This document shows positions 1-64,000 of a stretch of 64,000 nt of DNA, in pieces. The notes beneath the pieces are model-generated. The model searched no databases, was not told the DNA's origin, and worked only from the letters and a program-made list of their open reading frames with translations. Position numbers and translations under genes: made by a program. The DNA comes from Glycomyces buryatensis. Lineage in GTDB: Bacteria > Actinomycetota > Actinomycetes > Mycobacteriales > Micromonosporaceae. Within the stretch, counting starts at the first letter, position 1. Each line of letters starts with the position of its first letter. Location: NCBI RefSeq assembly GCF_004912275.1, contig NZ_STGY01000067.1, forward strand, positions 307,401 to 371,400. Reading direction: 5' to 3'.

Positions 1-1431
1 AAGGCCTGGCTGGTCGCCAAGTTCGACTTCCACAACCGCACTGCCGCGGACATCGCCGCCATTGCCCAGCGCTCACGGAAGTTCGCGGTATTGACCGAGT
101 CCGCACTCTCGCAGACGGCCCGGATCGACCAGGTCGCCTACGCCGTCCGGTCCCTCGACCGCACCCCTGCCATGCGCTTGTATGCCCGAACTCCCTATCG
201 CGAGCCAGTGCCCTCTCCATTCGACCCGGAGATGCTGTGCACGACGCCTGAAACACTGGTAGCCCAGTACTGCGCGCATGCCCCGTATGCCGACCTCCGG
301 GCTCACCTGGCCGAACTCGAAGCCTCTCTGGCAGAGTCCGCCGAACTGTTCGAGGGCCTTGGTGAGCAGTCGCTTCAGCACTTGGACCTGTGGGAGCAGG
401 ACAACGGCATGTGGGGCCTCAATGGGCAGCTGTCGGCCGACACCGGTGCCCTCTTCGCCAAGCTGCTGACCACCTCCGTGCCCCCGCCCCGCCAGGACGA
501 GACCGACACCGAAGGGGACCTGCCTCCCCAAGCGAACCGGAATGCCGAGGCCCTGCACCAGATGCTCGCCTCCTATGGCGCATCCGGGGACGCCCCCACC
601 CGGCACGGCCACACTGCCACGCTCAATCTGGTCGTCGATATCGAGACATTGCAGGGCAAGGACACCGGCCGCCTCCCCCTTCTCGAAGGCCGCCCCATCA
701 GTGTCGCCAGGGCCCGCTTGCTTGCGTGCGAGGCAGTGATCATCCCCGGGGTGTTCGACTACGCCACCGGTGAAGCCGTGGAGCTCGGTCGGGCCTTCCG
801 CCTCCCCACCGCTGCCCTGCGCCGCAAGCTGGAACTGGAACAGCAGGGCGGGTGTGCCTGGCACGGCTGCCAGGCCCCGGTCGAATGGACCGAGGCTCAC
901 CACCTGATCCACTGGGCGAACGGTGGCGAAACGGTCGCGGAGAACCTGATCCTCCTCTGCCGCTTCCACCACGGCCGCATCCACACTCCTGGTTGGAACG
1001 TCACCAAGACCGGCCCCGGCCAGGCGCTCATCGTCCACCACGATCACGATGCAGCCATCACGGCCGACATGGCCGAATACGACACGGACGGGTGCGGGTG
1101 CGCCGACCACCGCTCCAGTGAGGACCTCGAAGCGGACTTCAGAGACGGCCTCGAAGACGACTTCCCGACAGGCCTATACCCCGAGGAACAAACCGGGATC
1201 GGCAACCGCGACTTGAAAGACACTCTCGACGCCTACGCGATGACACAGGCCAAACAAGCTGTCGATCGAGCCAAAGCGAAACTCCGAGAACGGTTCACCA
1301 CACCCGCCGAGGTGTTAGGCCGCCCCGACGGGAGACCGTCGGGGGAGCGCACACCACATAGCGCTCAAGCCCGAATCCCCAAGAGGGATCGGGCACCCCA
1401 GCATGTCCAGGCCTTGATCCCTCAGTATTGA
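1..1431 (+). CDS. DUF222/HNH endonuclease-like protein, 5' end cut by the window
   Basis: The frame is open from base 1 with no stop, so the start lies upstream; 476 residues are visible. The N-terminal two thirds resemble the DUF222 (13E12 repeat) region that precedes HNH domains in actinobacteria. The C-terminal part has an HNH zinc-finger layout: CAWHGC, then EAHHLIHWANGG, then NLILLCRFHH, which supply the Cys pairs and catalytic His. Family members are presumed DNA-cleaving enzymes that often occur in many copies per genome; their biological role is not established. A TTG at base 91 could be an internal start but the frame continues well upstream of it. After the HNH domain comes an acidic then lysine/arginine-rich tail of about 120 residues with no recognised domain. 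Confidence 0.85.
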   Translation, partial: KAWLVAKFDFHNRTAADIAAIAQRSRKFAVLTESALSQTARIDQVAYAVRSLDRTPAMRLYARTPYREPVPSPFDPEMLCTTPETLVAQYCAHAPYADLRAHLAELEASLAESAELFEGLGEQSLQHLDLWEQDNGMWGLNGQLSADTGALFAKLLTTSVPPPRQDETDTEGDLPPQANRNAEALHQMLASYGASGDAPTRHGHTATLNLVVDIETLQGKDTGRLPLLEGRPISVARARLLACEAVIIPGVFDYATGEAVELGRAFRLPTAALRRKLELEQQGGCAWHGCQAPVEWTEAHHLIHWANGGETVAENLILLCRFHHGRIHTPGWNVTKTGPGQALIVHHDHDAAITADMAEYDTDGCGCADHRSSEDLEADFRDGLEDDFPTGLYPEEQTGIGNRDLKDTLDAYAMTQAKQAVDRAKAKLRERFTTPAEVLGRPDGRPSGERTPHSAQARIPKRDRAPQHVQALIPQY

Positions 1432-1532
1432 CACCCCGATCCCTCGGGCCCACACAAATCGGCCACCTCCCCCACAGTCCCGCGCCCCGCGTAGCGCGCC
1501 ACCACGCACCGCCGCGACGCACCGCCGCCACC

Positions 1533-1582
<50 letters not shown>

Positions 1583-1670
1583 TGCCACGACTCGCGCACC
1601 GCTGCACCGCTGCACCCCTGTACCGCCAATCCCCCACCGCCCGCCGAACCCGCCGGAACCGCCGAACCCC

Positions 1671-1702
1671 GGGACACCGGGACACCGGGACACCGGGACA
1701 CC
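1671..1702. repeat. Four perfect copies of the 8-base unit GGGACACC
   Basis: The four units are directly contiguous and identical. The unit length is not a multiple of three, which argues against the stretch being protein-coding. Confidence 0.9.
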
Positions 1703-1910
1703 GACCCAACACCCCTACAAGACAAGGAAAGACGGGAAGAGAACTGCGACCGGAAAGCCCGAGACGGCCGCGCCGCCCACCCCCTACCTCCTCGTCGGTG
1801 CCCGCTCTGACTTCGACTATCAACCCCCGCAAGGCCGACAAGCCGACCGGCCCCACTGCCTACCTCTCGTCGCTGCCCGCTCTGACCGCGCACCGGCCCG
1901 ATCCGGTCCG

Positions 1911-2000
1911 GGCAGGTCCACGCAGGTCCACGCGGCTCCGGGCTGTTCCGGGCTGCTCCGGACTGCTCCAGGCAACTCCAGGCAGCTCCGGTGGCTGGAC
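1911..2000. repeat. Degenerate 10-base tandem repeat, about nine copies
   Basis: Units follow the pattern GGCnGSTCCR (for example GGCAGGTCCA, GGCTGCTCCG, GGCAGCTCCG) at a strict 10-base period across 90 bases. The divergence between units suggests an older array than the perfect 8-mer array upstream. Confidence 0.75.
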
Positions 2001-2037
2001 AACCACTCCGATAGGAGGAACGACCCCGAGGCCGCTG

Positions 2038-3318
2038 TCAGGAGGAAGTGGCCGTCTCGACCTTCTCCTGCGAGAAGTCACGTTGCTTGCGAACTGCGGA
2101 GAATACGATCGGCAAGCTGGCGAACAATGACAGCACTGCCGCCGATATCAGCGCTTCCCGTGGCCCCCAACTAGATGCCAACATTGCGCCCAGCAGCGCT
2201 CCTGCCGGCGCCATGAGGAAGTTGAGGAATCGGAAGGTCGCCATGACCCGTCCCAGCAGGTCCCCCGGGGTCAGCAGTTGTCTGGCACTGATTTGGACGA
2301 CATTGTATGAAGCGATGGCCGCTCCGGTCCCCGCGCCTGCCAGTCCGCCGATCGGTATCAAGAGTTCCGGGGTGGCCAGAGGAAAGAGCACGATGGTGGC
2401 GGGCAACAGCAGCAGGGAATACAGCAGCACCGGCCCCTGACCCAGGCGATTGGTTATCCGCTTCGAAGCGAATGCACCCGCTATACCGCCCACGGACCCT
2501 ATTGCCAGGACGATGCCGATGACACCTGGCGACGCACCGAGCGTGCGCGCCATGAACAAGATGTAGACGGCCATGTACGCGGACATCGCCAGGTTGGTCA
2601 GCATATTGCTTCCCGCTATCGGCCCCAGGATCTTATGCGTCATGACGAATCGCAACCCGATTCCGATGTCACGCAGCAGATTCGAATCCTGCTTCGCCTC
2701 GCGTTCAGGTTGCTCCACCTTCACGCCGAGGAGATACAACCCTGAGAACAGCAGTCCAATGGCGCTCGCAATAACGGTGATGGGAGCCGAGAAGAACGCC
2801 ATGATCTGCCCGCCGAGCGAGGGCCCCGCGAAGTTGGACGCCTGCACCACCCCCGAGAGGCGGGAGTTCGCCTCCACTACCTTCGAGCGGTCGACCAGCA
2901 GCGGCAGAATGCTCTGCCGAGCGGTTTCATACAGCACATTGCTCACTGCGGCGGCGAACGCCACCACCGCCAGGAGGCCGAAGGAGAGCACGCCCGACCA
3001 CCAGGCGAACGGGATTATGAGGGCGATGATCCCCCCTCCGAGCAATGCGCAAACGAGAACGGCCTTGAGCGGCAGCCGGTCCAGCCAGACGCCGACCGGG
3101 AGGCTGATGAGCACGCCCACGCTCGTCATGACCGCGTGCAGCAGGCCCACTTGGAAGTCACTCGCGTCCACCAGGAAGATCGCCACCATGGGGACGATGA
3201 ACATCCAGAGGCGATACCCGACCGAACTGCTGATGGCAGAAACGAAATAGCGCCGGAACCTGGAATCCCGGAAGAGGCTCGGACTCGTCGGGGCCGGGTC
3301 TGGCGGATTCGCTGTCAT
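2038..3318 (-). CDS. MFS transporter, MFS_3/EntS-like, last gene of the peptide operon
   Basis: A 426-residue protein with about twelve hydrophobic segments and the MFS loop between TM2 and TM3 (GVWLDRLPLK). The sequence style (RYFVSAISSSVGYRLWMF, then ETARQSILPLLVDRSKVVEANS) matches the MFS_3 group, which includes enterobactin and macrolide exporters. I chose the ATG at 3318, with TTGGA seven bases upstream; an in-frame TTG at 3330 is possible. It lies 42 bases after the flavin-reductase-like gene on the same strand, so it is probably the export or immunity step of the operon that begins with the small peptide at 6673. Substrate unknown. Confidence 0.85.
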   Translation of the reverse strand: MTANPPDPAPTSPSLFRDSRFRRYFVSAISSSVGYRLWMFIVPMVAIFLVDASDFQVGLLHAVMTSVGVLISLPVGVWLDRLPLKAVLVCALLGGGIIALIIPFAWWSGVLSFGLLAVVAFAAAVSNVLYETARQSILPLLVDRSKVVEANSRLSGVVQASNFAGPSLGGQIMAFFSAPITVIASAIGLLFSGLYLLGVKVEQPEREAKQDSNLLRDIGIGLRFVMTHKILGPIAGSNMLTNLAMSAYMAVYILFMARTLGASPGVIGIVLAIGSVGGIAGAFASKRITNRLGQGPVLLYSLLLLPATIVLFPLATPELLIPIGGLAGAGTGAAIASYNVVQISARQLLTPGDLLGRVMATFRFLNFLMAPAGALLGAMLASSWGPREALISAAVLSLFASLPIVFSAVRKQRDFSQEKVETATSS

Positions 3319-3360
3319 GGCAAGGTCCAATGCTCTCAGAGGGTCACGTATTCGGCTGCG

Positions 3361-3870
3361 TCACTCGATGATCGAACTGCCGACGCCGACGAACCGCTTC
3401 CCGTACCGAAGCAGCGGTTGCCCCACGCCCACACTAGCGTCGGTAATCAAACCTATGATCAGCTCATAGTCTCCGACAGGGGTGACGGACTCGAACGAGC
3501 AGCGGAACCGCGCCAGATAGTCGGCTTCGGTCGCGGAATAGATCGCCTTCAGAGCGCGGTGCATGGACGGAGCGTCGCCTGCGCAGTCGTCGGCTATATC
3601 CAGTTGGTCGTCCCGCAGGAGATGGACATCGAACATCTCGGCCAGCTTGATGCTCGCCAGTGTGCTCGAACCCCGCCTGATCGATGCGGCCAGCCGCGGT
3701 GGTTCATACGTCGGGCACGAAAGCGTGCTGACAGTCAGTCCGTTGACGACATCGCGATGCGAGCACGAGACGACGGCGACCGATCGCGGCAACTGCGTCA
3801 GCGCCGATCGAATGGCATGACCGTTCTCCAGGGTTTCAGTGGTGTCAGTCAAGATTCCGGTCTCTTTCAC
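3361..3870 (-). CDS. Flavin-reductase-like (FMN-binding split barrel) protein
   Basis: A 169-residue protein. Residues from about 24 on (RSVAVVSCSHRDVVNGLTVSTLSCPTYEPP) match the flavin reductase-like fold: the N/G-x-T-x-S pattern contacts FMN in this family, followed by a strand and the S-T-L-A helix. Relatives reduce FMN with NAD(P)H or hold flavin for a partner oxygenase. The GTG start at 3870 has GAGG six bases upstream and sits three bases after the stop of the hydrolase gene, so translation is probably coupled. No partner monooxygenase is present nearby, so it may act directly on the peptide or serve an enzyme elsewhere. Function in this operon is inference. Confidence 0.75.
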   Translation of the reverse strand: MKETGILTDTTETLENGHAIRSALTQLPRSVAVVSCSHRDVVNGLTVSTLSCPTYEPPRLAASIRRGSSTLASIKLAEMFDVHLLRDDQLDIADDCAGDAPSMHRALKAIYSATEADYLARFRCSFESVTPVGDYELIIGLITDASVGVGQPLLRYGKRFVGVGSSIIE

Positions 3871-3873
3871 TGC

Positions 3874-5310
3874 CTACCTCGCCATCGAAACCTGTGTCGC
3901 CGAAAGCCATGAGGCGATTCGCGGGTAAGCCGTCGCCACGGCCCGGTCGGACTTGATCTCATGCCCTTCTTCTGCGAGTTCGACAAAATCGAGCGCCGCG
4001 ATGTCCTCTGCCGCTTTGCGCTGACTCGCCACCGGCACGCGGACATCGCGTCGGCCGTGAACAACGATCGTGGGGACCCTCCGCAGCTTTGCGGCGTCCG
4101 TCTCCGGCAGACGATGCTTCGTTCTGAGCGCGACCACCATCGGATGGCTCGAGGAGTCCAAGGACGAAGCGGTCATGAACCCGGACATCGCGATCAGGCC
4201 GTCGATCGGAGCGTCGAGCGACACGGCCCTCGCGCCGACGTATACGCCGTAGCTGATCCCCAACACGACGACCGGGCCACGGGCTTGAAAGTGCCGGGCC
4301 AGGGTTGCGACCTCACGCGCGTCGTCACTTCCCAGTTCCTCGCAGAGGTGGTATCGCTCCGCCAGCGAGCTTGAGCAGATATTCGGGACGGCGACACGCC
4401 ACCCTTGTCTGGCAAGGTAACTGACGAGGGGCTGGTTCGCGGGCCACGAGGTCGAATGAGGACCGCCGTGCAGCATGACGATGGTCCCGACGGCCGGTGT
4501 GTCGGGCTCATAGATTCCGACCGGAATGGTGTCCACGGTCTTCGCCGAGTAGGCGTAGCAAGCCGACTCCTGGTACACGGGGTCGTTCGCGTGCCGTGAC
4601 AGGCTCTCCGCGAGCGCTTCGAATGAGGTGGCGATGACGCCGGTAGCGGCCGTGTACGCATCGTTCCAGACGCCCGCGACGGTCGTTCCGTCACTTGCGA
4701 TGCTCCCCAGATGCCCGGGGGGCAGGGTGAGTGCGGTGATGACGTCGCCTTGTTCGTCGCGCGCGATGAGCTCCTGGTTCGGCCATCGTTCACGCAGGTA
4801 CCAGATGCGGTCCCCGTATATCAGGGGACGCCCGGTGAGGCGGTCGCGCCAACGGTGCTCTCCGAGGATCTTCCCGTCGGCCGCGGGAATGAACTCGGAG
4901 AGCCCGGGGTAGAGACGCTTCGCGTACACCGCCAGGTGATCGCTGGAATCGCTTCGAATCGTGGTGGGACTGAGCTGGTCGTACGAACTGGCTTGCGTGC
5001 GCCATGTCGTTCCGTCGAATGAGCTTCTGTCGACCTCGACCGTGTCGCCCCGCTTGTGGTACACGTCGAGCGTCCCACCGCCGTCCAGCACCAATGCCGA
5101 CCTCTGCGCGAAATCCGTCAGCGCCTGCCCGGTCTCCGACAGCGTCACCAGACTGTGTCCGCCGGCGATGTCCGAGAGCGCGTATACCGTGCCGTCGAAT
5201 ACCGCGACCGAACGCCATACGCCGCCGGGGCCGCCGATTCGCGCGATATTGAATTCGGGGCCGAGGTCTCGGCCCTCATGCGGATGGCGCGGAGTCGGCG
5301 GGACGATCAT
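3874..5310 (-). CDS. Prolyl-oligopeptidase-like (S9) alpha/beta hydrolase
   Basis: A 478-residue protein. Residues 20-250 have beta-strand-rich repeats compatible with a propeller, and 255-475 form an alpha/beta hydrolase. The oxyanion motif HGGPHS is at 281, the nucleophile elbow GISYG puts Ser at 353, the likely acid is Asp422 in HGRRDVRVPV, and the likely base is His450 in EEGHE, so the triad looks intact. There is no signal peptide, which places it in the cytoplasm. S9 enzymes cleave short peptides, and in several ribosomal peptide pathways they remove leaders or cyclise cores. The ATG overlaps the TGA of the upstream TPR-like gene by an ATGA overlap. A role as the maturation peptidase of the 6602-6673 peptide is my inference. 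Confidence 0.8.
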   Translation of the reverse strand: MIVPPTPRHPHEGRDLGPEFNIARIGGPGGVWRSVAVFDGTVYALSDIAGGHSLVTLSETGQALTDFAQRSALVLDGGGTLDVYHKRGDTVEVDRSSFDGTTWRTQASSYDQLSPTTIRSDSSDHLAVYAKRLYPGLSEFIPAADGKILGEHRWRDRLTGRPLIYGDRIWYLRERWPNQELIARDEQGDVITALTLPPGHLGSIASDGTTVAGVWNDAYTAATGVIATSFEALAESLSRHANDPVYQESACYAYSAKTVDTIPVGIYEPDTPAVGTIVMLHGGPHSTSWPANQPLVSYLARQGWRVAVPNICSSSLAERYHLCEELGSDDAREVATLARHFQARGPVVVLGISYGVYVGARAVSLDAPIDGLIAMSGFMTASSLDSSSHPMVVALRTKHRLPETDAAKLRRVPTIVVHGRRDVRVPVASQRKAAEDIAALDFVELAEEGHEIKSDRAVATAYPRIASWLSATQVSMAR

Positions 5311-6479
5311 ATCGTCGCCTTCAGCCCGGCGGCGGATCGGTCATCGACGAACGGGTTGCGAGCGTAGAGCTGCTGCACGAACTGAGCCTGGAAGTCCTCT
5401 GCGGCGCCTTTCGATTGCAGCAGTTCCCTGGTGGCCAGTTCAACTCCGAGTCCGCCGGTGGCCGTGAATCCGGTGAGGGCCGCGACCGCCGGCTCGATTG
5501 CCCCCATGCGCATCGAGTACTCGAACATGTGCTGCCACACATAGGGGTCCTCATTGTCGATCTCGAGCAATTTGCGACCCCATTTGTTCACCCCGTCGAG
5601 GTCCCGCCCGCCCGCGGCGGCCTTGAAGTGCACCTCCACGACGATTTTGTGGTTCTCCTCGGCGAGGAGTCGGCCATAACCGTCCTCTCCGGAGGTTCGT
5701 GCCATCATCGCTTCCGCATGGGTCATGCATTCGCGCAGCGCCTCTCGCGCCGCACCGATGTTCCGCTTCTTCAGTTCGATGAGCGCTATCAGGCGATACA
5801 GCCTGCTGAGTGCGAGCAGCGACGGGAGGTCCGGATCCGCCTGCTCGAGTTCCCGTTGCGGGGTCGCTACGGATGCGACGGCGGCCTCGGCCGCCGCAAC
5901 GTCATCATAGGTTCGAATCTCCAACGCGCCCAGCTGGATCGCTGCGTTGATCGCGGTGAAGCGAAGGTCCTGGTTCTTGACGATCAGGTCGAACTTCTCG
6001 CGGGCCGACGATGACCTCGGGTCGACCCGGATCTCGGCCCGGGCGATCTCGTAGAGCAGATGCATCCCATGCGGTCCCTGTTCGGGTTGCCCATCGATCG
6101 ACGCGAGCTTCTTGACGATGGGCTGGTGCGTCAGGCAGTTCAAGGCGGCGCACACCTGGGCCTTGCGCAGGGTGCTGAGCCGGGAATACCGGTGGAGGTC
6201 GCGCGAGAGTTCCTGGAACGGTTCGCTTCGATCGCCGAAGCCGGGGTTCTCGTTGTCCAGGAGCGAGTGGGTGGAGCTGAGACCGAATGTTCGAAGGAGG
6301 TGCGCGCGAAGACCGGAGGGGTAGAGCTGCGAGGACATCGGAACCGCCGCCTCGCCCAGGTGGCCCAGCGCCAGGAGCGGTGCATGGCGAAACGCGAACG
6401 GCCCGGTTCTCCTCGCCTCCACATTGATGAGCACTTCCCATATGTCGCGAGTGCGGTTGATGCCTAGCGGACTACTCAT
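5307..6479 (-). CDS. TPR-like helical-repeat protein, unknown function
   Basis: A 390-residue, mostly helical protein with no recognised enzymatic motif. Residues about 200-330 look like degenerate tetratricopeptide repeats (ALSRLYRLIALIELKKRNIGAAREALRECMTHAEAM is a typical helix pair). I chose the ATG at 6479 because GGAG lies seven bases upstream; a longer frame back to 6563 would read through the hairpin at 6539-6574. It is the first large gene after the small peptide gene. TPR proteins bind short peptides, as in RRNPP quorum-sensing receptors or as chaperones for peptide substrates. No DNA-binding domain is visible, so a receptor-type regulator is less likely than a peptide-binding partner. 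Confidence 0.65.
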   Translation of the reverse strand: MSSPLGINRTRDIWEVLINVEARRTGPFAFRHAPLLALGHLGEAAVPMSSQLYPSGLRAHLLRTFGLSSTHSLLDNENPGFGDRSEPFQELSRDLHRYSRLSTLRKAQVCAALNCLTHQPIVKKLASIDGQPEQGPHGMHLLYEIARAEIRVDPRSSSAREKFDLIVKNQDLRFTAINAAIQLGALEIRTYDDVAAAEAAVASVATPQRELEQADPDLPSLLALSRLYRLIALIELKKRNIGAAREALRECMTHAEAMMARTSGEDGYGRLLAEENHKIVVEVHFKAAAGGRDLDGVNKWGRKLLEIDNEDPYVWQHMFEYSMRMGAIEPAVAALTGFTATGGLGVELATRELLQSKGAAEDFQAQFVQQLYARNPFVDDRSAAGLKATI

Positions 6480-6538
6480 AGAAACACTCCGATCAAACGT
6501 TGCCGTATTCGTTTCCGATCGCATGCGGGGCGAAGGGC

Positions 6539-6574
6539 GCCGAAGACGATGCGATACACGCATCGGTCTTCGGC
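6539..6574 (-). terminator. Intercistronic hairpin between the small peptide gene and the TPR gene
   Basis: GCCGAAGACGATGCG pairs with CGCATCGGTCTTCGGC across a five-base loop; the 15-bp stem has a single bulged base. There is no U-run on the minus-strand side, so it may act as a partial terminator, attenuator or 3' stabiliser of the short peptide message. This arrangement is common where a precursor peptide is needed in excess over its processing enzymes. Confidence 0.7.
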
Positions 6575-6601
6575 CCCTTTACTTGCTACTCCGAGGCGGC
6601 G

Positions 6602-6673
6602 TTAGTAGATCACTGCCATGGCGAGAACGTTCAGTTCTTCTTCGACTACATCGCTGAAATCGATCTTCTCCAT
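6602..6673 (-). CDS. Candidate 23-residue precursor or signal peptide
   Basis: The peptide begins MEKIDFSDVVEEEL and ends LAMAVIY just before TAA. AAAGGA lies eight bases upstream of the ATG, a good ribosome-binding site. The first 14 residues are acidic and charged like many RiPP leader regions; the last nine or ten are hydrophobic and end in Tyr. There is no Cys, Thr or Pro, so lanthionine or azole chemistry is unlikely. It heads the operon of TPR, S9 hydrolase, flavin-fold protein and MFS exporter and is separated from it by a strong hairpin. I do not recognise a known precursor family. Alternatives are a peptide signal sensed by the TPR protein, or a regulatory upstream frame. Evidence is context plus the ribosome site; conservation is untested. 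Confidence 0.55.
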   Translation of the reverse strand: MEKIDFSDVVEEELNVLAMAVIY

Positions 6674-6761
6674 GATGATCATCCTTTCGGTTGATTTGAT
6701 GGTTCGGACTTTCGCCCGCCAGAGGACACGTTACCCAAGACATGGAACGATTGCAGCCGTC

Positions 6762-6788
6762 GACAATGCGTTGTCATGTTGTTGACAA
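6762..6788. promoter_or_regulatory. TTGTCA/TGACAA inverted repeats upstream of the peptide gene
   Basis: Three half sites lie in line: GACAA at 6762-6766, TTGTCA at 6771-6776 and TGACAA at 6783-6788, giving two overlapping inverted repeats (spacers of 4 and 6 bases). They are about 90-115 bases upstream of the peptide start, a plausible operator for a dimeric regulator. No regulator gene is next to the operon, so the binding protein is unknown. Confidence 0.4.
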
Positions 6789-7210
6789 TTCGTGTTCTGA
6801 ATGTCCATTCACCATCGACTCCGAATGACGTTCCGAAGCGCTGCAAAATGGTTTCCACGGACTTTGAGAACTCAGTGTTTTCGCAGGTGAGAAGCGAGGT
6901 ACCAATACCTCTAAGAAGGTTGAAAATTTCCCTGCCCGTGTGGGAATCGCCGACTCAAATGATCTTCAGTGGAGCGACGAATTAATGGTGTGCAATGTGC
7001 TTAATGAAGACCGTGATGCCGATGGTAGAACATGGAATAGAGGTGCGCGATCTATTCGATGCAACCCCTGTAAGCCCTGCGAAAATGATTTATACGCCCG
7101 TAACCTGTCGGTTCCACATTCGATACTTCGCGATCGCCTCGGCTTGTGACGAGCATGCGGGCGCCACGGAGTCGACACGGGGCCCGCGGCCGGAATGACG
7201 AGCTCGTGCG
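6789..7210. other. Lower-GC gene-free region upstream of the peptide operon
   Basis: Base composition here is visibly closer to 50% GC than the roughly 70% of the flanking genes. Several frames of 60-70 codons cross it but none has a good ribosome site plus convincing codon use. It separates the peptide operon from the ABC exporter genes. The composition suggests acquired DNA or a decayed gene; I see no insertion-sequence ends. Confidence 0.5.
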
Positions 7211-8956
7211 TCAGCCGGCGGTGCCGTGCCAGGTCCTCCAGAGGCGGGCATAGGGGCCGTTCGCCGTGAGGAGTTCGTGGTGGCTTCCGAGCTCGGCGAG
7301 CCTGCCGTCCTCGATGACGAGGATGCGGTCGGCGTCGTGGGCGGTGTGGAGGCGGTGTGCAATGCCGATGACGGTGCGGCCCTTCAGAACCGCCGCCAAT
7401 GCCCGTTCGGTGTCGCGGGCGGCCCTGGGGTCGAGCATCGCCGTCGCCTCGTCGAGGATCACGACATCGGGGTCGGCCAGGATGAGCCTCGCCAGCGCGA
7501 TCTGCTGCGCGGCCGCGGGATCGAGTTCCTTTGCGGTGCCGCCGAGTTCGGTGTCCAGTCCCGCGGGGAGGTCACCCGCCCACAGCGCGCCGACGGTCGC
7601 CAGGGCCTGCTGCAGCTCCGCGTCCTCGGCTTCGGGTTTCGCGAGCGTGAGGTTGTCGCGCAGGGTCGCGGTGAAGACGTGGTGTTCTTGGGTCACGAGC
7701 GTGACGTGACCTCGGCGTTCGTCCAACGGGAGGGCCGAAACGTCCACTCCCCCGATGACCACCCGGCCCTCGCGCGGGCTGTCGATGCCGGAGACGAGAC
7801 GGGCGATCGTGGACTTGCCGGCGCCGCTGGGGCCGACCACCGCCAAGCGTTCGCCCGCGGGGATGAGCAGGTCGATGCCGTGCAGGACATCCGGTCCGGT
7901 GGAGTAGGCGAAGGTGACGCCGCGCAGTTCGACCGTGCCGTCGGTGGGTGATGCGGTCGCGGTGGCCTCGTCCTCGGTGGCGACGGCCGCAACGCCTTCG
8001 ACCCTGGCGAAGGAGGCGAAGCCGCGCTGTAGCCATTCGACCATCATGAGCAGGAAGTTCAGCGGGGTCATCACCTGGCGGGAGAGCACGGCGCAGGCGG
8101 CGACCTCGCCCAGACTCACCATGCCGTTGAAGTACATCGCGCCGCCGATCACCAGCACCGCCGAGGCCGGGAGCACATAGGAGCTTTCCAGCGTCAGGAA
8201 GTACATGCTGCGCAGGTACAACGTGTACTTGTTCGCCGTCCAGTGGGCGGCGATCGTCGTGTCGCCGATCCGGACGCGCTCCGCTTCGAGCCGGTGGAGT
8301 TCGGCGGTCCGCGCACCGTCGGCGGTCGCCGCCAGCGCTTCACCGGACCGCGACTCGGCCCGGGCCTGCGTCAGGTATCCCGCGCGGGCGCGCTTCAAGT
8401 ACCAGCGCGCACCCACCGCGATGAGCGGTACCGCGAGCAGCATGCAGGCCGCGAGCAGGGCGTTGACCCAGACCATCGCGCCGACGTAGACGAGCGCGGT
8501 CAGGATCGCCACGGCCGCTCTCGGGAGTGCGTCGCGAATGAGGTTGCCCGTCTGCGGGACGTCGACCGAGGTGCGGGTCATGAGGTCGCCGGATCCGGCC
8601 TGCTCGGCGGTGTGCAGCGGCAGTTGCAGGACCCGTTCGACGAAGCGTTCGCGCAGGTGGGCGGAGAGGCGTTCGCCGACGCGGTTGGCGGTGTAGCTCG
8701 CGGCCCAGGTGAGGGCGACGGCGAGTGCGATGGCCGCGGCCATGGCGAGGGCGAGCATGTCGATGTCGGCGATGCTCTGGCCGGCCGAGAGGGAGTCGAT
8801 CATGCGGCCCATGAGCAGCGGCGCGGCGGTGGCGGCGCTCGCGGCGGCCACGCGCAGGGCGATGGCGACGGCGACGCGGGTCCGTTCGGTCAGGAGCAGC
8901 GCGACGAAGGCGCGGCGGACGCGCTCGGGTTCGGCGACGGGGAGTTCGGTGGTCAT
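7211..8956 (-). CDS. ABC exporter half-transporter with intact Walker A and degenerate signature
   Basis: A 581-residue type IV ABC exporter subunit: six-helix membrane domain (about 15-315) fused to a nucleotide-binding domain (about 340-575). Walker A GPSGAGKST at 375 and Walker B VVILDEA at 498 are intact, but the ABC signature expected near 478 reads ELDPAAAQQ instead of LSGGQ. The ATG at 8956 overlaps the TGA of the partner gene (ATGA), so the two are co-translated and almost certainly form a heterodimer. Combined with the partner's defects, one ATP site is canonical and one is degenerate. Substrate unknown; drug, lipid or peptide export are all possible. Confidence 0.88.
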   Translation of the reverse strand: MTTELPVAEPERVRRAFVALLLTERTRVAVAIALRVAAASAATAAPLLMGRMIDSLSAGQSIADIDMLALAMAAAIALAVALTWAASYTANRVGERLSAHLRERFVERVLQLPLHTAEQAGSGDLMTRTSVDVPQTGNLIRDALPRAAVAILTALVYVGAMVWVNALLAACMLLAVPLIAVGARWYLKRARAGYLTQARAESRSGEALAATADGARTAELHRLEAERVRIGDTTIAAHWTANKYTLYLRSMYFLTLESSYVLPASAVLVIGGAMYFNGMVSLGEVAACAVLSRQVMTPLNFLLMMVEWLQRGFASFARVEGVAAVATEDEATATASPTDGTVELRGVTFAYSTGPDVLHGIDLLIPAGERLAVVGPSGAGKSTIARLVSGIDSPREGRVVIGGVDVSALPLDERRGHVTLVTQEHHVFTATLRDNLTLAKPEAEDAELQQALATVGALWAGDLPAGLDTELGGTAKELDPAAAQQIALARLILADPDVVILDEATAMLDPRAARDTERALAAVLKGRTVIGIAHRLHTAHDADRILVIEDGRLAELGSHHELLTANGPYARLWRTWHGTAG

Positions 8957-10662
8957 GTCAGTTCCCGGTTGACCAGGGCCCGGTAGTCGGGCCGGGAGGC
9001 GGTGAGTTCGGCGTGGGTTCCGGTGGCGACGAGCTTGCCGTCCTGGACGAACGCCACGGTGTCGGCTCGGCCCAGCCACAGCGGGGAGGCGCTGGCGATC
9101 GCGGTCGTTCGGCCTTGCCGGAAGTCGGTGAGGCGTTCGACGATGCGGGCTTCGGTGTGGGAGTCGACGGCGGAGGTCGGTTCGCGCAGGAGGAGGACTT
9201 CGGAGTCGGCGGCGAGGTTGCGGGCGAGTCGGAGGCGCTGGCGCTGGCCGCCGGAGAGGGTGCGGGCCTGGTTGTCGAGTTCCGTGCGCAGGCCGTCGGG
9301 CAGCGAGTCGACCACGTCGTTCGCGGAGGCGGCATCGACGGCGGCGGCCGTGGTGATGGCGGTTCCGGCCCGCCGGCCGACGAGGATGGTGTGCAGGGCG
9401 CCGGCGAAGAGGTAGGCGTCGTGGTCGCCTACGAGGATTCTCCGGCGCAGTTCACCCGCGTCCATGCGTGCGACGGGGACGTGGCCGAAGTGGGCTTCGG
9501 AGGGTTCGAGGCCGGCGAGCCTGTCGAAGATCGCGGCGACGGCGTCCGTGTCGCTCGCGGCGATGACGGTCAGTCCCCGGGCCAGGGTGAGGCCGGATTG
9601 GGGGTCGTCGAGGGTGGCGCCGGTTTCGGGTCCCTGCAATGGGTCTCGAGGGGATTCGCGTTCGGGCAGGACGAGGAGTTCGCAGACTTTGGCGCACGCG
9701 ACGCTGCCTTGGATGAGGGTCATCGCGGTGCCCATGAGCCAGCGCACGGGCATGAGCAGCGCGGCGGTGTAGCCGAAGGCGGCCACCATCTGGCCCACGG
9801 TGATCGCGTCGGCGGCGACGAGCCGGGCCGACATCCACACCACGGCGCCGAGCAGGATCGCCGGGGCGCCTTCGGAGACCGCGTCGATCCACGCGCCGGG
9901 GGCGGCGAGTCCGAAGCCGGATCGTTTGAGGCGCTGGGAATCGCGGCGGTAGGCGCCGTTGAAGCGGTCTTCGCCGCCGACGCCGCGCAGGACGCGGAGG
10001 CCGGCGACGATGTCGGCGGCGCGTTCGGTGACGGCGCCGATGTCCTTCCGGTAGGACCCGTACCGGGACTGGAGGCGTCGCAGCATGGGGCCGGTGATCG
10101 CGGCGACGGCGATGACGCCGGTGAAGACCGTGAGGCCCAGGACGGCGGACATGTTGAACAGCAGGACGGCTACTGCGATGATCCCGGAGACGCAGCCGAT
10201 CGTCGGGGCGAGCGACTCGGTGGCGCGGCCGATCGAGACGACGTCGGTGACGCCGACGCTGACCACCGAGCCGGTGGTCGTGTGCGTGCGGAACCGCGAA
10301 CCGAGTCGTGCGGTCTTGCGGGTCGCCAGTTGGAGGACGCGGTACTGGGCGTCGTGGCGCCACCACACGGTGAGGCGGTGGTGGAGCACGATGCTTACGG
10401 CCGCAACCGAACCGGCGAGGGCCAGGGCTCCGGCCCAGGCGGCGAGGGCGCCCCAGTCGCGGCCGCGGATGCCGTCGTCGACGGCGCCGGTGAGGAAGAT
10501 CGGCATGACCGGGACGAGTCCGAGGGAGAAGACCGCGGAGATGAGGACGGCTGCGGCGAGGGACTTTCGGCGGGTGGCGAGCCAGCCGAAGAGCCGCCAG
10601 GGCGTGGTCGGAGGGGTGCCGGGGTCGGCGACGGGGAGGTCGGGGGCGCGGAGGAGTGCCAC
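8953..10662 (-). CDS. ABC exporter half-transporter with lost Walker A and intact signature
   Basis: A 569-residue partner of the next gene: membrane domain (about 25-330) and nucleotide-binding domain. The expected Walker A at about 366-376 reads VIAASDTDAV and lacks the Gly-rich Lys-Ser/Thr loop. Walker B at 489 reads VLLLREP, with Arg in place of the usual Asp. The signature LSGGQRQR at 469 is perfect. Its signature therefore completes the ATP site formed by the Walker A of the 7211-8956 subunit, while this subunit's own Walker region faces the partner's degenerate signature. Upstream lies the arsR-type gene on the same strand across a 77-base gap. Confidence 0.88.
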   Translation of the reverse strand: MALLRAPDLPVADPGTPPTTPWRLFGWLATRRKSLAAAVLISAVFSLGLVPVMPIFLTGAVDDGIRGRDWGALAAWAGALALAGSVAAVSIVLHHRLTVWWRHDAQYRVLQLATRKTARLGSRFRTHTTTGSVVSVGVTDVVSIGRATESLAPTIGCVSGIIAVAVLLFNMSAVLGLTVFTGVIAVAAITGPMLRRLQSRYGSYRKDIGAVTERAADIVAGLRVLRGVGGEDRFNGAYRRDSQRLKRSGFGLAAPGAWIDAVSEGAPAILLGAVVWMSARLVAADAITVGQMVAAFGYTAALLMPVRWLMGTAMTLIQGSVACAKVCELLVLPERESPRDPLQGPETGATLDDPQSGLTLARGLTVIAASDTDAVAAIFDRLAGLEPSEAHFGHVPVARMDAGELRRRILVGDHDAYLFAGALHTILVGRRAGTAITTAAAVDAASANDVVDSLPDGLRTELDNQARTLSGGQRQRLRLARNLAADSEVLLLREPTSAVDSHTEARIVERLTDFRQGRTTAIASASPLWLGRADTVAFVQDGKLVATGTHAELTASRPDYRALVNRELT

Positions 10663-10739
10663 GTGGTCACCGTACGGGCGTCGAGCCCGATCGGCAAACG
10701 GTTAACTGCTCCGATTTCGACGATCCGCGGCGCCGCGGA

Positions 10740-11057
10740 TTACTGCTTCGCGGGGGTTTCCCCAAGGGCCGCTTCAAGAATGGTGCGGAGGTGGTCGCCC
10801 GCCGCCGTGTAGTACATGAAGGTTCCCTCGCGGCGGGCGTGGACCAGGCCGGCGAGTTTCAGCTTCGAGAGGTGCTGGCTGACGGCGGTGGGCCTGGCGC
10901 CCACGAGGTCCGCCAGGCAGGCCACGTTCTCCTCGCCCTCGAGCAGCGCCCACATGAGCTTCAACCGGGTCGGGTCGGAGAGCATGCGCAGCGCGTCCGC
11001 GGCGGCGACGACGCGTTCCTCGTCGGGCATGTGGAAGTTCGGCAGCCCCTTGTGCAT
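10740..11057 (-). CDS. ArsR/SmtB-family metal-responsive repressor
   Basis: A 105-residue winged-helix protein. Residues 18-35 (ADALRMLSDPTRLKLMWALL) and the recognition region ARPTAVSQHLSKLKLAGLVHARREGTFMYY are typical of ArsR regulators. One Cys is present in the alpha-3 position (NVACLADL), and His and Cys candidates are few, so the sensed metal cannot be assigned. It is divergent from the metal ATPase gene, and the 47-base gap holds a perfect palindrome, so it probably represses both. Confidence 0.88.
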   Translation of the reverse strand: MHKGLPNFHMPDEERVVAAADALRMLSDPTRLKLMWALLEGEENVACLADLVGARPTAVSQHLSKLKLAGLVHARREGTFMYYTAAGDHLRTILEAALGETPAKQ

Positions 11058-11081
11058 ACCGCCAGCTTACCCTGCCTTGCT

Positions 11082-11101
11082 ATCTTCGTATTTGCGAAGA
11101 T
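11082..11101. promoter_or_regulatory. Palindromic operator ATCTTCG-N6-CGAAGAT
   Basis: A perfect 7+6+7 inverted repeat fills the short divergent gap between the arsR-type gene and the metal ATPase gene and ends four bases before the first ATG of the ATPase. Position and symmetry fit an ArsR-family binding site controlling both directions. Confidence 0.75.
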
Positions 11102-11104
11102 AAG

Positions 11105-13039
11105 ATGATGCGCATGTTCGCGAATAATCGCTTCGCCGCCGCCTGGCGCCTGGCCGACGTCCGATGGGCCGCCCTCGCCCTCGCCTGCTTCGCCGTCGGC
11201 GGCGTCCTCCAGTTCTCCGGAGCGCCCGAGCCGGTCTGGATCGGCGCCTACCTGGCCTGCTACCTCGCGGGCGGCTGGGGACCGGCGCTGGAGGGGATCA
11301 GCGCGCTTGCCAAGCCCCGCTTCGAGGTCGACCTGCTCATGGTCATCGCCGCCGTCGCGGCCGCGGCCATCGGGCAGTGGTTCGACGGCGCGCTGCTCAT
11401 CGTCATCTTCGCGACCTCCGGCGCGCTCGAAGCGGTCCTGACCGAGCGCACCGCCGACTCGGTGCGGGGGCTCCTCAAGCTCGCCCCCGACCGGGCGGTG
11501 CGGCTCGCGGGCGGACGCGAGGAGACCGTGGACGCGGCCGAACTGACCCGCGGCGACCTCGTCCTGGTGCGGCCCGGCGACCGCGTCCCGGCCGACGGCA
11601 CCGTCACCTCCGGCGAATCCGAAGTGGATCAGTCCACGCTGACCGGCGAGGCATTGCCGAACCGCAAGGCGCCCGGTCAGGACGTCCTCGCCGGGACCGT
11701 CAACGGCACCGGCGCGCTCGAAGTGCGCGTCGGCCGCGACAGCGCCGACTCGGTCCTGGCCCGGGTCGCCCGCCAGGTCGAGGAGGCCTCCGAGGCCAAG
11801 TCCAAGACCCAGTTGACCATCGAGAAGATCGAGCAGCCCTACTCGCTGGCCGTCGTTGCGATCACCCTGGCGCTCATCGGATTCCCGCTCGCGTTCGGCA
11901 CCGAGTTCGAGCCGGTGCTGCTGCGCGCCATGACGTTCATGATCGTCGCCAGTCCCTGCGCGATCGTCCTGGCGACCATGCCGCCGCTGCTCGCCGCCGT
12001 CGCGCTCGCGGGAAGGCACGGCGTACTCGTCAAGAGCGCCTTGATGATGGAACGGCTGGCGGGAGTCGACGCGGCCGCGTTCGACAAGACCGGCACCCTC
12101 ACCACCGGCCAGCCCGAGGTCGAACGCATCGCCGTCCTCGACGGGGACGAGGCCCGACTGCGGCGGCTCGTGGCCGCCGCGGAGGCCCGCAGCGAACACC
12201 CCATCGGACGGGCCCTGTCCCGGATCGGGTCGGGCGAGGAAGCCACGGACTTCCAGGCCATGCCGGGACGGGGCGTGCGAGCGATCGTCGGCGGCTCAGA
12301 AGTCCAGGTGGGGCACCCGGTCCTGCTCGAAGTGGCCGGGGACGCCACCGCCGCGAGCACCGTCGTTGCGAGCACTGTCGTCGCGGACCTGGAGGCCCAG
12401 GGACTGACCGTCGCGGTCGCGCTGGCCGACGCACGGCCGATCGGCGTCATCGGCCTCACCGACCGGATCAGACCCGATGCGGCCCAGGCGATCGACACCC
12501 TGAGCACCCAACTCGGCTCCACCCCGATCCTGCTGACCGGCGACAACCCGGCGGCGGCCCGCCGCGTCGCGGAAGCGGTCGGCATCGACCAGGTGGCGTC
12601 CGCGCTCCTGCCCGGCGACAAGGCGTCTCGTCTGGGCGGCACCCGCACCCTGTACTGCGGCGACGGCATCAACGACGCGCCGGCGCTGGCCGCCTCGCAC
12701 GTGGGTGCGGCAATGGGCGGTACCGGCTCGGACCTGGCCCTGCAATCGGCCGACATGGTGCTGGTCGGCCAGCGCCTGACGGCGCTCCCGGCGGCGGTCG
12801 ACCTGGCCCGCAAGGCGAACCGAGTCGCGAAGGCGAACCTGTGCTTCGCGGCGGCGGTGATCGCGGTGCTGGCGGCGTGGGACCTCCTGGGAGAACTCCC
12901 GCTGGTGCTGGGCGTGGCCGGCCACGAGCTGTCGACGGTGATCGTGGGCCTCAACGGCCTGCGGCTGCTGAGTAAGCGCAACTGGATCGAGCGACGCGTC
13001 GACACACCGAAATCGTCCTCGATGGCCGCGGTGCATTAG
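11105..13039 (+). CDS. P1B-type heavy-metal efflux ATPase, probably P1B-4 (CtpD/CoaT-like)
   Basis: A 644-residue P-type ATPase. Visible motifs are the actuator TGE in STLTGEALP, the metal-site SPC at 283-285 in the membrane, the phosphorylated Asp in DKTGT at 327, the nucleotide-binding HP in SEHPIG, and GDGINDAP. The last membrane helix has HELST instead of the CPx/N-Y-N type, which together with SPC points to the P1B-4 group (Co, Ni, Fe or Zn export in characterised members). No N-terminal heavy-metal domain is present. Start choice among ATG codons at 11105, 11108 and 11114 is unclear because none has a strong ribosome site; a near-leaderless message is possible. Regulated with the ArsR gene through the palindrome just upstream. 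Confidence 0.88.
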   Translation: MMRMFANNRFAAAWRLADVRWAALALACFAVGGVLQFSGAPEPVWIGAYLACYLAGGWGPALEGISALAKPRFEVDLLMVIAAVAAAAIGQWFDGALLIVIFATSGALEAVLTERTADSVRGLLKLAPDRAVRLAGGREETVDAAELTRGDLVLVRPGDRVPADGTVTSGESEVDQSTLTGEALPNRKAPGQDVLAGTVNGTGALEVRVGRDSADSVLARVARQVEEASEAKSKTQLTIEKIEQPYSLAVVAITLALIGFPLAFGTEFEPVLLRAMTFMIVASPCAIVLATMPPLLAAVALAGRHGVLVKSALMMERLAGVDAAAFDKTGTLTTGQPEVERIAVLDGDEARLRRLVAAAEARSEHPIGRALSRIGSGEEATDFQAMPGRGVRAIVGGSEVQVGHPVLLEVAGDATAASTVVASTVVADLEAQGLTVAVALADARPIGVIGLTDRIRPDAAQAIDTLSTQLGSTPILLTGDNPAAARRVAEAVGIDQVASALLPGDKASRLGGTRTLYCGDGINDAPALAASHVGAAMGGTGSDLALQSADMVLVGQRLTALPAAVDLARKANRVAKANLCFAAAVIAVLAAWDLLGELPLVLGVAGHELSTVIVGLNGLRLLSKRNWIERRVDTPKSSSMAAVH

Positions 13040-13049
13040 CCTGATCGCC

Positions 13050-14000
13050 ATGTGGAATCCCAAGGACCCCAACGCCAATGCCACAGCCTCGCTGATCGGG
13101 CTCAGCGTCGCCGACGCCTTCGGCAACCAGTTCTTCGACATCGCCAACTGGCAGTCGGTCCCGTTCCCGGGACGGCAATGGGAGGAGCCGGACTACTCCA
13201 CGCCCGACCTCACCGACCGGTTCCTGTCCGCGGACCTGACCCCGCCGGGGCCATGGGAGTGGACCGACGACACGCAGATGGCCTGCACCGTCGTAGAGCA
13301 ACTTCGCCACGGCCGCGGCATCGACCCCGACCGGCTGGTCAAGGCGTTCGCCGCGCGCGTGGAACTCAAGCGCGACTACGGGCCGTCCGTGTTGTCGATT
13401 CTGGATGAAGCGCGAGCGGAACGGCCATGGAGGCCGCTCACGGCCGGGGCGTTCGGTGGCAGCGGTTCGATGGGCAACGGGACCGCCATGCGGATCGCTC
13501 CGCTCGGCGCCTGGTTCTGCGATGACCTCACGCACCTGGAGGCCCAGGCCCGGCTGTGCAGCGAGGTCACCCACACCCACCCCGACGCCATCGCGGGCGG
13601 GATCGCGGTGGCGGTCACCGCGGCGCTCGCGGCCCGACGCGGCGCGGCGACCCGTACCGAACTGCTGGAGGCCGTCATCGACCGCGTCCCGCGCGGCGAG
13701 GTCGAAACCCGGCTCCGCGCCGTGGCCGCACTCGGCTGGGACGCGACGGCCACGTCAGTGGCCGCCGCGGTCGGCAACGGGCAGCGCACCAGCTGCGCGG
13801 ACACGGTCCCGTTCTGTGTCTGGGCGGCGATCAGGCACTTGGGAAACTTTCCTCTGGCCGTCCGCACCGCGGTTTCGGTGGGCGGCGACATTGACACCAA
13901 CGCCGCCATTGTCGGCGGCATGGTCGCGGCTGGGACCGGATTCACCACCATCCCCGATGCATGGATCGCCGCCCGGGAACCGCTGCCGGACTGGGTGTAG
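13050..14000 (+). CDS. ADP-ribosylglycohydrolase (DraG/ADPRH) family protein
   Basis: A 316-residue, all-helical protein with the three metal and ADP-ribose signatures of the family: WTDDTQM (about 71), GSGSMGNGTAMRIAPLG (about 137) and GGDIDTN (about 279), which supply the two-metal ligands. The family removes ADP-ribose from proteins or small molecules. No ADP-ribosyltransferase lies in this window, so the substrate is open. It is ten bases after the metal ATPase stop and converges with the erm gene, leaving a single base between stops. Confidence 0.88.
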   Translation: MWNPKDPNANATASLIGLSVADAFGNQFFDIANWQSVPFPGRQWEEPDYSTPDLTDRFLSADLTPPGPWEWTDDTQMACTVVEQLRHGRGIDPDRLVKAFAARVELKRDYGPSVLSILDEARAERPWRPLTAGAFGGSGSMGNGTAMRIAPLGAWFCDDLTHLEAQARLCSEVTHTHPDAIAGGIAVAVTAALAARRGAATRTELLEAVIDRVPRGEVETRLRAVAALGWDATATSVAAAVGNGQRTSCADTVPFCVWAAIRHLGNFPLAVRTAVSVGGDIDTNAAIVGGMVAAGTGFTTIPDAWIAAREPLPDWV

Positions 14001-14001
14001 C

Positions 14002-14805
14002 TCAGGGCAGGACGCGGAACAGGGTCAACCATCGTTCGGGGTCCACAAAGCCGACTGGTTCGTCTCGGGCGATGCCGGCCCGTGCGCAGGCGCGGCCCAC
14101 AACGCCACTTGGGTAGGCGCGCCGCAACGATGCCGGGAGCGATCCGCCCACGCCCGTGAAGCCCAGCTCGACCAGCCGCCGGTACTCCCCCATCGATCGT
14201 CGCGGCAGCAGCGGCTCGTCCCTCCTTTCAAGGTGCAGCACCGCCGCATCGACCTGCGGGACCGGGTGGAACCGGCCCCGCCCGATTCGCCGCCCGAGCT
14301 CGAGCGTCGTCTCGGGCCAGGACGACACCGCCAGCTTCGTCCACCGTCCGAAATCGCCGCTGTGCTTCCGGGCGAACTCGATCTGCGTGACGAGCGTGGC
14401 GGAGGTGAGGTTGCGGGCACCCAGGCACCACCGCACGATGTCGGTCGTGATCGAGAAGGGGGCATTGGCGACAACCGCGAAGGCCTCGGACGGCTCGCGC
14501 ACGTCCCGGAAGTCGGCGTGAAAGCAGCGCAGCCGCTCCTCGCCTGCGTAGCGCCTGCGCAGGCGTTCGACGTAGTGCCGGTCCTTCTCGTAGGCGAGGA
14601 CGTGCCCGGCGACCGGGAGCAGGTGGCGGGTGATCATGCCGTCGCCGGGGCCGACCTCCAGGACCAGGTCGTCGGGACCGACGCCGGAGTCGCGGACGAT
14701 CGAGCGGGCGACGGCGGGGTCGGTGAGGAAGTTCTGGGACAGCCGCTTCCGCGTGGACGCGGTCCGGGTTTCGCGGGCGTGCGGGTAGGAACGTTTGCGG
14801 GACAA
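14002..14805 (-). CDS. Erm-type 23S rRNA (adenine-N6)-methyltransferase
   Basis: A 267-residue RrmJ-fold/KsgA-Erm family protein. SQNFLTDP starts the family domain, EVGPGDGMITRHLL is the SAM-binding motif, and NAPFSITTDIVRW is the catalytic N-x-P-F region. Erm enzymes methylate A2058 and give macrolide-lincosamide-streptogramin B resistance. I chose TTG at 14805 with GGAGGA six bases upstream; the frame upstream of it overlaps hairpins and a leader peptide region and is not coding. An anti-Shine-Dalgarno stem and an upstream leader peptide imply antibiotic-inducible expression. KsgA (16S dimethylase) is the main alternative, but the leader system and the Erm-like NAPF motif favour Erm. Confidence 0.85.
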   Translation of the reverse strand: MSRKRSYPHARETRTASTRKRLSQNFLTDPAVARSIVRDSGVGPDDLVLEVGPGDGMITRHLLPVAGHVLAYEKDRHYVERLRRRYAGEERLRCFHADFRDVREPSEAFAVVANAPFSITTDIVRWCLGARNLTSATLVTQIEFARKHSGDFGRWTKLAVSSWPETTLELGRRIGRGRFHPVPQVDAAVLHLERRDEPLLPRRSMGEYRRLVELGFTGVGGSLPASLRRAYPSGVVGRACARAGIARDEPVGFVDPERWLTLFRVLP

Positions 14806-14811
14806 GGGAAG

Positions 14812-14825
14812 TCCTCCGAGTGGAG
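14812..14825 (-). promoter_or_regulatory. Anti-Shine-Dalgarno stem in the erm leader
   Basis: On the minus strand CTCC, loop ACTC, GGAG: the GGAG is part of the GGAGGA ribosome site of erm. The stem is only 4 bp but high GC, and would keep the start closed unless upstream structure is rearranged by a stalled ribosome. Confidence 0.55.
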
Positions 14826-14879
14826 TCGTCGAATCGCGAGAGCTGATTCGCCTAGACCCCTGCGGAGGCACTAAGAAGG

Positions 14880-14925
14880 CACGGTTGTCAGCCGTGTGAA
14901 GACACCCCGGGTTTGTCACCGGGGT
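14880..14925 (-). promoter_or_regulatory. Two tandem hairpins with TGACAA loops in the erm leader
   Basis: Plus-strand ACCCCGG (14904-14910) pairs with CCGGGGT (14919-14925), and CACGG (14880-14884) pairs with CCGTG (14892-14896). On the transcript both loops contain TGACAA. They lie between the leader peptide stop and the erm start and are candidate attenuator elements. Confidence 0.55.
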
Positions 14926-14948
14926 TCGGATTCAGTGCGTGGCAGGGC

Positions 14949-15020
14949 CTAGGCCGCTGCGCGCATCCGGATGTAAAAGGCGGGCGCGCAGCAGGCGCCC
15001 GCGTTGGGACTTCCACTCAT
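14949..15020 (-). CDS. Erm leader peptide, 23 codons, with Arg-Met-Arg stalling motif
   Basis: The frame starts MSGSPNAGACC and ends AFYIRMRAAA before TAG. Macrolide-dependent ribosome stalling in known leader peptides (for example ErmD-type) uses a +x+ motif, and the RMR here at residues 18-20 fits. The frame stops 143 bases before the erm start, with hairpins in between. The ATG lies seven bases after a good -10 element, so the message is probably leaderless. Not previously marked in any source available to me; it is a prediction. Confidence 0.65.
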   Translation of the reverse strand: MSGSPNAGACCAPAFYIRMRAAA

Positions 15021-15027
15021 GGCGCCC

Positions 15028-15056
15028 AACGTAGTGCGGGACCCGAGGGGCGTCAA
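15028..15056 (-). promoter_or_regulatory. erm promoter, TTGACG-N17-TACGTT
   Basis: On the minus strand a -35 TTGACG and a -10 TACGTT have ideal 17-base spacing. The predicted transcription start falls at or one base before the leader ATG. Just upstream of the -35 is an AT-rich ATTAATCG stretch, the feature recognised by WhiB7 in resistance-gene promoters; WhiB7 control is inference. Confidence 0.6.
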
Positions 15057-15096
15057 ACGATTAATGCCGGTATCCGGATGGTTCAGAGCGATCAGC

Positions 15097-16596
15097 TCAA
15101 ACGGAGTCTCGAGCGCGGGCCGATTGCGCTTCGGTGCTGTAGCGGCCCGGCATGTGCAGCCTGAGGACCGATTCGTCGGCCCAGTCGGGGACGCTGCCGG
15201 GACGGGAGAACCCGGCCATCGTCAGGAACGCCAGCGGGACCGTCCAGAGCGCCGGCTGGGCGAGCAGCACCGAGGCGATGCCCGGTTCGATATCCGCGAT
15301 CGCCGAGGACAGGGCGGCCCCGGTGGAGGCTCCCGCACCCACCAGCAGGCCCACGGTCGCCCCGGTCGCGGTCAGCCCGCGCCACCAGATGCCGAGGGTC
15401 AGCAGCGGGCAGAACGTCGAGGCGGCCACCGCGAAGGCCCAGCCGACCAGCACATTGATGTCGACATTGGCTGACGGGAGCGCCAGCGCCACGGCCAGGC
15501 CGGTGCCCACCACGATGCCCAACCGCAGGCGCGGCAGGGAGCCGCCGAACAGGTCGTGGGACAGGCCCCCGGCGAGCGCCAGCAGCAGGCCGGAGGAGGT
15601 GGACATGAAGGCCGCGAACGCGCCCGCGGCCACCAGAGCCATGAGGACCGCACCAACGGCGCCGGGCACGATCTGCCCCGGGACCAGCACGGTCACCACG
15701 TCGGTCTCCTCGTGCCTGGGCGCGACGACCCGGCCGAGGAGCCCGTAGACGACCGGGAACAGGTAGAACAGGCCGAGCAGCACGATCACGCTGACGGCCA
15801 CCCGCCGCGCCGCGCGGGCCCCGGCGACGGTGTGGAAGCGCATGACGACGTGCGGCAGCCCCATGGCGCCCAGGGTGGTCGCCACCAGCACGGAGATCGT
15901 GGCCAGGACCGGGTGTCCGGAGCCGTCGAGGTCGAGCAGCGGGCGCGCCCAGTCCGCGGTGCTGCCGATGGGGTTCACGGCCGCCTCGCGCCGCTCGGGC
16001 CCGGCCAGGAAGATCAGGAACAGCGCCGGCCCCGCGATGAACGCGAGCTTGAGCAGGTAATGGAAGGCCTGCACGTACGTCGCCGAGCGCATGCCGCCGA
16101 CCGCGATCGAGGAGGCCACGACCAGGCCCGAGCCGACCACGCCGACCCAGTAGGGAATGCCGCTGACCAGTTCGAGGACCACCCCGGCGGCCTTGAACTG
16201 CGGAATCAGGTACAGCAGCATGATCACGACGACGACCAGGCCGCACATGCGGCGGATGCGGGGCGAGCCGAGTCGGTACTCGGCGAAGTCGGGGACCGTG
16301 TAGGCCCCCGAGCGGCGCATCGGACCGGCCACGAGCGCGGCGACGAGGACGTACCCGGCGGTGAACCCGACGGCGTACCACATGGCGCCCACACCGTTCT
16401 TGACCAGCAATCCGGCCAGTCCCAGCACCGAGGCGGCCGAGACGTACTCGCCCGCGATCGCCATCGCGTTCCAGCCCGGGACGATGCGCCTGGAGGCCAC
16501 CAGGAAGTCGGGGGTGGAGCGGGCCGCGCGCACGCCCCACAGGCCGATGATGACGCTCACGGCCAGCACCAGCGAGATCGAGACCAGGCCGAGCAT
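15097..16596 (-). CDS. Sodium:solute symporter (SSS family)
   Basis: A 499-residue membrane protein with about 13 helices and SSS motifs: NAMAIAGEYVSAASVLGLAG early (helix 2), FMSTSSGLLLALAGGLSHDLF in the core helix 8/9 region, and the helix-8-adjacent GLPHVVMRFHTV typical of the acetate/monocarboxylate (ActP-like) branch. I chose ATG 16596 with GGGTGG upstream; a TTG at 16629 would overlap the preceding gene. The small membrane protein at 16613-16951 is directly upstream, mirroring the ActP plus DUF485 pairing at 18857-20892. Substrate probably a monocarboxylate. Confidence 0.85.
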   Translation of the reverse strand: MLGLVSISLVLAVSVIIGLWGVRAARSTPDFLVASRRIVPGWNAMAIAGEYVSAASVLGLAGLLVKNGVGAMWYAVGFTAGYVLVAALVAGPMRRSGAYTVPDFAEYRLGSPRIRRMCGLVVVVIMLLYLIPQFKAAGVVLELVSGIPYWVGVVGSGLVVASSIAVGGMRSATYVQAFHYLLKLAFIAGPALFLIFLAGPERREAAVNPIGSTADWARPLLDLDGSGHPVLATISVLVATTLGAMGLPHVVMRFHTVAGARAARRVAVSVIVLLGLFYLFPVVYGLLGRVVAPRHEETDVVTVLVPGQIVPGAVGAVLMALVAAGAFAAFMSTSSGLLLALAGGLSHDLFGGSLPRLRLGIVVGTGLAVALALPSANVDINVLVGWAFAVAASTFCPLLTLGIWWRGLTATGATVGLLVGAGASTGAALSSAIADIEPGIASVLLAQPALWTVPLAFLTMAGFSRPGSVPDWADESVLRLHMPGRYSTEAQSARARDSV

Positions 16597-16612
16597 TAGC
16601 AACCACCCTGCA

Positions 16613-16951
16613 TCAGGAATCGGCCTCAATGCGTTCGGCCCTGCGCACGTGGACGAAGGCCAGCGCGAGCAGGAACGGGTAGGGGGCGAAGAACAGCACG
16701 GCCCAGCCCCAGCGGCCGGGGGCCAGATTCGCGCCGATCATCAACACGGTCAGGGTGATGCCGAGAGCGACGACGGTGCGGACGGCTTGGCGGCGCTGGC
16801 GGCGCATGGCCCGTTCGGCGGCGGCCAGGTCGATCGCGGTGGAGGGAACGGTTCCGCGCCCGGAGAGCCGTCCGAGGCTGCGGCGCGCGTCGGTCCTGCG
16901 GAGCAGGGCGAGCCGGGTTTGGGGACTGGTGACGCGGATCCGCTGTGGCAT
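16613..16951 (-). CDS. Small two-helix membrane protein, symporter partner
   Basis: A 112-residue protein with an arginine-rich cytoplasmic N-terminus and two hydrophobic helices (about 58-75 and 82-100: VVALGITLTVLMIGANL, WAVLFFAPYPFLLALAF). In length and position it corresponds to the DUF485-type partner of acetate symporters, though the sequence is divergent. It ends 16 bases before the symporter start. Confidence 0.65.
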   Translation of the reverse strand: MPQRIRVTSPQTRLALLRRTDARRSLGRLSGRGTVPSTAIDLAAAERAMRRQRRQAVRTVVALGITLTVLMIGANLAPGRWGWAVLFFAPYPFLLALAFVHVRRAERIEADS

Positions 16952-16969
16952 ATGAGATTCAGCTCCGGG

Positions 16970-17719
16970 TCAGGCTCGATCGTTGGTTCGGGCGGCCTCC
17001 AGGAGGCGTTCGCGCAGGAGACGGGAGTGGCGGCGGCTGACGGGGACCTCGCCGGCGCCGGTGACGGCGACCAGTCCGGCGGTGGAGGTGACCCGCAGTT
17101 CGGTGACGGCGGCGAGGTTGATGAGGAAGGAGCGGTGGGCGCGCACGAATCCGGCCGCGTCCCAGGCCTGCTCGAGATAGGTGAGGGACTGCCGCAGCAG
17201 GTGGGAGTCCTGGCCGGAGTGAAGGCGCACGTAGTCGCCGTGGGCCTCGGCGTAGGCGATGTCGTCGCGGCGGATGAAGACGGTGCGTCCGGCGAGTTCG
17301 ACCTGGATGACGGCGAGGTCGTCGGGCTTCTCCCCCGTCGGGGCGGGGCCGGAGCGGTGGTGGTCGATGCGCGCGACGGCCTCGGCGAGGCGTTCGGGGC
17401 GGAACGGCTTCAGCAGATAGTCGACGGCGCCGAGCCCGAAAGCTTCGATGGCGTGGTTTTCGTAGGCGGTGACGAACACGATCGCGGGCGGGTCGGAGAG
17501 CCGTTTGAGGATGCGGGCGACGTCGATGCCGTTGAGTCCGGGCATGGCGATGTCGAGGAAGGCCGCGTCGAAGGACCCGGAGCCGAGCAGTCGCACCGCC
17601 TCGTCGCCGCCGGCGGCTACCACGACGTCTCCTACGGCAGGAAGCTGCGCGAGCTGACCGGCGAGTTCGGTGCGGGTGCTGGGCTCGTCCTCGACTACCA
17701 GGACGCGTATCCGCTTCAT
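16970..17719 (-). CDS. LytTR-family response regulator
   Basis: A 249-residue protein. The receiver domain (1-120) has VVEDE, phosphoacceptor Asp in FLDIAMPGLNG (about 56), T in VTAY and K in LLKPF. The C-terminal LytTR DNA-binding domain (about 140-245) has YAEAHGDYVRLHSG and FVRAHRSFLINLAAV. The ATG overlaps the stop of the kinase gene by ATGA. The pair sits between two symporter modules on the same strand and probably controls one or both in response to carboxylates. Confidence 0.9.
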   Translation of the reverse strand: MKRIRVLVVEDEPSTRTELAGQLAQLPAVGDVVVAAGGDEAVRLLGSGSFDAAFLDIAMPGLNGIDVARILKRLSDPPAIVFVTAYENHAIEAFGLGAVDYLLKPFRPERLAEAVARIDHHRSGPAPTGEKPDDLAVIQVELAGRTVFIRRDDIAYAEAHGDYVRLHSGQDSHLLRQSLTYLEQAWDAAGFVRAHRSFLINLAAVTELRVTSTAGLVAVTGAGEVPVSRRHSRLLRERLLEAARTNDRA

Positions 17720-18780
17720 TGGGCAATGACTCCTCGGGCATATCGGGGGATGCGGACGGTGGCCTTGGTTCCGGCTCCCGGGGCGGTGTCGAGCCACAGA
17801 CCGTACTCCGGCCCGTAGACGGCCCGCAAGCGGCGATCGACGTTGGCCAGGCCGATGCCGCCGCCGCCGCGGTGCCGGCCGGTGAGCACGGCCTCGGCGT
17901 GGTCGGGTTCCATGCCCGCGCCGTCGTCCTCGACCTCGATGATGCACAGCGGCCCCTCGGAGAAGCCGCGCACCGCGATGTGGCCGGTGCCTATCTTCGC
18001 TTCGAAGCCGTGGCGGACGGCGTTCTCCACGATCGGCTGCACCACCAGGAACGGAATCGGCACCGGCAGGACTTCGGGCGCGATCTGGACGGTGAGGTCG
18101 AGCCGGTCGTCGAAGCGGGCCCGCTGGAGTTCGAGGTAGGTCTGCACGGCCTGGAGCTCGTCGGCCACGGTCGCGTAATCGCCGGTTGCGGCGAAGGAGT
18201 ACCGCAGGTAGTCGGAGAAGTCCGTGAGCAGCTCGCGGGCGCGTTCGGGGTCGGTGCGGGTGTGGGCGCTGATCGCGGCGAGTGCGTTGTGCATGAAGTG
18301 GGGCGAGATCTCGGCGCGCAGGGTGCGCAGGTCGGCGGCGGCGATGCGCTCGCGGGAGCGGTTGAGCTCGGCGTGGTCGATGGCGGAGGCCACCAGGTGG
18401 ACGGCCTCGGTGAGCTCGGCGTCGGTGACGTCCCCGGAGACGATGAGGCACCCGGCGACGTCGCCGGACACCACCAGCGGCGCCGCGCGCAGTGGCGGGG
18501 CGGTGACCGGTTCGAGGACGTCGAGGGTCTCGGTGAGGATCTGGGCGGCGGTGGTGGCGTCGATTCGGCCCGAGGCGGCCAGGACCTGGTCGCAGTCGGC
18601 GAGGGCGACGCCGTCGGCGCCGAGGAGGCGAATCAGGCGGCGGACCGCGTTGGCCGCGCCCTTCGCGGTGAGCCCGTCGGACAGGGACTCCCCGACCAGG
18701 CGTGAAATCCGCAGAGCAGCGAGCGTCGCCGCGTTGGCAGTGCGGCGACGCAGTTGCTGATGAGGGGATCTTGCAATCAC
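17716..18780 (-). CDS. LytS-type sensor histidine kinase, soluble
   Basis: A 354-residue kinase. Residues about 25-135 look like a GAF-type sensory domain; the His_kinase motif LRAEISPHFMHNALAAIS holds the phosphorylated His, and the ATPase has PIVENAVRHG and GGIGLANVDRRL. No membrane helices are visible, so it senses a cytosolic cue, unlike classical LytS. It is coupled to the LytTR regulator through a 4-base overlap. Confidence 0.88.
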   Translation of the reverse strand: MIARSPHQQLRRRTANAATLAALRISRLVGESLSDGLTAKGAANAVRRLIRLLGADGVALADCDQVLAASGRIDATTAAQILTETLDVLEPVTAPPLRAAPLVVSGDVAGCLIVSGDVTDAELTEAVHLVASAIDHAELNRSRERIAAADLRTLRAEISPHFMHNALAAISAHTRTDPERARELLTDFSDYLRYSFAATGDYATVADELQAVQTYLELQRARFDDRLDLTVQIAPEVLPVPIPFLVVQPIVENAVRHGFEAKIGTGHIAVRGFSEGPLCIIEVEDDGAGMEPDHAEAVLTGRHRGGGGIGLANVDRRLRAVYGPEYGLWLDTAPGAGTKATVRIPRYARGVIAQ

Positions 18781-18815
18781 TCGCCAACTGTAACCTGGCG
18801 CACAGCTAACGAAAA

Positions 18816-18846
18816 GCGGGGAGGGCCGAGGGTTGGCCCTCCCCGC
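18816..18846 (-). terminator. Intrinsic terminator of the ActP-like gene
   Basis: GCGGGGAGGGCC pairs perfectly with GGCCCTCCCCGC over a 7-base loop, followed on the minus strand by TTTTCG. It lies just downstream of the symporter stop at 18857. Confidence 0.85.
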
Positions 18847-18856
18847 CTGAGGTGAC

Positions 18857-20536
18857 TCAGTGCTCCACAGCGCGTTCTGAACCGGCTCCGGTCAACGCCC
18901 TCACCTGGAGGGTCGCGAACCGTTGGGGCTGCGATTCGGAACTCATCAGCGTACCGACCACGGCGCAGATGAGTCCCAGCGGAATGGATACCAAGCCAGG
19001 GTTCGACATCGGGAACCAGGCGATGTCGACCCCTTCGCCGAGCAGCGAATTAGGAGTGCTCGAGACGACCGGTGAGAAGATCACCAGGCCGATGGCGGCG
19101 ATGAGGCCGCCATAGATCCCCGCGACCGCGCCCGCGGTGTTGAACCGCTTCCAGAACAGGCTGAGCAGCAGCGTGGGGAGGTTGGCGGAGGCGGCGACCG
19201 CGAAGGCCAGCGCCACCAGGAAGGCGACGTTGAGGCTCTGCGCGAACAGGGCCAGCACGATCGCGATGGCGCCGACGCCGATCGCGGCGACCTTGGCGAA
19301 GATGACCTCTTCGCGGTCGGTCGCGGTTCCGCGCCGGATCACGCTGTTGTACAGGTCGTGAGCCAGCGAGGAGGACGAGGCGATGACCAGCCCCGCCACC
19401 GTCGACAGGATCGCCGCGAAGGCGGCCGAGGCGATGATCGCCAGCATGATCGACCCGGTGGCCGACCCGCCTAGACCTTCGCCCGCAACTTCCGCCAACT
19501 GTGGCGCGGCGGTATTGCCGGCAGGGTTCTGCGCCGTGATCGCCTCCGCGCCGACCATTGCGGCGGCACCGAAGCCGAGCACCAGGGTGAGCAGGTAGAA
19601 CGTGCCGATCAGGCCGATGCCCCAGTTGACGGACTTGCGGGCCGCCTTGGAGTCGGGGACGGTGTAGAAGCGGATCAGGATGTGCGGCAGGCCGGCGGTG
19701 CCGAGCACCAGGGCGAGACCGAGGCTGAGCAGGTCGAGCTTGCTCCACATGGTCGCGATGGCGTCGCCGGGGACCTCCGTGCCGTATCTGAGCCCCGGTT
19801 CGAGGAACGCGGAGCCGGCCCCGGAGGCGTCGGCTGCGCTGCCGAGCAGGTTGGAGAGGTTGAAGTTGTACTCCACCAGCACCATGATCGCGAGCAGTGC
19901 GGCGCCGCCGAGCAGGACGCAGGCCTGGACGATCTGGACCCAGGTCGTGCCCTTCATGCCGCCGAGGGCGACGTACACGATCATGAGCAGGCCGACCAGG
20001 ACGATGCCCACGTTGGCGGCGACGTCGGCGTTCATGCCCAGGAAGGTCTGGCCCTCCTTGATGCCCAGCAGCAGCGCGATGAGCGCGCCGGCGCCGACCA
20101 TCTGCGCGAGCAGGTAGAAGATCGAGACGCTCATGGTGGAGATGGCCGCGGCGGTGCGGACGGGCCGCTGCCGCATGCGGAACGACAGCACGTCGGCCAT
20201 CGTGAACCGGCCGGAGTTGCGCAGCAGCTCGGCCACGAGGAGCAGCGCGACCAGCCAGGCCACGAGGAAGCCGATCGAGTACAGGAACCCGTCGTACCCG
20301 AACAGGGCGATCGTCCCGGCGATGCCGAGGAACGAGGCCGCGGACATGTAGTCCGAGGCGATTGCGAAACCGTTCTGCCAGGGCTTGAAGCCGCGACCGC
20401 CGGAGTGGAAGTCGGTGGCGTCGCGGGTGTGGCGCCGGGCCCACACGGTGATGACGAGGGTGGCCGCGACCATGAGCAGGAAGAGCGTGAAGGTCAGGGT
20501 CCGGCCGGAGCCGGTGGCCTGTGCGAGGAGGTTCAT
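18857..20536 (-). CDS. actP: Cation/acetate symporter (ActP-like)
   Basis: A 559-residue SSS transporter with 13 or 14 helices. FAIASDYMSAASFLGIAG, LGGMKGTTWVQIVQA, GLPHILIRFYTVPDSKAARKS and AAILSTVAGLVIASSSSLAHDLY are hallmark ActP segments. The start ATG overlaps the stop of the DUF485 gene (ATGA), the standard yjcH-actP arrangement. It should import acetate or similar short acids with sodium or protons. The terminator at 18816 follows it. Confidence 0.9.
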   Translation of the reverse strand: MNLLAQATGSGRTLTFTLFLLMVAATLVITVWARRHTRDATDFHSGGRGFKPWQNGFAIASDYMSAASFLGIAGTIALFGYDGFLYSIGFLVAWLVALLLVAELLRNSGRFTMADVLSFRMRQRPVRTAAAISTMSVSIFYLLAQMVGAGALIALLLGIKEGQTFLGMNADVAANVGIVLVGLLMIVYVALGGMKGTTWVQIVQACVLLGGAALLAIMVLVEYNFNLSNLLGSAADASGAGSAFLEPGLRYGTEVPGDAIATMWSKLDLLSLGLALVLGTAGLPHILIRFYTVPDSKAARKSVNWGIGLIGTFYLLTLVLGFGAAAMVGAEAITAQNPAGNTAAPQLAEVAGEGLGGSATGSIMLAIIASAAFAAILSTVAGLVIASSSSLAHDLYNSVIRRGTATDREEVIFAKVAAIGVGAIAIVLALFAQSLNVAFLVALAFAVAASANLPTLLLSLFWKRFNTAGAVAGIYGGLIAAIGLVIFSPVVSSTPNSLLGEGVDIAWFPMSNPGLVSIPLGLICAVVGTLMSSESQPQRFATLQVRALTGAGSERAVEH

Positions 20537-20892
20537 TGTGCGTTCTCCCCGTAGTGGATCTCGTCGTGCAGTTCTTGGGCGTAGGGATCGACCTCGCGGG
20601 CGGCGTAGCGGGAGTAGGCCCACGCGATGCCGAAGGTCGAGATGAACTGAAGCAGGCCGAACACCAGAGCGATATTGATGTTGCCGAACAGAACCGTGCC
20701 CATGAAGTCGCGGGCGTAACCGGACAGGACCACGTAGAGGAGGAACCAGGCGAGGAACGCGATCGTGGCCGGGACGATGAACCGGAACAGCCGGCGCTTG
20801 AGATCGACGAAGCGGGGGTCGTCGTGCAATGCGGCGATCTCGTGCTCGGCTACGTCGGGCGGTGGGCCGTCGCGAGTAGGGGTTGTAGCCAT
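20533..20892 (-). CDS. DUF485 membrane protein, ActP partner
   Basis: A 119-residue protein with two helices (about 43-63 and 75-95) and the DUF485 patterns DPRFVDLKRRLFRFIVP and LVFGLLQFISTFGIAWAYSRYA. The ATG at 20892 has AAGGAGG eight bases upstream. It is the first gene of the actP operon. The 292-base divergent gap to the VOC gene must hold its promoter: a TTGACA is present at about 20954-20959 on the minus strand, but I see no clear -10. Confidence 0.88.
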   Translation of the reverse strand: MATTPTRDGPPPDVAEHEIAALHDDPRFVDLKRRLFRFIVPATIAFLAWFLLYVVLSGYARDFMGTVLFGNINIALVFGLLQFISTFGIAWAYSRYAAREVDPYAQELHDEIHYGENAQ

Positions 20893-21184
20893 CAGGCCTT
20901 CCTCCTTGAAGGGCTTGCAGTGCGCATCGTGTCGACAAAATTTCTGGCGCTTGTCAACACGGTGACGTGTATTACCTAGGAACCTATGACCTAGAGGTGG
21001 CGCTGAGAAGTACCGAAGTCCGGCGTGTCGGCGGGCGTTCGCTTCCTGCGACGGAGGTGCGACGAGCGGTCGATGAACGGTCGGCGGGCGGCTCAGGAAC
21101 ATCTCTCGGGGCCGAACGATGAATCCCGGGGGGCCGCCTCGTCTGAACTGATGAAAGCGAATGACTCAGAGAGGGTGACCTGAA

Positions 21185-21604
21185 ATGGCCGAGAAAATGA
21201 TCTTCCTGAACCTACCGGTGGCGGACCTGCAGCGCTCGAAGGAGTTCTACGAGGGCCTCGGCTGGAGCATCAACCCCGACTTCTCCGACGAGAACGCCGC
21301 CTGCGTCGTCGTCGACGACAACATCTGCCTGATGCTGCTCACCCGCGCCTACTACACGACCTTCACCAAGCGCCCGGTCGCCGACACCACGGCCGCCTCG
21401 GGCGCCATGTACGCCCTCGCCCTGCCTGACCGGGGCTCCGTCGACGACCTCGTCACCGCCGCCCTCAAGGCGGGTGGCGTCGAGGAGGACCGTCCCGACA
21501 TCCAGTCGCAGCAAGAGGAGGTCGGCATGTACGGCCGAAACTTCATCGACCCCGACGGCCACCAATGGGAACCGTTCCACATGCCGAATCCCCAGGCCGA
21601 ATAG
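21185..21604 (+). CDS. VOC (glyoxalase/bleomycin-resistance fold) protein
   Basis: A 139-residue protein with two beta-alpha-beta-beta-beta repeats: IFLNLPVADLQRSKEFYEGLGW opens the first, and FIDPDGHQWEPFHM closes the second with the usual metal-ligand Glu. It resembles the lactoylglutathione lyase-like group of unknown substrate. A strong terminator follows at 21637-21662, so it is probably monocistronic. Confidence 0.85.
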   Translation: MAEKMIFLNLPVADLQRSKEFYEGLGWSINPDFSDENAACVVVDDNICLMLLTRAYYTTFTKRPVADTTAASGAMYALALPDRGSVDDLVTAALKAGGVEEDRPDIQSQQEEVGMYGRNFIDPDGHQWEPFHMPNPQAE

Positions 21605-21636
21605 CCAAGGACAAGAAGGAAAATCAGGACCCGCAG

Positions 21637-21662
21637 AGGCCGCCCCGGTTCCGGGGCGGCCT
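21637..21662 (+). terminator. Terminator of the VOC gene
   Basis: GGCCGCCCCGG and CCGGGGCGGCC form a perfect 11-bp stem with a two-base TT spacer, extendable by an A-T pair. The U-run is weak (TTCGG), as is common in high-GC actinobacteria. Confidence 0.75.
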
Positions 21663-21742
21663 TCGGGCGTCGCGGCTCGTCCGCTTCAGCAGTGCCCGGC
21701 TAATGGATTGCGTTGCGGCGGAATGGTTGTGAGACTGGCCCG

Positions 21743-22207
21743 GTGACCGAAGCCTCGTACTTGCAGTCCTTCCGCCAGCGCGCCACCGCCTATGTGCTGC
21801 GGCAGCGACCCAAGCTCGACGTGGAAGTGCTGGTCATGTTGCACGTGGACCATCCGGACGCCGGGGTGCAGGTGCCCGGTGGAGGCGCGCTGGCGCACGA
21901 GACGCCCGGCGAGGCGGCCCTGCGGGAGGCGTTCGAGGAGACCGGAGTGCGGGGGCTGGCCTTCGGCGAGGTCGTCGGCAACATGCTGTTGAATCCGGAC
22001 TGCTCAATGGGCGTCTGGCAGGTGTCGACCTACAGCTGGTTGACGACGACGGACGACCGGGACTCCTGGGAGCACACCGTCGCGAGCGCGGACGGCGACA
22101 ATGGTCTCCGCATGCGCTGCGAGTTCCGCCCCGCGGTCAAGGCCGGCCTCGACTGGAACTTGGACGCCTTCCTGTCGGACGCGGTTGCGCGCTTCGCGAG
22201 GCCCTAG
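21743..22207 (+). CDS. NUDIX hydrolase
   Basis: A 154-residue protein with a complete Nudix box, GGALAHETPGEAALREAFEETGV (given here in pieces: GGALAHE, then REAFEETGV), at about residues 45-67. The family hydrolyses nucleoside diphosphates linked to another group; the substrate is not predictable. I chose GTG at 21743; an ATG 30 bases upstream is also in frame. Confidence 0.85.
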   Translation: MTEASYLQSFRQRATAYVLRQRPKLDVEVLVMLHVDHPDAGVQVPGGGALAHETPGEAALREAFEETGVRGLAFGEVVGNMLLNPDCSMGVWQVSTYSWLTTTDDRDSWEHTVASADGDNGLRMRCEFRPAVKAGLDWNLDAFLSDAVARFARP

Positions 22208-22342
22208 CAGGCGGTGCCTCCGACGGTGCCGCGCAGACCGCCTGACTGGCACTCGGTCGCTGCCGCCGTCTTGGAAGTCGGTCGACGGGTTGGCGGTTCA
22301 AGCGCCGGGAGGCGCTGGCCGGGTATGCGTCCCGGGACTCGA

Positions 22343-23056
22343 TCAGGGCATGGAGCCCAGGTAGACGGTGTTGGAGGCCTTGCCTCCGGTGAGCGGGTTG
22401 TCGAACCAGATGCGGTGGGCCTCGACGTCGACGAAGACCTCTTCGAGTACGGCCATGAAGTCCTCGTCCGGCGGGTCGTCGGACCAGAGGGCGAACACGC
22501 CGCCGTCGCTGATGTGGTCCGACATCTCCTCCAACCCCTCCTGGTTGTAGAAGGAGGCGTGGGCCGAGTTCAGGAGGAAGCGAGGGGAATGGTCGATGTC
22601 GAGGAGGACGACGTCGAATTGGCGGTTCGGGGCCTCGGGGTCGAAGGCGGAGCGGCCGGCGGCCGCCGCGAAGAAGTCGCCCTGGATGAGACGGGTGCGA
22701 GGGTCGGCGGCCAGGCCGTGGGTGTCCGGCAGGAGATCCTGCTCGTGCCAGCTGATGACGGCCTCGGAGTACTCGCAGACGACGAGTTCGCCGGTCTTGT
22801 CCGAGGCGAGCGCCTCGAAGGCGGTGTAGCCGAGGCCGAGGCCGCCGACGAGGACGGAGAGATCCTTCCCGGTCGCGCGCTCCATGCCCAGTCGGGCCAG
22901 CTCGATCTCCGCGACCGGGAACAGGCTCGACATGAGGAACTCGTCGTCGAGTTTGACCTCGTACACGTCTACCTGCGCCACCGGTTCGAACCTGCGGCGC
23001 AGGCTGATCTCACCCATCGGCGTGGACTGCCAGTCCAGTTCCTCGAATCGCGTCAT
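22343..23056 (-). CDS. Spermidine-synthase-like methyltransferase-fold protein
   Basis: A 237-residue protein. The Rossmann motif VLVGGLGLGYTAFEAL, the acidic strand VCEYSEAVISWH, and DVVLLDIDHSPR resemble the spermine/spermidine synthase fold. Several polyamine-binding residues of true SpeE are not evident, so aminopropyl transfer is uncertain. ATG 23056 gives the more typical N-terminus MTRFEELDWQSTPMG; an ATG six codons upstream is possible. Confidence 0.75.
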   Translation of the reverse strand: MTRFEELDWQSTPMGEISLRRRFEPVAQVDVYEVKLDDEFLMSSLFPVAEIELARLGMERATGKDLSVLVGGLGLGYTAFEALASDKTGELVVCEYSEAVISWHEQDLLPDTHGLAADPRTRLIQGDFFAAAAGRSAFDPEAPNRQFDVVLLDIDHSPRFLLNSAHASFYNQEGLEEMSDHISDGGVFALWSDDPPDEDFMAVLEEVFVDVEAHRIWFDNPLTGGKASNTVYLGSMP

Positions 23057-23132
23057 TCGGCAATCCGACCACACCGTTGTCGCAGCCTGCGCCGAGGCAT
23101 GGACATTCCGTCGCGGGTTACTCCCGCCCGAG

Positions 23133-24089
23133 TTACTCCCTGTACATGGCCGGGAGGCCGAACTGCGGGAAGAGCCGCGGAGTGTCGAGGAAGTAGTTCA
23201 GGCCGGTGATCTGGCCGTCCTTCGTCTCCAGGATCGTGATGGACCAGGGGGTCCACAGGCCGGGCTCGTCGCCGGGCTTGTAGTGGCCGAAGGCGGGGAG
23301 GCCGTTGGCCGCCACCGGGAACAGCTTCGAGTCGCGGCAGGCGCTGCCGGTGCCGAGCATGAACTCGACGACCGCGTCCGGACCCTGGACCCACAGCGGG
23401 AACGGGGGCATGGAGAAGGCGATGTCCTTGCTGCACAAGGAGGTCAATGCCTCCATATTGTAGGACTCGAAGGCCTTGACGTAGTCCTCTACGAGCTGTT
23501 TCAGCTGGTCGTCGGCCTCGTCGTAGGGGTCGGTCTCGGCCGGTTTGAGCTTTTCCATCGTGGCCTTGGCCCGCTGGAGGGCGCTATTGACCGAGGCGGG
23601 GCTGAGGTGGAGGGCGTCGGCGGTCTCGGCGGCCGAGAAGCGCAGGACCTCGCGCATGAGCATGACTGCGCGCTGCTTGGCCGGGAGGTGCTGGACGGCG
23701 GCGACGAACGCCAGGCGCAGGGAGTCCTTGGCCTCGGCGGCCTCGGCCGGATCGGCGCCGAACGCCATCGCGTCGGGGATGGGTTCGACCCACACGTAAT
23801 CGGGTTCGGGCGCGGGCAGCGGGGTTCCGGCATCGGAGGCGGGGGCGAGGTCCATCGGCCGGGCGCGGCGCTGCGGGCCCTTGAGCATGTCCAGGCACAC
23901 GTTGGTGGTGATCTTGTACAGCCACGAGCGCAGGCTGGAGCGGCCCTCGAAGGACTCGTACGACTTCCAGGCCCGAGTGAAGGTCTCCTGCACCGCGTCC
24001 TCGGCCTCGAATGAGGACCCGAGCATCCGGTAGGCGTAGGCGCACAGCTCGCGACGGTGCGTCTCGAAGGAGGAGTAGACGTCGTTCAT
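23133..24089 (-). CDS. ECF sigma factor with SnoaL-like C-terminal domain
   Basis: A 318-residue protein. Sigma region 2 (YRMLGSSFEAEDAVQETFTRAWKS) and region 4 (LPAKQRAVMLMREVLRFSAAETADALHLSPASVNSALQRAK) are clear. Residues about 190-315 are an NTF2/SnoaL-like domain (LVEDYVKAFESYNMEALTSLCSKDI), as in SigG/SigJ/ECF41-type factors, where the tail controls activity without a separate anti-sigma factor. No anti-sigma gene is nearby, consistent with that. The start at 24089 (MNDVYSSFETHRREL) is favoured over an ATG three codons earlier. Confidence 0.88.
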   Translation of the reverse strand: MNDVYSSFETHRRELCAYAYRMLGSSFEAEDAVQETFTRAWKSYESFEGRSSLRSWLYKITTNVCLDMLKGPQRRARPMDLAPASDAGTPLPAPEPDYVWVEPIPDAMAFGADPAEAAEAKDSLRLAFVAAVQHLPAKQRAVMLMREVLRFSAAETADALHLSPASVNSALQRAKATMEKLKPAETDPYDEADDQLKQLVEDYVKAFESYNMEALTSLCSKDIAFSMPPFPLWVQGPDAVVEFMLGTGSACRDSKLFPVAANGLPAFGHYKPGDEPGLWTPWSITILETKDGQITGLNYFLDTPRLFPQFGLPAMYRE

Positions 24090-24218
24090 ACCCGCCACTC
24101 TGCCACGCGCCTACGACATTTATCCGCGCTGCCTCCGACACTCGCCCGCGCGGGTGAGAGCGGGATTTTCGCAGCTGACAGCGACACTTCGGATTCCCTT
24201 ATGGCCCAAAGAATCCGA

Positions 24219-26246
24219 CTAACGGTCCCGACTGGACGCCAGCCAGCGCAGGAAGGCGTCGGCGTTCATCGGCTTGGCGAAGTGCCAACCCTGGGCGGCG
24301 TGGCAGCCCCACACCTCGAGCTGCTTGCGGACCTTCTCGTCCTCGACGCCCTCGGCCACGACCTCGATGTCCAGCGCGCGACCGAGGTCGATCGTGGACG
24401 AGACGATCGCGGCATTGTCGGGGTCCTCGGTCAGGCTGGTCACGAACGACTTGTCGATCTTGATCTCGGTGACCGGCAGGCGCCGCAGGTGCTGCATGGA
24501 GGAGAAGCCGGTCCCGAAGTCGTCCAGACTGATGCCGACCCCCAGGTCGGAGAGCCGCTGGACGTTGACGACGACGCGCCGCGGGTCGGCCATGAGCGCC
24601 GACTCGGTGATCTCCAGCTGAAGCCGGGAGGCGTCCACACCGTAGGCGTCGATCCGCTCGGTGAGGAAGTCGGTGAACTCGGGGCTCTGGAGGTCCCTGA
24701 CGCTCACGTTCACGGCCATCCGCAGGTCGTAGCCGGCGTCCTTCCACGACTTGAGCTGTCGCAGCGCGATGTCGACCACCCTCTCGGTGAGCATCCGCAT
24801 GACCGAGGAGTGTTCGGCGGTCTCGATGATCTCGGCCGGGTTGACCATGCCGCGCTCGGGGTGCTGGTAGCGCAGCAGCGCCTCGGCGCCGATGGTCTCG
24901 CCCGTGTCGAGGCGGACCTGCGGCTGGTAGTAGAGGTTGACGCCGGGCGCGTCGGGGTGGTCGAGAGCGCGGCGCAGGTCGCCCAGGAGCATGAGGCGCT
25001 CGGGCGAGTGGTGGTCGAACTCGGGGGCGTAGCGGGCGTAGCTGCCCGAACGCTGCTTGGACTCCCCCATCGCGATGTCGGCGTGGCGGAACAGGGTCTG
25101 GAAGTCGTCGCCGTCGTCGGGGTAGACGGCGATGCCGACGGAGCCGTCGATCTCGATGCTGGCCTCGTCGATGACGATGGCCTTGTCGAGGCGCGCGCGG
25201 ATCTCGCGGGCGCATTCGAGCGGGTCGGTCATGCCGTCGAGTTCGCTCCACACGAAGGCGAACTCGTCGCCGCCGAGCCGCGCGATCTCCTTGCCCTCGG
25301 GCTTGTCCGCGAGAAAGCGGTTGGCGAGCTCGACCAGGACCTGGTCGCCGACGTCGTGCCCGAGCGCGGAGTTGATGTCGGCGAAACGGTCCAGGTCGAG
25401 GATCATGACGGACAGGGCCGTGTTGGTCTCTGCCGCGTCCAGGATCTTGGCGTCGACCAGCTGCTGGAATCCCTTGCGGTTCAGCAGGCCGGTGAGGGTG
25501 TCGCGCTCGGCGGCCTTCTCGCGGGCGGCGGCGGTCTGGAGAATACGGTAGACGCTGAAGATGGGGATCGCGGAAGCGGCGACGAGCCACCAGGAGGACA
25601 CGGCGGCGGTGGCGAGGATCGGGGCGATCGAGATCTGGGTGGCGCGCAGCGCCCATTCGCTCTTGCCCCACTGGAGGAACAGGTCGCTCCAGGTCGCCTC
25701 GGCGGCGCGCAGGTTCTGCCGCAGGGCGACCAGGCACCAGCTGGTGAGCGTCCAGGCCGCGCCGGCGACGAAGACGGCGATGAGCTCTGCTGCGGTCCCG
25801 GTCCAGGTCTCCCCGCCCGCGATGGCGTTCCACACCGGCCAGGCGACGCACAGCGCGATGCCCTGCTGGGAGATGTTGTAGACCGTGCGCCAGGCCGCGG
25901 CCTTGATCTGCACGGACAGCAGCACGATCGCCCCCGATTGGGCGATGAGTGCCGGAAGGAAGCCCCAGGTGGCCATGGTGGCGAGCACGTAGACGAGATA
26001 TATGGAGGCGATCGGCGACATCCACAGCCCGCCCCAGCGGGTGGGTCGCAGTTCGGCGACGAGTGCGAGGCCCGCGGTGAGCCAGAAGGCGAAGGGCACA
26101 CCGAACCAACCGCCGGCGGGCTCACCCCCGATGGCGGTAACGGCCACAGCGCCCACCACCGCGATCGCGGCGATCGCAGCGTGGAAGCCGTAGTACCGGC
26201 CCGCGTGCTCACTGGGCGCAGTGTTGCGCATGAGCGTCGTGGCCAT
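24219..26246 (-). CDS. Membrane GGDEF-EAL c-di-GMP enzyme
   Basis: A 675-residue protein: about eight hydrophobic helices (residues 20-240), a GGDEF domain (about 248-395) and an EAL domain (about 415-670). The active-site LGGDEF at 324 is intact, and the I-site RxxD before it is missing (KPEG instead), so product inhibition is unlikely. The EAL domain has EALLR at 455, QLEITESA, DDFGTGFSS, KIDKSFV and VVAEGVED, so phosphodiesterase activity is also possible. The ATG at 26246 has GGAGGA five bases upstream. It could make or degrade c-di-GMP, which governs development in actinobacteria. Confidence 0.9.
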   Translation of the reverse strand: MATTLMRNTAPSEHAGRYYGFHAAIAAIAVVGAVAVTAIGGEPAGGWFGVPFAFWLTAGLALVAELRPTRWGGLWMSPIASIYLVYVLATMATWGFLPALIAQSGAIVLLSVQIKAAAWRTVYNISQQGIALCVAWPVWNAIAGGETWTGTAAELIAVFVAGAAWTLTSWCLVALRQNLRAAEATWSDLFLQWGKSEWALRATQISIAPILATAAVSSWWLVAASAIPIFSVYRILQTAAAREKAAERDTLTGLLNRKGFQQLVDAKILDAAETNTALSVMILDLDRFADINSALGHDVGDQVLVELANRFLADKPEGKEIARLGGDEFAFVWSELDGMTDPLECAREIRARLDKAIVIDEASIEIDGSVGIAVYPDDGDDFQTLFRHADIAMGESKQRSGSYARYAPEFDHHSPERLMLLGDLRRALDHPDAPGVNLYYQPQVRLDTGETIGAEALLRYQHPERGMVNPAEIIETAEHSSVMRMLTERVVDIALRQLKSWKDAGYDLRMAVNVSVRDLQSPEFTDFLTERIDAYGVDASRLQLEITESALMADPRRVVVNVQRLSDLGVGISLDDFGTGFSSMQHLRRLPVTEIKIDKSFVTSLTEDPDNAAIVSSTIDLGRALDIEVVAEGVEDEKVRKQLEVWGCHAAQGWHFAKPMNADAFLRWLASSRDR

Positions 26247-26612
26247 ATCGCTCCTCCCACTGTCGCTTCGATCTAGGTGACGCGCCAGAATCACCGAAGA
26301 TCGGAAGCGACCGACTCCTCTGTCATATCGCGAATTTCGCTCCCAGACAACGCTGGCGGCACATGCGGCACAGTTGTGACCTGCTGCGACACCCCCGTGA
26401 CAGAAACCGTTATCAGAATCTTGACACCCGGCGGTGGGATCGCTTGCATGCAGCGACAGGGTCACCGATCGCGACGCCAAGGCGCCCGGCGACCCGTTCG
26501 GGCCTGCCGGGCGGACCGTTATCGACGCCTCGGTGCGATTCCACGAGATGACTCTGCCTGGTTCTAACGAGTCGACCCCCGCTATTGAATACGGATCGTT
26601 ACTGATTTGTAA
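26247..26612. other. Gene-free gap between the GGDEF-EAL gene and ligA
   Basis: This 366-base stretch is upstream of the GGDEF-EAL gene and downstream of ligA, and should hold the promoter of the former. It is less GC-rich than its neighbours near 26570-26640. Frames of 60-140 codons cross it without domain signals. I saw no clear terminator for ligA and no assignable promoter. Confidence 0.5.
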
Positions 26613-30572
<3,960 letters not shown>

Positions 30573-30656
30573 TCAAATCGGGCACCCGGCCCCGTCATCA
30601 ACGTTGCCCGCCGGGTCCGACCGCGTTTTCGGGAGACGGGAGGAAAGTCGGCGCCG

Positions 30657-30713
30657 TATAATTCATGGAACGATGAATTACTGTGGTACGTTGAATTCAT
30701 CAACCGATGAATT
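30657..30713 (+). promoter_or_regulatory. Promoter with twin operators AATTCAT-N6-ATGAATT
   Basis: Two perfect 7+6+7 palindromes occur at 30660-30679 and 30694-30713, with centres 34 bases apart and different spacer bases (GGAACG, CAACCG). A consensus -10 TATAAT at 30657-30662 overlaps the first. The second ends 12 bases before the ABC ATPase gene start. The TetR-type gene at the end of the same operon is the likely binder, so the operon should be autorepressed. Confidence 0.85.
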
Positions 30714-30725
30714 TGGAGGCCCTCC

Positions 30726-31490
30726 ATGCCATCCACCACCCCTGGTCTGCCGACTGGACTTCCAGAGCTGCAGCCTGCCATCAGTGCCCAGGACCTGTTC
30801 GTCGAGCGCGGCGGGCGGCAGGTGCTGCGCGGCGTTTCCACGTCGATCCCGGCCGGGTCGGTCACCGGCCTGCTCGGGCCCTCCGGGTCGGGCAAGACCA
30901 CCTTCATCCGCTGCGTCGTGGGCACCCAGAAGATCAAGTCCGGCACCGTGACCGTCCTCGGCGAGAGCGCCGGGACGAAGCAGCTGCGCCGCCGGGTCGC
31001 CTACGTCACCCAGGACGCCGCTATCTACCCCGACCTCTCCGTCAAGTCCAATGTGGGCTACTTCGCGGCGCTCTACGGGCGCGGCAGGGCCGAGGCCGCG
31101 GCCGCCATCGAGCTCGTCGGCATGGCCGACCACGCGAACCATCTGGCCGCCAACCTCTCCGGCGGCCAGAAGACCCGCACCTCCCTGGCGTGCGCGCTCG
31201 TCAGCGAACCGGACGTGCTCGTCCTCGACGAGCCCACCGTCGGGCTCGATCCGGTCATCCGGGAGGAGCTGTGGAACCAGTTCCGCGACCTCGCCGCCGC
31301 CGCCGGGAAGACCCTGCTCGTCTCCAGCCACGTCATGGACGAGGCCGATCGCTGCGACCGGCTCCTGCTGCTGCGCGACGGCACCTTCATCGCCGACGAC
31401 ACCCCCGCCGACCTGCGCGCCTCCACCGGCACCGACAACCTCGAAGCCGCCTTCCTCCACCTCATCCGCGAACTCGACAAGGTGGCCTAG
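30726..31490 (+). CDS. ABC-2-type exporter ATP-binding protein
   Basis: A 254-residue ATPase with Walker A GPSGSGKTT (about 51), Q-loop VTQD, signature LSGGQKTR (about 144), Walker B VLVLDEPT and H-loop SSHVMDE. The pattern is that of drug-export ABC-2 systems. It is the first gene after the twin operators and is followed two bases later by the permease gene. Confidence 0.9.
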   Translation: MPSTTPGLPTGLPELQPAISAQDLFVERGGRQVLRGVSTSIPAGSVTGLLGPSGSGKTTFIRCVVGTQKIKSGTVTVLGESAGTKQLRRRVAYVTQDAAIYPDLSVKSNVGYFAALYGRGRAEAAAAIELVGMADHANHLAANLSGGQKTRTSLACALVSEPDVLVLDEPTVGLDPVIREELWNQFRDLAAAAGKTLLVSSHVMDEADRCDRLLLLRDGTFIADDTPADLRASTGTDNLEAAFLHLIRELDKVA

Positions 31491-31492
31491 CC

Positions 31493-32287
31493 ATGTCCAT
31501 CCATATCGCCCACACCCGTCGCCCCGCCCACACCCCGAACCGGAGCGGCTTCGCCGCGCCGATTGTGTTCATCACCGCGGGGCGCATCCTGCGCCAGCTC
31601 CTCAACGACCGGCGCACCGTCGTCCTCATCCTGGCCGTCCCCAGCCTGATGATCGCCCTCATCAGCGCCATCATGGACGCCGCACCGCAGGTCTTCGCCT
31701 CCGTCGGGCTGATCCTGCTGGCGTTCTTCCCGTTCATGATGATGTTCATGATCACCTCCATCACGCTGCTGCGCGAGCGCACCGGCGGGACCCTGGAGCG
31801 GCTCATGACGACCCCGACGGGAAAGCTCGACCTGGTCGGCGGCTACGCGCTCGCCTTCGGGCTGGCCGCGGCCACGCAGACCGCGATCGCCGCCACCGTC
31901 GCCTACACCTGGTTGGGCCTGGAGACGGCCGGGCCCGTCTGGGCGGTGTTCGTCATCGCGATCTCCGCCTCCCTGTTCGGCATGGCCCTGGGGCTCTTTG
32001 TGTCCGCATTCGCCACCACCGAATTCCAGGCGATCCAGTTCATGCCGGTCTTCGTGGTCCCGCAGCTGCTGCTGTGCGGCCTGATCTGGCCGCGCGAGCA
32101 GATGGCCGGGTGGCTCCAAGGCGTCTCGGACGTCCTGCCGATCACCTACGCGGTCGAAGCGCTCACAGAGGTCCGCGTCAACCCCGAGATCACGAGCACC
32201 ATGTGGACGGACCTCGCGGTCGTCGGCGGTGCGGTCCTCGTCGCAGCCGCGCTCGGAGCCGCCACCCTGCGTCGGCGCACCGGTTAG
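31493..32287 (+). CDS. ABC-2-type permease
   Basis: A 264-residue protein with six predicted helices and the ABC-2 permease signature (RERTGGTLERLMTTP after helix 2, LIWPREQM before helix 6). It pairs with the ATPase just upstream. With its dedicated TetR regulator it looks like a drug or toxic-metabolite efflux pump; the substrate is not visible from sequence. Confidence 0.9.
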   Translation: MSIHIAHTRRPAHTPNRSGFAAPIVFITAGRILRQLLNDRRTVVLILAVPSLMIALISAIMDAAPQVFASVGLILLAFFPFMMMFMITSITLLRERTGGTLERLMTTPTGKLDLVGGYALAFGLAAATQTAIAATVAYTWLGLETAGPVWAVFVIAISASLFGMALGLFVSAFATTEFQAIQFMPVFVVPQLLLCGLIWPREQMAGWLQGVSDVLPITYAVEALTEVRVNPEITSTMWTDLAVVGGAVLVAAALGAATLRRRTG

Positions 32288-32296
32288 GCTCCACAC

Positions 32297-32911
32297 GTGG
32301 TGCGAGCGAAGCGAAGCGGTAGGCGGTCAGGCAAACCCGATACGAAGGCGGAGATCCTGACGGCCGCCCGCGCGCTGTTCGCGAACGAGGGCTTCGAGTC
32401 GGTCTCGATGCGCCGCATCGGCGCCGAGGCCGGCGTGGACCCCTCGCTGATCCACCACTACTTCGGCTCCAAGGACGACCTGTTCCTGGCCGCGATCGAG
32501 CTCCCGCTCGACCCGGCGCCCGAGATCGCGGCCGTACTGAAGGATGGCGGTCTCGACGGTGCGGGCGAGCGGCTCATGCGCGCATTCGTGACCATCTGGG
32601 ACGGTCCGCACGGCGACAAGCTGCTCGCCGTGGTCCGCTCCAGCCTCTCGAAGCCGTCCATGTCGTTCGTCCTCAAGCAGTTGTTCGAGCACCGGATCAT
32701 CAAGACCGTCAACGACGTCCTCGGCGACCAGGTCGACCACGTCCCCGCCCGCGCGTCCTTCATCGCCTCCCAGATCTTCGGCCTGGTCGTGGCCCGCTAC
32801 ATCCTCAAGCTCGAACCGCTCGCGTCGCTCGGCGTCGATGAACTGGCCGAGACCGTCGGCCCCACCATCGACCGCTACCTCACGATGCCGATCGAGCACC
32901 TGGTCAAGTAG
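32297..32911 (+). CDS. TetR-family repressor of the ABC-2 exporter
   Basis: A 204-residue protein. The N-terminal HTH (KAEILTAARALFANEGFESVSMRRIGAEAGVDPSLIHHYFGSKDDLF, quoted in part: SMRRIGAEAGV and HHYFGSK) is classic TetR; the rest is a helical ligand-binding domain. GTG start at 32297, nine bases after the permease stop. It probably binds the two AATTCAT-N6-ATGAATT palindromes before the operon. Confidence 0.9.
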   Translation: MVRAKRSGRRSGKPDTKAEILTAARALFANEGFESVSMRRIGAEAGVDPSLIHHYFGSKDDLFLAAIELPLDPAPEIAAVLKDGGLDGAGERLMRAFVTIWDGPHGDKLLAVVRSSLSKPSMSFVLKQLFEHRIIKTVNDVLGDQVDHVPARASFIASQIFGLVVARYILKLEPLASLGVDELAETVGPTIDRYLTMPIEHLVK

Positions 32912-32915
32912 CCGA

Positions 32916-33620
32916 CTAACCCGTCGCGACCCCGAAGGCCGTTCCCACCGTGTAGGTCACCGCCATCGTCGCCACGCCGACGCCCATGATGCGCAGCATC
33001 GCCGGCAGCGTCCGGGTGCCGCCGAGCCGCGCCGAGGTGTAGCCGGTGATCGCCAGCGCGGCCACCACCGCGAGGGCACAGCCGATGACACGGACGTCAG
33101 GAGGCAGGAACCCTATTGTCAGCAGCGGCAGCAGCGCCCCGCAGGTGAAGCTGACGAACGAGGACAGCGCGGCCTGCCAGGGGTTGGTCAGTTCCTCGGG
33201 GTCGAGCCCGAACTCCAGTTCGGCATGGGCCCGCAACGGATCGCCTTGCGACAGTTCGCGGGCGACGGCCCTCGCGGTCGATTCCGACAGGCCCTTGGCG
33301 GCGTAGTTGCGGGCCAGTTCCTCCTCGGCCGCGCCGGGGTCCTCGGCCAGTTCGCGCCGTTCGGCGTCGACGAGGCTGGCCTCGGTGTCGCGTTGGGTGT
33401 GGACGGAGGTGTATTCGCCGCCGGCCATTGACAGGGCGCCGGCGACCAGGCCCGCGAGCCCCGAGACGAGGATGGTGACGCGGTCGGTGGTGGCACCGGC
33501 GACGCCGATGACGATCCCGGCGGTGGACACGATGCCGTCATTGGCCCCGAGCACCCCCGCCCGGAGCCAGTTGAGCCGATTGCCCAGGGTTCCGGGCCCA
33601 TTCTCACCGTCGACGACCAC
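32916..33620 (-). CDS. VIT1/CCC1-family metal transporter
   Basis: A 234-residue protein with five helices. Helix 1 GVLGANDGIVSTAGIVIGVAGA and helix 2 with SMAGGEYTSVHTQRD match the VIT/CCC1 family of Fe2+/Mn2+ transporters; the cytoplasmic linker (DAERRELAEDPGAAEEELARNYAAKGL) is the metal-binding helical segment. It converges with the TetR gene and is probably monocistronic. Confidence 0.88.
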   Translation of the reverse strand: MVVDGENGPGTLGNRLNWLRAGVLGANDGIVSTAGIVIGVAGATTDRVTILVSGLAGLVAGALSMAGGEYTSVHTQRDTEASLVDAERRELAEDPGAAEEELARNYAAKGLSESTARAVARELSQGDPLRAHAELEFGLDPEELTNPWQAALSSFVSFTCGALLPLLTIGFLPPDVRVIGCALAVVAALAITGYTSARLGGTRTLPAMLRIMGVGVATMAVTYTVGTAFGVATG

Positions 33621-33792
33621 CGCACCAGTGAACCACAGGGCATCGGTGGGCAGTGACTTTTCATTGCTGGCCGGAATGCACCATTGTGGCCTGTTATCAC
33701 CGTGAGTGAGGTGCTGCTTCCCAGGTAGGGGCCGCGTTCACGTGGCGTAGTGGGGGTAGGCTCTGGATCCCCCGGATGAGAAGGACTCGCGC

Positions 33793-36120
33793 ATGAGCGA
33801 ACCCGAGGCCACCCCCACGCCGTCGAATACGGACGGTACCGGCGACTCCCCCGCCGATGATCAAGTGGAACCGGAGACGAAGCAGACGCCGCCCGAGCAG
33901 GCTCCAGCGCGGCAAGCAGACCGGCCGCAGCCGGAGCAGCAGGCACCGTCACAGCCCCAGCCCGCGCAGCACGCGCCGTCACAGATGCAACCGCCCCCGC
34001 ATCACCAGCAGCAGTTGGCGCACCACCCCTACACCGGGCCGGTACTCGTCGGCCCGCCCCCGGCTCTGCCGTACGCGCAGGCCCTCCGCTGGCAGCGCGC
34101 GGAGAGCGGAACGCCGCCCTGGATCCTGCTGGTCGCGATCGCGGCCGCACTGTTCGGCGGCTGGTCGGCCTTCCACCCCGAAGGCGTCGGGATCGGCCTG
34201 GCGGCCACCGGGATCGCGCTGATCGGCGTGCCGCTCGCGGCCGGGGGCCGCGAGGACCTCGTGACCCGGCTGCCGGGCGCCGTCATCGTGGCGGCACTGT
34301 GGTCGGTCGCGGCCATTCGCGACGCCGGCTGGATCGTGGCCCTGTGCGCGATCGCCGCGCTGCTGCTCACCCCGCTCGCGCTCGCCCCGCAGCGCCGCTT
34401 CACCGGCACCGCGTTCGCGCTCTTCGCGCACCTCGAAGGGCTGGCCGGCTCCTTCAAGTGGGCCAGGCGGAGCCGTTCCCGCAAGGCGGTCAACACCGTC
34501 CGCAATCTGCGGGTCTTCGGTCTCACCGCCGCGCTGCTGGTGGTCTTCGGCGGCCTGTTCGCCGCCGCCGACGCGAGCTTCGCGAACCTGGTCTCCGGGC
34601 TGCTGCCCCGCGCGAACCCGATCGATGTGTTCCTGCGGCTGCTCCTGGCGTCCGTCCTGCTCGTGGTGGTGCTGCTGTGGTCCTATCTCGCCGCAGCTCG
34701 GCCGAGTTTCGAACCCGACGAGCCGTTCACCACGAAGCCCGCCTCGCGCTTCGAGCTCGCGGTGCCCTTGGGCGCCTTGAACCTCCTGTTCCTGGCGTTC
34801 ATCGTGATGCAGGCGCGGGTGCTGTTCGGCGGCGACGAGTACGTGCAGCGGACCGCCAATCTGACGATGGCCGAGTACGCGCGCAGCGGCTTCTGGCAGC
34901 TCAGCTTTGTCGCCGTGCTCGCCCTGATCGTCATCGCCGTCGCCGCATGGAAGGCGCCGCGCCGGGAGAGGGGCGACCGCTGGGTCACTCGGATCCTGCT
35001 CGGCGGGCTCTGCATCCTGTCGCTGGCGGTCGTGGCCTCGGCGCTGTTCCGCATGAGCCGCTACTGGGAGTCGTTCGGACTGACCCGGCTGCGGTTGTGG
35101 GTCTTCACCGTCGAGATCTGGCTGGCGATCCTGTTCGCCCTGGTCCTGTTCGCCTGCTGGAAGCTGCGCGCCAAGTGGCTGCCGCAGGCCGTCCTCGCCT
35201 CGGGCGCCCTGACCCTCATCGGGCTCGCGGCCGTCAACCCCGACGGAGTCGTCGCCCGCTACAACATCGACCGATTCGAGGACTCGGGCAACCTCGACCT
35301 GGACTACCTCGAAACCCTCTCGGCCGACGCCGTCCCCGAGATCATGGAACTGGACGACGACAACCGCGAGTGCGTCCTGCGCTGGCGGGAGTCGGACTGG
35401 CCCGAACGCCCGCTGATGGCGTGGAACTGGGGCGACTCCCACGGCCGGGAGCTCGCGTTCGACTATCGGATCGTGCCCGCCGACGACCAGCCGAGCTGCC
35501 CGTCCCACCTCGGCACCGACTTCGAGGAGAACAGCCGCGACGACGAATACGGGGCTCCCGAGCTCGACGGTCTCGATGACGCGACGGCATCCGAGCCCGA
35601 ATTCGAGACCGAAACCGAGCCGGTGACCCCGGCCTCCTCCTTCTTCCATTGGGACACTTGCGATGAGCTCGACCTGACCGGCGCCGACGAAATGTTCGGC
35701 ACCAGCGCCAAGGGCGACTACGGCACCGTTCCCGACGAGGCGAACCACAATGGCGCCTCCGTCGGGCCGAACCTGGCCGGCGAGGAGGTCGAAGGGTGGC
35801 TCACCTGCGGCTACTTCGGCCCCGGCACCAGGTACCTGTATCTCGAGGTCGAGCAGTGGGACACGTGGGAGACGGAGGCCGGTCAGCTGGACGCAAAAAG
35901 GGTGGCCAACGAGGGTTACGGATACGAGGTGACCGACCTCGGCAGCGAGACCATGGACGGCTTCATCGCGGTCGCCGACAACAGCTTCGACTACATGTTC
36001 GCCTTGGACAATGTGACCTTCGAGGCCACCATCACCGATGGCCCGACCGGCGATGAGGCCGAGCTGGTCTGCCAGAAACTCACCAACCACTTGGCGGAAA
36101 TGTATCTGGAGCTTGCCTGA
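33793..36120 (+). CDS. Large DUF4153-type membrane protein
   Basis: A 775-residue protein. Residues 1-80 are Pro/Gln/Glu-rich and disordered, with a short His cluster. Residues about 105-500 hold roughly eleven helices with the DUF4153/DUF4173 pattern (RNLRVFGLTAALLVVFGGLFAAADASFANLV in part; YWESFGLTRLRLWVFTVE). After the last helix is an extracytoplasmic tail of about 280 residues rich in Asp, Glu and Trp. Function of the family is unknown. The operon context gives no clue, as flanking genes are unrelated. Confidence 0.75.
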   Translation: MSEPEATPTPSNTDGTGDSPADDQVEPETKQTPPEQAPARQADRPQPEQQAPSQPQPAQHAPSQMQPPPHHQQQLAHHPYTGPVLVGPPPALPYAQALRWQRAESGTPPWILLVAIAAALFGGWSAFHPEGVGIGLAATGIALIGVPLAAGGREDLVTRLPGAVIVAALWSVAAIRDAGWIVALCAIAALLLTPLALAPQRRFTGTAFALFAHLEGLAGSFKWARRSRSRKAVNTVRNLRVFGLTAALLVVFGGLFAAADASFANLVSGLLPRANPIDVFLRLLLASVLLVVVLLWSYLAAARPSFEPDEPFTTKPASRFELAVPLGALNLLFLAFIVMQARVLFGGDEYVQRTANLTMAEYARSGFWQLSFVAVLALIVIAVAAWKAPRRERGDRWVTRILLGGLCILSLAVVASALFRMSRYWESFGLTRLRLWVFTVEIWLAILFALVLFACWKLRAKWLPQAVLASGALTLIGLAAVNPDGVVARYNIDRFEDSGNLDLDYLETLSADAVPEIMELDDDNRECVLRWRESDWPERPLMAWNWGDSHGRELAFDYRIVPADDQPSCPSHLGTDFEENSRDDEYGAPELDGLDDATASEPEFETETEPVTPASSFFHWDTCDELDLTGADEMFGTSAKGDYGTVPDEANHNGASVGPNLAGEEVEGWLTCGYFGPGTRYLYLEVEQWDTWETEAGQLDAKRVANEGYGYEVTDLGSETMDGFIAVADNSFDYMFALDNVTFEATITDGPTGDEAELVCQKLTNHLAEMYLELA

Positions 36121-36195
36121 GCCAATGCGCTAGCTCACTAGAAGGTTCGGTTTCGGTGGCTTGTGGAATCCGTTGGGGCCGAATACGTTCGGAAG

Positions 36196-36837
36196 ATGAT
36201 TCGCGTAATCGGCGCGGGACTCCCGCGCACCGGAACCATGACCCTCAAGAACGCGCTCGAAACCCTCCTCGGGGAGCCGTGCCACCACATGGCGGAGGTC
36301 TTCGGCCGCCCGGAGATCGACCCGCCGGCCTTCCACGCCGCCTCCCAGGGCGACTTCCCTGAGTGGGACAAGCTCTTCGAGGGCTACGCCGCCGCCGTCG
36401 ACTGGCCCGGCTCGGCCTTCTATGCCGAACTGGCCGAGGCCTATCCGGACGCCATCGTCGTCCTCTCCCGGCGAGACAGCTTCGAGACCTGGTGGACCAG
36501 CGTCAACAACACCATCTTCAAGGGCTTCGACATGGCCGAAGAACGCATGGGCCCGATATGGGTCGACATGATCAACGGCATCTGGGACAAGACCTTCCCC
36601 GGCGCCGACCGGACCGGCGACGTCGCGGCCATCAAGGTCGCCTACGAGCGGTATCACCAGCAGGTCCGCGAGACGATTCCGGCCGACCGACTGGTCGAGT
36701 TCGAGACCGGAGCGGGCTGGGAGCCGCTGTGCACGGCGCTCGACCTCCCGATCCCCGCCGAGCCGTTCCCGCACCTGAACTCCACGGCCGATTTCAACGC
36801 CCAGGTCGAAAGTGTCTTGAACAGCGAGCAGCAGTAA
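36196..36837 (+). CDS. Sulfotransferase-family protein
   Basis: A 213-residue protein. GLPRTGTMTLKNALETLLG is the PAPS 5'-phosphosulfate-binding loop of Sulfotransfer_4-type proteins, and VVLSRRDSFETWWTSVNNT corresponds to the 3'-phosphate-binding region. I chose ATG 36196, which places the loop near the N-terminus as usual; an ATG 11 codons upstream is in frame. Acceptor substrate unknown. Confidence 0.85.
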   Translation: MIRVIGAGLPRTGTMTLKNALETLLGEPCHHMAEVFGRPEIDPPAFHAASQGDFPEWDKLFEGYAAAVDWPGSAFYAELAEAYPDAIVVLSRRDSFETWWTSVNNTIFKGFDMAEERMGPIWVDMINGIWDKTFPGADRTGDVAAIKVAYERYHQQVRETIPADRLVEFETGAGWEPLCTALDLPIPAEPFPHLNSTADFNAQVESVLNSEQQ

Positions 36838-36846
36838 CGCCGCAGT

Positions 36847-37917
36847 TCAGCCGCGGAGCCGCCTGGCGGCTTCGCGGCCGGCCCGCATCGCCTCGCGGGC
36901 GTAGTCCCAGCTCGCACCGGCCATGCCGCAGGTGGTCGTGACGCTCACCTGCTGAGCGATGAGCTCGGGGTCGAAGCCGAGCCGTTCCCACAGCGCGGTG
37001 ATCCGCCCCGCCGCCCGCTCGGCCATGCCGGGGTCGGCCTTGCCGAAGCCGGGGATGACCCCGGCCAGGATGCGGCCGTCCGAGTCCAAGTACTCCCCCA
37101 GGGCATCCACGGCCGCGACGTCGTCCAGGCCGATCAAGGTCAGGTCCAACGCGATCGCGCCGACTCCGGCCTCTTGCAGCAGCCGCAGCGGGACCTCCGT
37201 GGAGCAGCAGTGGACCACGACCGGAATGTCGAGCGCGTCGACGACCTCGCGAAGCCGGTCGCGCGCCGACTCCACCGGCACCCGCCGATAGAAGTTCAGG
37301 CCCGACTCGGTGTGCACGCGTCCGGCCAGCGCGGCCGGCAGGCCCGGTTCGTCCAATTGGATCGAGAGCTGGGCCCTCGGAAGCCGCGCCTGCGCGGCGG
37401 CGGTGAAGTGCCGCAGGCCCTCGGCGAGGGAGCCGGTCAGGTCGGCCAGGGCGCCGTGGTCGCCGATCATGGCCCCGCCGGTGCGCCGCCACAGGTGGGA
37501 GGCCAGGGTGAACGGGCCGACGGCGGTGAGCCTGACGGGACCGGTCGCGGCGTCGGCGACCTCGTGCAGGGCGTCGAGGTCGCGTTCGAGGAAGTCGGCG
37601 GCGCGGCGCGCGTCGCGGCCGGGCAGGTCGGCGAGCTGCCAGCCGGAGGCCCACCACTGCACCGGGAGTCCGGCCAGGAGCGCGGCCCCGCGGCCGATCA
37701 TGTCCGAGCCGACCCCGCGGCCGGGAAGTTCGGGGAGGTAGGGCCAGTCCGGGAGCTCGCCGAAGACGGTTCGGACGGCCTCGTTGATGTCGGTGCCGGG
37801 GAGCGAACCGATGCCGGTGGCGACCCCGGAGGGCAGCGCCACCGCGGTGGGGTCCGGCTTGACGGCGAACGCTTCTTCAAGCGCCGCTTCGGGGTCGGAC
37901 AGCCAACCGTCAGACAC
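36847..37917 (-). CDS. Short MetE-like protein (C-terminal methionine synthase domain only)
   Basis: A 356-residue protein that aligns with the C-terminal half of cobalamin-independent methionine synthase and resembles mycobacterial Rv3015c-type proteins found between mnmA and ligA. Zinc-site remnants are HCC (about 238-240) and Cys in TTTCGMAGA near the end; the usual Glu ligand region reads IALDLTLIG, so one ligand may differ. Without the N-terminal folate domain, true MetE activity is unlikely. GTG 37917 overlaps the mnmA stop by eight bases, so the two are co-translated. The substrate is unknown. Confidence 0.75.
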
Positions 37918-39082
37918 CGGCGGCCGATCCGCTGGAGACGGCCGCATCGTTGAGCCCCGTGGCGTCAATGGTGCCCGAGCACAGGACCGCGTCGCCGCGG
38001 TCGCCGACGCCTGCGGAAGCGTCATTGTGCTCAGCGGCGTCGGGGTCGTAGACGACCAGGGCCTGCCCGGCGGCCACGCCGAACGCACCCTGGTGGAGCT
38101 CGGCGCGGAGGCCTTTCGGGCTCGGGACGACCGTGGCGGGGTAGACCTCGCCGTGGGCCCGCAGCTGGACCTCGGCCTCGAACGGCTCGGTCCGCTCCGG
38201 GCCGAGCCAGACGGGGGCGCCGGTGTGGATCCGGTCGACGCGCAACGCCTCGCGCGGGCCGACCTCCACGCGGTTGTCGACGGGCGTGATCGACAGGACG
38301 TAGCGCGGCTTGCCGTCGGCGGCGGGCCGCTTGAGGCCCAGGCCGTGGCGCTGGCCGACGGTGAACTGGTGGGCGCCGTCGTGGCTGCCCAGCACCTCAC
38401 CGGAGGCGGCGTCGACGATCTCGCCCTCCTTGGAGCCGAGCTTGTTCTTGAGGAATCCGGAGGTGTCGCCGTCGGCGATGAAGCAGATGTCGTGGCTGTC
38501 GGGCTTGCGTGCGACGGCCAGTCCGCGCTCCTCGGCCTCGACGCGGACCAGGTCCTTGGGGGTGTCGCCGAGCGGGAACATCGAGTGCGCCAACTGGGCC
38601 GGGTTGAGGACGGCGAGCACGTACGACTGGTCCTTGGCGGGGTCGACGGCGCGGCGCAGCAGGCCGTCGTCGCCCTTGCGGGCGTAGTGGCCGGTGGCGA
38701 CGGCGTCGAAGCCGAGGGCCATGGCCCGGTCCAGGACGGCGGCGAACTTGATCTTCTCGTTGCAGCGCAGGCACGGGTTGGGGGTGCGCCCGGCGGCGTA
38801 CTCGGCGTAGAAGTCCTCCACGACGTCCTCGTGGAAGCGTTCGGCCATGTCCCACACGTAGAAGGGGATGCCGATGACGTCGGCGGCGCGGCGGGCGTCG
38901 CGGGAGTCCTCGATCGTGCAGCAGCCTCGGGCCCCGGTCCGGTAGGTCTGGGGATTCTTGGACAGCGCCAGGTGGACGCCGGTGACGTCGTGCCCGGCCT
39001 CGACGGCCCGCGCGGCGGCGACGGCCGAGTCGACTCCGCCGCTCATGGCGGCCAGTACTCGCAGTTTCACGCCCTCAACCAT
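37910..39082 (-). CDS. mnmA: tRNA-specific 2-thiouridylase
   Basis: A 390-residue enzyme that thiolates U34 of Lys, Glu and Gln tRNAs. The PP-loop [13 protein letters not shown] is at the N-terminus; catalytic Cys lie in NPCLRCN (about 105) and HDICFI (about 200), and [11 protein letters not shown] marks the next domain. The C-terminus has a Gly/Ser/Asp-rich extension. I chose ATG 39082 with a GGA six to seven bases upstream; ATG 39088 and GTG 39070 are in frame. It is 13 bases after the cysteine desulfurase, the presumed sulfur donor. Confidence 0.93.
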
Positions 39083-39095
39083 AACCATTCCGTCG

Positions 39096-40253
39096 TCAGG
39101 AGAGCCCGGCGCTGCGCGCCCGCTCGACCGATTCGGGGAGGGCGGCCAGGAGGGCGTCGACGTCGGCCTGCGTGGTCGACCATCCGAGGGTGAACCGCAG
39201 GGAGGAGCGGGCGTCGAACTCGCCGGCGCCCATCGCGAGCAGCACGTGGGAGGGCTGCGCGATGCCCGCCGAGCAGGCCGATCCTGTGGCGCATTCGACA
39301 CCGGCGGCGTCGAGGAGCATGAGGAGCGCGTCGCCCTCGCAGCCGGGGAAGGAGAAGTGCGCGTTGCCGGGCAGGCGGTCGACGGGGTCGCCGTTGTAGA
39401 TCGCGTCGGGCACGGCCGCGCGGATCCGCTCGACCAGGTCGTCGCGGAGCGCGGCGAGGCGGGTGGCCTCGTCCTTCTGGCGGGACACGGCGATGACGGC
39501 GGCCTCGGCCAGCGCGGCGATCCCGGGCACGTCGAGCGTGCCGGAGCGGATCTCGCGTTCCTGACCGCCGCCGTGCAGCAGCGGCGTGACTTTCGTGTCG
39601 CGCCGCAGCAGCAGCGCTCCGGCGCCGGCGGGTCCGCCGAGCTTGTGGCCCGACAGGGCGAGCGAGTCGACGCCGCTGGCGCCGAAGTCGACCGCGACGT
39701 GGCCGACGGCCTGGACGGCGTCGGTGTGGACGGGGATGCCGTGGGCTTCGGCGAGGGCGGCGATCTCCTCCAGCGGCTGGAGGGTGCCGACCTCGTTGTT
39801 CGCCCACATGCAGGTGATGGCGGTGATCTCGGCGGCGCGCTCCGCGAGCAGTTCGGCGAGGGCCTCGACCTTGACGCGGCCGACCTCGTCGACGGGCAGC
39901 TCGGTCACGTCGGCCCGCTCGTGGTCGCCGAGCCAGGCGACGGCGTCGGCGATGGCGTGGTGCTCGATCGCGGTGGTGACGACCCGATTGCGGGCCTCGG
40001 TCCGGCGGGCCCAGTGCATTCCCTTGACGGCGAGGTTGTCGGCCTCGGTGCCCGAACCGGTGAAGACGAGTTCGCTGGGTTTGGCGCCGAGCGCCTCGCT
40101 GAGTCGCTCGCGGGACTCTTCGACGGTGCGTCGGGCGGAGCGGCCCGAACCGTGAAGCGACGATGCATTGCCGAGTTCGCGGGCAACGCGCACATACGCG
40201 TCGAGCGACTCGGGAAGCATCGGCGTGGTGGCGGCGTGATCGAGATAGGGCAT
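39096..40253 (-). CDS. Cysteine desulfurase (NifS/IscS family)
   Basis: A 385-residue PLP enzyme. The PLP Lys lies in [14 protein letters not shown] (about 200), the catalytic Cys in [11 protein letters not shown] (about 322), and the N-terminus has [10 protein letters not shown]. It releases sulfur from cysteine as a persulfide. Immediately followed by mnmA, so tRNA thiolation is a likely main use; supply to Fe-S assembly cannot be excluded. Confidence 0.92.
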
Positions 40254-40422
40254 GGCCCTTCCAGTCTACGGCGCGCCCCTCCCCGGGCGACCTCCCCAAG
40301 ACCTCAGATGAATGTGAGGTGGCGCGCGCGAGCTAGAATTTGACGAATCCTCCTACCTTTCGCGGTGGGAAAAGCCCCAAGGCCGGCCTTGCATGGCCGG
40401 GTCCTTCAGAGGAAGTGTGCCG

Positions 40423-41334
40423 ATGACGCCCGAACTCGCCGAAGCACTTCGCGCAGGGCCGTTCCACACTGCCCTGCGCGTCGCCATCCAGACCAGCGGC
40501 CTCGGACTCGACCGGATCCGGCACCGCCTCGCGATGCGCGGCATCACGGTCTCGACGACCAGTCTCAGCTACTGGCAGTCCGGAAGGTCCAGGCCCGAAC
40601 GAGCCGAATCGCTCGCCGCCGTCACCGCTCTCGAAGACCTCCTCGAAATCCCGGCCGGATCGCTGCGGGCACTATTGGGCCCGAAGCGGGCCCGCGGCCC
40701 CCGTTCGATCCGCGGGCAACTCCCCCGCCCCGACGCGGTCCTCGGCGGCGACGCGGTCCGAGAACTGTGCGACCAGGTCCCCGCCTCCCGCGAACACACC
40801 CTCGACATCCTCAGCCAGCAGGTCATCGTCCACGTCGACTCACAATGGCAGGAGTCGGTGTTCGAACTGTCGATGCTGGTGCGGGCCAGGCGAGACGACG
40901 TCGACCGCTACGTCCTGCTGTACCGCGGCGACAACGGCTGCGACATCGACGACATCGAGTTCAAGCCGGTTCGCGACTGCACCGTCCCCAACGTGCTGCG
41001 GCACGCCGAGGCGCCGGTGGCATTGGCCCAGATCGTGTTCGACACGCCGCTTCCCAAGGGCGCGACGCACCTGTTCGAGATCGTCGTGCAGGGCAATGGC
41101 GGCATGTCCACCGGGCACGGCAATGCGTTCCGGTACCCGGTCGACCAGTACTCGCTCCAGGTTCGCTTCGCGTCCGACGCGATCCCCAAGCGGGTCTACC
41201 GGTTCGCGCAGTCGAGCCTCCAGAGGGAGAAGCGCGAGACCGGCGACTTGCAGCTGGGCCCGAGCCGGACCGTGGCGCTGGCGGAGCCGATCCCGAGGCC
41301 GGGGGCACTGGGCATCGGCTGGGAGATCGAATAG
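40423..41334 (+). CDS. HTH-containing protein of actinobacterial type
   Basis: A 303-residue protein with an Xre-like HTH near the N-terminus (LDRIRHRLAMRGITVSTTSLSYWQSGRSRPERAESL, quoted as VSTTSLSYWQSGRSRPERA) followed by a beta-rich domain of about 180 residues of unknown role. AGAGGA lies nine bases before the ATG at 40423. It is divergent from the cysteine desulfurase; target genes unknown. Confidence 0.7.
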   Translation: MTPELAEALRAGPFHTALRVAIQTSGLGLDRIRHRLAMRGITVSTTSLSYWQSGRSRPERAESLAAVTALEDLLEIPAGSLRALLGPKRARGPRSIRGQLPRPDAVLGGDAVRELCDQVPASREHTLDILSQQVIVHVDSQWQESVFELSMLVRARRDDVDRYVLLYRGDNGCDIDDIEFKPVRDCTVPNVLRHAEAPVALAQIVFDTPLPKGATHLFEIVVQGNGGMSTGHGNAFRYPVDQYSLQVRFASDAIPKRVYRFAQSSLQREKRETGDLQLGPSRTVALAEPIPRPGALGIGWEIE

Positions 41335-41348
41335 AGCGAAGAGCGCGC

Positions 41349-41377
41349 AGGGCTCCACCGGTTGACGGTGGGGCCCT
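41349..41377 (+). terminator. Terminator of the HTH gene
   Basis: AGGGCTCCACCG pairs with CGGTGGGGCCCT over a 5-base loop, 12 bp with a single G-U, just after the stop at 41334 and before the convergent DUF4291 stop. Confidence 0.75.
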
Positions 41378-41397
41378 TCGCCATTCGATCAGCGGCG

Positions 41398-41997
41398 TTA
41401 CGGCTGCGTCGAGGTTTGAACCGTCGTGGCAAGGTCTGGGGACAGCGGATAGGGGTGCTCGACGGGCAGGCGCCGTTCGGCGTCCTCGATACGGCCCGCC
41501 TCAACGTCGGCCGCGGTCTCGCGCGCCAGGTCCGTGACGTCGCTGATCGAGGCGATCCACTCCTCGACGTACCGGTCGACCGCCTCGCCCGACAGGCCGA
41601 TCTGAATCGAGCGGTGCTCCATACGCGCCAACCGCAGGCTGCGCTCGGGATCCCACTGGATCCGCACCGGCGCGGCCGCGAGCCCGGCCCGCCGGTCTTC
41701 CGGATTCTGGTCGTCCGCCGGGTGGCTCAGGCTTGAGTGCGCCAACGCCCACTCGAATCCGGTGCGGGTGAGCTCGATGGCGAGCACGCGGGTCTGCCCG
41801 GGCTTGGTCGCCCAGCCGCAGCGGTACATCATCCACAGAAACGAAGGCTTGATCCAGGTCATGCGCTCGCGTTTGAACGGACCGACGAACGCCTGCGCCG
41901 CCAGGGCCGGCTCGGCGATGGCCGGATCGTAGGCCTGATAGACGGTGATCGTGTCCGCATCGAACCGCGCGCGGATCTGCCGGTAAGGGGTGGTCAT
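41398..41997 (-). CDS. DUF4291 protein
   Basis: A 199-residue soluble protein. RQIRARFDADTITVYQAY, KRERMTWIKPSFLWMMYRCGWA and VRIQWDPERS are the conserved DUF4291 blocks. The family has no established function. Single gene between convergent and same-strand neighbours. Confidence 0.85.
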   Translation of the reverse strand: MTTPYRQIRARFDADTITVYQAYDPAIAEPALAAQAFVGPFKRERMTWIKPSFLWMMYRCGWATKPGQTRVLAIELTRTGFEWALAHSSLSHPADDQNPEDRRAGLAAAPVRIQWDPERSLRLARMEHRSIQIGLSGEAVDRYVEEWIASISDVTDLARETAADVEAGRIEDAERRLPVEHPYPLSPDLATTVQTSTQP

Positions 41998-42122
41998 GCG
42001 GTGTACCCTCCCAGAACCTCGCACCCGCATCAAGCCGATATCCCCGGAGCGCTTGCCCCGCAGAGGGACACGTGGATCGCCGAGCCGGCATGATCGGTGG
42101 CATGTGGTGCCGGCGCGCCGAC

Positions 42123-43214
42123 TCAGACGGGGAGCGTGAGCGTGTTCTTCCAGCCCCCGTCCGGGGTGGCGGCCCAGGTCAGCGTCCCGCCGAGGAGCGC
42201 GGCGCGCTGGTGGAGTCCGAGGAGGCCGTGCCGGGAGCTGGGGAGCGGCATGGCGTCGCGGGTCGGCGCGGTGTTCGCGATCGTGACCGTGACGGACCCG
42301 GCCTCGTGAGCGAGGACGACCTCCGCGCTCGCGCCCGGGGCGTGCTTGCGGACGTTCGTGAGCGACTCCTGCACCGTCCGGTAGATCGCGCGCTCGACGG
42401 GCGGGTCGAGGTCCGGGTGCGACCCGATCCGCAGCGCCGTCTCGATGCCGCTGCCCGCGACGAGGTCGGCGAGCTCAGCGAGGGTCGGCTGCGGGGCGAG
42501 TTCGGTGGGGCCGCTGCCGCCCGCGCGCAGCACGTTCACCATGTGGCGCAGCTCATCGAGGGTCCGCACGCTCAACGTGCGGATCGTCCCGGCCGCCTCC
42601 TTGGCCTCGGCGTCGCCGGTGCTCACCTGGAGCGCCCCGGCTCGCACCGCGATCAAACTGACCTGGTGCGACACGACGTCGTGCATCTCGCGGGCGAGCT
42701 GAGCGCGCTCCTCGGAGAGCACCTTCTGCGTCGCCATCAGCTGCTCGTGCTCGCGCGCCTCGGTGATCTCCTCCAGTCGCGCCGAAAGCTCCCGGCGGGC
42801 CTGCACGAACTGGCCGAGGAACGCCGCCGCCGCGGCCGGGGCCAGCGCGTAAGCGGCGTAGGCGGGCCACCACAAGTCGCTGAACAGGACCGTGAAGCCC
42901 ATGCCCACCGGCCAGAACATGCACCCCGCGAGCGCCACGGCGCAGGCCCTGATCAGCCACCGCCGATGCGACCCGACGGCAAGGGTGAACAGGGCGATGA
43001 GCGCGGCCGCAAGCTGGCCGACCAGGTACGCGCCCGGCAGGGTCAGCACGAAAACGACGAGGGGCCAGCGGCGGCGGGCGAACAGGGCCAGAACCCCGAG
43101 CGAGCCCAGGGCCGTGTGCCAACTCGGTTCGAGCCACCAGTAGGTGAAGAGGTCGGCTGCGGCGACCGCGACGACGGCCGTGTCGGTCATCCACGGCCGC
43201 CACCAGCGCTTCAC
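42123..43214 (-). CDS. NarL-type sensor histidine kinase
   Basis: A 363-residue kinase with about five membrane helices in the first 135 residues, HisKA_3 motif LAREMHDVVSHQVSLIAVRAG (phospho-His about 176), and a C-terminal ATPase with ESLTNVRKHA and HGLLGLHQRAALLGG. Its ATG overlaps the regulator stop (ATGA). The short loops between helices suggest it senses membrane state or a membrane partner rather than a large extracellular ligand. Confidence 0.9.
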   Translation of the reverse strand: MKRWWRPWMTDTAVVAVAAADLFTYWWLEPSWHTALGSLGVLALFARRRWPLVVFVLTLPGAYLVGQLAAALIALFTLAVGSHRRWLIRACAVALAGCMFWPVGMGFTVLFSDLWWPAYAAYALAPAAAAAFLGQFVQARRELSARLEEITEAREHEQLMATQKVLSEERAQLAREMHDVVSHQVSLIAVRAGALQVSTGDAEAKEAAGTIRTLSVRTLDELRHMVNVLRAGGSGPTELAPQPTLAELADLVAGSGIETALRIGSHPDLDPPVERAIYRTVQESLTNVRKHAPGASAEVVLAHEAGSVTVTIANTAPTRDAMPLPSSRHGLLGLHQRAALLGGTLTWAATPDGGWKNTLTLPV

Positions 43215-43861
43215 TGGTGGCCCCGCAGGAGCCCGGCACGTTCGGCGACGAGGGCTGCCTGGACGCGGCCGCCGACGCCGACGCCGAGCTTGGTGAGGAT
43301 CGCGCTCACGTGGTCCTTGACGGTGCCCACGCCCAGGTAGAGGCGGGCGGCGATCTCGCCGTTGGAGAGCCCGTCGGCGAGGAGCACCAGGATCTCGCGC
43401 TCGCGGGCGCTGAGCCGTTCGACCGGACCGCCGGTCTGGGTGCGCCCGGCGAGGTAGCCGTCGACGACGGTGGAGGTGACCTTCGGGGAGAGGACCACGC
43501 CGTCGGCGGCGAGGGTACGCACCTGGAGGGCGAGATGTTCGGGGTCGGTGTCCTTGAGGAGGAACCCGGCCGCGCCCATGCGCAGGGCGGCGGCCACGTA
43601 CTCGTCGGTGTCGAAGGTGGTGAGCATGGCGACGACGGGCGGACGGGGAAGGGCGCGGAGTCGTTCGAGGACGGTGAGGCCGTCGACGTCGGGCATGCGG
43701 ATGTCGAGCAGCACGATGTCGGGGTGGAGGCGGCCGACCTCGGCGACGGCCTGGCGGCCCGAGACGGCCGCGACCACCTCGATGTCCCCGGCGGCATTGA
43801 GGATGTGCAGGAAGCCGGTGCGGATGAGGGCCTCGTCGTCGACGACCAGTACGCGGATCAT
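43211..43861 (-). CDS. NarL/LuxR-family response regulator
   Basis: A 216-residue protein with receiver domain (VVDDEALIRTG, phospho-Asp in VLLDIRMPDVDG at about 53, LLKDT) and LuxR HTH (LSAREREILVLLADGLSNGEIAARLYLGVGTVKDHVS, quoted as NGEIAARLYLGVGTVKDHVS). ATG 43861 gives the canonical start MIRVLVVDDEALIR. It is followed by its kinase. No dedicated target operon is adjacent except the divergent DUF418-like gene, which may be regulated by it. Confidence 0.92.
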   Translation of the reverse strand: MIRVLVVDDEALIRTGFLHILNAAGDIEVVAAVSGRQAVAEVGRLHPDIVLLDIRMPDVDGLTVLERLRALPRPPVVAMLTTFDTDEYVAAALRMGAAGFLLKDTDPEHLALQVRTLAADGVVLSPKVTSTVVDGYLAGRTQTGGPVERLSAREREILVLLADGLSNGEIAARLYLGVGTVKDHVSAILTKLGVGVGGRVQAALVAERAGLLRGHQ

Positions 43862-44088
43862 GCGGCCTCCTCTCGTTGTTCGCTCAGGACGATTGGTAGC
43901 ACGTCCGCGCCACCCGCTGCCTCGGTCAGTGCGCCGAGCGTGAGGAATACCCGCCGATCGGCGGGGACGTTCCGGCCGAACGGGGGATCGGATGCGGCCC
44001 GGTGGCGGCTGGTCCCGACCCTGGCAGCGGGCCCGATCCGGCGCATCGCCGGATGGGAACGGACCCCGAACCGCCGCACGCTGGCGAC

Positions 44089-45417
44089 ATGACTGACACC
44101 ATCCGGCTCCGGCACCTCGCCGCCGTGCCCGACGACCCCGCCCTCGCGGATCCACCGCCCAACCGGGACGCCTCGCTCGGCCGCATCGTCGGCCTCGACG
44201 CCGCCCGCGCCCTAGCCGTGTTCGGTATGTACTACGCGCACGTCGGGCCGTGGCCCAACGAGACGGGCACGTGGAAGAGCTTCCTCATGGAGATCCCCCA
44301 CGGCCGCTCCTCTGCGCTGTTCGCGACCCTCGCCGGCCTCTCGCTCGTCCTCCTCGCGGGCGGAAGCCGCCCGAAGACGGGCCCGCCGGGGCGGCAGGCG
44401 GTCGTGCGGATCGTCATCCGCTCGGTCCTGCTGCTGGCATTCGGCTCGTGGCTGGTCGCGACGGGCACCTCGATCGTGGTGATCTTGGCGTACTACGGCC
44501 TGTTCTTCCTGCTCGCGCTCCCGTTCATCAAACTGCGGGCACGGACCCTCGCGATCTTCGCCGTGGTCGTCGGCATCGGCGGGCCACTGCTCATCCAGTA
44601 CCTGCGGACAGTGGACACCTCGTGGATGGACGGTTTCACCGCGAAGGACCCTCTCGCGATGTGGAGCGGCGAAGGCCTCGTCTCGTTGCTGTTCAACGGC
44701 GGCTACCCGGGCCTCGCGTGGATGGCGTACATATTCGCGGGCATGGCGGTCGGCAAGCTCGACCTCGCGAAGCTCGCTATCCAAGTGCGTCTCTTGATCA
44801 TCGGCCCGGTGCTGGCGCTGCTCGGTTACGGGGGCGCGTGGCTGATAGGGAAGTTCCTGCCCGCGGCGGACACCGCAGCCCCTGGCTCCGAATGGAAGGC
44901 CTACGACCAGGCCTGGTCGAAGGCGTTGGAGGGCAAAGACTCCTCGAACTGGACCAAGGAGCAGTGGAAGTCCTTCGAGACCGAGCACGCCTCGCTCTTC
45001 GACAAGATGCCCGGAGACAAGGCCATGGGCGGCGGCTTCGACTGGACCGGCCTGGTGTCCGCGAGAGCGCACTCGAGCATGCCGCTCGAACTGGCCGGGA
45101 ACATCGGCGTCGCGTTCACGATCATCGCCGGGCTCGTGTTCCTGTTGGGTCGCTTCGGGAAGCTGCGGTTCTGGTTCGCACCCCTGATCGCGGTCGGCGC
45201 GATGTCTCTGACGGCGTATGTCGCGCATATCGCGGCCGTCTGGTACCTGATCGACCACCCTGTCAATGAGGTCGGCTACATGACCGGTTGGGGCATGTGG
45301 GCGATCTTCGTGGTGGTCATGCTGGTCTTCGCGCCGCTCTGGACGCGATTCCTGAAACGCGGCCCACTCGAATGGGTCATGTGGGCGGCCACGAAGCCCG
45401 CCAAGTTCATCAAATAG
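44089..45417 (+). CDS. DUF418/HGSNAT-like multi-helix membrane protein
   Basis: A 442-residue protein with about ten helices. RIVGLDAARALAVFGMYYAHVGP is the typical start of DUF418/DUF1624 (heparan-glucosaminide N-acetyltransferase-like) proteins, and the C-terminal part has LTAYVAHIAAVWYLIDHP. Between helices is an Asp/Lys/Trp-rich extracellular loop of about 80 residues. These proteins are thought to move acyl groups across the membrane or modify envelope sugars; activity here is unproven. Divergent from the response regulator with a 227-base gap. Confidence 0.75.
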   Translation: MTDTIRLRHLAAVPDDPALADPPPNRDASLGRIVGLDAARALAVFGMYYAHVGPWPNETGTWKSFLMEIPHGRSSALFATLAGLSLVLLAGGSRPKTGPPGRQAVVRIVIRSVLLLAFGSWLVATGTSIVVILAYYGLFFLLALPFIKLRARTLAIFAVVVGIGGPLLIQYLRTVDTSWMDGFTAKDPLAMWSGEGLVSLLFNGGYPGLAWMAYIFAGMAVGKLDLAKLAIQVRLLIIGPVLALLGYGGAWLIGKFLPAADTAAPGSEWKAYDQAWSKALEGKDSSNWTKEQWKSFETEHASLFDKMPGDKAMGGGFDWTGLVSARAHSSMPLELAGNIGVAFTIIAGLVFLLGRFGKLRFWFAPLIAVGAMSLTAYVAHIAAVWYLIDHPVNEVGYMTGWGMWAIFVVVMLVFAPLWTRFLKRGPLEWVMWAATKPAKFIK

Positions 45418-45437
45418 GACTTCACTCCGCAGGGACA

Positions 45438-45479
45438 GGCGGGCCGGCTCGGAACTGGGGGTTTCAGAGCCGGTCCGCC
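45438..45479. terminator. Hairpin between convergent DUF418-like and bioY genes
   Basis: GGCGGGCCGGCTC pairs with GAGCCGGTCCGCC (13 bp, one G-U) around a 16-base loop. The position between two convergent stops suggests a bidirectional terminator. Confidence 0.7.
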
Positions 45480-45498
45480 GCTCGGCGTGCGGTCCTGC

Positions 45499-46125
45499 TT
45501 AGTCTTCTTCGCGGAACTTCTTGACCGCCATCCAGGTGGCGGGCAGGACGATCGTGGCGGCGATGAGCTTGACGAGGTCGCCCGCGAGGAACGGGGTGAC
45601 GCCCATGGCGAGCGCTTCGCCGGCGCTCAAGTCGAGCGAGGCGGCCAGGTACGGGGCGCCGAAGGCGTACATGAGCACGTTCCCGACGACCATCAGGCCG
45701 ACCGTCTTGAGGACGGTGCGGTCGGCACCGCGCTGGGCGAGCCAGCCCACGGCGACCGCCGCGACCAGGAAGCCGATGACGTAGCCGAGGGTCGGAAGGG
45801 CGTAGCCGGAGGCGCCCTCGGTGAACCATGGGACGCCGGCCATGCCGGCGGCGAGGTAGACGGCGAGGGTCAGTCCCGCGCGGAGCGGCCCGTAGGCGGC
45901 GCCCAGGAGCAGCACGGTGAACGTGGTGAGCACGAACGGGACCGGGCTGATCTGCGGAATGGTGATCGCGACCTGCGCGGAGGCGCCCACGACGGCGGCA
46001 CCGCCGAGGACGAGGACGGCATCGCGGGCGATCGCGACGGCACGCGTCGAGGCGGGCAGCAGATCGGCGAGCACTCGAGGACCAACGGTGCCCGAAAGGG
46101 AGAACGCGGCAGCTGGGGCGGCCAT
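45499..46125 (-). CDS. bioY: BioY biotin transporter component
   Basis: A 208-residue S-component protein with six helices. LGAAYGPLRAGLTLAVYLAAGMAGVPWF and TLGYVIGFLVAA are BioY signatures. The ATG at 46125 has GGAGGA seven bases upstream. It takes up biotin with ECF-type partners (BioM/BioN), which are not in the window, or works alone. A semi-palindromic TATAGG..TACATA stretch lies upstream but does not match a known biotin operator well. Confidence 0.9.
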   Translation of the reverse strand: MAAPAAAFSLSGTVGPRVLADLLPASTRAVAIARDAVLVLGGAAVVGASAQVAITIPQISPVPFVLTTFTVLLLGAAYGPLRAGLTLAVYLAAGMAGVPWFTEGASGYALPTLGYVIGFLVAAVAVGWLAQRGADRTVLKTVGLMVVGNVLMYAFGAPYLAASLDLSAGEALAMGVTPFLAGDLVKLIAATIVLPATWMAVKKFREED

Positions 46126-46211
46126 AGCGGATTCCTCCAACATCTCTTATAGGTTCTACATAGCGAGAGGCTGTCGCGAAGCCTAACGCAGCTCTGTTTC
46201 GAACACATGAA

Positions 46212-46234
46212 GGCCCCGCTCGCAGAGCGGGGCC
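46212..46234 (-). terminator. Terminator of the etfBA operon
   Basis: GGCCCCGCTC-GCA-GAGCGGGGCC, a perfect 10-bp stem with a 3-base loop, starting 20 bases downstream of the etfA stop on the minus strand. Confidence 0.85.
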
Positions 46235-46253
46235 CTCGTGGACTTCTCGGTAC

Positions 46254-47183
46254 TTACTTGCGCTTCTCGATCTCCTCGGCCGCCTGCGGCAGCACCTGGA
46301 ACAGGTCGCCCACGACACCGAAGTCGGCCATGCCGAAGATCGGAGCATCCGCGTCCTTGTTGACCGCCACGATGACCCGCGAGGTCTGCATCCCCGCGCG
46401 GTGCTGAATCGCACCAGAGATTCCCGCCGCCAGGTAGAGCTGCGGGCTCACGGTGGTGCCGGTCTGGCCGACCTGGAACTTGTGCGGGTAGTACCCGGCG
46501 TCCGTGGCCGCGCGCGAAGCGCCGACCGCGCCGCCCAGGGCGTCCGCCACCCGCTCGATGAGCGCGAAGTCGTCCGCCGAACCGACCCCGCGGCCACCGG
46601 AGACGACCACGTCGGCCTCCGCCAGTCCCGGGCGGTCGCCCGCCGGCTCGTCGATGCTCTCGGCGACCTTCACGCGCTGGTCGTCCTCGGACACGGTCGC
46701 CTCGACCGTCTCCACTGGGGCCTCGGCCGGGGCCGGTGCGGCCGCAGTCGCGCCGGTCGCCACCGTGGCGAGGGTGAATCCCTTGGCCAGCTTCGACTTC
46801 GCAATGATGGCGCCCGCGAAGATGTCCTGCCTCGCGGTGCCGTCGGTCTCCAGGCCGGTGACGTCCGTGAGCAGTCCATTGTCGAGCACCACGGCGACGC
46901 GGGCGGCCAGCGCCTTGCCCTCGTCCGTGCTCGGCAGCAGGAACACCGAGGGCGAGACCTGGCGGGCCAGGTCGGTCAGGACGGTCGCCTTGGGAGCGAC
47001 GAAGTAGTCATCGATCCCGGCGGCGTTGACGCGGTAGACCTTGGCCGCGCCGTATTCGCTCGCGAGCGAGGCTGCCGCGTCGTCGAAGGCGATCGCGGAG
47101 ACGTCGCCCAGGGAGCGGGCGAGAGTGAGGACCTCTGCGGCGTGTTTGCCGGAGTCCGGTACGTAGACGAGGATGTCAGTCAT
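46254..47183 (-). CDS. etfA: Electron transfer flavoprotein alpha subunit
   Basis: A 309-residue protein. The N-terminal half is the ETF fold; the C-terminal FAD domain has VVSGGRGVGS (about 193), VGQTGTTVSPQLYLAAGISGAIQH (about 240-265; quoted in part: QTGTTVSPQLYLAAGISG) and AVNKDADAPIF. It carries electrons from acyl-CoA dehydrogenases to the quinone pool with EtfB. Ten bases follow the etfB stop; both form one operon ended by the hairpin at 46212. Confidence 0.93.
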   Translation of the reverse strand: MTDILVYVPDSGKHAAEVLTLARSLGDVSAIAFDDAAASLASEYGAAKVYRVNAAGIDDYFVAPKATVLTDLARQVSPSVFLLPSTDEGKALAARVAVVLDNGLLTDVTGLETDGTARQDIFAGAIIAKSKLAKGFTLATVATGATAAAPAPAEAPVETVEATVSEDDQRVKVAESIDEPAGDRPGLAEADVVVSGGRGVGSADDFALIERVADALGGAVGASRAATDAGYYPHKFQVGQTGTTVSPQLYLAAGISGAIQHRAGMQTSRVIVAVNKDADAPIFGMADFGVVGDLFQVLPQAAEEIEKRK

Positions 47184-47192
47184 GTCGGTCTC

Positions 47193-47969
47193 CTAAACGA
47201 ACTTCTCGGCGGCGAGGAATTCGGCGAGCGCGCGTCCGCCCTCGCCCTCATCTGTGACGATCTGGCCGGCGCTGCGCGGGGGCCGGTCGGCGGCCTCGAG
47301 TACCTCGGTCGCCGCGGCGGCGGCGCCGACCTCTGCGGCGTCGATGCCCAAGTCCCCCACGGTGAGCGTCTCGATGGGCTTGCGCTTGGCCGCCATGATG
47401 CCCTTGAGCGAGGGGTAGCGCGGGGTGTTGATGGTGTCCCAGACCGAGACGATGGCCGGCAGCTGCGTCGTCAGGACGTCGTAGCCGTTGTCGCGCTGAT
47501 GCTCCACGTTCACCGCGGTGCCGTCGACATCGATCTTGCGGGCGCCGGTGGCGGCCGCGACGCCGGTGCGGGCGGCGAGCAGGTGGGGCATGATGCCCAT
47601 GCCGGAGTCGGTGGACTCGGCGCCGGCGATGACGAGGTCCCATTCGAAGCGGCCGAGGGCCGCGGCGAGGATCTTGGAGGTGGCGAGGGCGTCGGAGCCG
47701 GCCACGGATTCATCCGAGATGTGGAGGGCCTTGTCCGCGCCCATCGCCAGGGTCTTGCGGATCGTCTCGGTCGCCTGGTCGGGTCCGAGGGTGAGGATTG
47801 TGACCTCGCCGCCGTGGGCCTCCTTGAGTTGGAGGGCGGCTTCGACGGCGTACTCGTCGAGCTCCCCCATGACATTGTTGGCGCCGTTGCGGTCGACCCG
47901 CAACTGGGCGTCAAGTTGTCTTGCGAGTCCCGAGTCGGGGACCTGCTTGACCAGAACCACGATGTTCAT
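47193..47969 (-). CDS. etfB: Electron transfer flavoprotein beta subunit
   Basis: A 258-residue protein with MNIVVLVKQVPDSG at the N-terminus, NVMGELDEYAVEAAL, and the AMP-binding segment IAGAESTDSGMGIMPHLLA. GGAGG six bases before the ATG at 47969 decides the start over an ATG two codons upstream. First gene of the etf operon. Confidence 0.93.
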   Translation of the reverse strand: MNIVVLVKQVPDSGLARQLDAQLRVDRNGANNVMGELDEYAVEAALQLKEAHGGEVTILTLGPDQATETIRKTLAMGADKALHISDESVAGSDALATSKILAAALGRFEWDLVIAGAESTDSGMGIMPHLLAARTGVAAATGARKIDVDGTAVNVEHQRDNGYDVLTTQLPAIVSVWDTINTPRYPSLKGIMAAKRKPIETLTVGDLGIDAAEVGAAAAATEVLEAADRPPRSAGQIVTDEGEGGRALAEFLAAEKFV

Positions 47970-48084
47970 CGACAACCTCCGAGGTCGTTGCGTATAGGTC
48001 TGAACTATATCCTACGAAGTTACCAGCGGGTAACACCCCGAGCCGCTGTTGTACGCGCGGGAGGGGACAAGGCATGATTGGGGA

Positions 48085-48438
48085 ATGATCCGGGTAGCGG
48101 TCTTCCTCGTTCTCGTCCACCTGGCGCTGATCATCGCAGCGCTGGCCGACTGCCTGGGCGGCGAAAGGTCGCCCCGGAAGCTGGGTCGCGGCTGGTGGGT
48201 GGTGATCATCCTGCTGGTGCCCATTGTCGGTGCGGTCCTGTGGTTCACGGTCGGCCGGGCCAGAGCAGAAGGCGGCCAGGCGGGTCCGGGGCGCCCCACG
48301 GGCGGAACCGGCGGCCCGCGGCCCCCGAAGGGACCGAGGGGCCCGAGGGGCCCGAAGGCCCCCGACGACGACCCCGACTTCCTCCGAGACCTCGACCGCA
48401 GGCTCCGCGACGACGAGAAGAAGGGCAAAGACGAGTAG
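48085..48438 (+). CDS. Small PLDc_N-type membrane protein
   Basis: A 117-residue protein. Two helices (about 3-22 and 36-55) carry the phospholipase D-nuclease N-terminal pattern (ALADCLGGERSPRKLGRGWWVVIILLVPIVGAVLWF, quoted as ALADCLGGE and WWVVIILLVPIVGAVLWF). The tail is Gly/Pro/Arg-rich, then a charged helix. Such stand-alone proteins lack catalytic residues and are of unknown role. Divergent from etfB. Confidence 0.8.
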   Translation: MIRVAVFLVLVHLALIIAALADCLGGERSPRKLGRGWWVVIILLVPIVGAVLWFTVGRARAEGGQAGPGRPTGGTGGPRPPKGPRGPRGPKAPDDDPDFLRDLDRRLRDDEKKGKDE

Positions 48439-48459
48439 CGCCCTCCGGCCCGTCCGCAC

Positions 48460-48618
48460 GGACGACGCCCAAGGCGCCGTTCCGGAGGGCTCTCTCCCGA
48501 TCGCCCTCGCGGACGGTTTCCGGTGCTTCGAACCAATTCCCTCGGACGACACCCAAGGCGGTGTTCCGGACGGCTCGCTTCCGATCGCCCTCGCGGGCGA
48601 CCTCCGGCGCTTTGAAGG
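48460..48618. repeat. Imperfect direct repeat, two 75-base copies at an 84-base period
   Basis: Copies at 48460-48534 and 48544-48618 share GGACGAC.CCCAAGGCG, then GTTCCGGA.GGCTC, then CCGATCGCCCTCGCGG. The differences are scattered single bases. The block lies in the gap between the PLDc_N gene and the clpX stop; frames through it in both directions give low-complexity sequence, so it is probably noncoding. It may be a member of a dispersed family. Confidence 0.8.
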
Positions 48619-48733
48619 CACGCACCCGCGCGGAATGTCGGACCCCCGCGTCACGATATGGATAGGGGCCCTTCGCAGTCCGTTTTGAAGGCTGATGCCG
48701 GAAAAGCCCGGCGCGACCCAGCCCCACCGACCC

Positions 48734-50038
48734 TCAGGCGGACTTTTCGCGGCGGGGCCGAATGGTTCGTCTCGGGGTCGCCTTAGTCCTCGGGACCAAC
48801 GTAGGGTTCACGTTGCGGCGCACCACGTCGGCGGTGATGCAGACCTTCGCGACCTCGTCGGCCCGCGAGGGGATCTCGTACATGACCGGCTGGAGCACCT
48901 CTTCGAGGATCGCCCGCAGTCCACGCGCGCCGGTGCCGCGCAGCAGAGCGGATTCCACGATCGGTTCCAGCGCGTCGTCGGCGAACTCCAGCTCCACCCC
49001 GTCGTATTCCAGCAGCCGCTGGTACTGCTTCACCAAAGCGTTCTTCGGCTCGGTCAGGATGCGCAGCATCGACGCCTGATCCAGGTGATCCACAGTGGTC
49101 AGGACCGGCAGGCGGCCCACCATCTCGGGGATCATCCCGTACTTCAGCAGGTCGTCGGGCATCACCTGCGAGACGAGCGCGTCGGCGGCGTCGTCCTCGA
49201 CGGAGTGAATCTCCGCGGTGAAGCCGACCGTGCGCTTGCCGATGCGCTGCTTGATGATGTCTTCGATCCCGGCGAACGCGCCGCCGCAGATGAAGAGGAT
49301 GTTCGTGGTGTCTATCTGGATGTGCTCTTGGTGGGGGTGCTTGCGCCCGCCCTGCGGCGGGACCGAGGCGGTCGTGCCTTCGAGGATCTTCAGCAGCGCC
49401 TGCTGCACGCCCTCACCGGAGACGTCGCGCGTGATCGAGGGATTTTCGGCCTTGCGCCCGGCCTTGTCGATCTCATCGATGTAGATGATGCCGGTCTCGG
49501 CGCGCTTGACGTCGAAGTCGGCGGCCTGGATGAGCTTGAGCAGGATGTTCTCGACGTCCTCGCCCACATAGCCGGCCTCGGTGAGCGCGGTGGCGTCGGC
49601 GATCGCGAAGGGCACGTCCAGCATGCGCGCCAGGGTCTGGGCGAGGTGGGTCTTGCCCGAACCGGTGGGTCCGACCAGGAGGATGTTCGACTTCTGGAGT
49701 TCGACGTGGTCCGCGCCGGAGCGACCGGAGCTCAGCTCATCGATCTGGACCCGCTTGTAGTGGTTGTAGACCGCGACCGCGAGCGCCCGCTTCGCGTCGT
49801 CCTGGCCGATCACCCACTGGTCGAGGAACTCGACGACTTCCTTGGGTTTCGGAAGGTCCTCCCAGGCCACCTCCGCGGCCTCGGCGAACTCCTCCTCGAT
49901 GATCTCGTTGCACAGATCGATGCACTCGTCACAGATGTAGACGTTGTTCGGCCCCGCGATGAGCTTCCTGACCTGCCGCTGCGACTTCGAGCAGAACGAG
50001 CACTTCAAGATCTCACTGTCTCCCAGGCGTGGCGCCAT
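48734..50038 (-). CDS. clpX: ATP-dependent Clp protease ATP-binding subunit
   Basis: A 434-residue AAA+ unfoldase. The N-terminal zinc domain has CSFC and CDECIDLC; Walker A GPTGSGKT is at about 120, Walker [10 protein letters not shown] follows, and IGF-type loop and sensor motifs are present ([13 protein letters not shown]). It unfolds substrates and feeds ClpP. Gene order tig, clpP1, clpP2, clpX is conserved, although here four protein groups (Liv operon and S8 protease) are inserted between tig and clpP1. Confidence 0.95.
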
Positions 50039-50402
50039 CGCAGTCGCTCCAATCCTTGGCGAAGCTTGCGAGCCATAGTCTGACTAGCGTGCTCGGTTGA
50101 CTCTGGACGAACCGTTGTCGGAATCGATTATTTCGCATTTGTGGCAATGACGCCACCCTCTGCGAACTTGGTGATCCGGGAAAGCGAGCGGGCCTCGCCA
50201 ATGGGCTCCCGGGTCAGCGCCACGGTACCTCGGTTGTGCGACAAAGGGAAGGCGATCGTCCAGAGACGAGCATCCGTCGCCTCGTGCCCGCTGACCAAGG
50301 GCGCAGGTCAGGCGGCCCTTGGTGGAGGCGCGGCGGGCCGGCCGCTGCGGGCTGGGCCCGTGAAGGACCCAGCGCCCGGCCCGTCGCGTCTCCGCTTCGG
50401 TT
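50039..50402. other. Gap between clpP2 and clpX
   Basis: The 364-base gap should hold the clpX promoter and the clpP1P2 terminator. Apart from the hairpin at 50351-50373 I see no clear elements. Separation from clpP2 indicates clpX can be transcribed on its own. Confidence 0.5.
50351..50373 (-). terminator. Possible terminator of clpP1P2
   Basis: GCTGGGCCC and GGACCCAGC form a 9-bp stem (one G-U) with a 5-base loop, 30 bases after the clpP2 stop. No U-run follows, so partial read-through into clpX is possible. Confidence 0.5.
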
Positions 50403-51071
50403 TTACGCCGCCGCTTCGGCTTCGGCGGGCAGCGCGTTCTTCTTGCGGTAGTTCAGCACGTTGTCGACCAGGCCGTAGGCCACGGCCTCCTGCGCGGTGA
50501 AGATCTTGTCGCGCTCGATGTCCTTGCGGACCCGCGCCAGGTCCTGGCCGGTGTGGCGGGCCAGCACCTTCTCCAGCTGGTCGCGCATGCGCATGATCTC
50601 GCGGGCCTGGATCTCCATGTCCGAAGCCTGACCGAAGGTGCCCTCGGTGGCCGGCTGGTGGATGATCACGCGGCTGTTCGGCAGCGCGGTGCGCTTGCCC
50701 GGCGTCCCCGCCGCGAGGATCACGGCCGCGGCCGAAGCGGCCTGGCCCATGCACACCGTCTGGATGTCGGGCCGCACATACTGCATCGTGTCGTAAATGG
50801 CCATCAGCGCCGTGAGCGAACCGCCCGGGGAGTTGATGTACATGATGATGTCCCGCTCGGGGTCGTTGCCCTCGAGGACGATCAGCTGACTCATGATGTC
50901 GTTCGCCGAGGTGTCGTCGACCGGGGAACCGAGGAAGATGATCCGGTCCTCGAACATCTTGTTGTACGGGTTCATCTCCTTGACCCCGTACGAGGTCTTC
51001 TCGGTGAACGAGGGAACGATGTAGCGGGCCTGCGGCTGGTACTGCTGTCCCGCCTGCATGTCGTAGTCCAT
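50403..51071 (-). CDS. clpP2: ATP-dependent Clp protease proteolytic subunit 2
   Basis: A 222-residue serine peptidase. MYINSPGGS oxyanion loop, catalytic Ser in MGQAASAAA (about 116), His in IIHQPA and Asp near [10 protein letters not shown] are present. Pairs with ClpP1 as a mixed tetradecamer in actinobacteria. Starts 21 bases after the clpP1 stop. Confidence 0.95.
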
Positions 51072-51092
51072 TACTTGATTCTCCCCTTGGGT

Positions 51093-51734
51093 CTAGTTGC
51101 TCGAGGCGGGGACGTCGGAGACCCGCTGAACGACGTGGTCGATGAAGCCGTAGTCCTTCGCTTCTTCAGCGGTGAACCAGCGGTCGCGGTCCGAGTCGGC
51201 CTCGATCTCGTCGATCGTGCGACCCGTGTGGTGGGCGACGCGCTCCTGGAACATCTGCTTCGTGTAGAGCATCTGCTCGGCCAGGATCGCGACGTCGGAG
51301 GCGGTACCGCCGATGCCGCCGGAGGGCTGGTGCATCATGATGCGCGCGTGGGGAAGCGCGTAGCGCTTGCCCTCGGTGCCGGCGCACAGGAGCAGCTGGC
51401 CCATCGACGCCGCCATGCCCATGGCGACGGTGGCGACGTCGTTCTTGATGTACTGCATGGTGTCGTAGATGGCCATGCCGTCATAGACGGAGCCGCCGGG
51501 CGAGTTGATGTACAGCTTGATCTCGCGCTCTTCGTCCTCGGCCTCGAGGAGGAGCAGCTGGGCGCACAACCGGTTCGCGATCTCGGAGTTGACCTCGGAG
51601 CCCAGGAACAGGATGTGCTCCTTGAGCAGTCGGTCGAAGACCATGCTGTCCAGGCCGACCGAGGAGGGGTCGCCGTTGCCCCGACGGGCGACCGCGTTGA
51701 CGGCATCCTTCTCCGCCTGTGAGGAGAATGGCAT
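51093..51734 (-). CDS. clpP1: ATP-dependent Clp protease proteolytic subunit 1
   Basis: A 213-residue peptidase: [13 protein letters not shown], Ser in GMAASMGQ, His in MMHQPSGG, Asp in EADSDRDRW. GGAG six bases upstream favours ATG 51734 (MPFSSQAEKDAVN); in-frame ATGs at 51746 and 51761 are alternatives with weaker sites. Heads the clpP1-clpP2 operon; a ClgR-like box lies about 115 bases upstream. Confidence 0.95.
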   Translation of the reverse strand: MPFSSQAEKDAVNAVARRGNGDPSSVGLDSMVFDRLLKEHILFLGSEVNSEIANRLCAQLLLLEAEDEEREIKLYINSPGGSVYDGMAIYDTMQYIKNDVATVAMGMAASMGQLLLCAGTEGKRYALPHARIMMHQPSGGIGGTASDVAILAEQMLYTKQMFQERVAHHTGRTIDEIEADSDRDRWFTAEEAKDYGFIDHVVQRVSDVPASSN

Positions 51735-51848
51735 TGAATGCTCCATGTCTTGCACCTTCATTCTGTCTCGGCGATATGCACTCGGCCTTGCGGTTACCAA
51801 CCAGACCTTAGCCCGTCGGGGCGACGATCGGACGCGCCTGGGCACCGT

Positions 51849-51865
51849 GTTCGCTGCGAGCGGAG
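51849..51865 (-). promoter_or_regulatory. Possible ClgR box upstream of clpP1
   Basis: GTTCGC-TGCGA-GCGGAG resembles the actinobacterial ClgR site GTTCGC-N5-GCGAAC with two mismatches in the right half. Position upstream of clpP1P2 fits the known ClgR regulon. Confidence 0.35.
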
Positions 51866-51884
51866 CGCGGAATTTCGCACGAAA

Positions 51885-51919
51885 AACGGGCCCGGCCACC
51901 AGTGGCGGCCGGGCCCGTT
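51885..51919 (-). terminator. Intrinsic terminator of the subtilisin gene
   Basis: AACGGGCCCGGCC pairs perfectly with GGCCGGGCCCGTT over a 9-base loop and is followed on the minus strand by TTTTTCG, ten bases after the protease stop. Confidence 0.92.
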
Positions 51920-51928
51920 CGTTCACTT

Positions 51929-53101
51929 TCAGTCGGTTACGCGCAACAACAGGTTGGGGCTGCCCTTGACGTCGCCCAGCTCCCCCGAGGTCGCCGCTCC
52001 GGTCAGCGCCGCGGCCACTTCATCGGGTGACGCGTTCGGGTGCGCCGACAGGTAGACCGCCGCCGCGCCCGCCACGTGCGGCGAGGCCATCGAGGTGCCG
52101 CTGAGGGACTCCGTCAGCCCCAGCAGGTAGGCCGACTCGATGTCGACGCCGGGAGCGAAGAGGTCGGTGCACTCGCCCCAGTTGGAGAACTCGGCTCGCG
52201 CGTCCGCGGAGTCCGAGGCCGCCACGGTGATCGCGCCGGGCACGCCCGCCGGGGATGACGCGCAGGCGTCCGCATCGTCATTGCCGGCCGCCACCGCGTA
52301 GGTGACGCCCGAGTCGATCGACGCGGCGACCGCCTCGTCCAGGGCCTCCGATACGCCACCGCCGAGGCTCATGTTCGCCACGGCCGGCTTGACGGCGTTC
52401 TCGGTCACCCAGTCGACGCCCTGGATGACCCCGGCCGTCGTCCCGGAACCCGCGCAGGTGAGCACCTGCACCGGAACCAGCGTGACCGCCTTGGCCACCC
52501 CGTAGTCGGTGCCGCCGACGGTCCCGGCGACGTGGGTGCCGTGCCCGTTGCAGTCGGTGCCGTCGCCGACGATCGGCAGGACCGAGGAGTATCCGGCGGC
52601 GGTGCGGCCCTCGAACTCCTCGTGGGTCAGCCAGATCCCGGTGTCGATGATGTACGCCGTGACGCCTTCACCGCCGTTGGGATAGGTGTAGGACTCATCG
52701 AGCGGGAGCGAGCCCTGGTCGATCCGGTCGAGGCCCCACGACGGCGGGTCGGCCTGGGTGTCGGCGACCTCCACCACCTGGTTCTGCTCGACGTAGTCGA
52801 CCGCCGGGTCGGCGGCCAGGCGCTCGGCCTCGGACTCGCTCATCAGCGCGTGCACCGCGCCGAGGGAGTCGAAGGCGTTCTCGACGGTGCCGCCGAAGGA
52901 ACCCACGACGTCCGAGGCGGCGTTCACCTCCCCGCCTTCGAACACGACGATGTATTCGCCGGGGATGGCATCGGGGTTGTCGGTGCCGAGGATCGAGCCG
53001 ACGTCGGCCTGGGCGGGGGAAACGGTCAGGACGGCCGCAGTCAAGGTGGCTGCTGCCGTAGTGAAGAGGATTCGGCGGGTTACGCCGGAGAATATTCCAA
53101 C
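51929..53101 (-). CDS. Secreted subtilisin-like serine protease (S8) with I9 propeptide
   Basis: A 390-residue protein: signal peptide (RRILFTTAAATLTAAVLTVSPAQA), inhibitor I9 propeptide (YIVVFEGGEVN ... VDYVEQNQVVE), then the proteinase K-type domain with Asp in IIDTGIWLTH, His in GHGTHVAGT, Asn in AAGNDDAD and Ser in GTSMASPHVAGAA. ATG 53101 has AAGGG seven bases upstream. Exported, self-processed protease; monocistronic, with the terminator at 51885. Confidence 0.93.
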   Translation of the reverse strand, partial: VGIFSGVTRRILFTTAAATLTAAVLTVSPAQADVGSILGTDNPDAIPGEYIVVFEGGEVNAASDVVGSFGGTVENAFDSLGAVHALMSESEAERLAADPAVDYVEQNQVVEVADTQADPPSWGLDRIDQGSLPLDESYTYPNGGEGVTAYIIDTGIWLTHEEFEGRTAAGYSSVLPIVGDGTDCNGHGTHVAGTVGGTDYGVAKAVTLVPVQVLTCAGSGTTAGVIQGVDWVTENAVKPAVANMSLGGGVSEALDEAVAASIDSGVTYAVAAGNDDADACASSPAGVPGAITVAASDSADARAEFSNWGECTDLFAPGVDIESAYLLGLTESLSGTSMASPHVAGAAAVYLSAHPNASPDEVAAALTGAATSGELGDVKGSPNLLLRVTD

Positions 53102-53230
53102 CATGGGGTCACCCTTCGGGAGTTTTCGGGCTATGGCCTCTGTCACACGATACCAAGGAATTGATACATTTGGTTACCCCGAAGTAGGGGGACTCAGAAA
53201 ATCCCTCATAGACCACAATGGAGTGAAATC

Positions 53231-53605
53231 GTGTCCAGTGCCCCAACTGCGCGTCTGCGCCTCCTCGGCATCCTCTTCTGGCTGGCCGGAGGAGCGGTGA
53301 TCACCTTCGGCTGGATGGGAATGGCCGAGATCGCCTATGTCGACGGCCAGATGCCCTATCTCATCTCCGGCGGTGCCGCCGGCCTCGGCCTCATCGTCGT
53401 CGGCTCGACGCTCGTCCTGGCCGCCGCCGTGCTCGACGCCGGCGAACGCACCGCCCGGCGGACCGCCGAACTCATCAAGGCCGCGGTCGAGGAGGCCGCC
53501 GAAGACGAAGCGGAAAGTAAAGCCGAGGCCGAAAGCAAGGCCGAGGCCGAAAGCAAGGCCGAGGCCGAACCCGAGCCCGTGACCGCTGGTTCCTCGTCCA
53601 AATAA
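53231..53605 (+). CDS. Small membrane protein with Glu-Ala-Glu-Ser-Lys-Ala repeats
   Basis: A 124-residue protein: two helices (about 10-30 and 42-68), then a long charged helix ending in AEAESK repeats and EPEPVTAG. The repeat tail is encoded by an 18-base tandem array. No known domain. GTG start at 53231 sits about 130 bases from the divergent protease gene. Confidence 0.7.
   Translation: MSSAPTARLRLLGILFWLAGGAVITFGWMGMAEIAYVDGQMPYLISGGAAGLGLIVVGSTLVLAAAVLDAGERTARRTAELIKAAVEEAAEDEAESKAEAESKAEAESKAEAEPEPVTAGSSSK
53522..53569 (+). repeat. 18-base in-frame tandem repeat, 2.7 copies
   Basis: GCCGAGGCCGAAAGCAAG occurs twice in full and once as its first 12 bases. The period is a multiple of three and keeps the frame, so copy number could vary without disrupting the gene. 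Confidence 0.9.
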
Positions 53606-53613
53606 GGCCCTCG

Positions 53614-53640
53614 AAGGGACCGGCCACGGGCCGGTCCCTT
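53614..53640. terminator. Bidirectional terminator between the small membrane protein and livF
   Basis: AAGGGACCGGCC-ACG-GGCCGGTCCCTT, a perfect 12-bp stem with 3-base loop between two convergent stops. Confidence 0.88.
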
Positions 53641-53644
53641 TCGA

Positions 53645-54352
53645 TCAGGTACCGAAGTAGGCGGCGCGCACCGCGTCGTCCTCCAACGTCTCCGAGCCCG
53701 ATCCGGCCATCGTGATCCGCCCCTGCTGCATCACGAACGCGGTGTCGGCCTGCGCCAGCACTCCGGCGTTCTGCTCGACCATCAGGACCGTCACGCCCCG
53801 CTCGTTGATGAGCTGCACCGCCGCGAAGACCTGCTCGGTCAGCTTGGGCGACAGACCGAGCGAGGCCTCGTCGATGAGCAGCAGCCGCGGCGAGGACATC
53901 AGCCCCCGCCCGATCGCGAGCATCTGCTGCTCCCCGCCCGAGAGCGTCCCGGCCAGCTGGTCGGCGCGCTCCTCCAGCCGCGGGAAGATCGAGTAGATCT
54001 CGTTCAGGTGCCCCCGGACGGTACGGGTGTCGCGCCGGATCGTCCACGCCCCCAAGCGAAGGTTCTGCCGCACCGTGAGCGCCGGGAAGACGTGCCGTCC
54101 CTCGGGGACCAGCACGATCCCGGCCCGCACCCGCGCGCCCGTGGTCCCGGTGAGCGGCTTGCCGTCGTAGCGGATCTCGCCGCCGGTCGTCGGGAGCAGC
54201 CCGGCCAGCGCCATGAGCGTGGTGCTCTTCCCGGCCCCGTTGAGCCCCAACAGGACCGCATTGGAGCCTTCGTCCACGCTGAGGCTGACGCCGTGCAGGA
54301 CGGGCACCGAACCGTATCCGGCGCGCAGGTTCTCGACCTCAAGCAGCGCCAT
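53645..54352 (-). CDS. livF: Branched-chain amino-acid-type ABC importer ATPase LivF
   Basis: A 235-residue ATPase: Walker A GLNGAGKST (about 37), signature LSGGEQQM, Walker B LLLIDEASLGL, H-loop MVEQNAG. The short LivF form. Overlaps the end of livG by 14 bases. Part of the livK-H-M-G-F operon read from 59805 to 53645; the true substrate may be an amino acid or a related small molecule. Confidence 0.9.
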   Translation of the reverse strand: MALLEVENLRAGYGSVPVLHGVSLSVDEGSNAVLLGLNGAGKSTTLMALAGLLPTTGGEIRYDGKPLTGTTGARVRAGIVLVPEGRHVFPALTVRQNLRLGAWTIRRDTRTVRGHLNEIYSIFPRLEERADQLAGTLSGGEQQMLAIGRGLMSSPRLLLIDEASLGLSPKLTEQVFAAVQLINERGVTVLMVEQNAGVLAQADTAFVMQQGRITMAGSGSETLEDDAVRAAYFGT

Positions 54353-55247
54353 GAGCGCCTCCTTCCGCTGCCGGCTGCAATGGCCACTCCGGCGGCTCGC
54401 CGGGTGACTGAGATGCCCGGAGCACCTGGGTCGTGTCGTCCGCCTCGTCCGTCTCGTTCACCTCGGGCTCCGCGGCGGCCCCACCGAGGTACGCGGCGAT
54501 GACCTCGGGGTGCCGCTGGATCTCGTCGGGTTCGCCCTCGGTGAGGAGCTTGCCGAAGTTGAGGACGTAGACGTAGTCGCACACCTCGGCCACCAGCGGC
54601 ACGTGGTGTTCGATCATGAGGATGGTCAGCTTGAGCCGGTCTCGCAGTTCGCGGAGCGTCTCGACCAGGCCGAGGGCCTCCTCGGGGCTGAGTCCGGAGG
54701 CCGGCTCGTCCAGCAGGAGCATCTTGGGATCGGTGGCCAGCGCCATGGCCATGTCGCAGGTCTTGCGTTTGCCGTATGGAAGCGAGCCGCAGCGCTCGTC
54801 CGCGATGTCCTCGAGTCCGAAGTAGTCGATGATCTCGGCGGCGTCGCGCCTGAGTTCCCGCTCGCGCAGCCAGGTTCCGGCGAGGCCGAGCATGCCTGCG
54901 AGGGCGGAGTAGCCGGTCCGCTGGTGCTGGGCGAGCATGACGTTCTCGGTGACGGTGAGGGAGTCGATGACGCCGAGGTTCTGCCAGGTGCGGCCCATGC
55001 CGAGGCGGGCGCGGCGGTGGGTGGGCAGACGGGAGACGTCGGTGCCGTCGAAGAGGACGCGTCCGTCCTGCGGCTGGTAGATGCCGGTCAGGCAGTTGAA
55101 GCAGGAGGTCTTGCCGGCTCCGTTGGGGCCGATGAGGCCGACGATCTGTCCTTCGTCGACCGTGAGGGACAGGTCGTCGAGGACCTGGAGGCCGCCGAAG
55201 CGGAGCTGGAGTCCGTCGACCTTGAGCAGGTGGCGTTTCTTCCTCAT
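54339..55247 (-). CDS. livG: Branched-chain amino-acid-type ABC importer ATPase LivG
   Basis: A 302-residue ATPase: Walker A GPNGAGKTS (about 40), the LivG RTWQN motif, signature LPYGKRK (divergent from LSGGQ, as is usual for LivG: a Tyr-Gly-Lys/Arg version), Walker B LLLDEPASGL, H-loop MIEHHV. The C-terminus has an acidic extension of about 40 residues. Overlaps livM by four bases. Confidence 0.9.
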   Translation of the reverse strand: MRKKRHLLKVDGLQLRFGGLQVLDDLSLTVDEGQIVGLIGPNGAGKTSCFNCLTGIYQPQDGRVLFDGTDVSRLPTHRRARLGMGRTWQNLGVIDSLTVTENVMLAQHQRTGYSALAGMLGLAGTWLRERELRRDAAEIIDYFGLEDIADERCGSLPYGKRKTCDMAMALATDPKMLLLDEPASGLSPEEALGLVETLRELRDRLKLTILMIEHHVPLVAEVCDYVYVLNFGKLLTEGEPDEIQRHPEVIAAYLGGAAAEPEVNETDEADDTTQVLRASQSPGEPPEWPLQPAAEGGAHGAA

Positions 55248-56281
55248 CCCCTGTCTCCATTCTTGTGGGCGGTGCGGCGGGTGAGGGGCGCGAGGAGCTG
55301 CCCGAGCCCGCCGGGGAAGAACCGCAGGACGATGAGGAGCAGGACGACCACGATGAACGGCGGCAGGACGTGGTAGACGGCCTCGTTGAGGAACGGTGGC
55401 TGCCAGGGTAGGGAGGCGAGGAAGTTCGGCAGCGTCAGCGGCAGGAGCGCGAAGAACGCCGAGGCGATGATGACGCCGAGCCGGGAGCGCAGTCCGCCGA
55501 CGACGGTCATGAGGACCCAGACGAGGGCGACCTGGAATTCGAAGTCGAGGGCCTGGACGACCTGGTTCCAGTGGGCGAAAAGGCCTCCGGCGAGCCCGGC
55601 GGCGAGGCCGGAGAAGCAGAAGGCGGCGAGTTTGTAGCCGGTGACGTTGACGCCGAGGGTGGCGGCGATCTGTTCGTTGTTGCGCACGGCGGCGAGGGCT
55701 CGGCCGGTCTTGGTGGCGACCATGCGCCAGTCGGCGTAGAGCACGAGTGCGAGGACGCCGAGGCACAGGAGTGCGTAGGAGAAGTCGCTTTCGACGATGG
55801 CGGGGCGGGGCGCGGAGGCGCCGGCGCCGCCGCCGGTGAATTCGCGCCAGTTGAAGATGGTGGTCTCGGCGGTCATGCCGAAGGCGAGGGTGACCAGGGC
55901 GAGGTAGAGGCCGGAGACGCGCAGGGCGACCATGCCGACGATGGCGGCGGTGATGGCGCCGACGAGTGCGGCGGCGCCCAGGCCGAAGCCGAGCGGCGCC
56001 CCGAGGCGGGAGGCCATGAAGGCGGCGGCGAAGGCGCCGATGCCGACGAAGGCCTGGTGCCCCAGGGAGATCTGCCCGGCGTGACCGGTGAGGGTGTTGA
56101 TGGACAGTCCGATGATCGCGTAGATGGCGCCGCGGCTGATGCGCTGGGCCCAGACGTCGCCGCCGAAAATGAGCGGGTAGGCGACGAGTGCCAGGGCGGC
56201 GAGGACCAGGACGATGCGCAGGACGGTCCAGAGTCCGTTGCCGACGCGGATTCGAGTGAGAACGAGGGTGGCCGTTGCCAT
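55244..56281 (-). CDS. livM: Branched-chain amino-acid-type permease LivM
   Basis: A 345-residue permease with about nine helices; GLSINTLTGHAGQISLGHQAFVGIGAF and ALRVSGLYLALVTLAFG are the LivM family signatures. Two bases follow the livH stop. The N-terminal MATATLVLTRIRVGNG is a usual cytoplasmic lead. Confidence 0.9.
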   Translation of the reverse strand: MATATLVLTRIRVGNGLWTVLRIVLVLAALALVAYPLIFGGDVWAQRISRGAIYAIIGLSINTLTGHAGQISLGHQAFVGIGAFAAAFMASRLGAPLGFGLGAAALVGAITAAIVGMVALRVSGLYLALVTLAFGMTAETTIFNWREFTGGGAGASAPRPAIVESDFSYALLCLGVLALVLYADWRMVATKTGRALAAVRNNEQIAATLGVNVTGYKLAAFCFSGLAAGLAGGLFAHWNQVVQALDFEFQVALVWVLMTVVGGLRSRLGVIIASAFFALLPLTLPNFLASLPWQPPFLNEAVYHVLPPFIVVVLLLIVLRFFPGGLGQLLAPLTRRTAHKNGDRG

Positions 56282-56282
56282 T

Positions 56283-57152
56283 TCAGGCCTCCTTCCCTAG
56301 AAGGCCCTGGGGGCGGATGAGGAGTACGAGCATGAGCAGGGCGAAGACTCCCAGTTCGGCGGCACCGGGGACGGCGAGTTGCTGCCCGAGGAGGTAGATG
56401 CCGAGGTTTTGGACGATGCCGATGGAGATGCCGCCCACGAAGGCGCCGGGGAGGCTGGTCATGCCGCCGAGGACGGCGGCGGCGAAGGCGGGCACGAGCA
56501 TCGTCAGGGTCATGAAGCCGGGCGTGAAGATCCCGACGGGGGCGTAGAGGAGTCCGGCGACCCCGCCGAGGAGCGCGGCCATGCCCCAGACGAGGCGGGA
56601 GATAGCGACGGGGCTGATGCCGACGACCTGCGCCGCGCGTATGTCCTGTGAGGATGCGAGGACGGCGAGCCCGAGGTCGGTCTTGAAGAACCAGGCCATG
56701 GCGGCGGCCAGCACCGCGAGGACCGCGAGCAGGATCAGCTGCTGGGGCAGGATGCCGGCGCCGAGGATATTGACGCCGGACCCGCCGATGAGCGGAGGCA
56801 TGACGCGCGGGATCGGCTCGGCGATCAGGACGGTGATCGCGATCGTGAACAGGGCGACCCCGACCAGAGCGACGAGCATGATGGTGCGCGAGGCCGATTC
56901 CAAGGGCCGCACGATCACCCGTTCGACGATGAGCCCGGTGCCGACGGCGGCCACGAGCCCGCCGACAACGCCGACCCAGTAGGGCAGGCCGAGGGCGACG
57001 ACGAGGTAGAACGCGGAGAACGCCGCGACACTGCCGAATTCGCCTTGGGCGAAGTTGAAGACGCGTTTGGCCTTGTAAACCAGGACGATGCCGACGGCGA
57101 GCAGGCCGTAGACCGCGCCCTGGAACAGGCCCAGTGCGATGAAGGCTCCCAT
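56283..57152 (-). CDS. livH: Branched-chain amino-acid-type permease LivH
   Basis: A 289-residue permease with eight helices; GLFQGAVYGLLAVGIVLVYKAKRVFNFAQGEFG is the LivH lead (quoted in parts: VYGLLAVGIVLVYKA, FNFAQGEFG), and VLGGMTSLPGAFVGGISIGI ends the core. Fourteen bases after the binding-protein gene. Confidence 0.9.
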   Translation of the reverse strand: MGAFIALGLFQGAVYGLLAVGIVLVYKAKRVFNFAQGEFGSVAAFSAFYLVVALGLPYWVGVVGGLVAAVGTGLIVERVIVRPLESASRTIMLVALVGVALFTIAITVLIAEPIPRVMPPLIGGSGVNILGAGILPQQLILLAVLAVLAAAMAWFFKTDLGLAVLASSQDIRAAQVVGISPVAISRLVWGMAALLGGVAGLLYAPVGIFTPGFMTLTMLVPAFAAAVLGGMTSLPGAFVGGISIGIVQNLGIYLLGQQLAVPGAAELGVFALLMLVLLIRPQGLLGKEA

Positions 57153-57166
57153 CTAACTGTGCCACC

Positions 57167-58549
57167 TCAAAAGCCGTTCACGAAGGCGTAGTCGGTCTCG
57201 TAGTGCCCGCCGCCGTCGCAGACGTTTCTCAGGACGCTGAGCTGGGTGGCGCCGAAGGGCCCGTCCCCGTAATCGAGGTCGGGGAAGACGCCGGTGGAGA
57301 ACTTCTGTCCGGCGACGCCGTCGAGGAAGGTGCCTCTGTCGGGGCTCTCCCCCGCCTGTTCCAGCATCTGGTGCAGCACCTTGGACTGGCCCCACATCAT
57401 CCACATGACGTCGTCGGGTTCGACCCCGGCCTGGTCCGCGGCGGAGAGGAAGTCGGCGTCGTATTCGGCGGCGTCGGCGAAGGCGGGCGTGGGGTTGAAG
57501 AACACGGCGCCCTCGGTGGAGCCGGCGGCGCTGCAACCGGTCTCGGCGACCTGGTCGATCCCCATGCTCACGCCGACGCCCGCGTACTGGGGACGACATC
57601 CCGCGGCCGCGGCCATTTCCAGGTAGAAGGTGGGGCTGGTCAGGACGAACACGGCGTCGTAGTTCTTGGTGGTGCCGGTGCACAGATTCCCGGCGGCCGA
57701 GGAGCCGCGCTCGTTCTTGTCGGGCCGGAAGACGTCGACGCCGGAGAACGAGTCGGTGAACCCGGAGACGGCGTCGTCGAAGTTGGGCGTGTTGGTGACG
57801 ACGGCGGCGACGCGGGAGGCGTCGGTGACGCCGAGCTCGTTCTTGATGTAGTCGGCGAGGATCGGGACCTGCTGCTTGTAGGTCATCGACGCCGCGAAGT
57901 AGGTGCTGAGCGAGCCCATGCCGTTCTCGGTGACGCCGGTGGACAGGTACGGGATCTCCTTGCTCGCGGCGTACTGGGCGCAGGCCTGGATCTGGTCGGT
58001 GCCGCCGGCGCCCAGCAGCACGTAGGCCTCCTGCTCCTCGGCCATGGTCTGGCAGACCTGGCGGGCGGTGGAAGGCCGGTATTGGTCATCGGCGAAGACC
58101 GTCTCGACGGTGCGGCCGTGGATCTCGACGGGATTGCCGCCGTCGCCGAACTGCCAGTACAGGTCCTTGCCGGCCTCGAAGGAGTCCTGGCGCAGCGGGG
58201 CCGCGCCGGTCAGGGGCGCGTGGATGCCGACGGTGATGGTCTCGTCGGTGATGCCGGTGGTGTCGCCATTGCCGGCGCTGCCATTGTCATTGCCGCCTCC
58301 GCCGCCACCGCCGCCGGATTCGCCTCCGCCGTCCGAGGAGTCGCTGCCGCCGCCGTCTCCACTGCCGTCGGTACCGCCGGACGTTCCGTCGGTGGACGAG
58401 TCGCCCGACTCGCCGAGGCCGGAGTTCTCGCCGCCCTCGGCGACGAACTGGTCATGGACGCCGTCGTACTGGCCGCAGGCGGGAACGGCCATGGCCGTCG
58501 CCGCGATCAGCGCCAGCACGAGGCGTTGCTTATTGAGCCGCTTGCTCAT
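57167..58549 (-). CDS. Lipoprotein substrate-binding protein of the Liv-type importer
   Basis: A 460-residue lipoprotein: signal peptide with lipobox VPAC (Cys25), then a linker of about 70 residues made almost only of Gly, Ser, Asp and Glu, then a two-lobe periplasmic-binding domain (ITVGIHAPLTGAAPLRQDSF; VETVFADDQYRP; YLSTGVTENGMG). The long flexible linker may let it reach through the envelope. Its ATG overlaps the last base of the preceding gene's stop (TGATG). Confidence 0.88.
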   Translation of the reverse strand: MSKRLNKQRLVLALIAATAMAVPACGQYDGVHDQFVAEGGENSGLGESGDSSTDGTSGGTDGSGDGGGSDSSDGGGESGGGGGGGGNDNGSAGNGDTTGITDETITVGIHAPLTGAAPLRQDSFEAGKDLYWQFGDGGNPVEIHGRTVETVFADDQYRPSTARQVCQTMAEEQEAYVLLGAGGTDQIQACAQYAASKEIPYLSTGVTENGMGSLSTYFAASMTYKQQVPILADYIKNELGVTDASRVAAVVTNTPNFDDAVSGFTDSFSGVDVFRPDKNERGSSAAGNLCTGTTKNYDAVFVLTSPTFYLEMAAAAGCRPQYAGVGVSMGIDQVAETGCSAAGSTEGAVFFNPTPAFADAAEYDADFLSAADQAGVEPDDVMWMMWGQSKVLHQMLEQAGESPDRGTFLDGVAGQKFSTGVFPDLDYGDGPFGATQLSVLRNVCDGGGHYETDYAFVNGF

Positions 58550-59805
58550 CAGGCACTCCCCCCGCGTCCGGTCAGGCGCTGCCAGATCCCGGCTGGGGTG
58601 GGCAGGGAGAAGCCGCGGCGGTCCATATTGTGCGAGCGGATGCGGTCGATCGCGCCGCCGCCTCCGGCCGCGGCGCCCGAGGCGCCCATGAGGACGTGCA
58701 GGAGGTAGGCGCCGACGAGGCCGGCGGGGATGAGCGTCCACACGTACCAGGGGGCGCTGGGCGTCACCGGCTGGTGGGCGGCCGGGGCCAGCTCCTCGGG
58801 GGATTCCTCTTCGGATGCGGCCTCTTCGTCGTCCGCGCCGGATCCACCGGAGGCGCCGCTGCCGCCGCCTCCCGAACCGCCGCTCGTGCCGCCGCCGCTG
58901 CCGCCGCCGGAGTTGATCGGGTCGGTGTCACCGGTTTCGTCCTCGGGGGTTCCGGGCTCGTAGGCGAAGGTGGCCGAGAGCCGGTTCGAGGTGGCCTTGT
59001 ACTCGTCGACCGGGGTCTCGGAGTCGTCGCGCAGCGGCAGTTTGAGGTTCACCTGCCAGGAGTCGACCGGGGTGGCCTCGTCCATGACGGGCATGAACAT
59101 GACGCCGAAATTGGCGAAGGGGTCGGTGCCCCAGTCGGCGGCCAGTTCGGTGAGGTCGAACGTCCAGGTCGGGAGCGGGACCTCCACGATCTCCTCGGGG
59201 TTCTCGGGGTCGGCCTCCTCGAGGGCCGCCAGTGCCTCCTCGGCCTCGGCGACCTCTTCGGGGTCGGGCTCGGCGCGCTCGCCGACGACGCAGTTGTCCC
59301 CCACCGGCGGCTGGACGTCCCACATCTCGGCCTCACCCGAACTCCAGGCCTCGGTGATCGGGCAGGCCTGGACGAGCTTGGAGGCGGGGTTGAAGGTAGG
59401 AGAATCTCCGGCGTCGTTTCCTTCTGCGACCGTCAGCTTGAAGTCGGTGACGGTCGAGCCCTCGGGCACGCCGCGTTCGGCCAGGTTGAACTGGAGGGCG
59501 GCGACCTTGGCGGCCTCGCCCAGTTCGACGGCGACGGGCATCGTCGTCTCGGCCTGCGGGTTGGGCAGTTCGACGGGCTGGACGACGGTCCCGAGTTCGA
59601 CCTGCTCGTCGATCTGGTGGCTCCAATACCAGGAGACACCGTCGACGCCGTAATCGAACTGGACCTCCTCTCCGGCAGGATCGTCTTGCGCCGCGGCGCT
59701 TCCCGGCCAGGCGAGGGCCGACAGCGCCAGCGCCGCCGTGCCGAGCCGGGCCAAGGTCTTCGAACCCGAAGCCCTGCTTGCGGAAGGGTGGTTCCGGGGG
59801 ATCAT
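58549..59805 (-). CDS. Secreted, C-terminally anchored protein cotranscribed with the Liv importer
   Basis: A 418-residue protein: signal peptide (LARLGTAALALSALAWPGSAAA), a beta-rich domain (about 45-275, with FNLAERGVPEGSTVTDFKLTVAEG resembling DNRLRE-type carbohydrate or adhesion domains), a Gly/Ser linker, and a single helix near the C-terminus (WYVWTLIPAGLVGAYLLHVLMG) followed by a basic tail. ATG 59805 has GGGAG seven bases upstream. It is the first gene of the importer operon, overlapping the binding protein by one base. The role, possibly a scaffold or substrate-capture protein, is inference. Confidence 0.75.
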   Translation of the reverse strand: MIPRNHPSASRASGSKTLARLGTAALALSALAWPGSAAAQDDPAGEEVQFDYGVDGVSWYWSHQIDEQVELGTVVQPVELPNPQAETTMPVAVELGEAAKVAALQFNLAERGVPEGSTVTDFKLTVAEGNDAGDSPTFNPASKLVQACPITEAWSSGEAEMWDVQPPVGDNCVVGERAEPDPEEVAEAEEALAALEEADPENPEEIVEVPLPTWTFDLTELAADWGTDPFANFGVMFMPVMDEATPVDSWQVNLKLPLRDDSETPVDEYKATSNRLSATFAYEPGTPEDETGDTDPINSGGGSGGGTSGGSGGGGSGASGGSGADDEEAASEEESPEELAPAAHQPVTPSAPWYVWTLIPAGLVGAYLLHVLMGASGAAAGGGGAIDRIRSHNMDRRGFSLPTPAGIWQRLTGRGGSA

Positions 59806-59955
59806 ATGGGCACTCCCGAGGCGATGGTCTACGTCATTGCATTGATGAAGATAGATCCTCACCATAAGCGATCGTGACGTGCATCTCTACCCACGAGTAG
59901 CAAATATTTTCACCCGGTTTCCAACCCATGACCACAGGTGTCCTAAAAGCCAAAA

Positions 59956-59979
59956 GGCCCACCGCAAATGCGGTGGGCC
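59956..59979 (-). terminator. Terminator of tig
   Basis: GGCCCACCGC-AAAT-GCGGTGGGCC, perfect 10-bp stem, followed on the minus strand by TTTTGGCTTTT. Confidence 0.92.
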
Positions 59980-60001
59980 CCAATGGTCTTGAGACGGGAG
60001 A

Positions 60002-61396
60002 CTACTCCTCGTCGACCTTCACGACATCGGCTTCTTCCACGATCTCGGCGTCGGCGTCGGCCTTGGCGCGGCCCGGGAACAGGTCGTCCTCGGTCAGCTC
60101 CTTGCCCTGGGCGTCCACGATCGAGGCCTCCTTGACGACCTCTTCGAGGGCCAGCTGCTGGCGCAGGTTCGCGGCGATCTGCTGGAGACCGCCATTGCCG
60201 CGAAGCTCGTCCACGAACTCCTGGAACTGCTCCTGCGGAACCCCGCGCTGCTGGGCCTGACGGACCACCTCGGCGGTCATCAGGTCGCCGCCGACCTCGA
60301 GCTTCTTCTCGGTGGCGATGCGGCCCAGGATGAGCGACTGCTGCAGGTTCGACTCGACGTCCTTGCGGAGGTCGGCGTCGAACTCCTCGGCGGTCTTGTC
60401 GACCGCGGTGAGGTAGTCCTCGAAGCTGCCGGCCATCTGGGTGACCTGCTCTTCGAGGTGGCTGCGGGTGTGGGTGATCTCGTCCTCGATGGTCTTCTCC
60501 GGCAGGGGAAGCTCGACGGCCTCGACCAGCGCTTCGAGCACCTTCTGGCGGGCCTCGGAGGCCTTGCCGGTGACGGACTGCTGGTCCAGGCGCTCGCGGG
60601 TCGCCTCGCGCAGCTCCTCGAGGGTGTCGTGCGGGCTCGACATCTCGGCGAAGTCGTCGTCCAGCGGCGGGAGCTCGCGCTCCTTGACCTGCTGCACGTG
60701 GACCTCGACGTCGGCGGTCTCGCCCTCCTGCTCACCGGCGAGGGTGGACTGGATGGTCTTGTCGTCGCCTGCGGCCATCCCGACGAGGGCCTCGTCCAGG
60801 CCGTCGAGCAGGTTGCCCTGGCCGACCTCGTGGCTCATGCCGGAGACGGAACCGCCCTCGACCTCTTCGCCGTTCTGGGTGGCCTTGAGGTCGATGACGA
60901 CGAAGTCGCCCTCGGCTGCGGCGCGCTCGACGGTCTTGAGCGAGGAGAAGCGCAGACGCTGCGACTCGAGGTCGGCGTCGATGTCCTCCTCGGTCACGCC
61001 GGCGGCTTCGACGGTCACCTTCAAGGAGGCGAAGTCGGGCAGCTCGAAGTCGGGGGTCACGTCGGTCTCGACGGTGAACTCGAAGGGCTTGCCCTCCTCG
61101 ATCGGCTTGACGTCGGTCAGCTCGGGGCGACCGAGTGCGTTCACGTCGTTCTCGGTGACGGCCTTGTTCAGGTTGGACTGCACGGCCGGGTCCATCGCCT
61201 GGGCGTACACCGACTCGCGGCCGACACGCTGGTCGATGACCGCGCGCGGGGCCTTGCCCGGGCGGAAGCCGGGAACGCGGATCTGCTGCCCGAGCGACTT
61301 GTACGCCTCGTTGATGAACGGAGCCAGTTCCTCGAACGGCACCTCAACCGACAGCCGCACCCTGGTCGGGCTCAGGGTCTCGACAGTGCTCTTCAC
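60002..61396 (-). CDS. tig: Trigger factor
   Basis: A 464-residue ribosome-bound chaperone: ribosome-binding region (FRPGKAPRAVIDQRVG near 45), FKBP-type PPIase domain (about 165-245), and the helical C-terminal arms ending in an acidic tail. It opens the chaperone/protease neighbourhood, although the usual direct linkage to clpP is broken by eight inserted genes. Confidence 0.95.
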   Translation of the reverse strand: MKSTVETLSPTRVRLSVEVPFEELAPFINEAYKSLGQQIRVPGFRPGKAPRAVIDQRVGRESVYAQAMDPAVQSNLNKAVTENDVNALGRPELTDVKPIEEGKPFEFTVETDVTPDFELPDFASLKVTVEAAGVTEEDIDADLESQRLRFSSLKTVERAAAEGDFVVIDLKATQNGEEVEGGSVSGMSHEVGQGNLLDGLDEALVGMAAGDDKTIQSTLAGEQEGETADVEVHVQQVKERELPPLDDDFAEMSSPHDTLEELREATRERLDQQSVTGKASEARQKVLEALVEAVELPLPEKTIEDEITHTRSHLEEQVTQMAGSFEDYLTAVDKTAEEFDADLRKDVESNLQQSLILGRIATEKKLEVGGDLMTAEVVRQAQQRGVPQEQFQEFVDELRGNGGLQQIAANLRQQLALEEVVKEASIVDAQGKELTEDDLFPGRAKADADAEIVEEADVVKVDEE

Positions 61397-61637
61397 AGGC
61401 GTACTCCTAGATCAATTTCGCTAGATTTTTGTTGCGTCGACGCGGAGGTTGCACGATCGCAAGAAGCGCAGCATCCACCTCCGCTCCGAACGAGTCTAGG
61501 TCGTGGTGACCCGACTGGCCCGGCGGGTGTGGTAGATCTCGCCGCTCGTCACTGTTCGAGAACAGTGCCGCCTGGGGGCCGCCGTGCGTGAGGAGATCCC
61601 CTAAACTCGGCCGAGCAATCGCTGTCAGGGAGAAGCC

Positions 61638-62306
61638 ATGCCGAACCGCTCCATACTGATCTTCACGAAGACGACGGGGTTCCGACACGACTCCATCCCG
61701 GCAGGCGTGAAGGCAATCAAGGAAATAGCCACCGAACTCGGCTACGACGCCGTCCACACCGAGGACGCCGACGTCTACGAGCCCGAGAGCCTGTCCCGCT
61801 TCGACGCGGTCGTCTGGCTCTCCGCTTCAGGCGACGTACTGGACGAGCTGGGCCGCGCGGCGCTGGCCGACTATGTCACCGGCGGCGGCGGGTGGTGCGG
61901 CATCCACAACGCCGCCAACGCCGAGGTCTCCTGGCCGTACTACCGCGAACTCGTGGGCGCCCGCTTCATCGGCCACCCGCCTGGGACCGCCTCCGGTCGG
62001 ATCGCGGTCGTGGACTCGGACCACCCGTCCACCGCGCATCTGCCGAAGCAGTGGACCTGGACCGACGAGTGGTACAGCTTCGACGCCGCCCCGGACAATG
62101 CCGAGATCCTCCTGACGGTGGACGAGGACTCCTACGACACCGCCGACCTGGCCATGGGAGACGACCACCCCCTGGCCTGGCACCGCCGCCTGGAGGCGGG
62201 CCGGTGCTTCTACACCGCGCTGGGCCACGCCGCCGAGTACTACGACGACCCCGACTTCCGCGCGCACCTCAAGGGCGGCCTGCAGAGCGTGCTGCCCACG
62301 AAGTGA
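61638..62306 (+). CDS. ThuA-like protein
   Basis: A 222-residue protein with TKTTGFRHDSIPAGV at the N-terminus, YVTGGGGWCGIHNAANAE in the middle and WYSFDAAP, all hallmarks of the ThuA (trehalose utilisation) family, a class I glutamine amidotransferase-like fold. Family members act on sugars, but the exact reaction is mostly unknown. Divergent from tig. Confidence 0.88.
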   Translation: MPNRSILIFTKTTGFRHDSIPAGVKAIKEIATELGYDAVHTEDADVYEPESLSRFDAVVWLSASGDVLDELGRAALADYVTGGGGWCGIHNAANAEVSWPYYRELVGARFIGHPPGTASGRIAVVDSDHPSTAHLPKQWTWTDEWYSFDAAPDNAEILLTVDEDSYDTADLAMGDDHPLAWHRRLEAGRCFYTALGHAAEYYDDPDFRAHLKGGLQSVLPTK

Positions 62307-62364
62307 CTCGCGCCACGTTATGCTATAGGGCCCATTGCGATCCCGATTCCGATGAGGTGGGCCC

Positions 62365-62973
62365 ATGAGTGCCGGCACCCGAGTCCTCGTAACCGATATC
62401 GGCTCTGTCCTGTTCCGGTTCGACCCCGACCACCGCTTCGCCCTCCTGGAGGAGCGGACCGGAAGGCCCCGCGCGGAACTGGACCGCCTCCTGTTCGCGT
62501 CCGGCTTCGAAACCCGATGCGAGGCAGGCGAATTCACGGCGGACGAGATCCGAGACCGGGTCGCCGAAATGACCGGCTTCGAAGGCACAACGGAGGAACT
62601 GAGCAACCTCTGGACGTCGGCGTTCACCCTGGACGAGGAGGTCCTCCAGTCCCTCACGGATTCCGGCCTCACCCTGGCGATCTTCTCCAACAACGGCCCA
62701 CTCTTCGCCGACTACTTCGCAGGCCGCTTCCCCGAGGCCGCCAAGTGGTTCCGCCACCGCTACTTCGCCTCGAACCTCAAGGCCAGAAAACCGGACGAGG
62801 CCGCCTTCGAAACGGTCACGGCCCGCCTCCACGACGCCCTGGGCACGGCACCGTACGAGCTGCTCCTGATAGACGACAACCGACAGAACTCGGCAGCGGC
62901 AGTCGCAGCGGGCTGGCAGGCCCACACCTTCGCCGGCCCATCAACCCTCCGCGACCTCCTGACCGAGGCGTAG
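62365..62973 (+). CDS. HAD-superfamily hydrolase, YihX/epoxide-hydrolase-N type
   Basis: A 202-residue HAD protein: motif I TDIGSVLF, motif II FSNN (about 110), motif III Lys in NLKARKPD, motif IV IDDN. Gly replaces the second Asp of motif I, as is usual in this DxG-type branch, so classical phosphatase activity is uncertain. It lies 59 bases after the ThuA gene on the same strand. Confidence 0.85.
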   Translation: MSAGTRVLVTDIGSVLFRFDPDHRFALLEERTGRPRAELDRLLFASGFETRCEAGEFTADEIRDRVAEMTGFEGTTEELSNLWTSAFTLDEEVLQSLTDSGLTLAIFSNNGPLFADYFAGRFPEAAKWFRHRYFASNLKARKPDEAAFETVTARLHDALGTAPYELLLIDDNRQNSAAAVAAGWQAHTFAGPSTLRDLLTEA

Positions 62974-63061
62974 CAAGAGCCGAAACGGTCCGGGTCCAGA
63001 GGGTTGAGGAGACCGCCCCGAAAGCGGCTGTATACTCGTTCACGGCCGCTCACGCGGCAGC

Positions 63062-63135
63062 GCGGATGTAGCTTAATGGTAAAGCCTTGGTCTTCCAAAC
63101 CAATGACGCGAGTTCGATTCTCGTCATCCGCTCCA
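63062..63135 (+). tRNA. tRNA-Gly, anticodon TCC
   Basis: Acceptor stem GCGGATG pairs with CATCCGC; the anticodon stem TTGGT/ACCAA closes a CTTCCAA loop with anticodon TCC; the T-arm holds GTTCGATTC; and the gene encodes its own 3' CCA. A strong terminator follows about 20 bases later. Confidence 0.95.
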
Positions 63136-63154
63136 TAGCCTGAACAGGCAAAAC

Positions 63155-63189
63155 GCCCCCGGTTCCGATCAGCAGATCGAACCGGGGGC
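63155..63189 (+). terminator. Terminator of tRNA-Gly
   Basis: GCCCCCGGTTCCGATC pairs with GATCGAACCGGGGGC (one bulge) over a 4-base loop, followed by CTTCATTTTC. Confidence 0.88.
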
Positions 63190-63659
63190 CTTCATTTTCA
63201 CCCACACATGTGCGACTGACGGCGACCTGTGGCGGCCGTCGGCAAGATTTCGCGGCTGGTTCGAGGCGGGAAAATCAACCCCGCAGCCCTCATGGGGCGA
63301 CTCGCCCCGGTCGACCCAGCGGCCTGGCTTCAGCTACAACGTCCCACAGCGGTGCAAGGTTCTACTCTTGGAATTCTCGTCGACTGTGTACGAGATTCGG
63401 TGATGCGTTGGCTGGTGGATCATCAAGAGGAGCCGGGTATTTCAGCATGTCGGACGGACTCTAACCCAGTGAGTTCACGATTGCGGTTCGTGGAAACAGA
63501 CTGTCGCGCAACAGGCCAAGATCGTTTTCCATGAGTGAGTAAATGATCTTGGAACACCATCGAACACCCATCGTTAAATAGATCACAATGGATTGAGTTG
63601 ATCTTGTGATGCTGCTTCTCTGACTGCTGCGAACCTCCTTTCGCGAATTGGAGTAACCA
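63190..63659. other. Gene-free region between tRNA-Gly and the desaturase gene
   Basis: About 470 bases, AT-richer from 63470 on. A frame of about 100 codons from 63229 crosses it, but the sequence lacks domain signals and loses normal codon bias. An inverted repeat ATCACAA (63582-63588) with TTGTGAT (63604-63610) sits about 50 bases before the desaturase start and may be an operator. A strand location 3' of a tRNA is a common integration point, but no integrase or direct repeat of the tRNA end is visible within the window. Confidence 0.5.
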
Positions 63660-64000
63660 ATGCGCGCACACCAATCCACCGCAACCCCGACCATTACCAG
63701 CTTTCGGCGCGGCTACTCGACCCCCGCCGCCCTCCGCGACGACATCAGAGCCGCGCACCAGACCCGGACCTGGTGGACTGTTCTCGCCGCGGCCGCCGAC
63801 CAAGCCGCCATTGCCGCCGCCTGCCTCCTGTGCGGGTGGGCGTTCACCATGCATCCCGGACTCTGGGCGGCCCTCGCCCCTGCCGCGGCCCTCCTCGTCG
63901 GTCGCCAGCTCCGTGCTCTCGAATGCCTCGTCCACGAAGGCTCCCACTTCAACTGGAGCCGCAGACGGCGCAAACTCAACGACGCCCTCGCGACCGCCCT
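63660..64000 (+). CDS. Fatty-acid-desaturase-like membrane protein, 3' end beyond the window
   Basis: The start ATG at 63660 has GGAG six bases upstream; 113 residues are visible. Two helices (about 42-60 and 68-85) are followed by LECLVHEGSHFNWSRRRRKLND, whose HEGSH matches the first histidine box of integral-membrane fatty acid desaturases and hydroxylases. The second and third boxes lie outside the window. It may be the first gene of an accessory region after the tRNA. Confidence 0.75.
   Translation, partial: MRAHQSTATPTITSFRRGYSTPAALRDDIRAAHQTRTWWTVLAAAADQAAIAAACLLCGWAFTMHPGLWAALAPAAALLVGRQLRALECLVHEGSHFNWSRRRRKLNDALATA

What the first reader, a model, noticed from the sequence alone, without database searches (positions are those of the whole stretch)
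2038..6673. Undescribed small-peptide operon: acidic 23-mer, TPR protein, S9 peptidase, flavin-fold protein, MFS exporter
Seen: five minus-strand genes in one transcription unit, with couplings ATGA (TPR/hydrolase) and 3 bases (hydrolase/flavin protein), headed by a 23-residue peptide gene with a good ribosome site. Known: RiPP operons typically combine a short acidic precursor, a peptide-binding partner, a tailoring redox enzyme, a leader peptidase (S9 is used in some) and an exporter. Inferred: the hydrophobic C-terminal part ending in AVIY is a core that is modified by a flavin-dependent step, released by the peptidase and exported. The absence of Cys, Thr and Pro and of any LanM, YcaO, radical SAM or P450 gene would make this a new class.
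Basis: partly seen in the sequence, partly recalled or inferred. Interest (0 to 1): 0.86.

Follow-up and report, generated by a model that had tools for sequence, protein, structure and literature searches.

The report
Tiny-peptide operon with TPR partner protein
A bacterium carries a small, foreign-looking operon that probably makes, trims and exports a modified 23-residue peptide, and distant relatives pair a related TPR protein and the same kind of tiny acidic peptide gene with quite different modifying enzymes, which suggests an undescribed peptide-tailoring family.

Summary
In detail: five co-directional genes (23-mer, TPR-like, S9-like hydrolase, HpaC-like flavin reductase, MFS) with the stated couplings, in a lower-GC stretch; the TPR gene has no match in the 21 other genus genomes held. 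Of 19 related TPR loci (all hits of three searches), 13 have a ribosome-site-led acidic ORF of 18-40 aa in the same gene run; 6 do not. The 13 carry different enzymes (YcaO, mostly with JmjC; two SagB-like dehydrogenases with B12 radical SAM; ThiF; class-V PLP enzyme; 2OG-Fe oxygenase; condensation-domain protein); 10 have an S9 or M17 peptidase, 12 an MFS or MATE exporter. On the window's side of the TPR tree five of six relatives' peptides end in Tyr (two independent groups), as the 23-mer does. A strong hairpin follows the 23-mer, as in several relatives. RiPP-type logic with a TPR partner is thus well supported. The chemistry in the window is not: no known maturase is in the operon, and the 23-mer is not significantly similar to the other peptides. 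Best reading: a TPR protein holds an acidic leader and a flavin-dependent step acts near the C-terminal Tyr. My searches found no paper describing the family.

The parts
6602..6673 (-). 23-residue acidic peptide gene (candidate precursor), MEKIDFSDVVEEELNVLAMAVIY
   Evidence: ribosome site AAAGGA; one of two acidic SD-led small frames in 64 kb by a fixed rule; counterpart in 13 of 19 related TPR loci
6530..6582 (-). strong RNA hairpin just after the peptide gene (candidate attenuator setting precursor:enzyme ratio)
   Evidence: 122-nt gap: -48.4 kcal/mol, z -2.0, 7 of 200 shuffles as good; first 80 nt: -38.6 kcal/mol, z -3.7; similar hairpins after the peptide in several relatives
5307..6479 (-). 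TPR-like alpha-helical protein, 390 aa, proposed leader-binding partner (or cryptic enzyme)
   Evidence: homologues; TPR models hit by relatives; weak all-helical model; tree
3874..5310 (-). S9-like alpha/beta hydrolase, 478 aa, probable peptidase
   Evidence: homologous to the cluster hydrolases of L003, L012-L014, L016, L041; GxSxG, Asp and His motifs aligned
3361..3870 (-). HpaC-like flavin reductase domain protein, 169 aa
   Evidence: PF01613 1.1e-19; HpaC 2ecr 5.4e-11; same domain in clusters L015 and L041
2038..3318 (-). MFS exporter, 426 aa
   Evidence: nearest to the MFS protein of cluster L043, then to those of the L003 group
6771..6788 (.). perfect inverted repeat TTGTCA-N6-TGACAA upstream of the operon, possible operator (inference)
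1..7210 (.). part inside the window of a stretch of about 9.8 kb with no DNA match in the corresponding stretches of five genus mates (lower GC)

Best explanation
A horizontally acquired RiPP-type operon. The ribosome makes the acidic 23-mer in excess over the enzymes, helped by the hairpin after its gene. The TPR-like protein binds the acidic, amphipathic N-terminal part and presents the hydrophobic C-terminal end, which finishes in Tyr. A flavin-dependent reaction fed by the flavin reductase changes the C-terminal part; the S9-like hydrolase cuts the modified peptide and the MFS protein exports the product. Shown: gene order, homologies, recurrence of an acidic short gene plus TPR protein with a peptidase and exporter in independent clusters, and association of that TPR family with accepted RiPP maturases. 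Inferred: excess of the precursor, binding, order of steps, site and kind of modification, product.
For: (1) Recurrence: 13 of 19 related TPR loci have an SD-led acidic ORF of 18-40 aa in the same gene run; of 16 distinct frames that a fixed rule finds in those 19 loci, 14 lie there. (2) Accompanying enzymes are RiPP-type: YcaO in 4 loci, JmjC in 3 of these; two nitroreductase-family (SagB-like) proteins plus a radical SAM above the NCBIfam cut-off for RiPP C-methyltransferases in L015; ThiF in L016 and L041. (3) S9 hydrolase in 7 of the 13, M17 in 3, neither found in 3; MFS in 11 and MATE in 1 of the 13 (in L044 MFS was read by eye only). (4) Peptide-coding DNA of two orthologous sets differs mostly at third codon positions. 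(5) Hairpin after the peptide stop. (6) Tyr end in 5 of 6 relatives' precursors on the window's side of the TPR tree. (7) Precedents: BhaC1/AmmC1, TPR flavoenzymes acting on highly acidic scaffold peptides (PMC9850906); FlaP, an S9 leader peptidase.
Against: No known maturase is in the window operon. The 23-mer scores no better than many of its own shuffles against profiles of the other precursors (918 of 5000 against eight peptides; 1693 of 5000 against all; 176 of 5000 against the ThiF type). No orthologue of this operon was found (genus 1 of 22, itself; relatives 1 of 61; class 2 of 394 and 3 of 394; order 14 of 397, all others distant), so selection on the 23-mer itself cannot be tested. 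Six of 19 TPR loci lack such a frame. The L003-type precursors have no marked hairpin. In the L020 set nearly as many codons differ in amino acid as silently. The TPR proteins are mostly not net positive (15 of 19 negative, window -4). The flavin reductase is only about 20% identical to those of L015 and L041, so it may have been recruited separately.
Confidence: 0.62

Rival explanations
1. Scaffold-peptide chemistry without a PEARL: the TPR protein is itself an FMN-dependent oxygenase like BhaC1/AmmC1, the flavin reductase feeds it, the ribosomal C-terminal Tyr is hydroxylated or made a quinone, the hydrolase releases a tyrosine-derived small molecule and the MFS protein exports it.
For: TPR + flavin reductase + acidic peptide ending in an aromatic residue. 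[quoted passage not shown] coli, possibly because of flavin reductases, as its authors say. The genome has no PF03241 (HpaB) partner for the reductase (0 of 1; control positive in 4 of 14 genomes).
Against: The window TPR protein has 390 residues, while residues named in BhaC1 and AmmC1 run to 654 and 602. Homology to BhaC1 could not be tested (its sequence was not at hand). The same TPR family sits with YcaO and other maturases, where it need not be the catalyst. Other oxygenase families that could use the reductase were not searched.
Confidence: 0.2
2. Remnant: a cluster of the YcaO or SagB-like type that lost its maturase on transfer and is decaying or serves something else.
For: The window TPR protein and hydrolase are nearest to those of clusters with such maturases; the operon is a foreign-looking insert; no YcaO in the genome.
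Against: All five frames are intact with tight couplings and ribosome sites; a flavin reductase recurs in two related clusters.
Confidence: 0.15
3. Peptide signalling: the 23-mer is exported and trimmed to a pheromone that is bound by the TPR protein, as in RRNPP systems.
For: TPR proteins bind short peptides in RRNPP systems (recalled); exporter and peptidase present; NprR is among the weak fold matches (rank 35, E 0.024).
Against: No DNA-binding domain hit in the TPR protein and no regulator in the operon, though this protein hits no model at all; relatives carry modifying enzymes.
Confidence: 0.05
4. The 23-mer is a chance or leader frame (attenuation); the rest is a catabolic or detoxification operon.
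For: No significant sequence similarity to other precursors; the hairpin could be a simple attenuator.
Against: Recurrence of acidic short genes beside this TPR family in independent clusters, with third-position drift in the two orthologous sets.
Confidence: 0.1

Closest known systems
BhaC1/AmmC1-type TPR flavoenzymes of PEARL (pearlin) pathways
   Same: small, highly acidic scaffold peptide; TPR protein modelled to hold it in a cleft; flavin chemistry at a C-terminal aromatic residue; peptidases and a transporter in the ammosamide cluster (PMC9850906, PMC12424672)
   Different: no PEARL in the operon and none detected in the genome (control silent); TPR protein much shorter; aromatic residue is ribosomal Tyr, not appended Trp
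Biphenomycin (bip/pbs) RiPP clusters
   Same: short precursor with the core at its C-terminus, MFS, a protein annotated as TPR (BipC/PbsE), JmjC and B12 radical SAM, each also seen with some relatives of the window TPR (PMC12707348, PMC12257519)
   Different: BipC is an arginase of the UPF0489 superfamily; the window operon has no MNIO, radical SAM or metalloprotease
Streptamidine (ami) YcaO clusters
   Same: actinobacterial short precursors without Ser/Thr/Cys-rich regions beside a hydrolase and a YcaO, as in the L003 group (PMC8442711, parts 1-3 of 5 of the main section)
   Different: no TPR, MFS or flavin reductase gene named in the parts read; window genome has no YcaO
Class III lanthipeptide S9 peptidase FlaP
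   Same: S9 prolyl-oligopeptidase-type enzyme implicated in leader removal (PMC10885120, passage)
   Different: no lanthipeptide synthetase in the operon; precursor has no Cys or Thr

Membership tests
RiPP pathway (general) | short dedicated precursor gene next to its maturation genes | tested here: met
   23-mer with ribosome site and 3' hairpin heads the operon; counterpart in 13 of 19 related TPR loci
RiPP pathway (general) | recognised peptide-modifying enzyme in the cluster | tested here: inconclusive
   none in the window operon except a flavin reductase; present in most relatives
RiPP pathway (general) | modified, peptide-derived product | not testable with these tools
   needs LC-MS
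PEARL/pearlin pathway | peptide aminoacyl-tRNA ligase (short LanB, PF04738) | tested here: inconclusive
   not among the operon's genes; no PF04738 match in the genome, but the control genomes were silent too
BhaC1-type TPR flavoenzyme | sequence homology to BhaC1 and bound FMN | not tested
   BhaC1 sequence not available here; the TPR protein hits no Pfam or NCBIfam model
Streptamidine / TOMM (YcaO) RiPP | YcaO protein | tested here: not met
   0 matches in the window's genome, control positive in 5 of 14
Two-component HpaBC-type monooxygenase | HpaB (PF03241) oxygenase partner for the reductase | tested here: not met
   0 matches in the genome, control positive in 4 of 14
RRNPP quorum sensing | TPR receptor with DNA-binding or phosphatase domain | tested here: inconclusive
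   no such domain hit, but the protein hits no model at all

The most novel reading that the evidence does not exclude
An undescribed RiPP-like superfamily in which a TPR protein takes the part of the usual RiPP recognition element and serves very different maturases on tiny acidic precursors of 18-40 residues. The window holds its smallest member: TPR protein and flavin reductase act as a two-component oxygenase on the ribosomal C-terminal Tyr, and the S9-like enzyme releases a tyrosine-derived product.
Probability: 0.2. Interest if true: 0.87.

Novelty: new variant of a known kind. Interest (0 to 1): 0.72.

Why it matters
Much RiPP mining starts from known maturases or from RRE domains. A TPR family that marks tiny precursors beside many unrelated maturases would be a new handle for finding pathways that those methods miss, and it would ask whether TPR proteins are a second, general way to recognise leader peptides. 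The window operon is a five-gene test system: if it yields a product, a flavin-dependent peptide modification with no known oxygenase is waiting to be explained.

Tried and rejected
Tried, little or no yield: TPR protein against plasmids (no match) and viral contigs (no match); genome-contig scan with the TPR protein (23 stretches matched a pattern, 1 confirmed at 30% identity over residues 16-91 in a Paludibacter MAG; taken as probable chance, not followed, not among the 19 loci). Single-sequence model of the TPR protein is weak (mean pLDDT 56) and none of its PDB matches reaches E 0.001, so no fold claim rests on it; the profile's PDB matches (60 of 119 shown) are mostly generic TPR chains. 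The window hydrolase has no PDB match at 0.001. Profiles of the other precursors against the 23-mer: not significant. Promoter/terminator scan: nothing above shuffles. Streptamidine considered as the family and rejected for the window (no YcaO). HpaB partner sought and not found. PEARL sought; control silent, so inconclusive.

Gene calls in relatives come from my own codon-usage caller and homology; starts are approximate. Profile searches scored only 4 candidates per genome, so their hit counts are lower bounds. Misses, counted as such: L042 (FxsB radical SAM above the NCBIfam cut-off, and MFS, but no clear precursor; the rule finds one acidic frame beyond the MFS gene, counted as outside), L047 (60-aa frame, TPR, JmjC), L046 (TPR gene 137 nt from a contig end), L048, L049, L050. 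Left out of the TPR tree: L039, L040, L042, L043, L048, L050. An early notebook tally ('12 of 14ish') is superseded by the recount (14 of 16), and genus names guessed in the notebook come from no call.
Full report
The observation. The five genes are as described. On the minus strand, in order: a 23-residue peptide gene (6602-6673), a TPR-like gene (5307-6479), a hydrolase (3874-5310, overlapping by ATGA), a flavin reductase (3361-3870, 3 nt later) and an MFS gene (2038-3318). The TPR protein hits no Pfam or NCBIfam model. The hydrolase passes Abhydrolase_1 and falls just under the S9 cut-off. The flavin protein is a Flavin_Reduct domain (1.1e-19), nearest to HpaC among solved structures. The peptide has no Cys, Thr or Pro.

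A foreign-looking stretch. GC is 0.57-0.65 over 2001-7000 against 0.70-0.73 from 8001 on. The ABC transporter gene just upstream has matches in 22 of 22 genus genomes, at 80-84% identity in five mates. Between two ABC units about 9.8 kb, operon included, has no DNA match in the corresponding stretches of those five mates. The TPR gene itself is found in 1 of 22 genus genomes, namely this one.

Relatives of the TPR protein. Single-sequence searches found 1 of 61 relatives, itself, and 2 of 394 class genomes. The second, at 27% identity, sits in a cluster with YcaO, JmjC, MFS and an S9 hydrolase (L003). From it came 6 of 150 genomes of its family, itself included; profiles gave 3 of 394 class genomes and 14 of 397 order genomes, own genome included in both. 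I fetched the TPR locus of every other genome hit in these searches, 19 loci: L003, L012-L016, L020, L039-L050.

Short acidic genes recur. Thirteen of the 19 loci have a ribosome-site-led acidic frame of 18-40 residues in the TPR gene's run: L003, L012, L013, L014, L015, L016, L020, L039, L040, L041 (two copies), L043, L044, L045. Six do not (L042, L046-L050; L047 has a 60-residue frame). With one fixed rule (16-45 aa, strong ribosome site, net acidic >=2, outside called genes) the 19 loci hold 16 distinct frames, 14 of them in TPR runs. Within 400 nt upstream such a frame is seen for 7 of 20 TPR genes and for 7 of 261 other genes; in several clusters another gene stands between the peptide and the TPR gene. 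The rule was set after I had seen peptides and orthologous loci are not independent, so I give no p-value. In the 64-kb window the rule picks the 23-mer and one weaker frame. Pairs within the two orthologous sets differ mostly at third codon positions, for example [1,1,6] for L003/L012 and [2,2,7] for L020/L039; in the second set, though, nearly as many codons change the residue (4-6) as do not (5-7).

Different enzymes, same frame. L003, L012-L014: YcaO, TPR, MFS, SRPBCC-PDZ and S9, with JmjC in L003, L012 and L013 but not L014. L015: two nitroreductase-family (SagB-like) proteins, S9, three TPR proteins, MATE, flavin reductase, methyltransferase, and a B12 radical SAM above the NCBIfam cut-off for RiPP C-methyltransferases. 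L016 and L041: ThiF, S9, TPR, MFS, with a flavin reductase in L041. L020, L039, L040: class-V PLP enzyme, tandem TPR, M17 aminopeptidase, MFS (scanned in L039 except for MFS, by homology in the others). L043: condensation-domain protein, TPR, MFS. L045: 2OG-Fe oxygenase, TPR, divergent MFS. L044: TPR and, by eye only, MFS pieces. Totals in the 13: S9 in 7, M17 in 3, MFS match in 11, MATE in 1. The window hydrolase is nearest to those of the L003 group; its MFS is nearest to L043's, then to the L003 group. In the TPR tree (17 rows) the window row lies on one side of a split of support 96/97 with the YcaO group, L015 and L044, on a long branch whose place is unsure; the root is arbitrary. On that side the precursors of the four YcaO loci and of L015 end in Tyr, like the 23-mer; L044's ends in YPT.

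Hairpins. Right after the peptide stop the window RNA folds into a long stem (first 80 nt: -38.6 kcal/mol, z -3.7; whole 122-nt gap: z -2.0, 7 of 200 shuffles as good). Marked hairpins follow the peptide in L015, L016, L041 (second copy), L020 and L039 (z -3.8 to -6.7), weaker ones in L040, L043 and L045; none stands out in the four YcaO loci, L044 or after the first L041 copy. This fits a precursor made in excess; it is not proof.

What does not support the reading. The 23-mer is not significantly similar to the other precursors: 918 of 5000 shuffles score as well against a profile of eight peptides, 1693 of 5000 against all, 176 of 5000 against the ThiF type. No orthologous operon turned up in the genomes searched, so selection on the 23-mer is untested. 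No maturase is known for it. The genome has no YcaO and no HpaB; PF04738 is also silent, but so were the controls.

Mechanism. BhaC1 and AmmC1 are FMN enzymes with a TPR domain that act on a C-terminal Trp of highly acidic scaffold peptides; models place the acidic part in a positive TPR cleft and the C-terminus in a tunnel, and 20 residues are needed (PMC9850906). That is the closest working parallel to an acidic 23-mer ending in Tyr beside a TPR protein and a flavin reductase. In the biphenomycin cluster a protein annotated as TPR proved to be an arginase (PMC12707348). So the window TPR protein may be a binding partner, an enzyme, or both. S9 enzymes are implicated in leader removal of some lanthipeptides.

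Literature. Searches for TPR with RiPP, YcaO, ThiF, PEARL, MFS or flavin reductase terms listed no paper that I could see describing this TPR family or its precursors; one search listed 30 of 56 papers. Only open-licence PubMed Central papers were searched.

Verdict. Observation confirmed; general RiPP-like reading supported by comparison; specific chemistry open. New variant of a known kind; interest 0.72.

Noticed in passing
window 91-2000: HNH-type nuclease-like gene (family recalled from its motif, not scanned) followed by low-complexity short repeats, within the stretch not shared with genus mates.
   Followed up: no
L042 5626-6789 and 7406-8413: FxsB-type cyclophane radical SAM gene and MFS gene near a TPR-family hit, without a clear acidic precursor.
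   Followed up: partly
L041 10575-10743: Two near-identical 20-residue precursor genes in tandem (ending AEWEYA) between ThiF and S9 genes.
   Followed up: partly
L020 8180-14748, L039 5364-11885, L040 4695-11453: Orthologous clusters with a conserved 29-residue peptide ending CWVCLVDA or CWVCLVDN beside a class-V PLP enzyme, tandem TPR protein and M17 aminopeptidase; looks like a separate undescribed peptide pathway.
   Followed up: partly
L046, L048, L050: TPR-family gene paired with a similar ~306-aa neighbour (looks like a regulator by eye) and no short acidic gene; perhaps another role of the family.
   Followed up: no
L057 (window's own contig) 1196-4591 and 14612-16357: Two paralogous ABC transporter units flank an interval whose length and content differ between the genus mates looked at.
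   Followed up: partly
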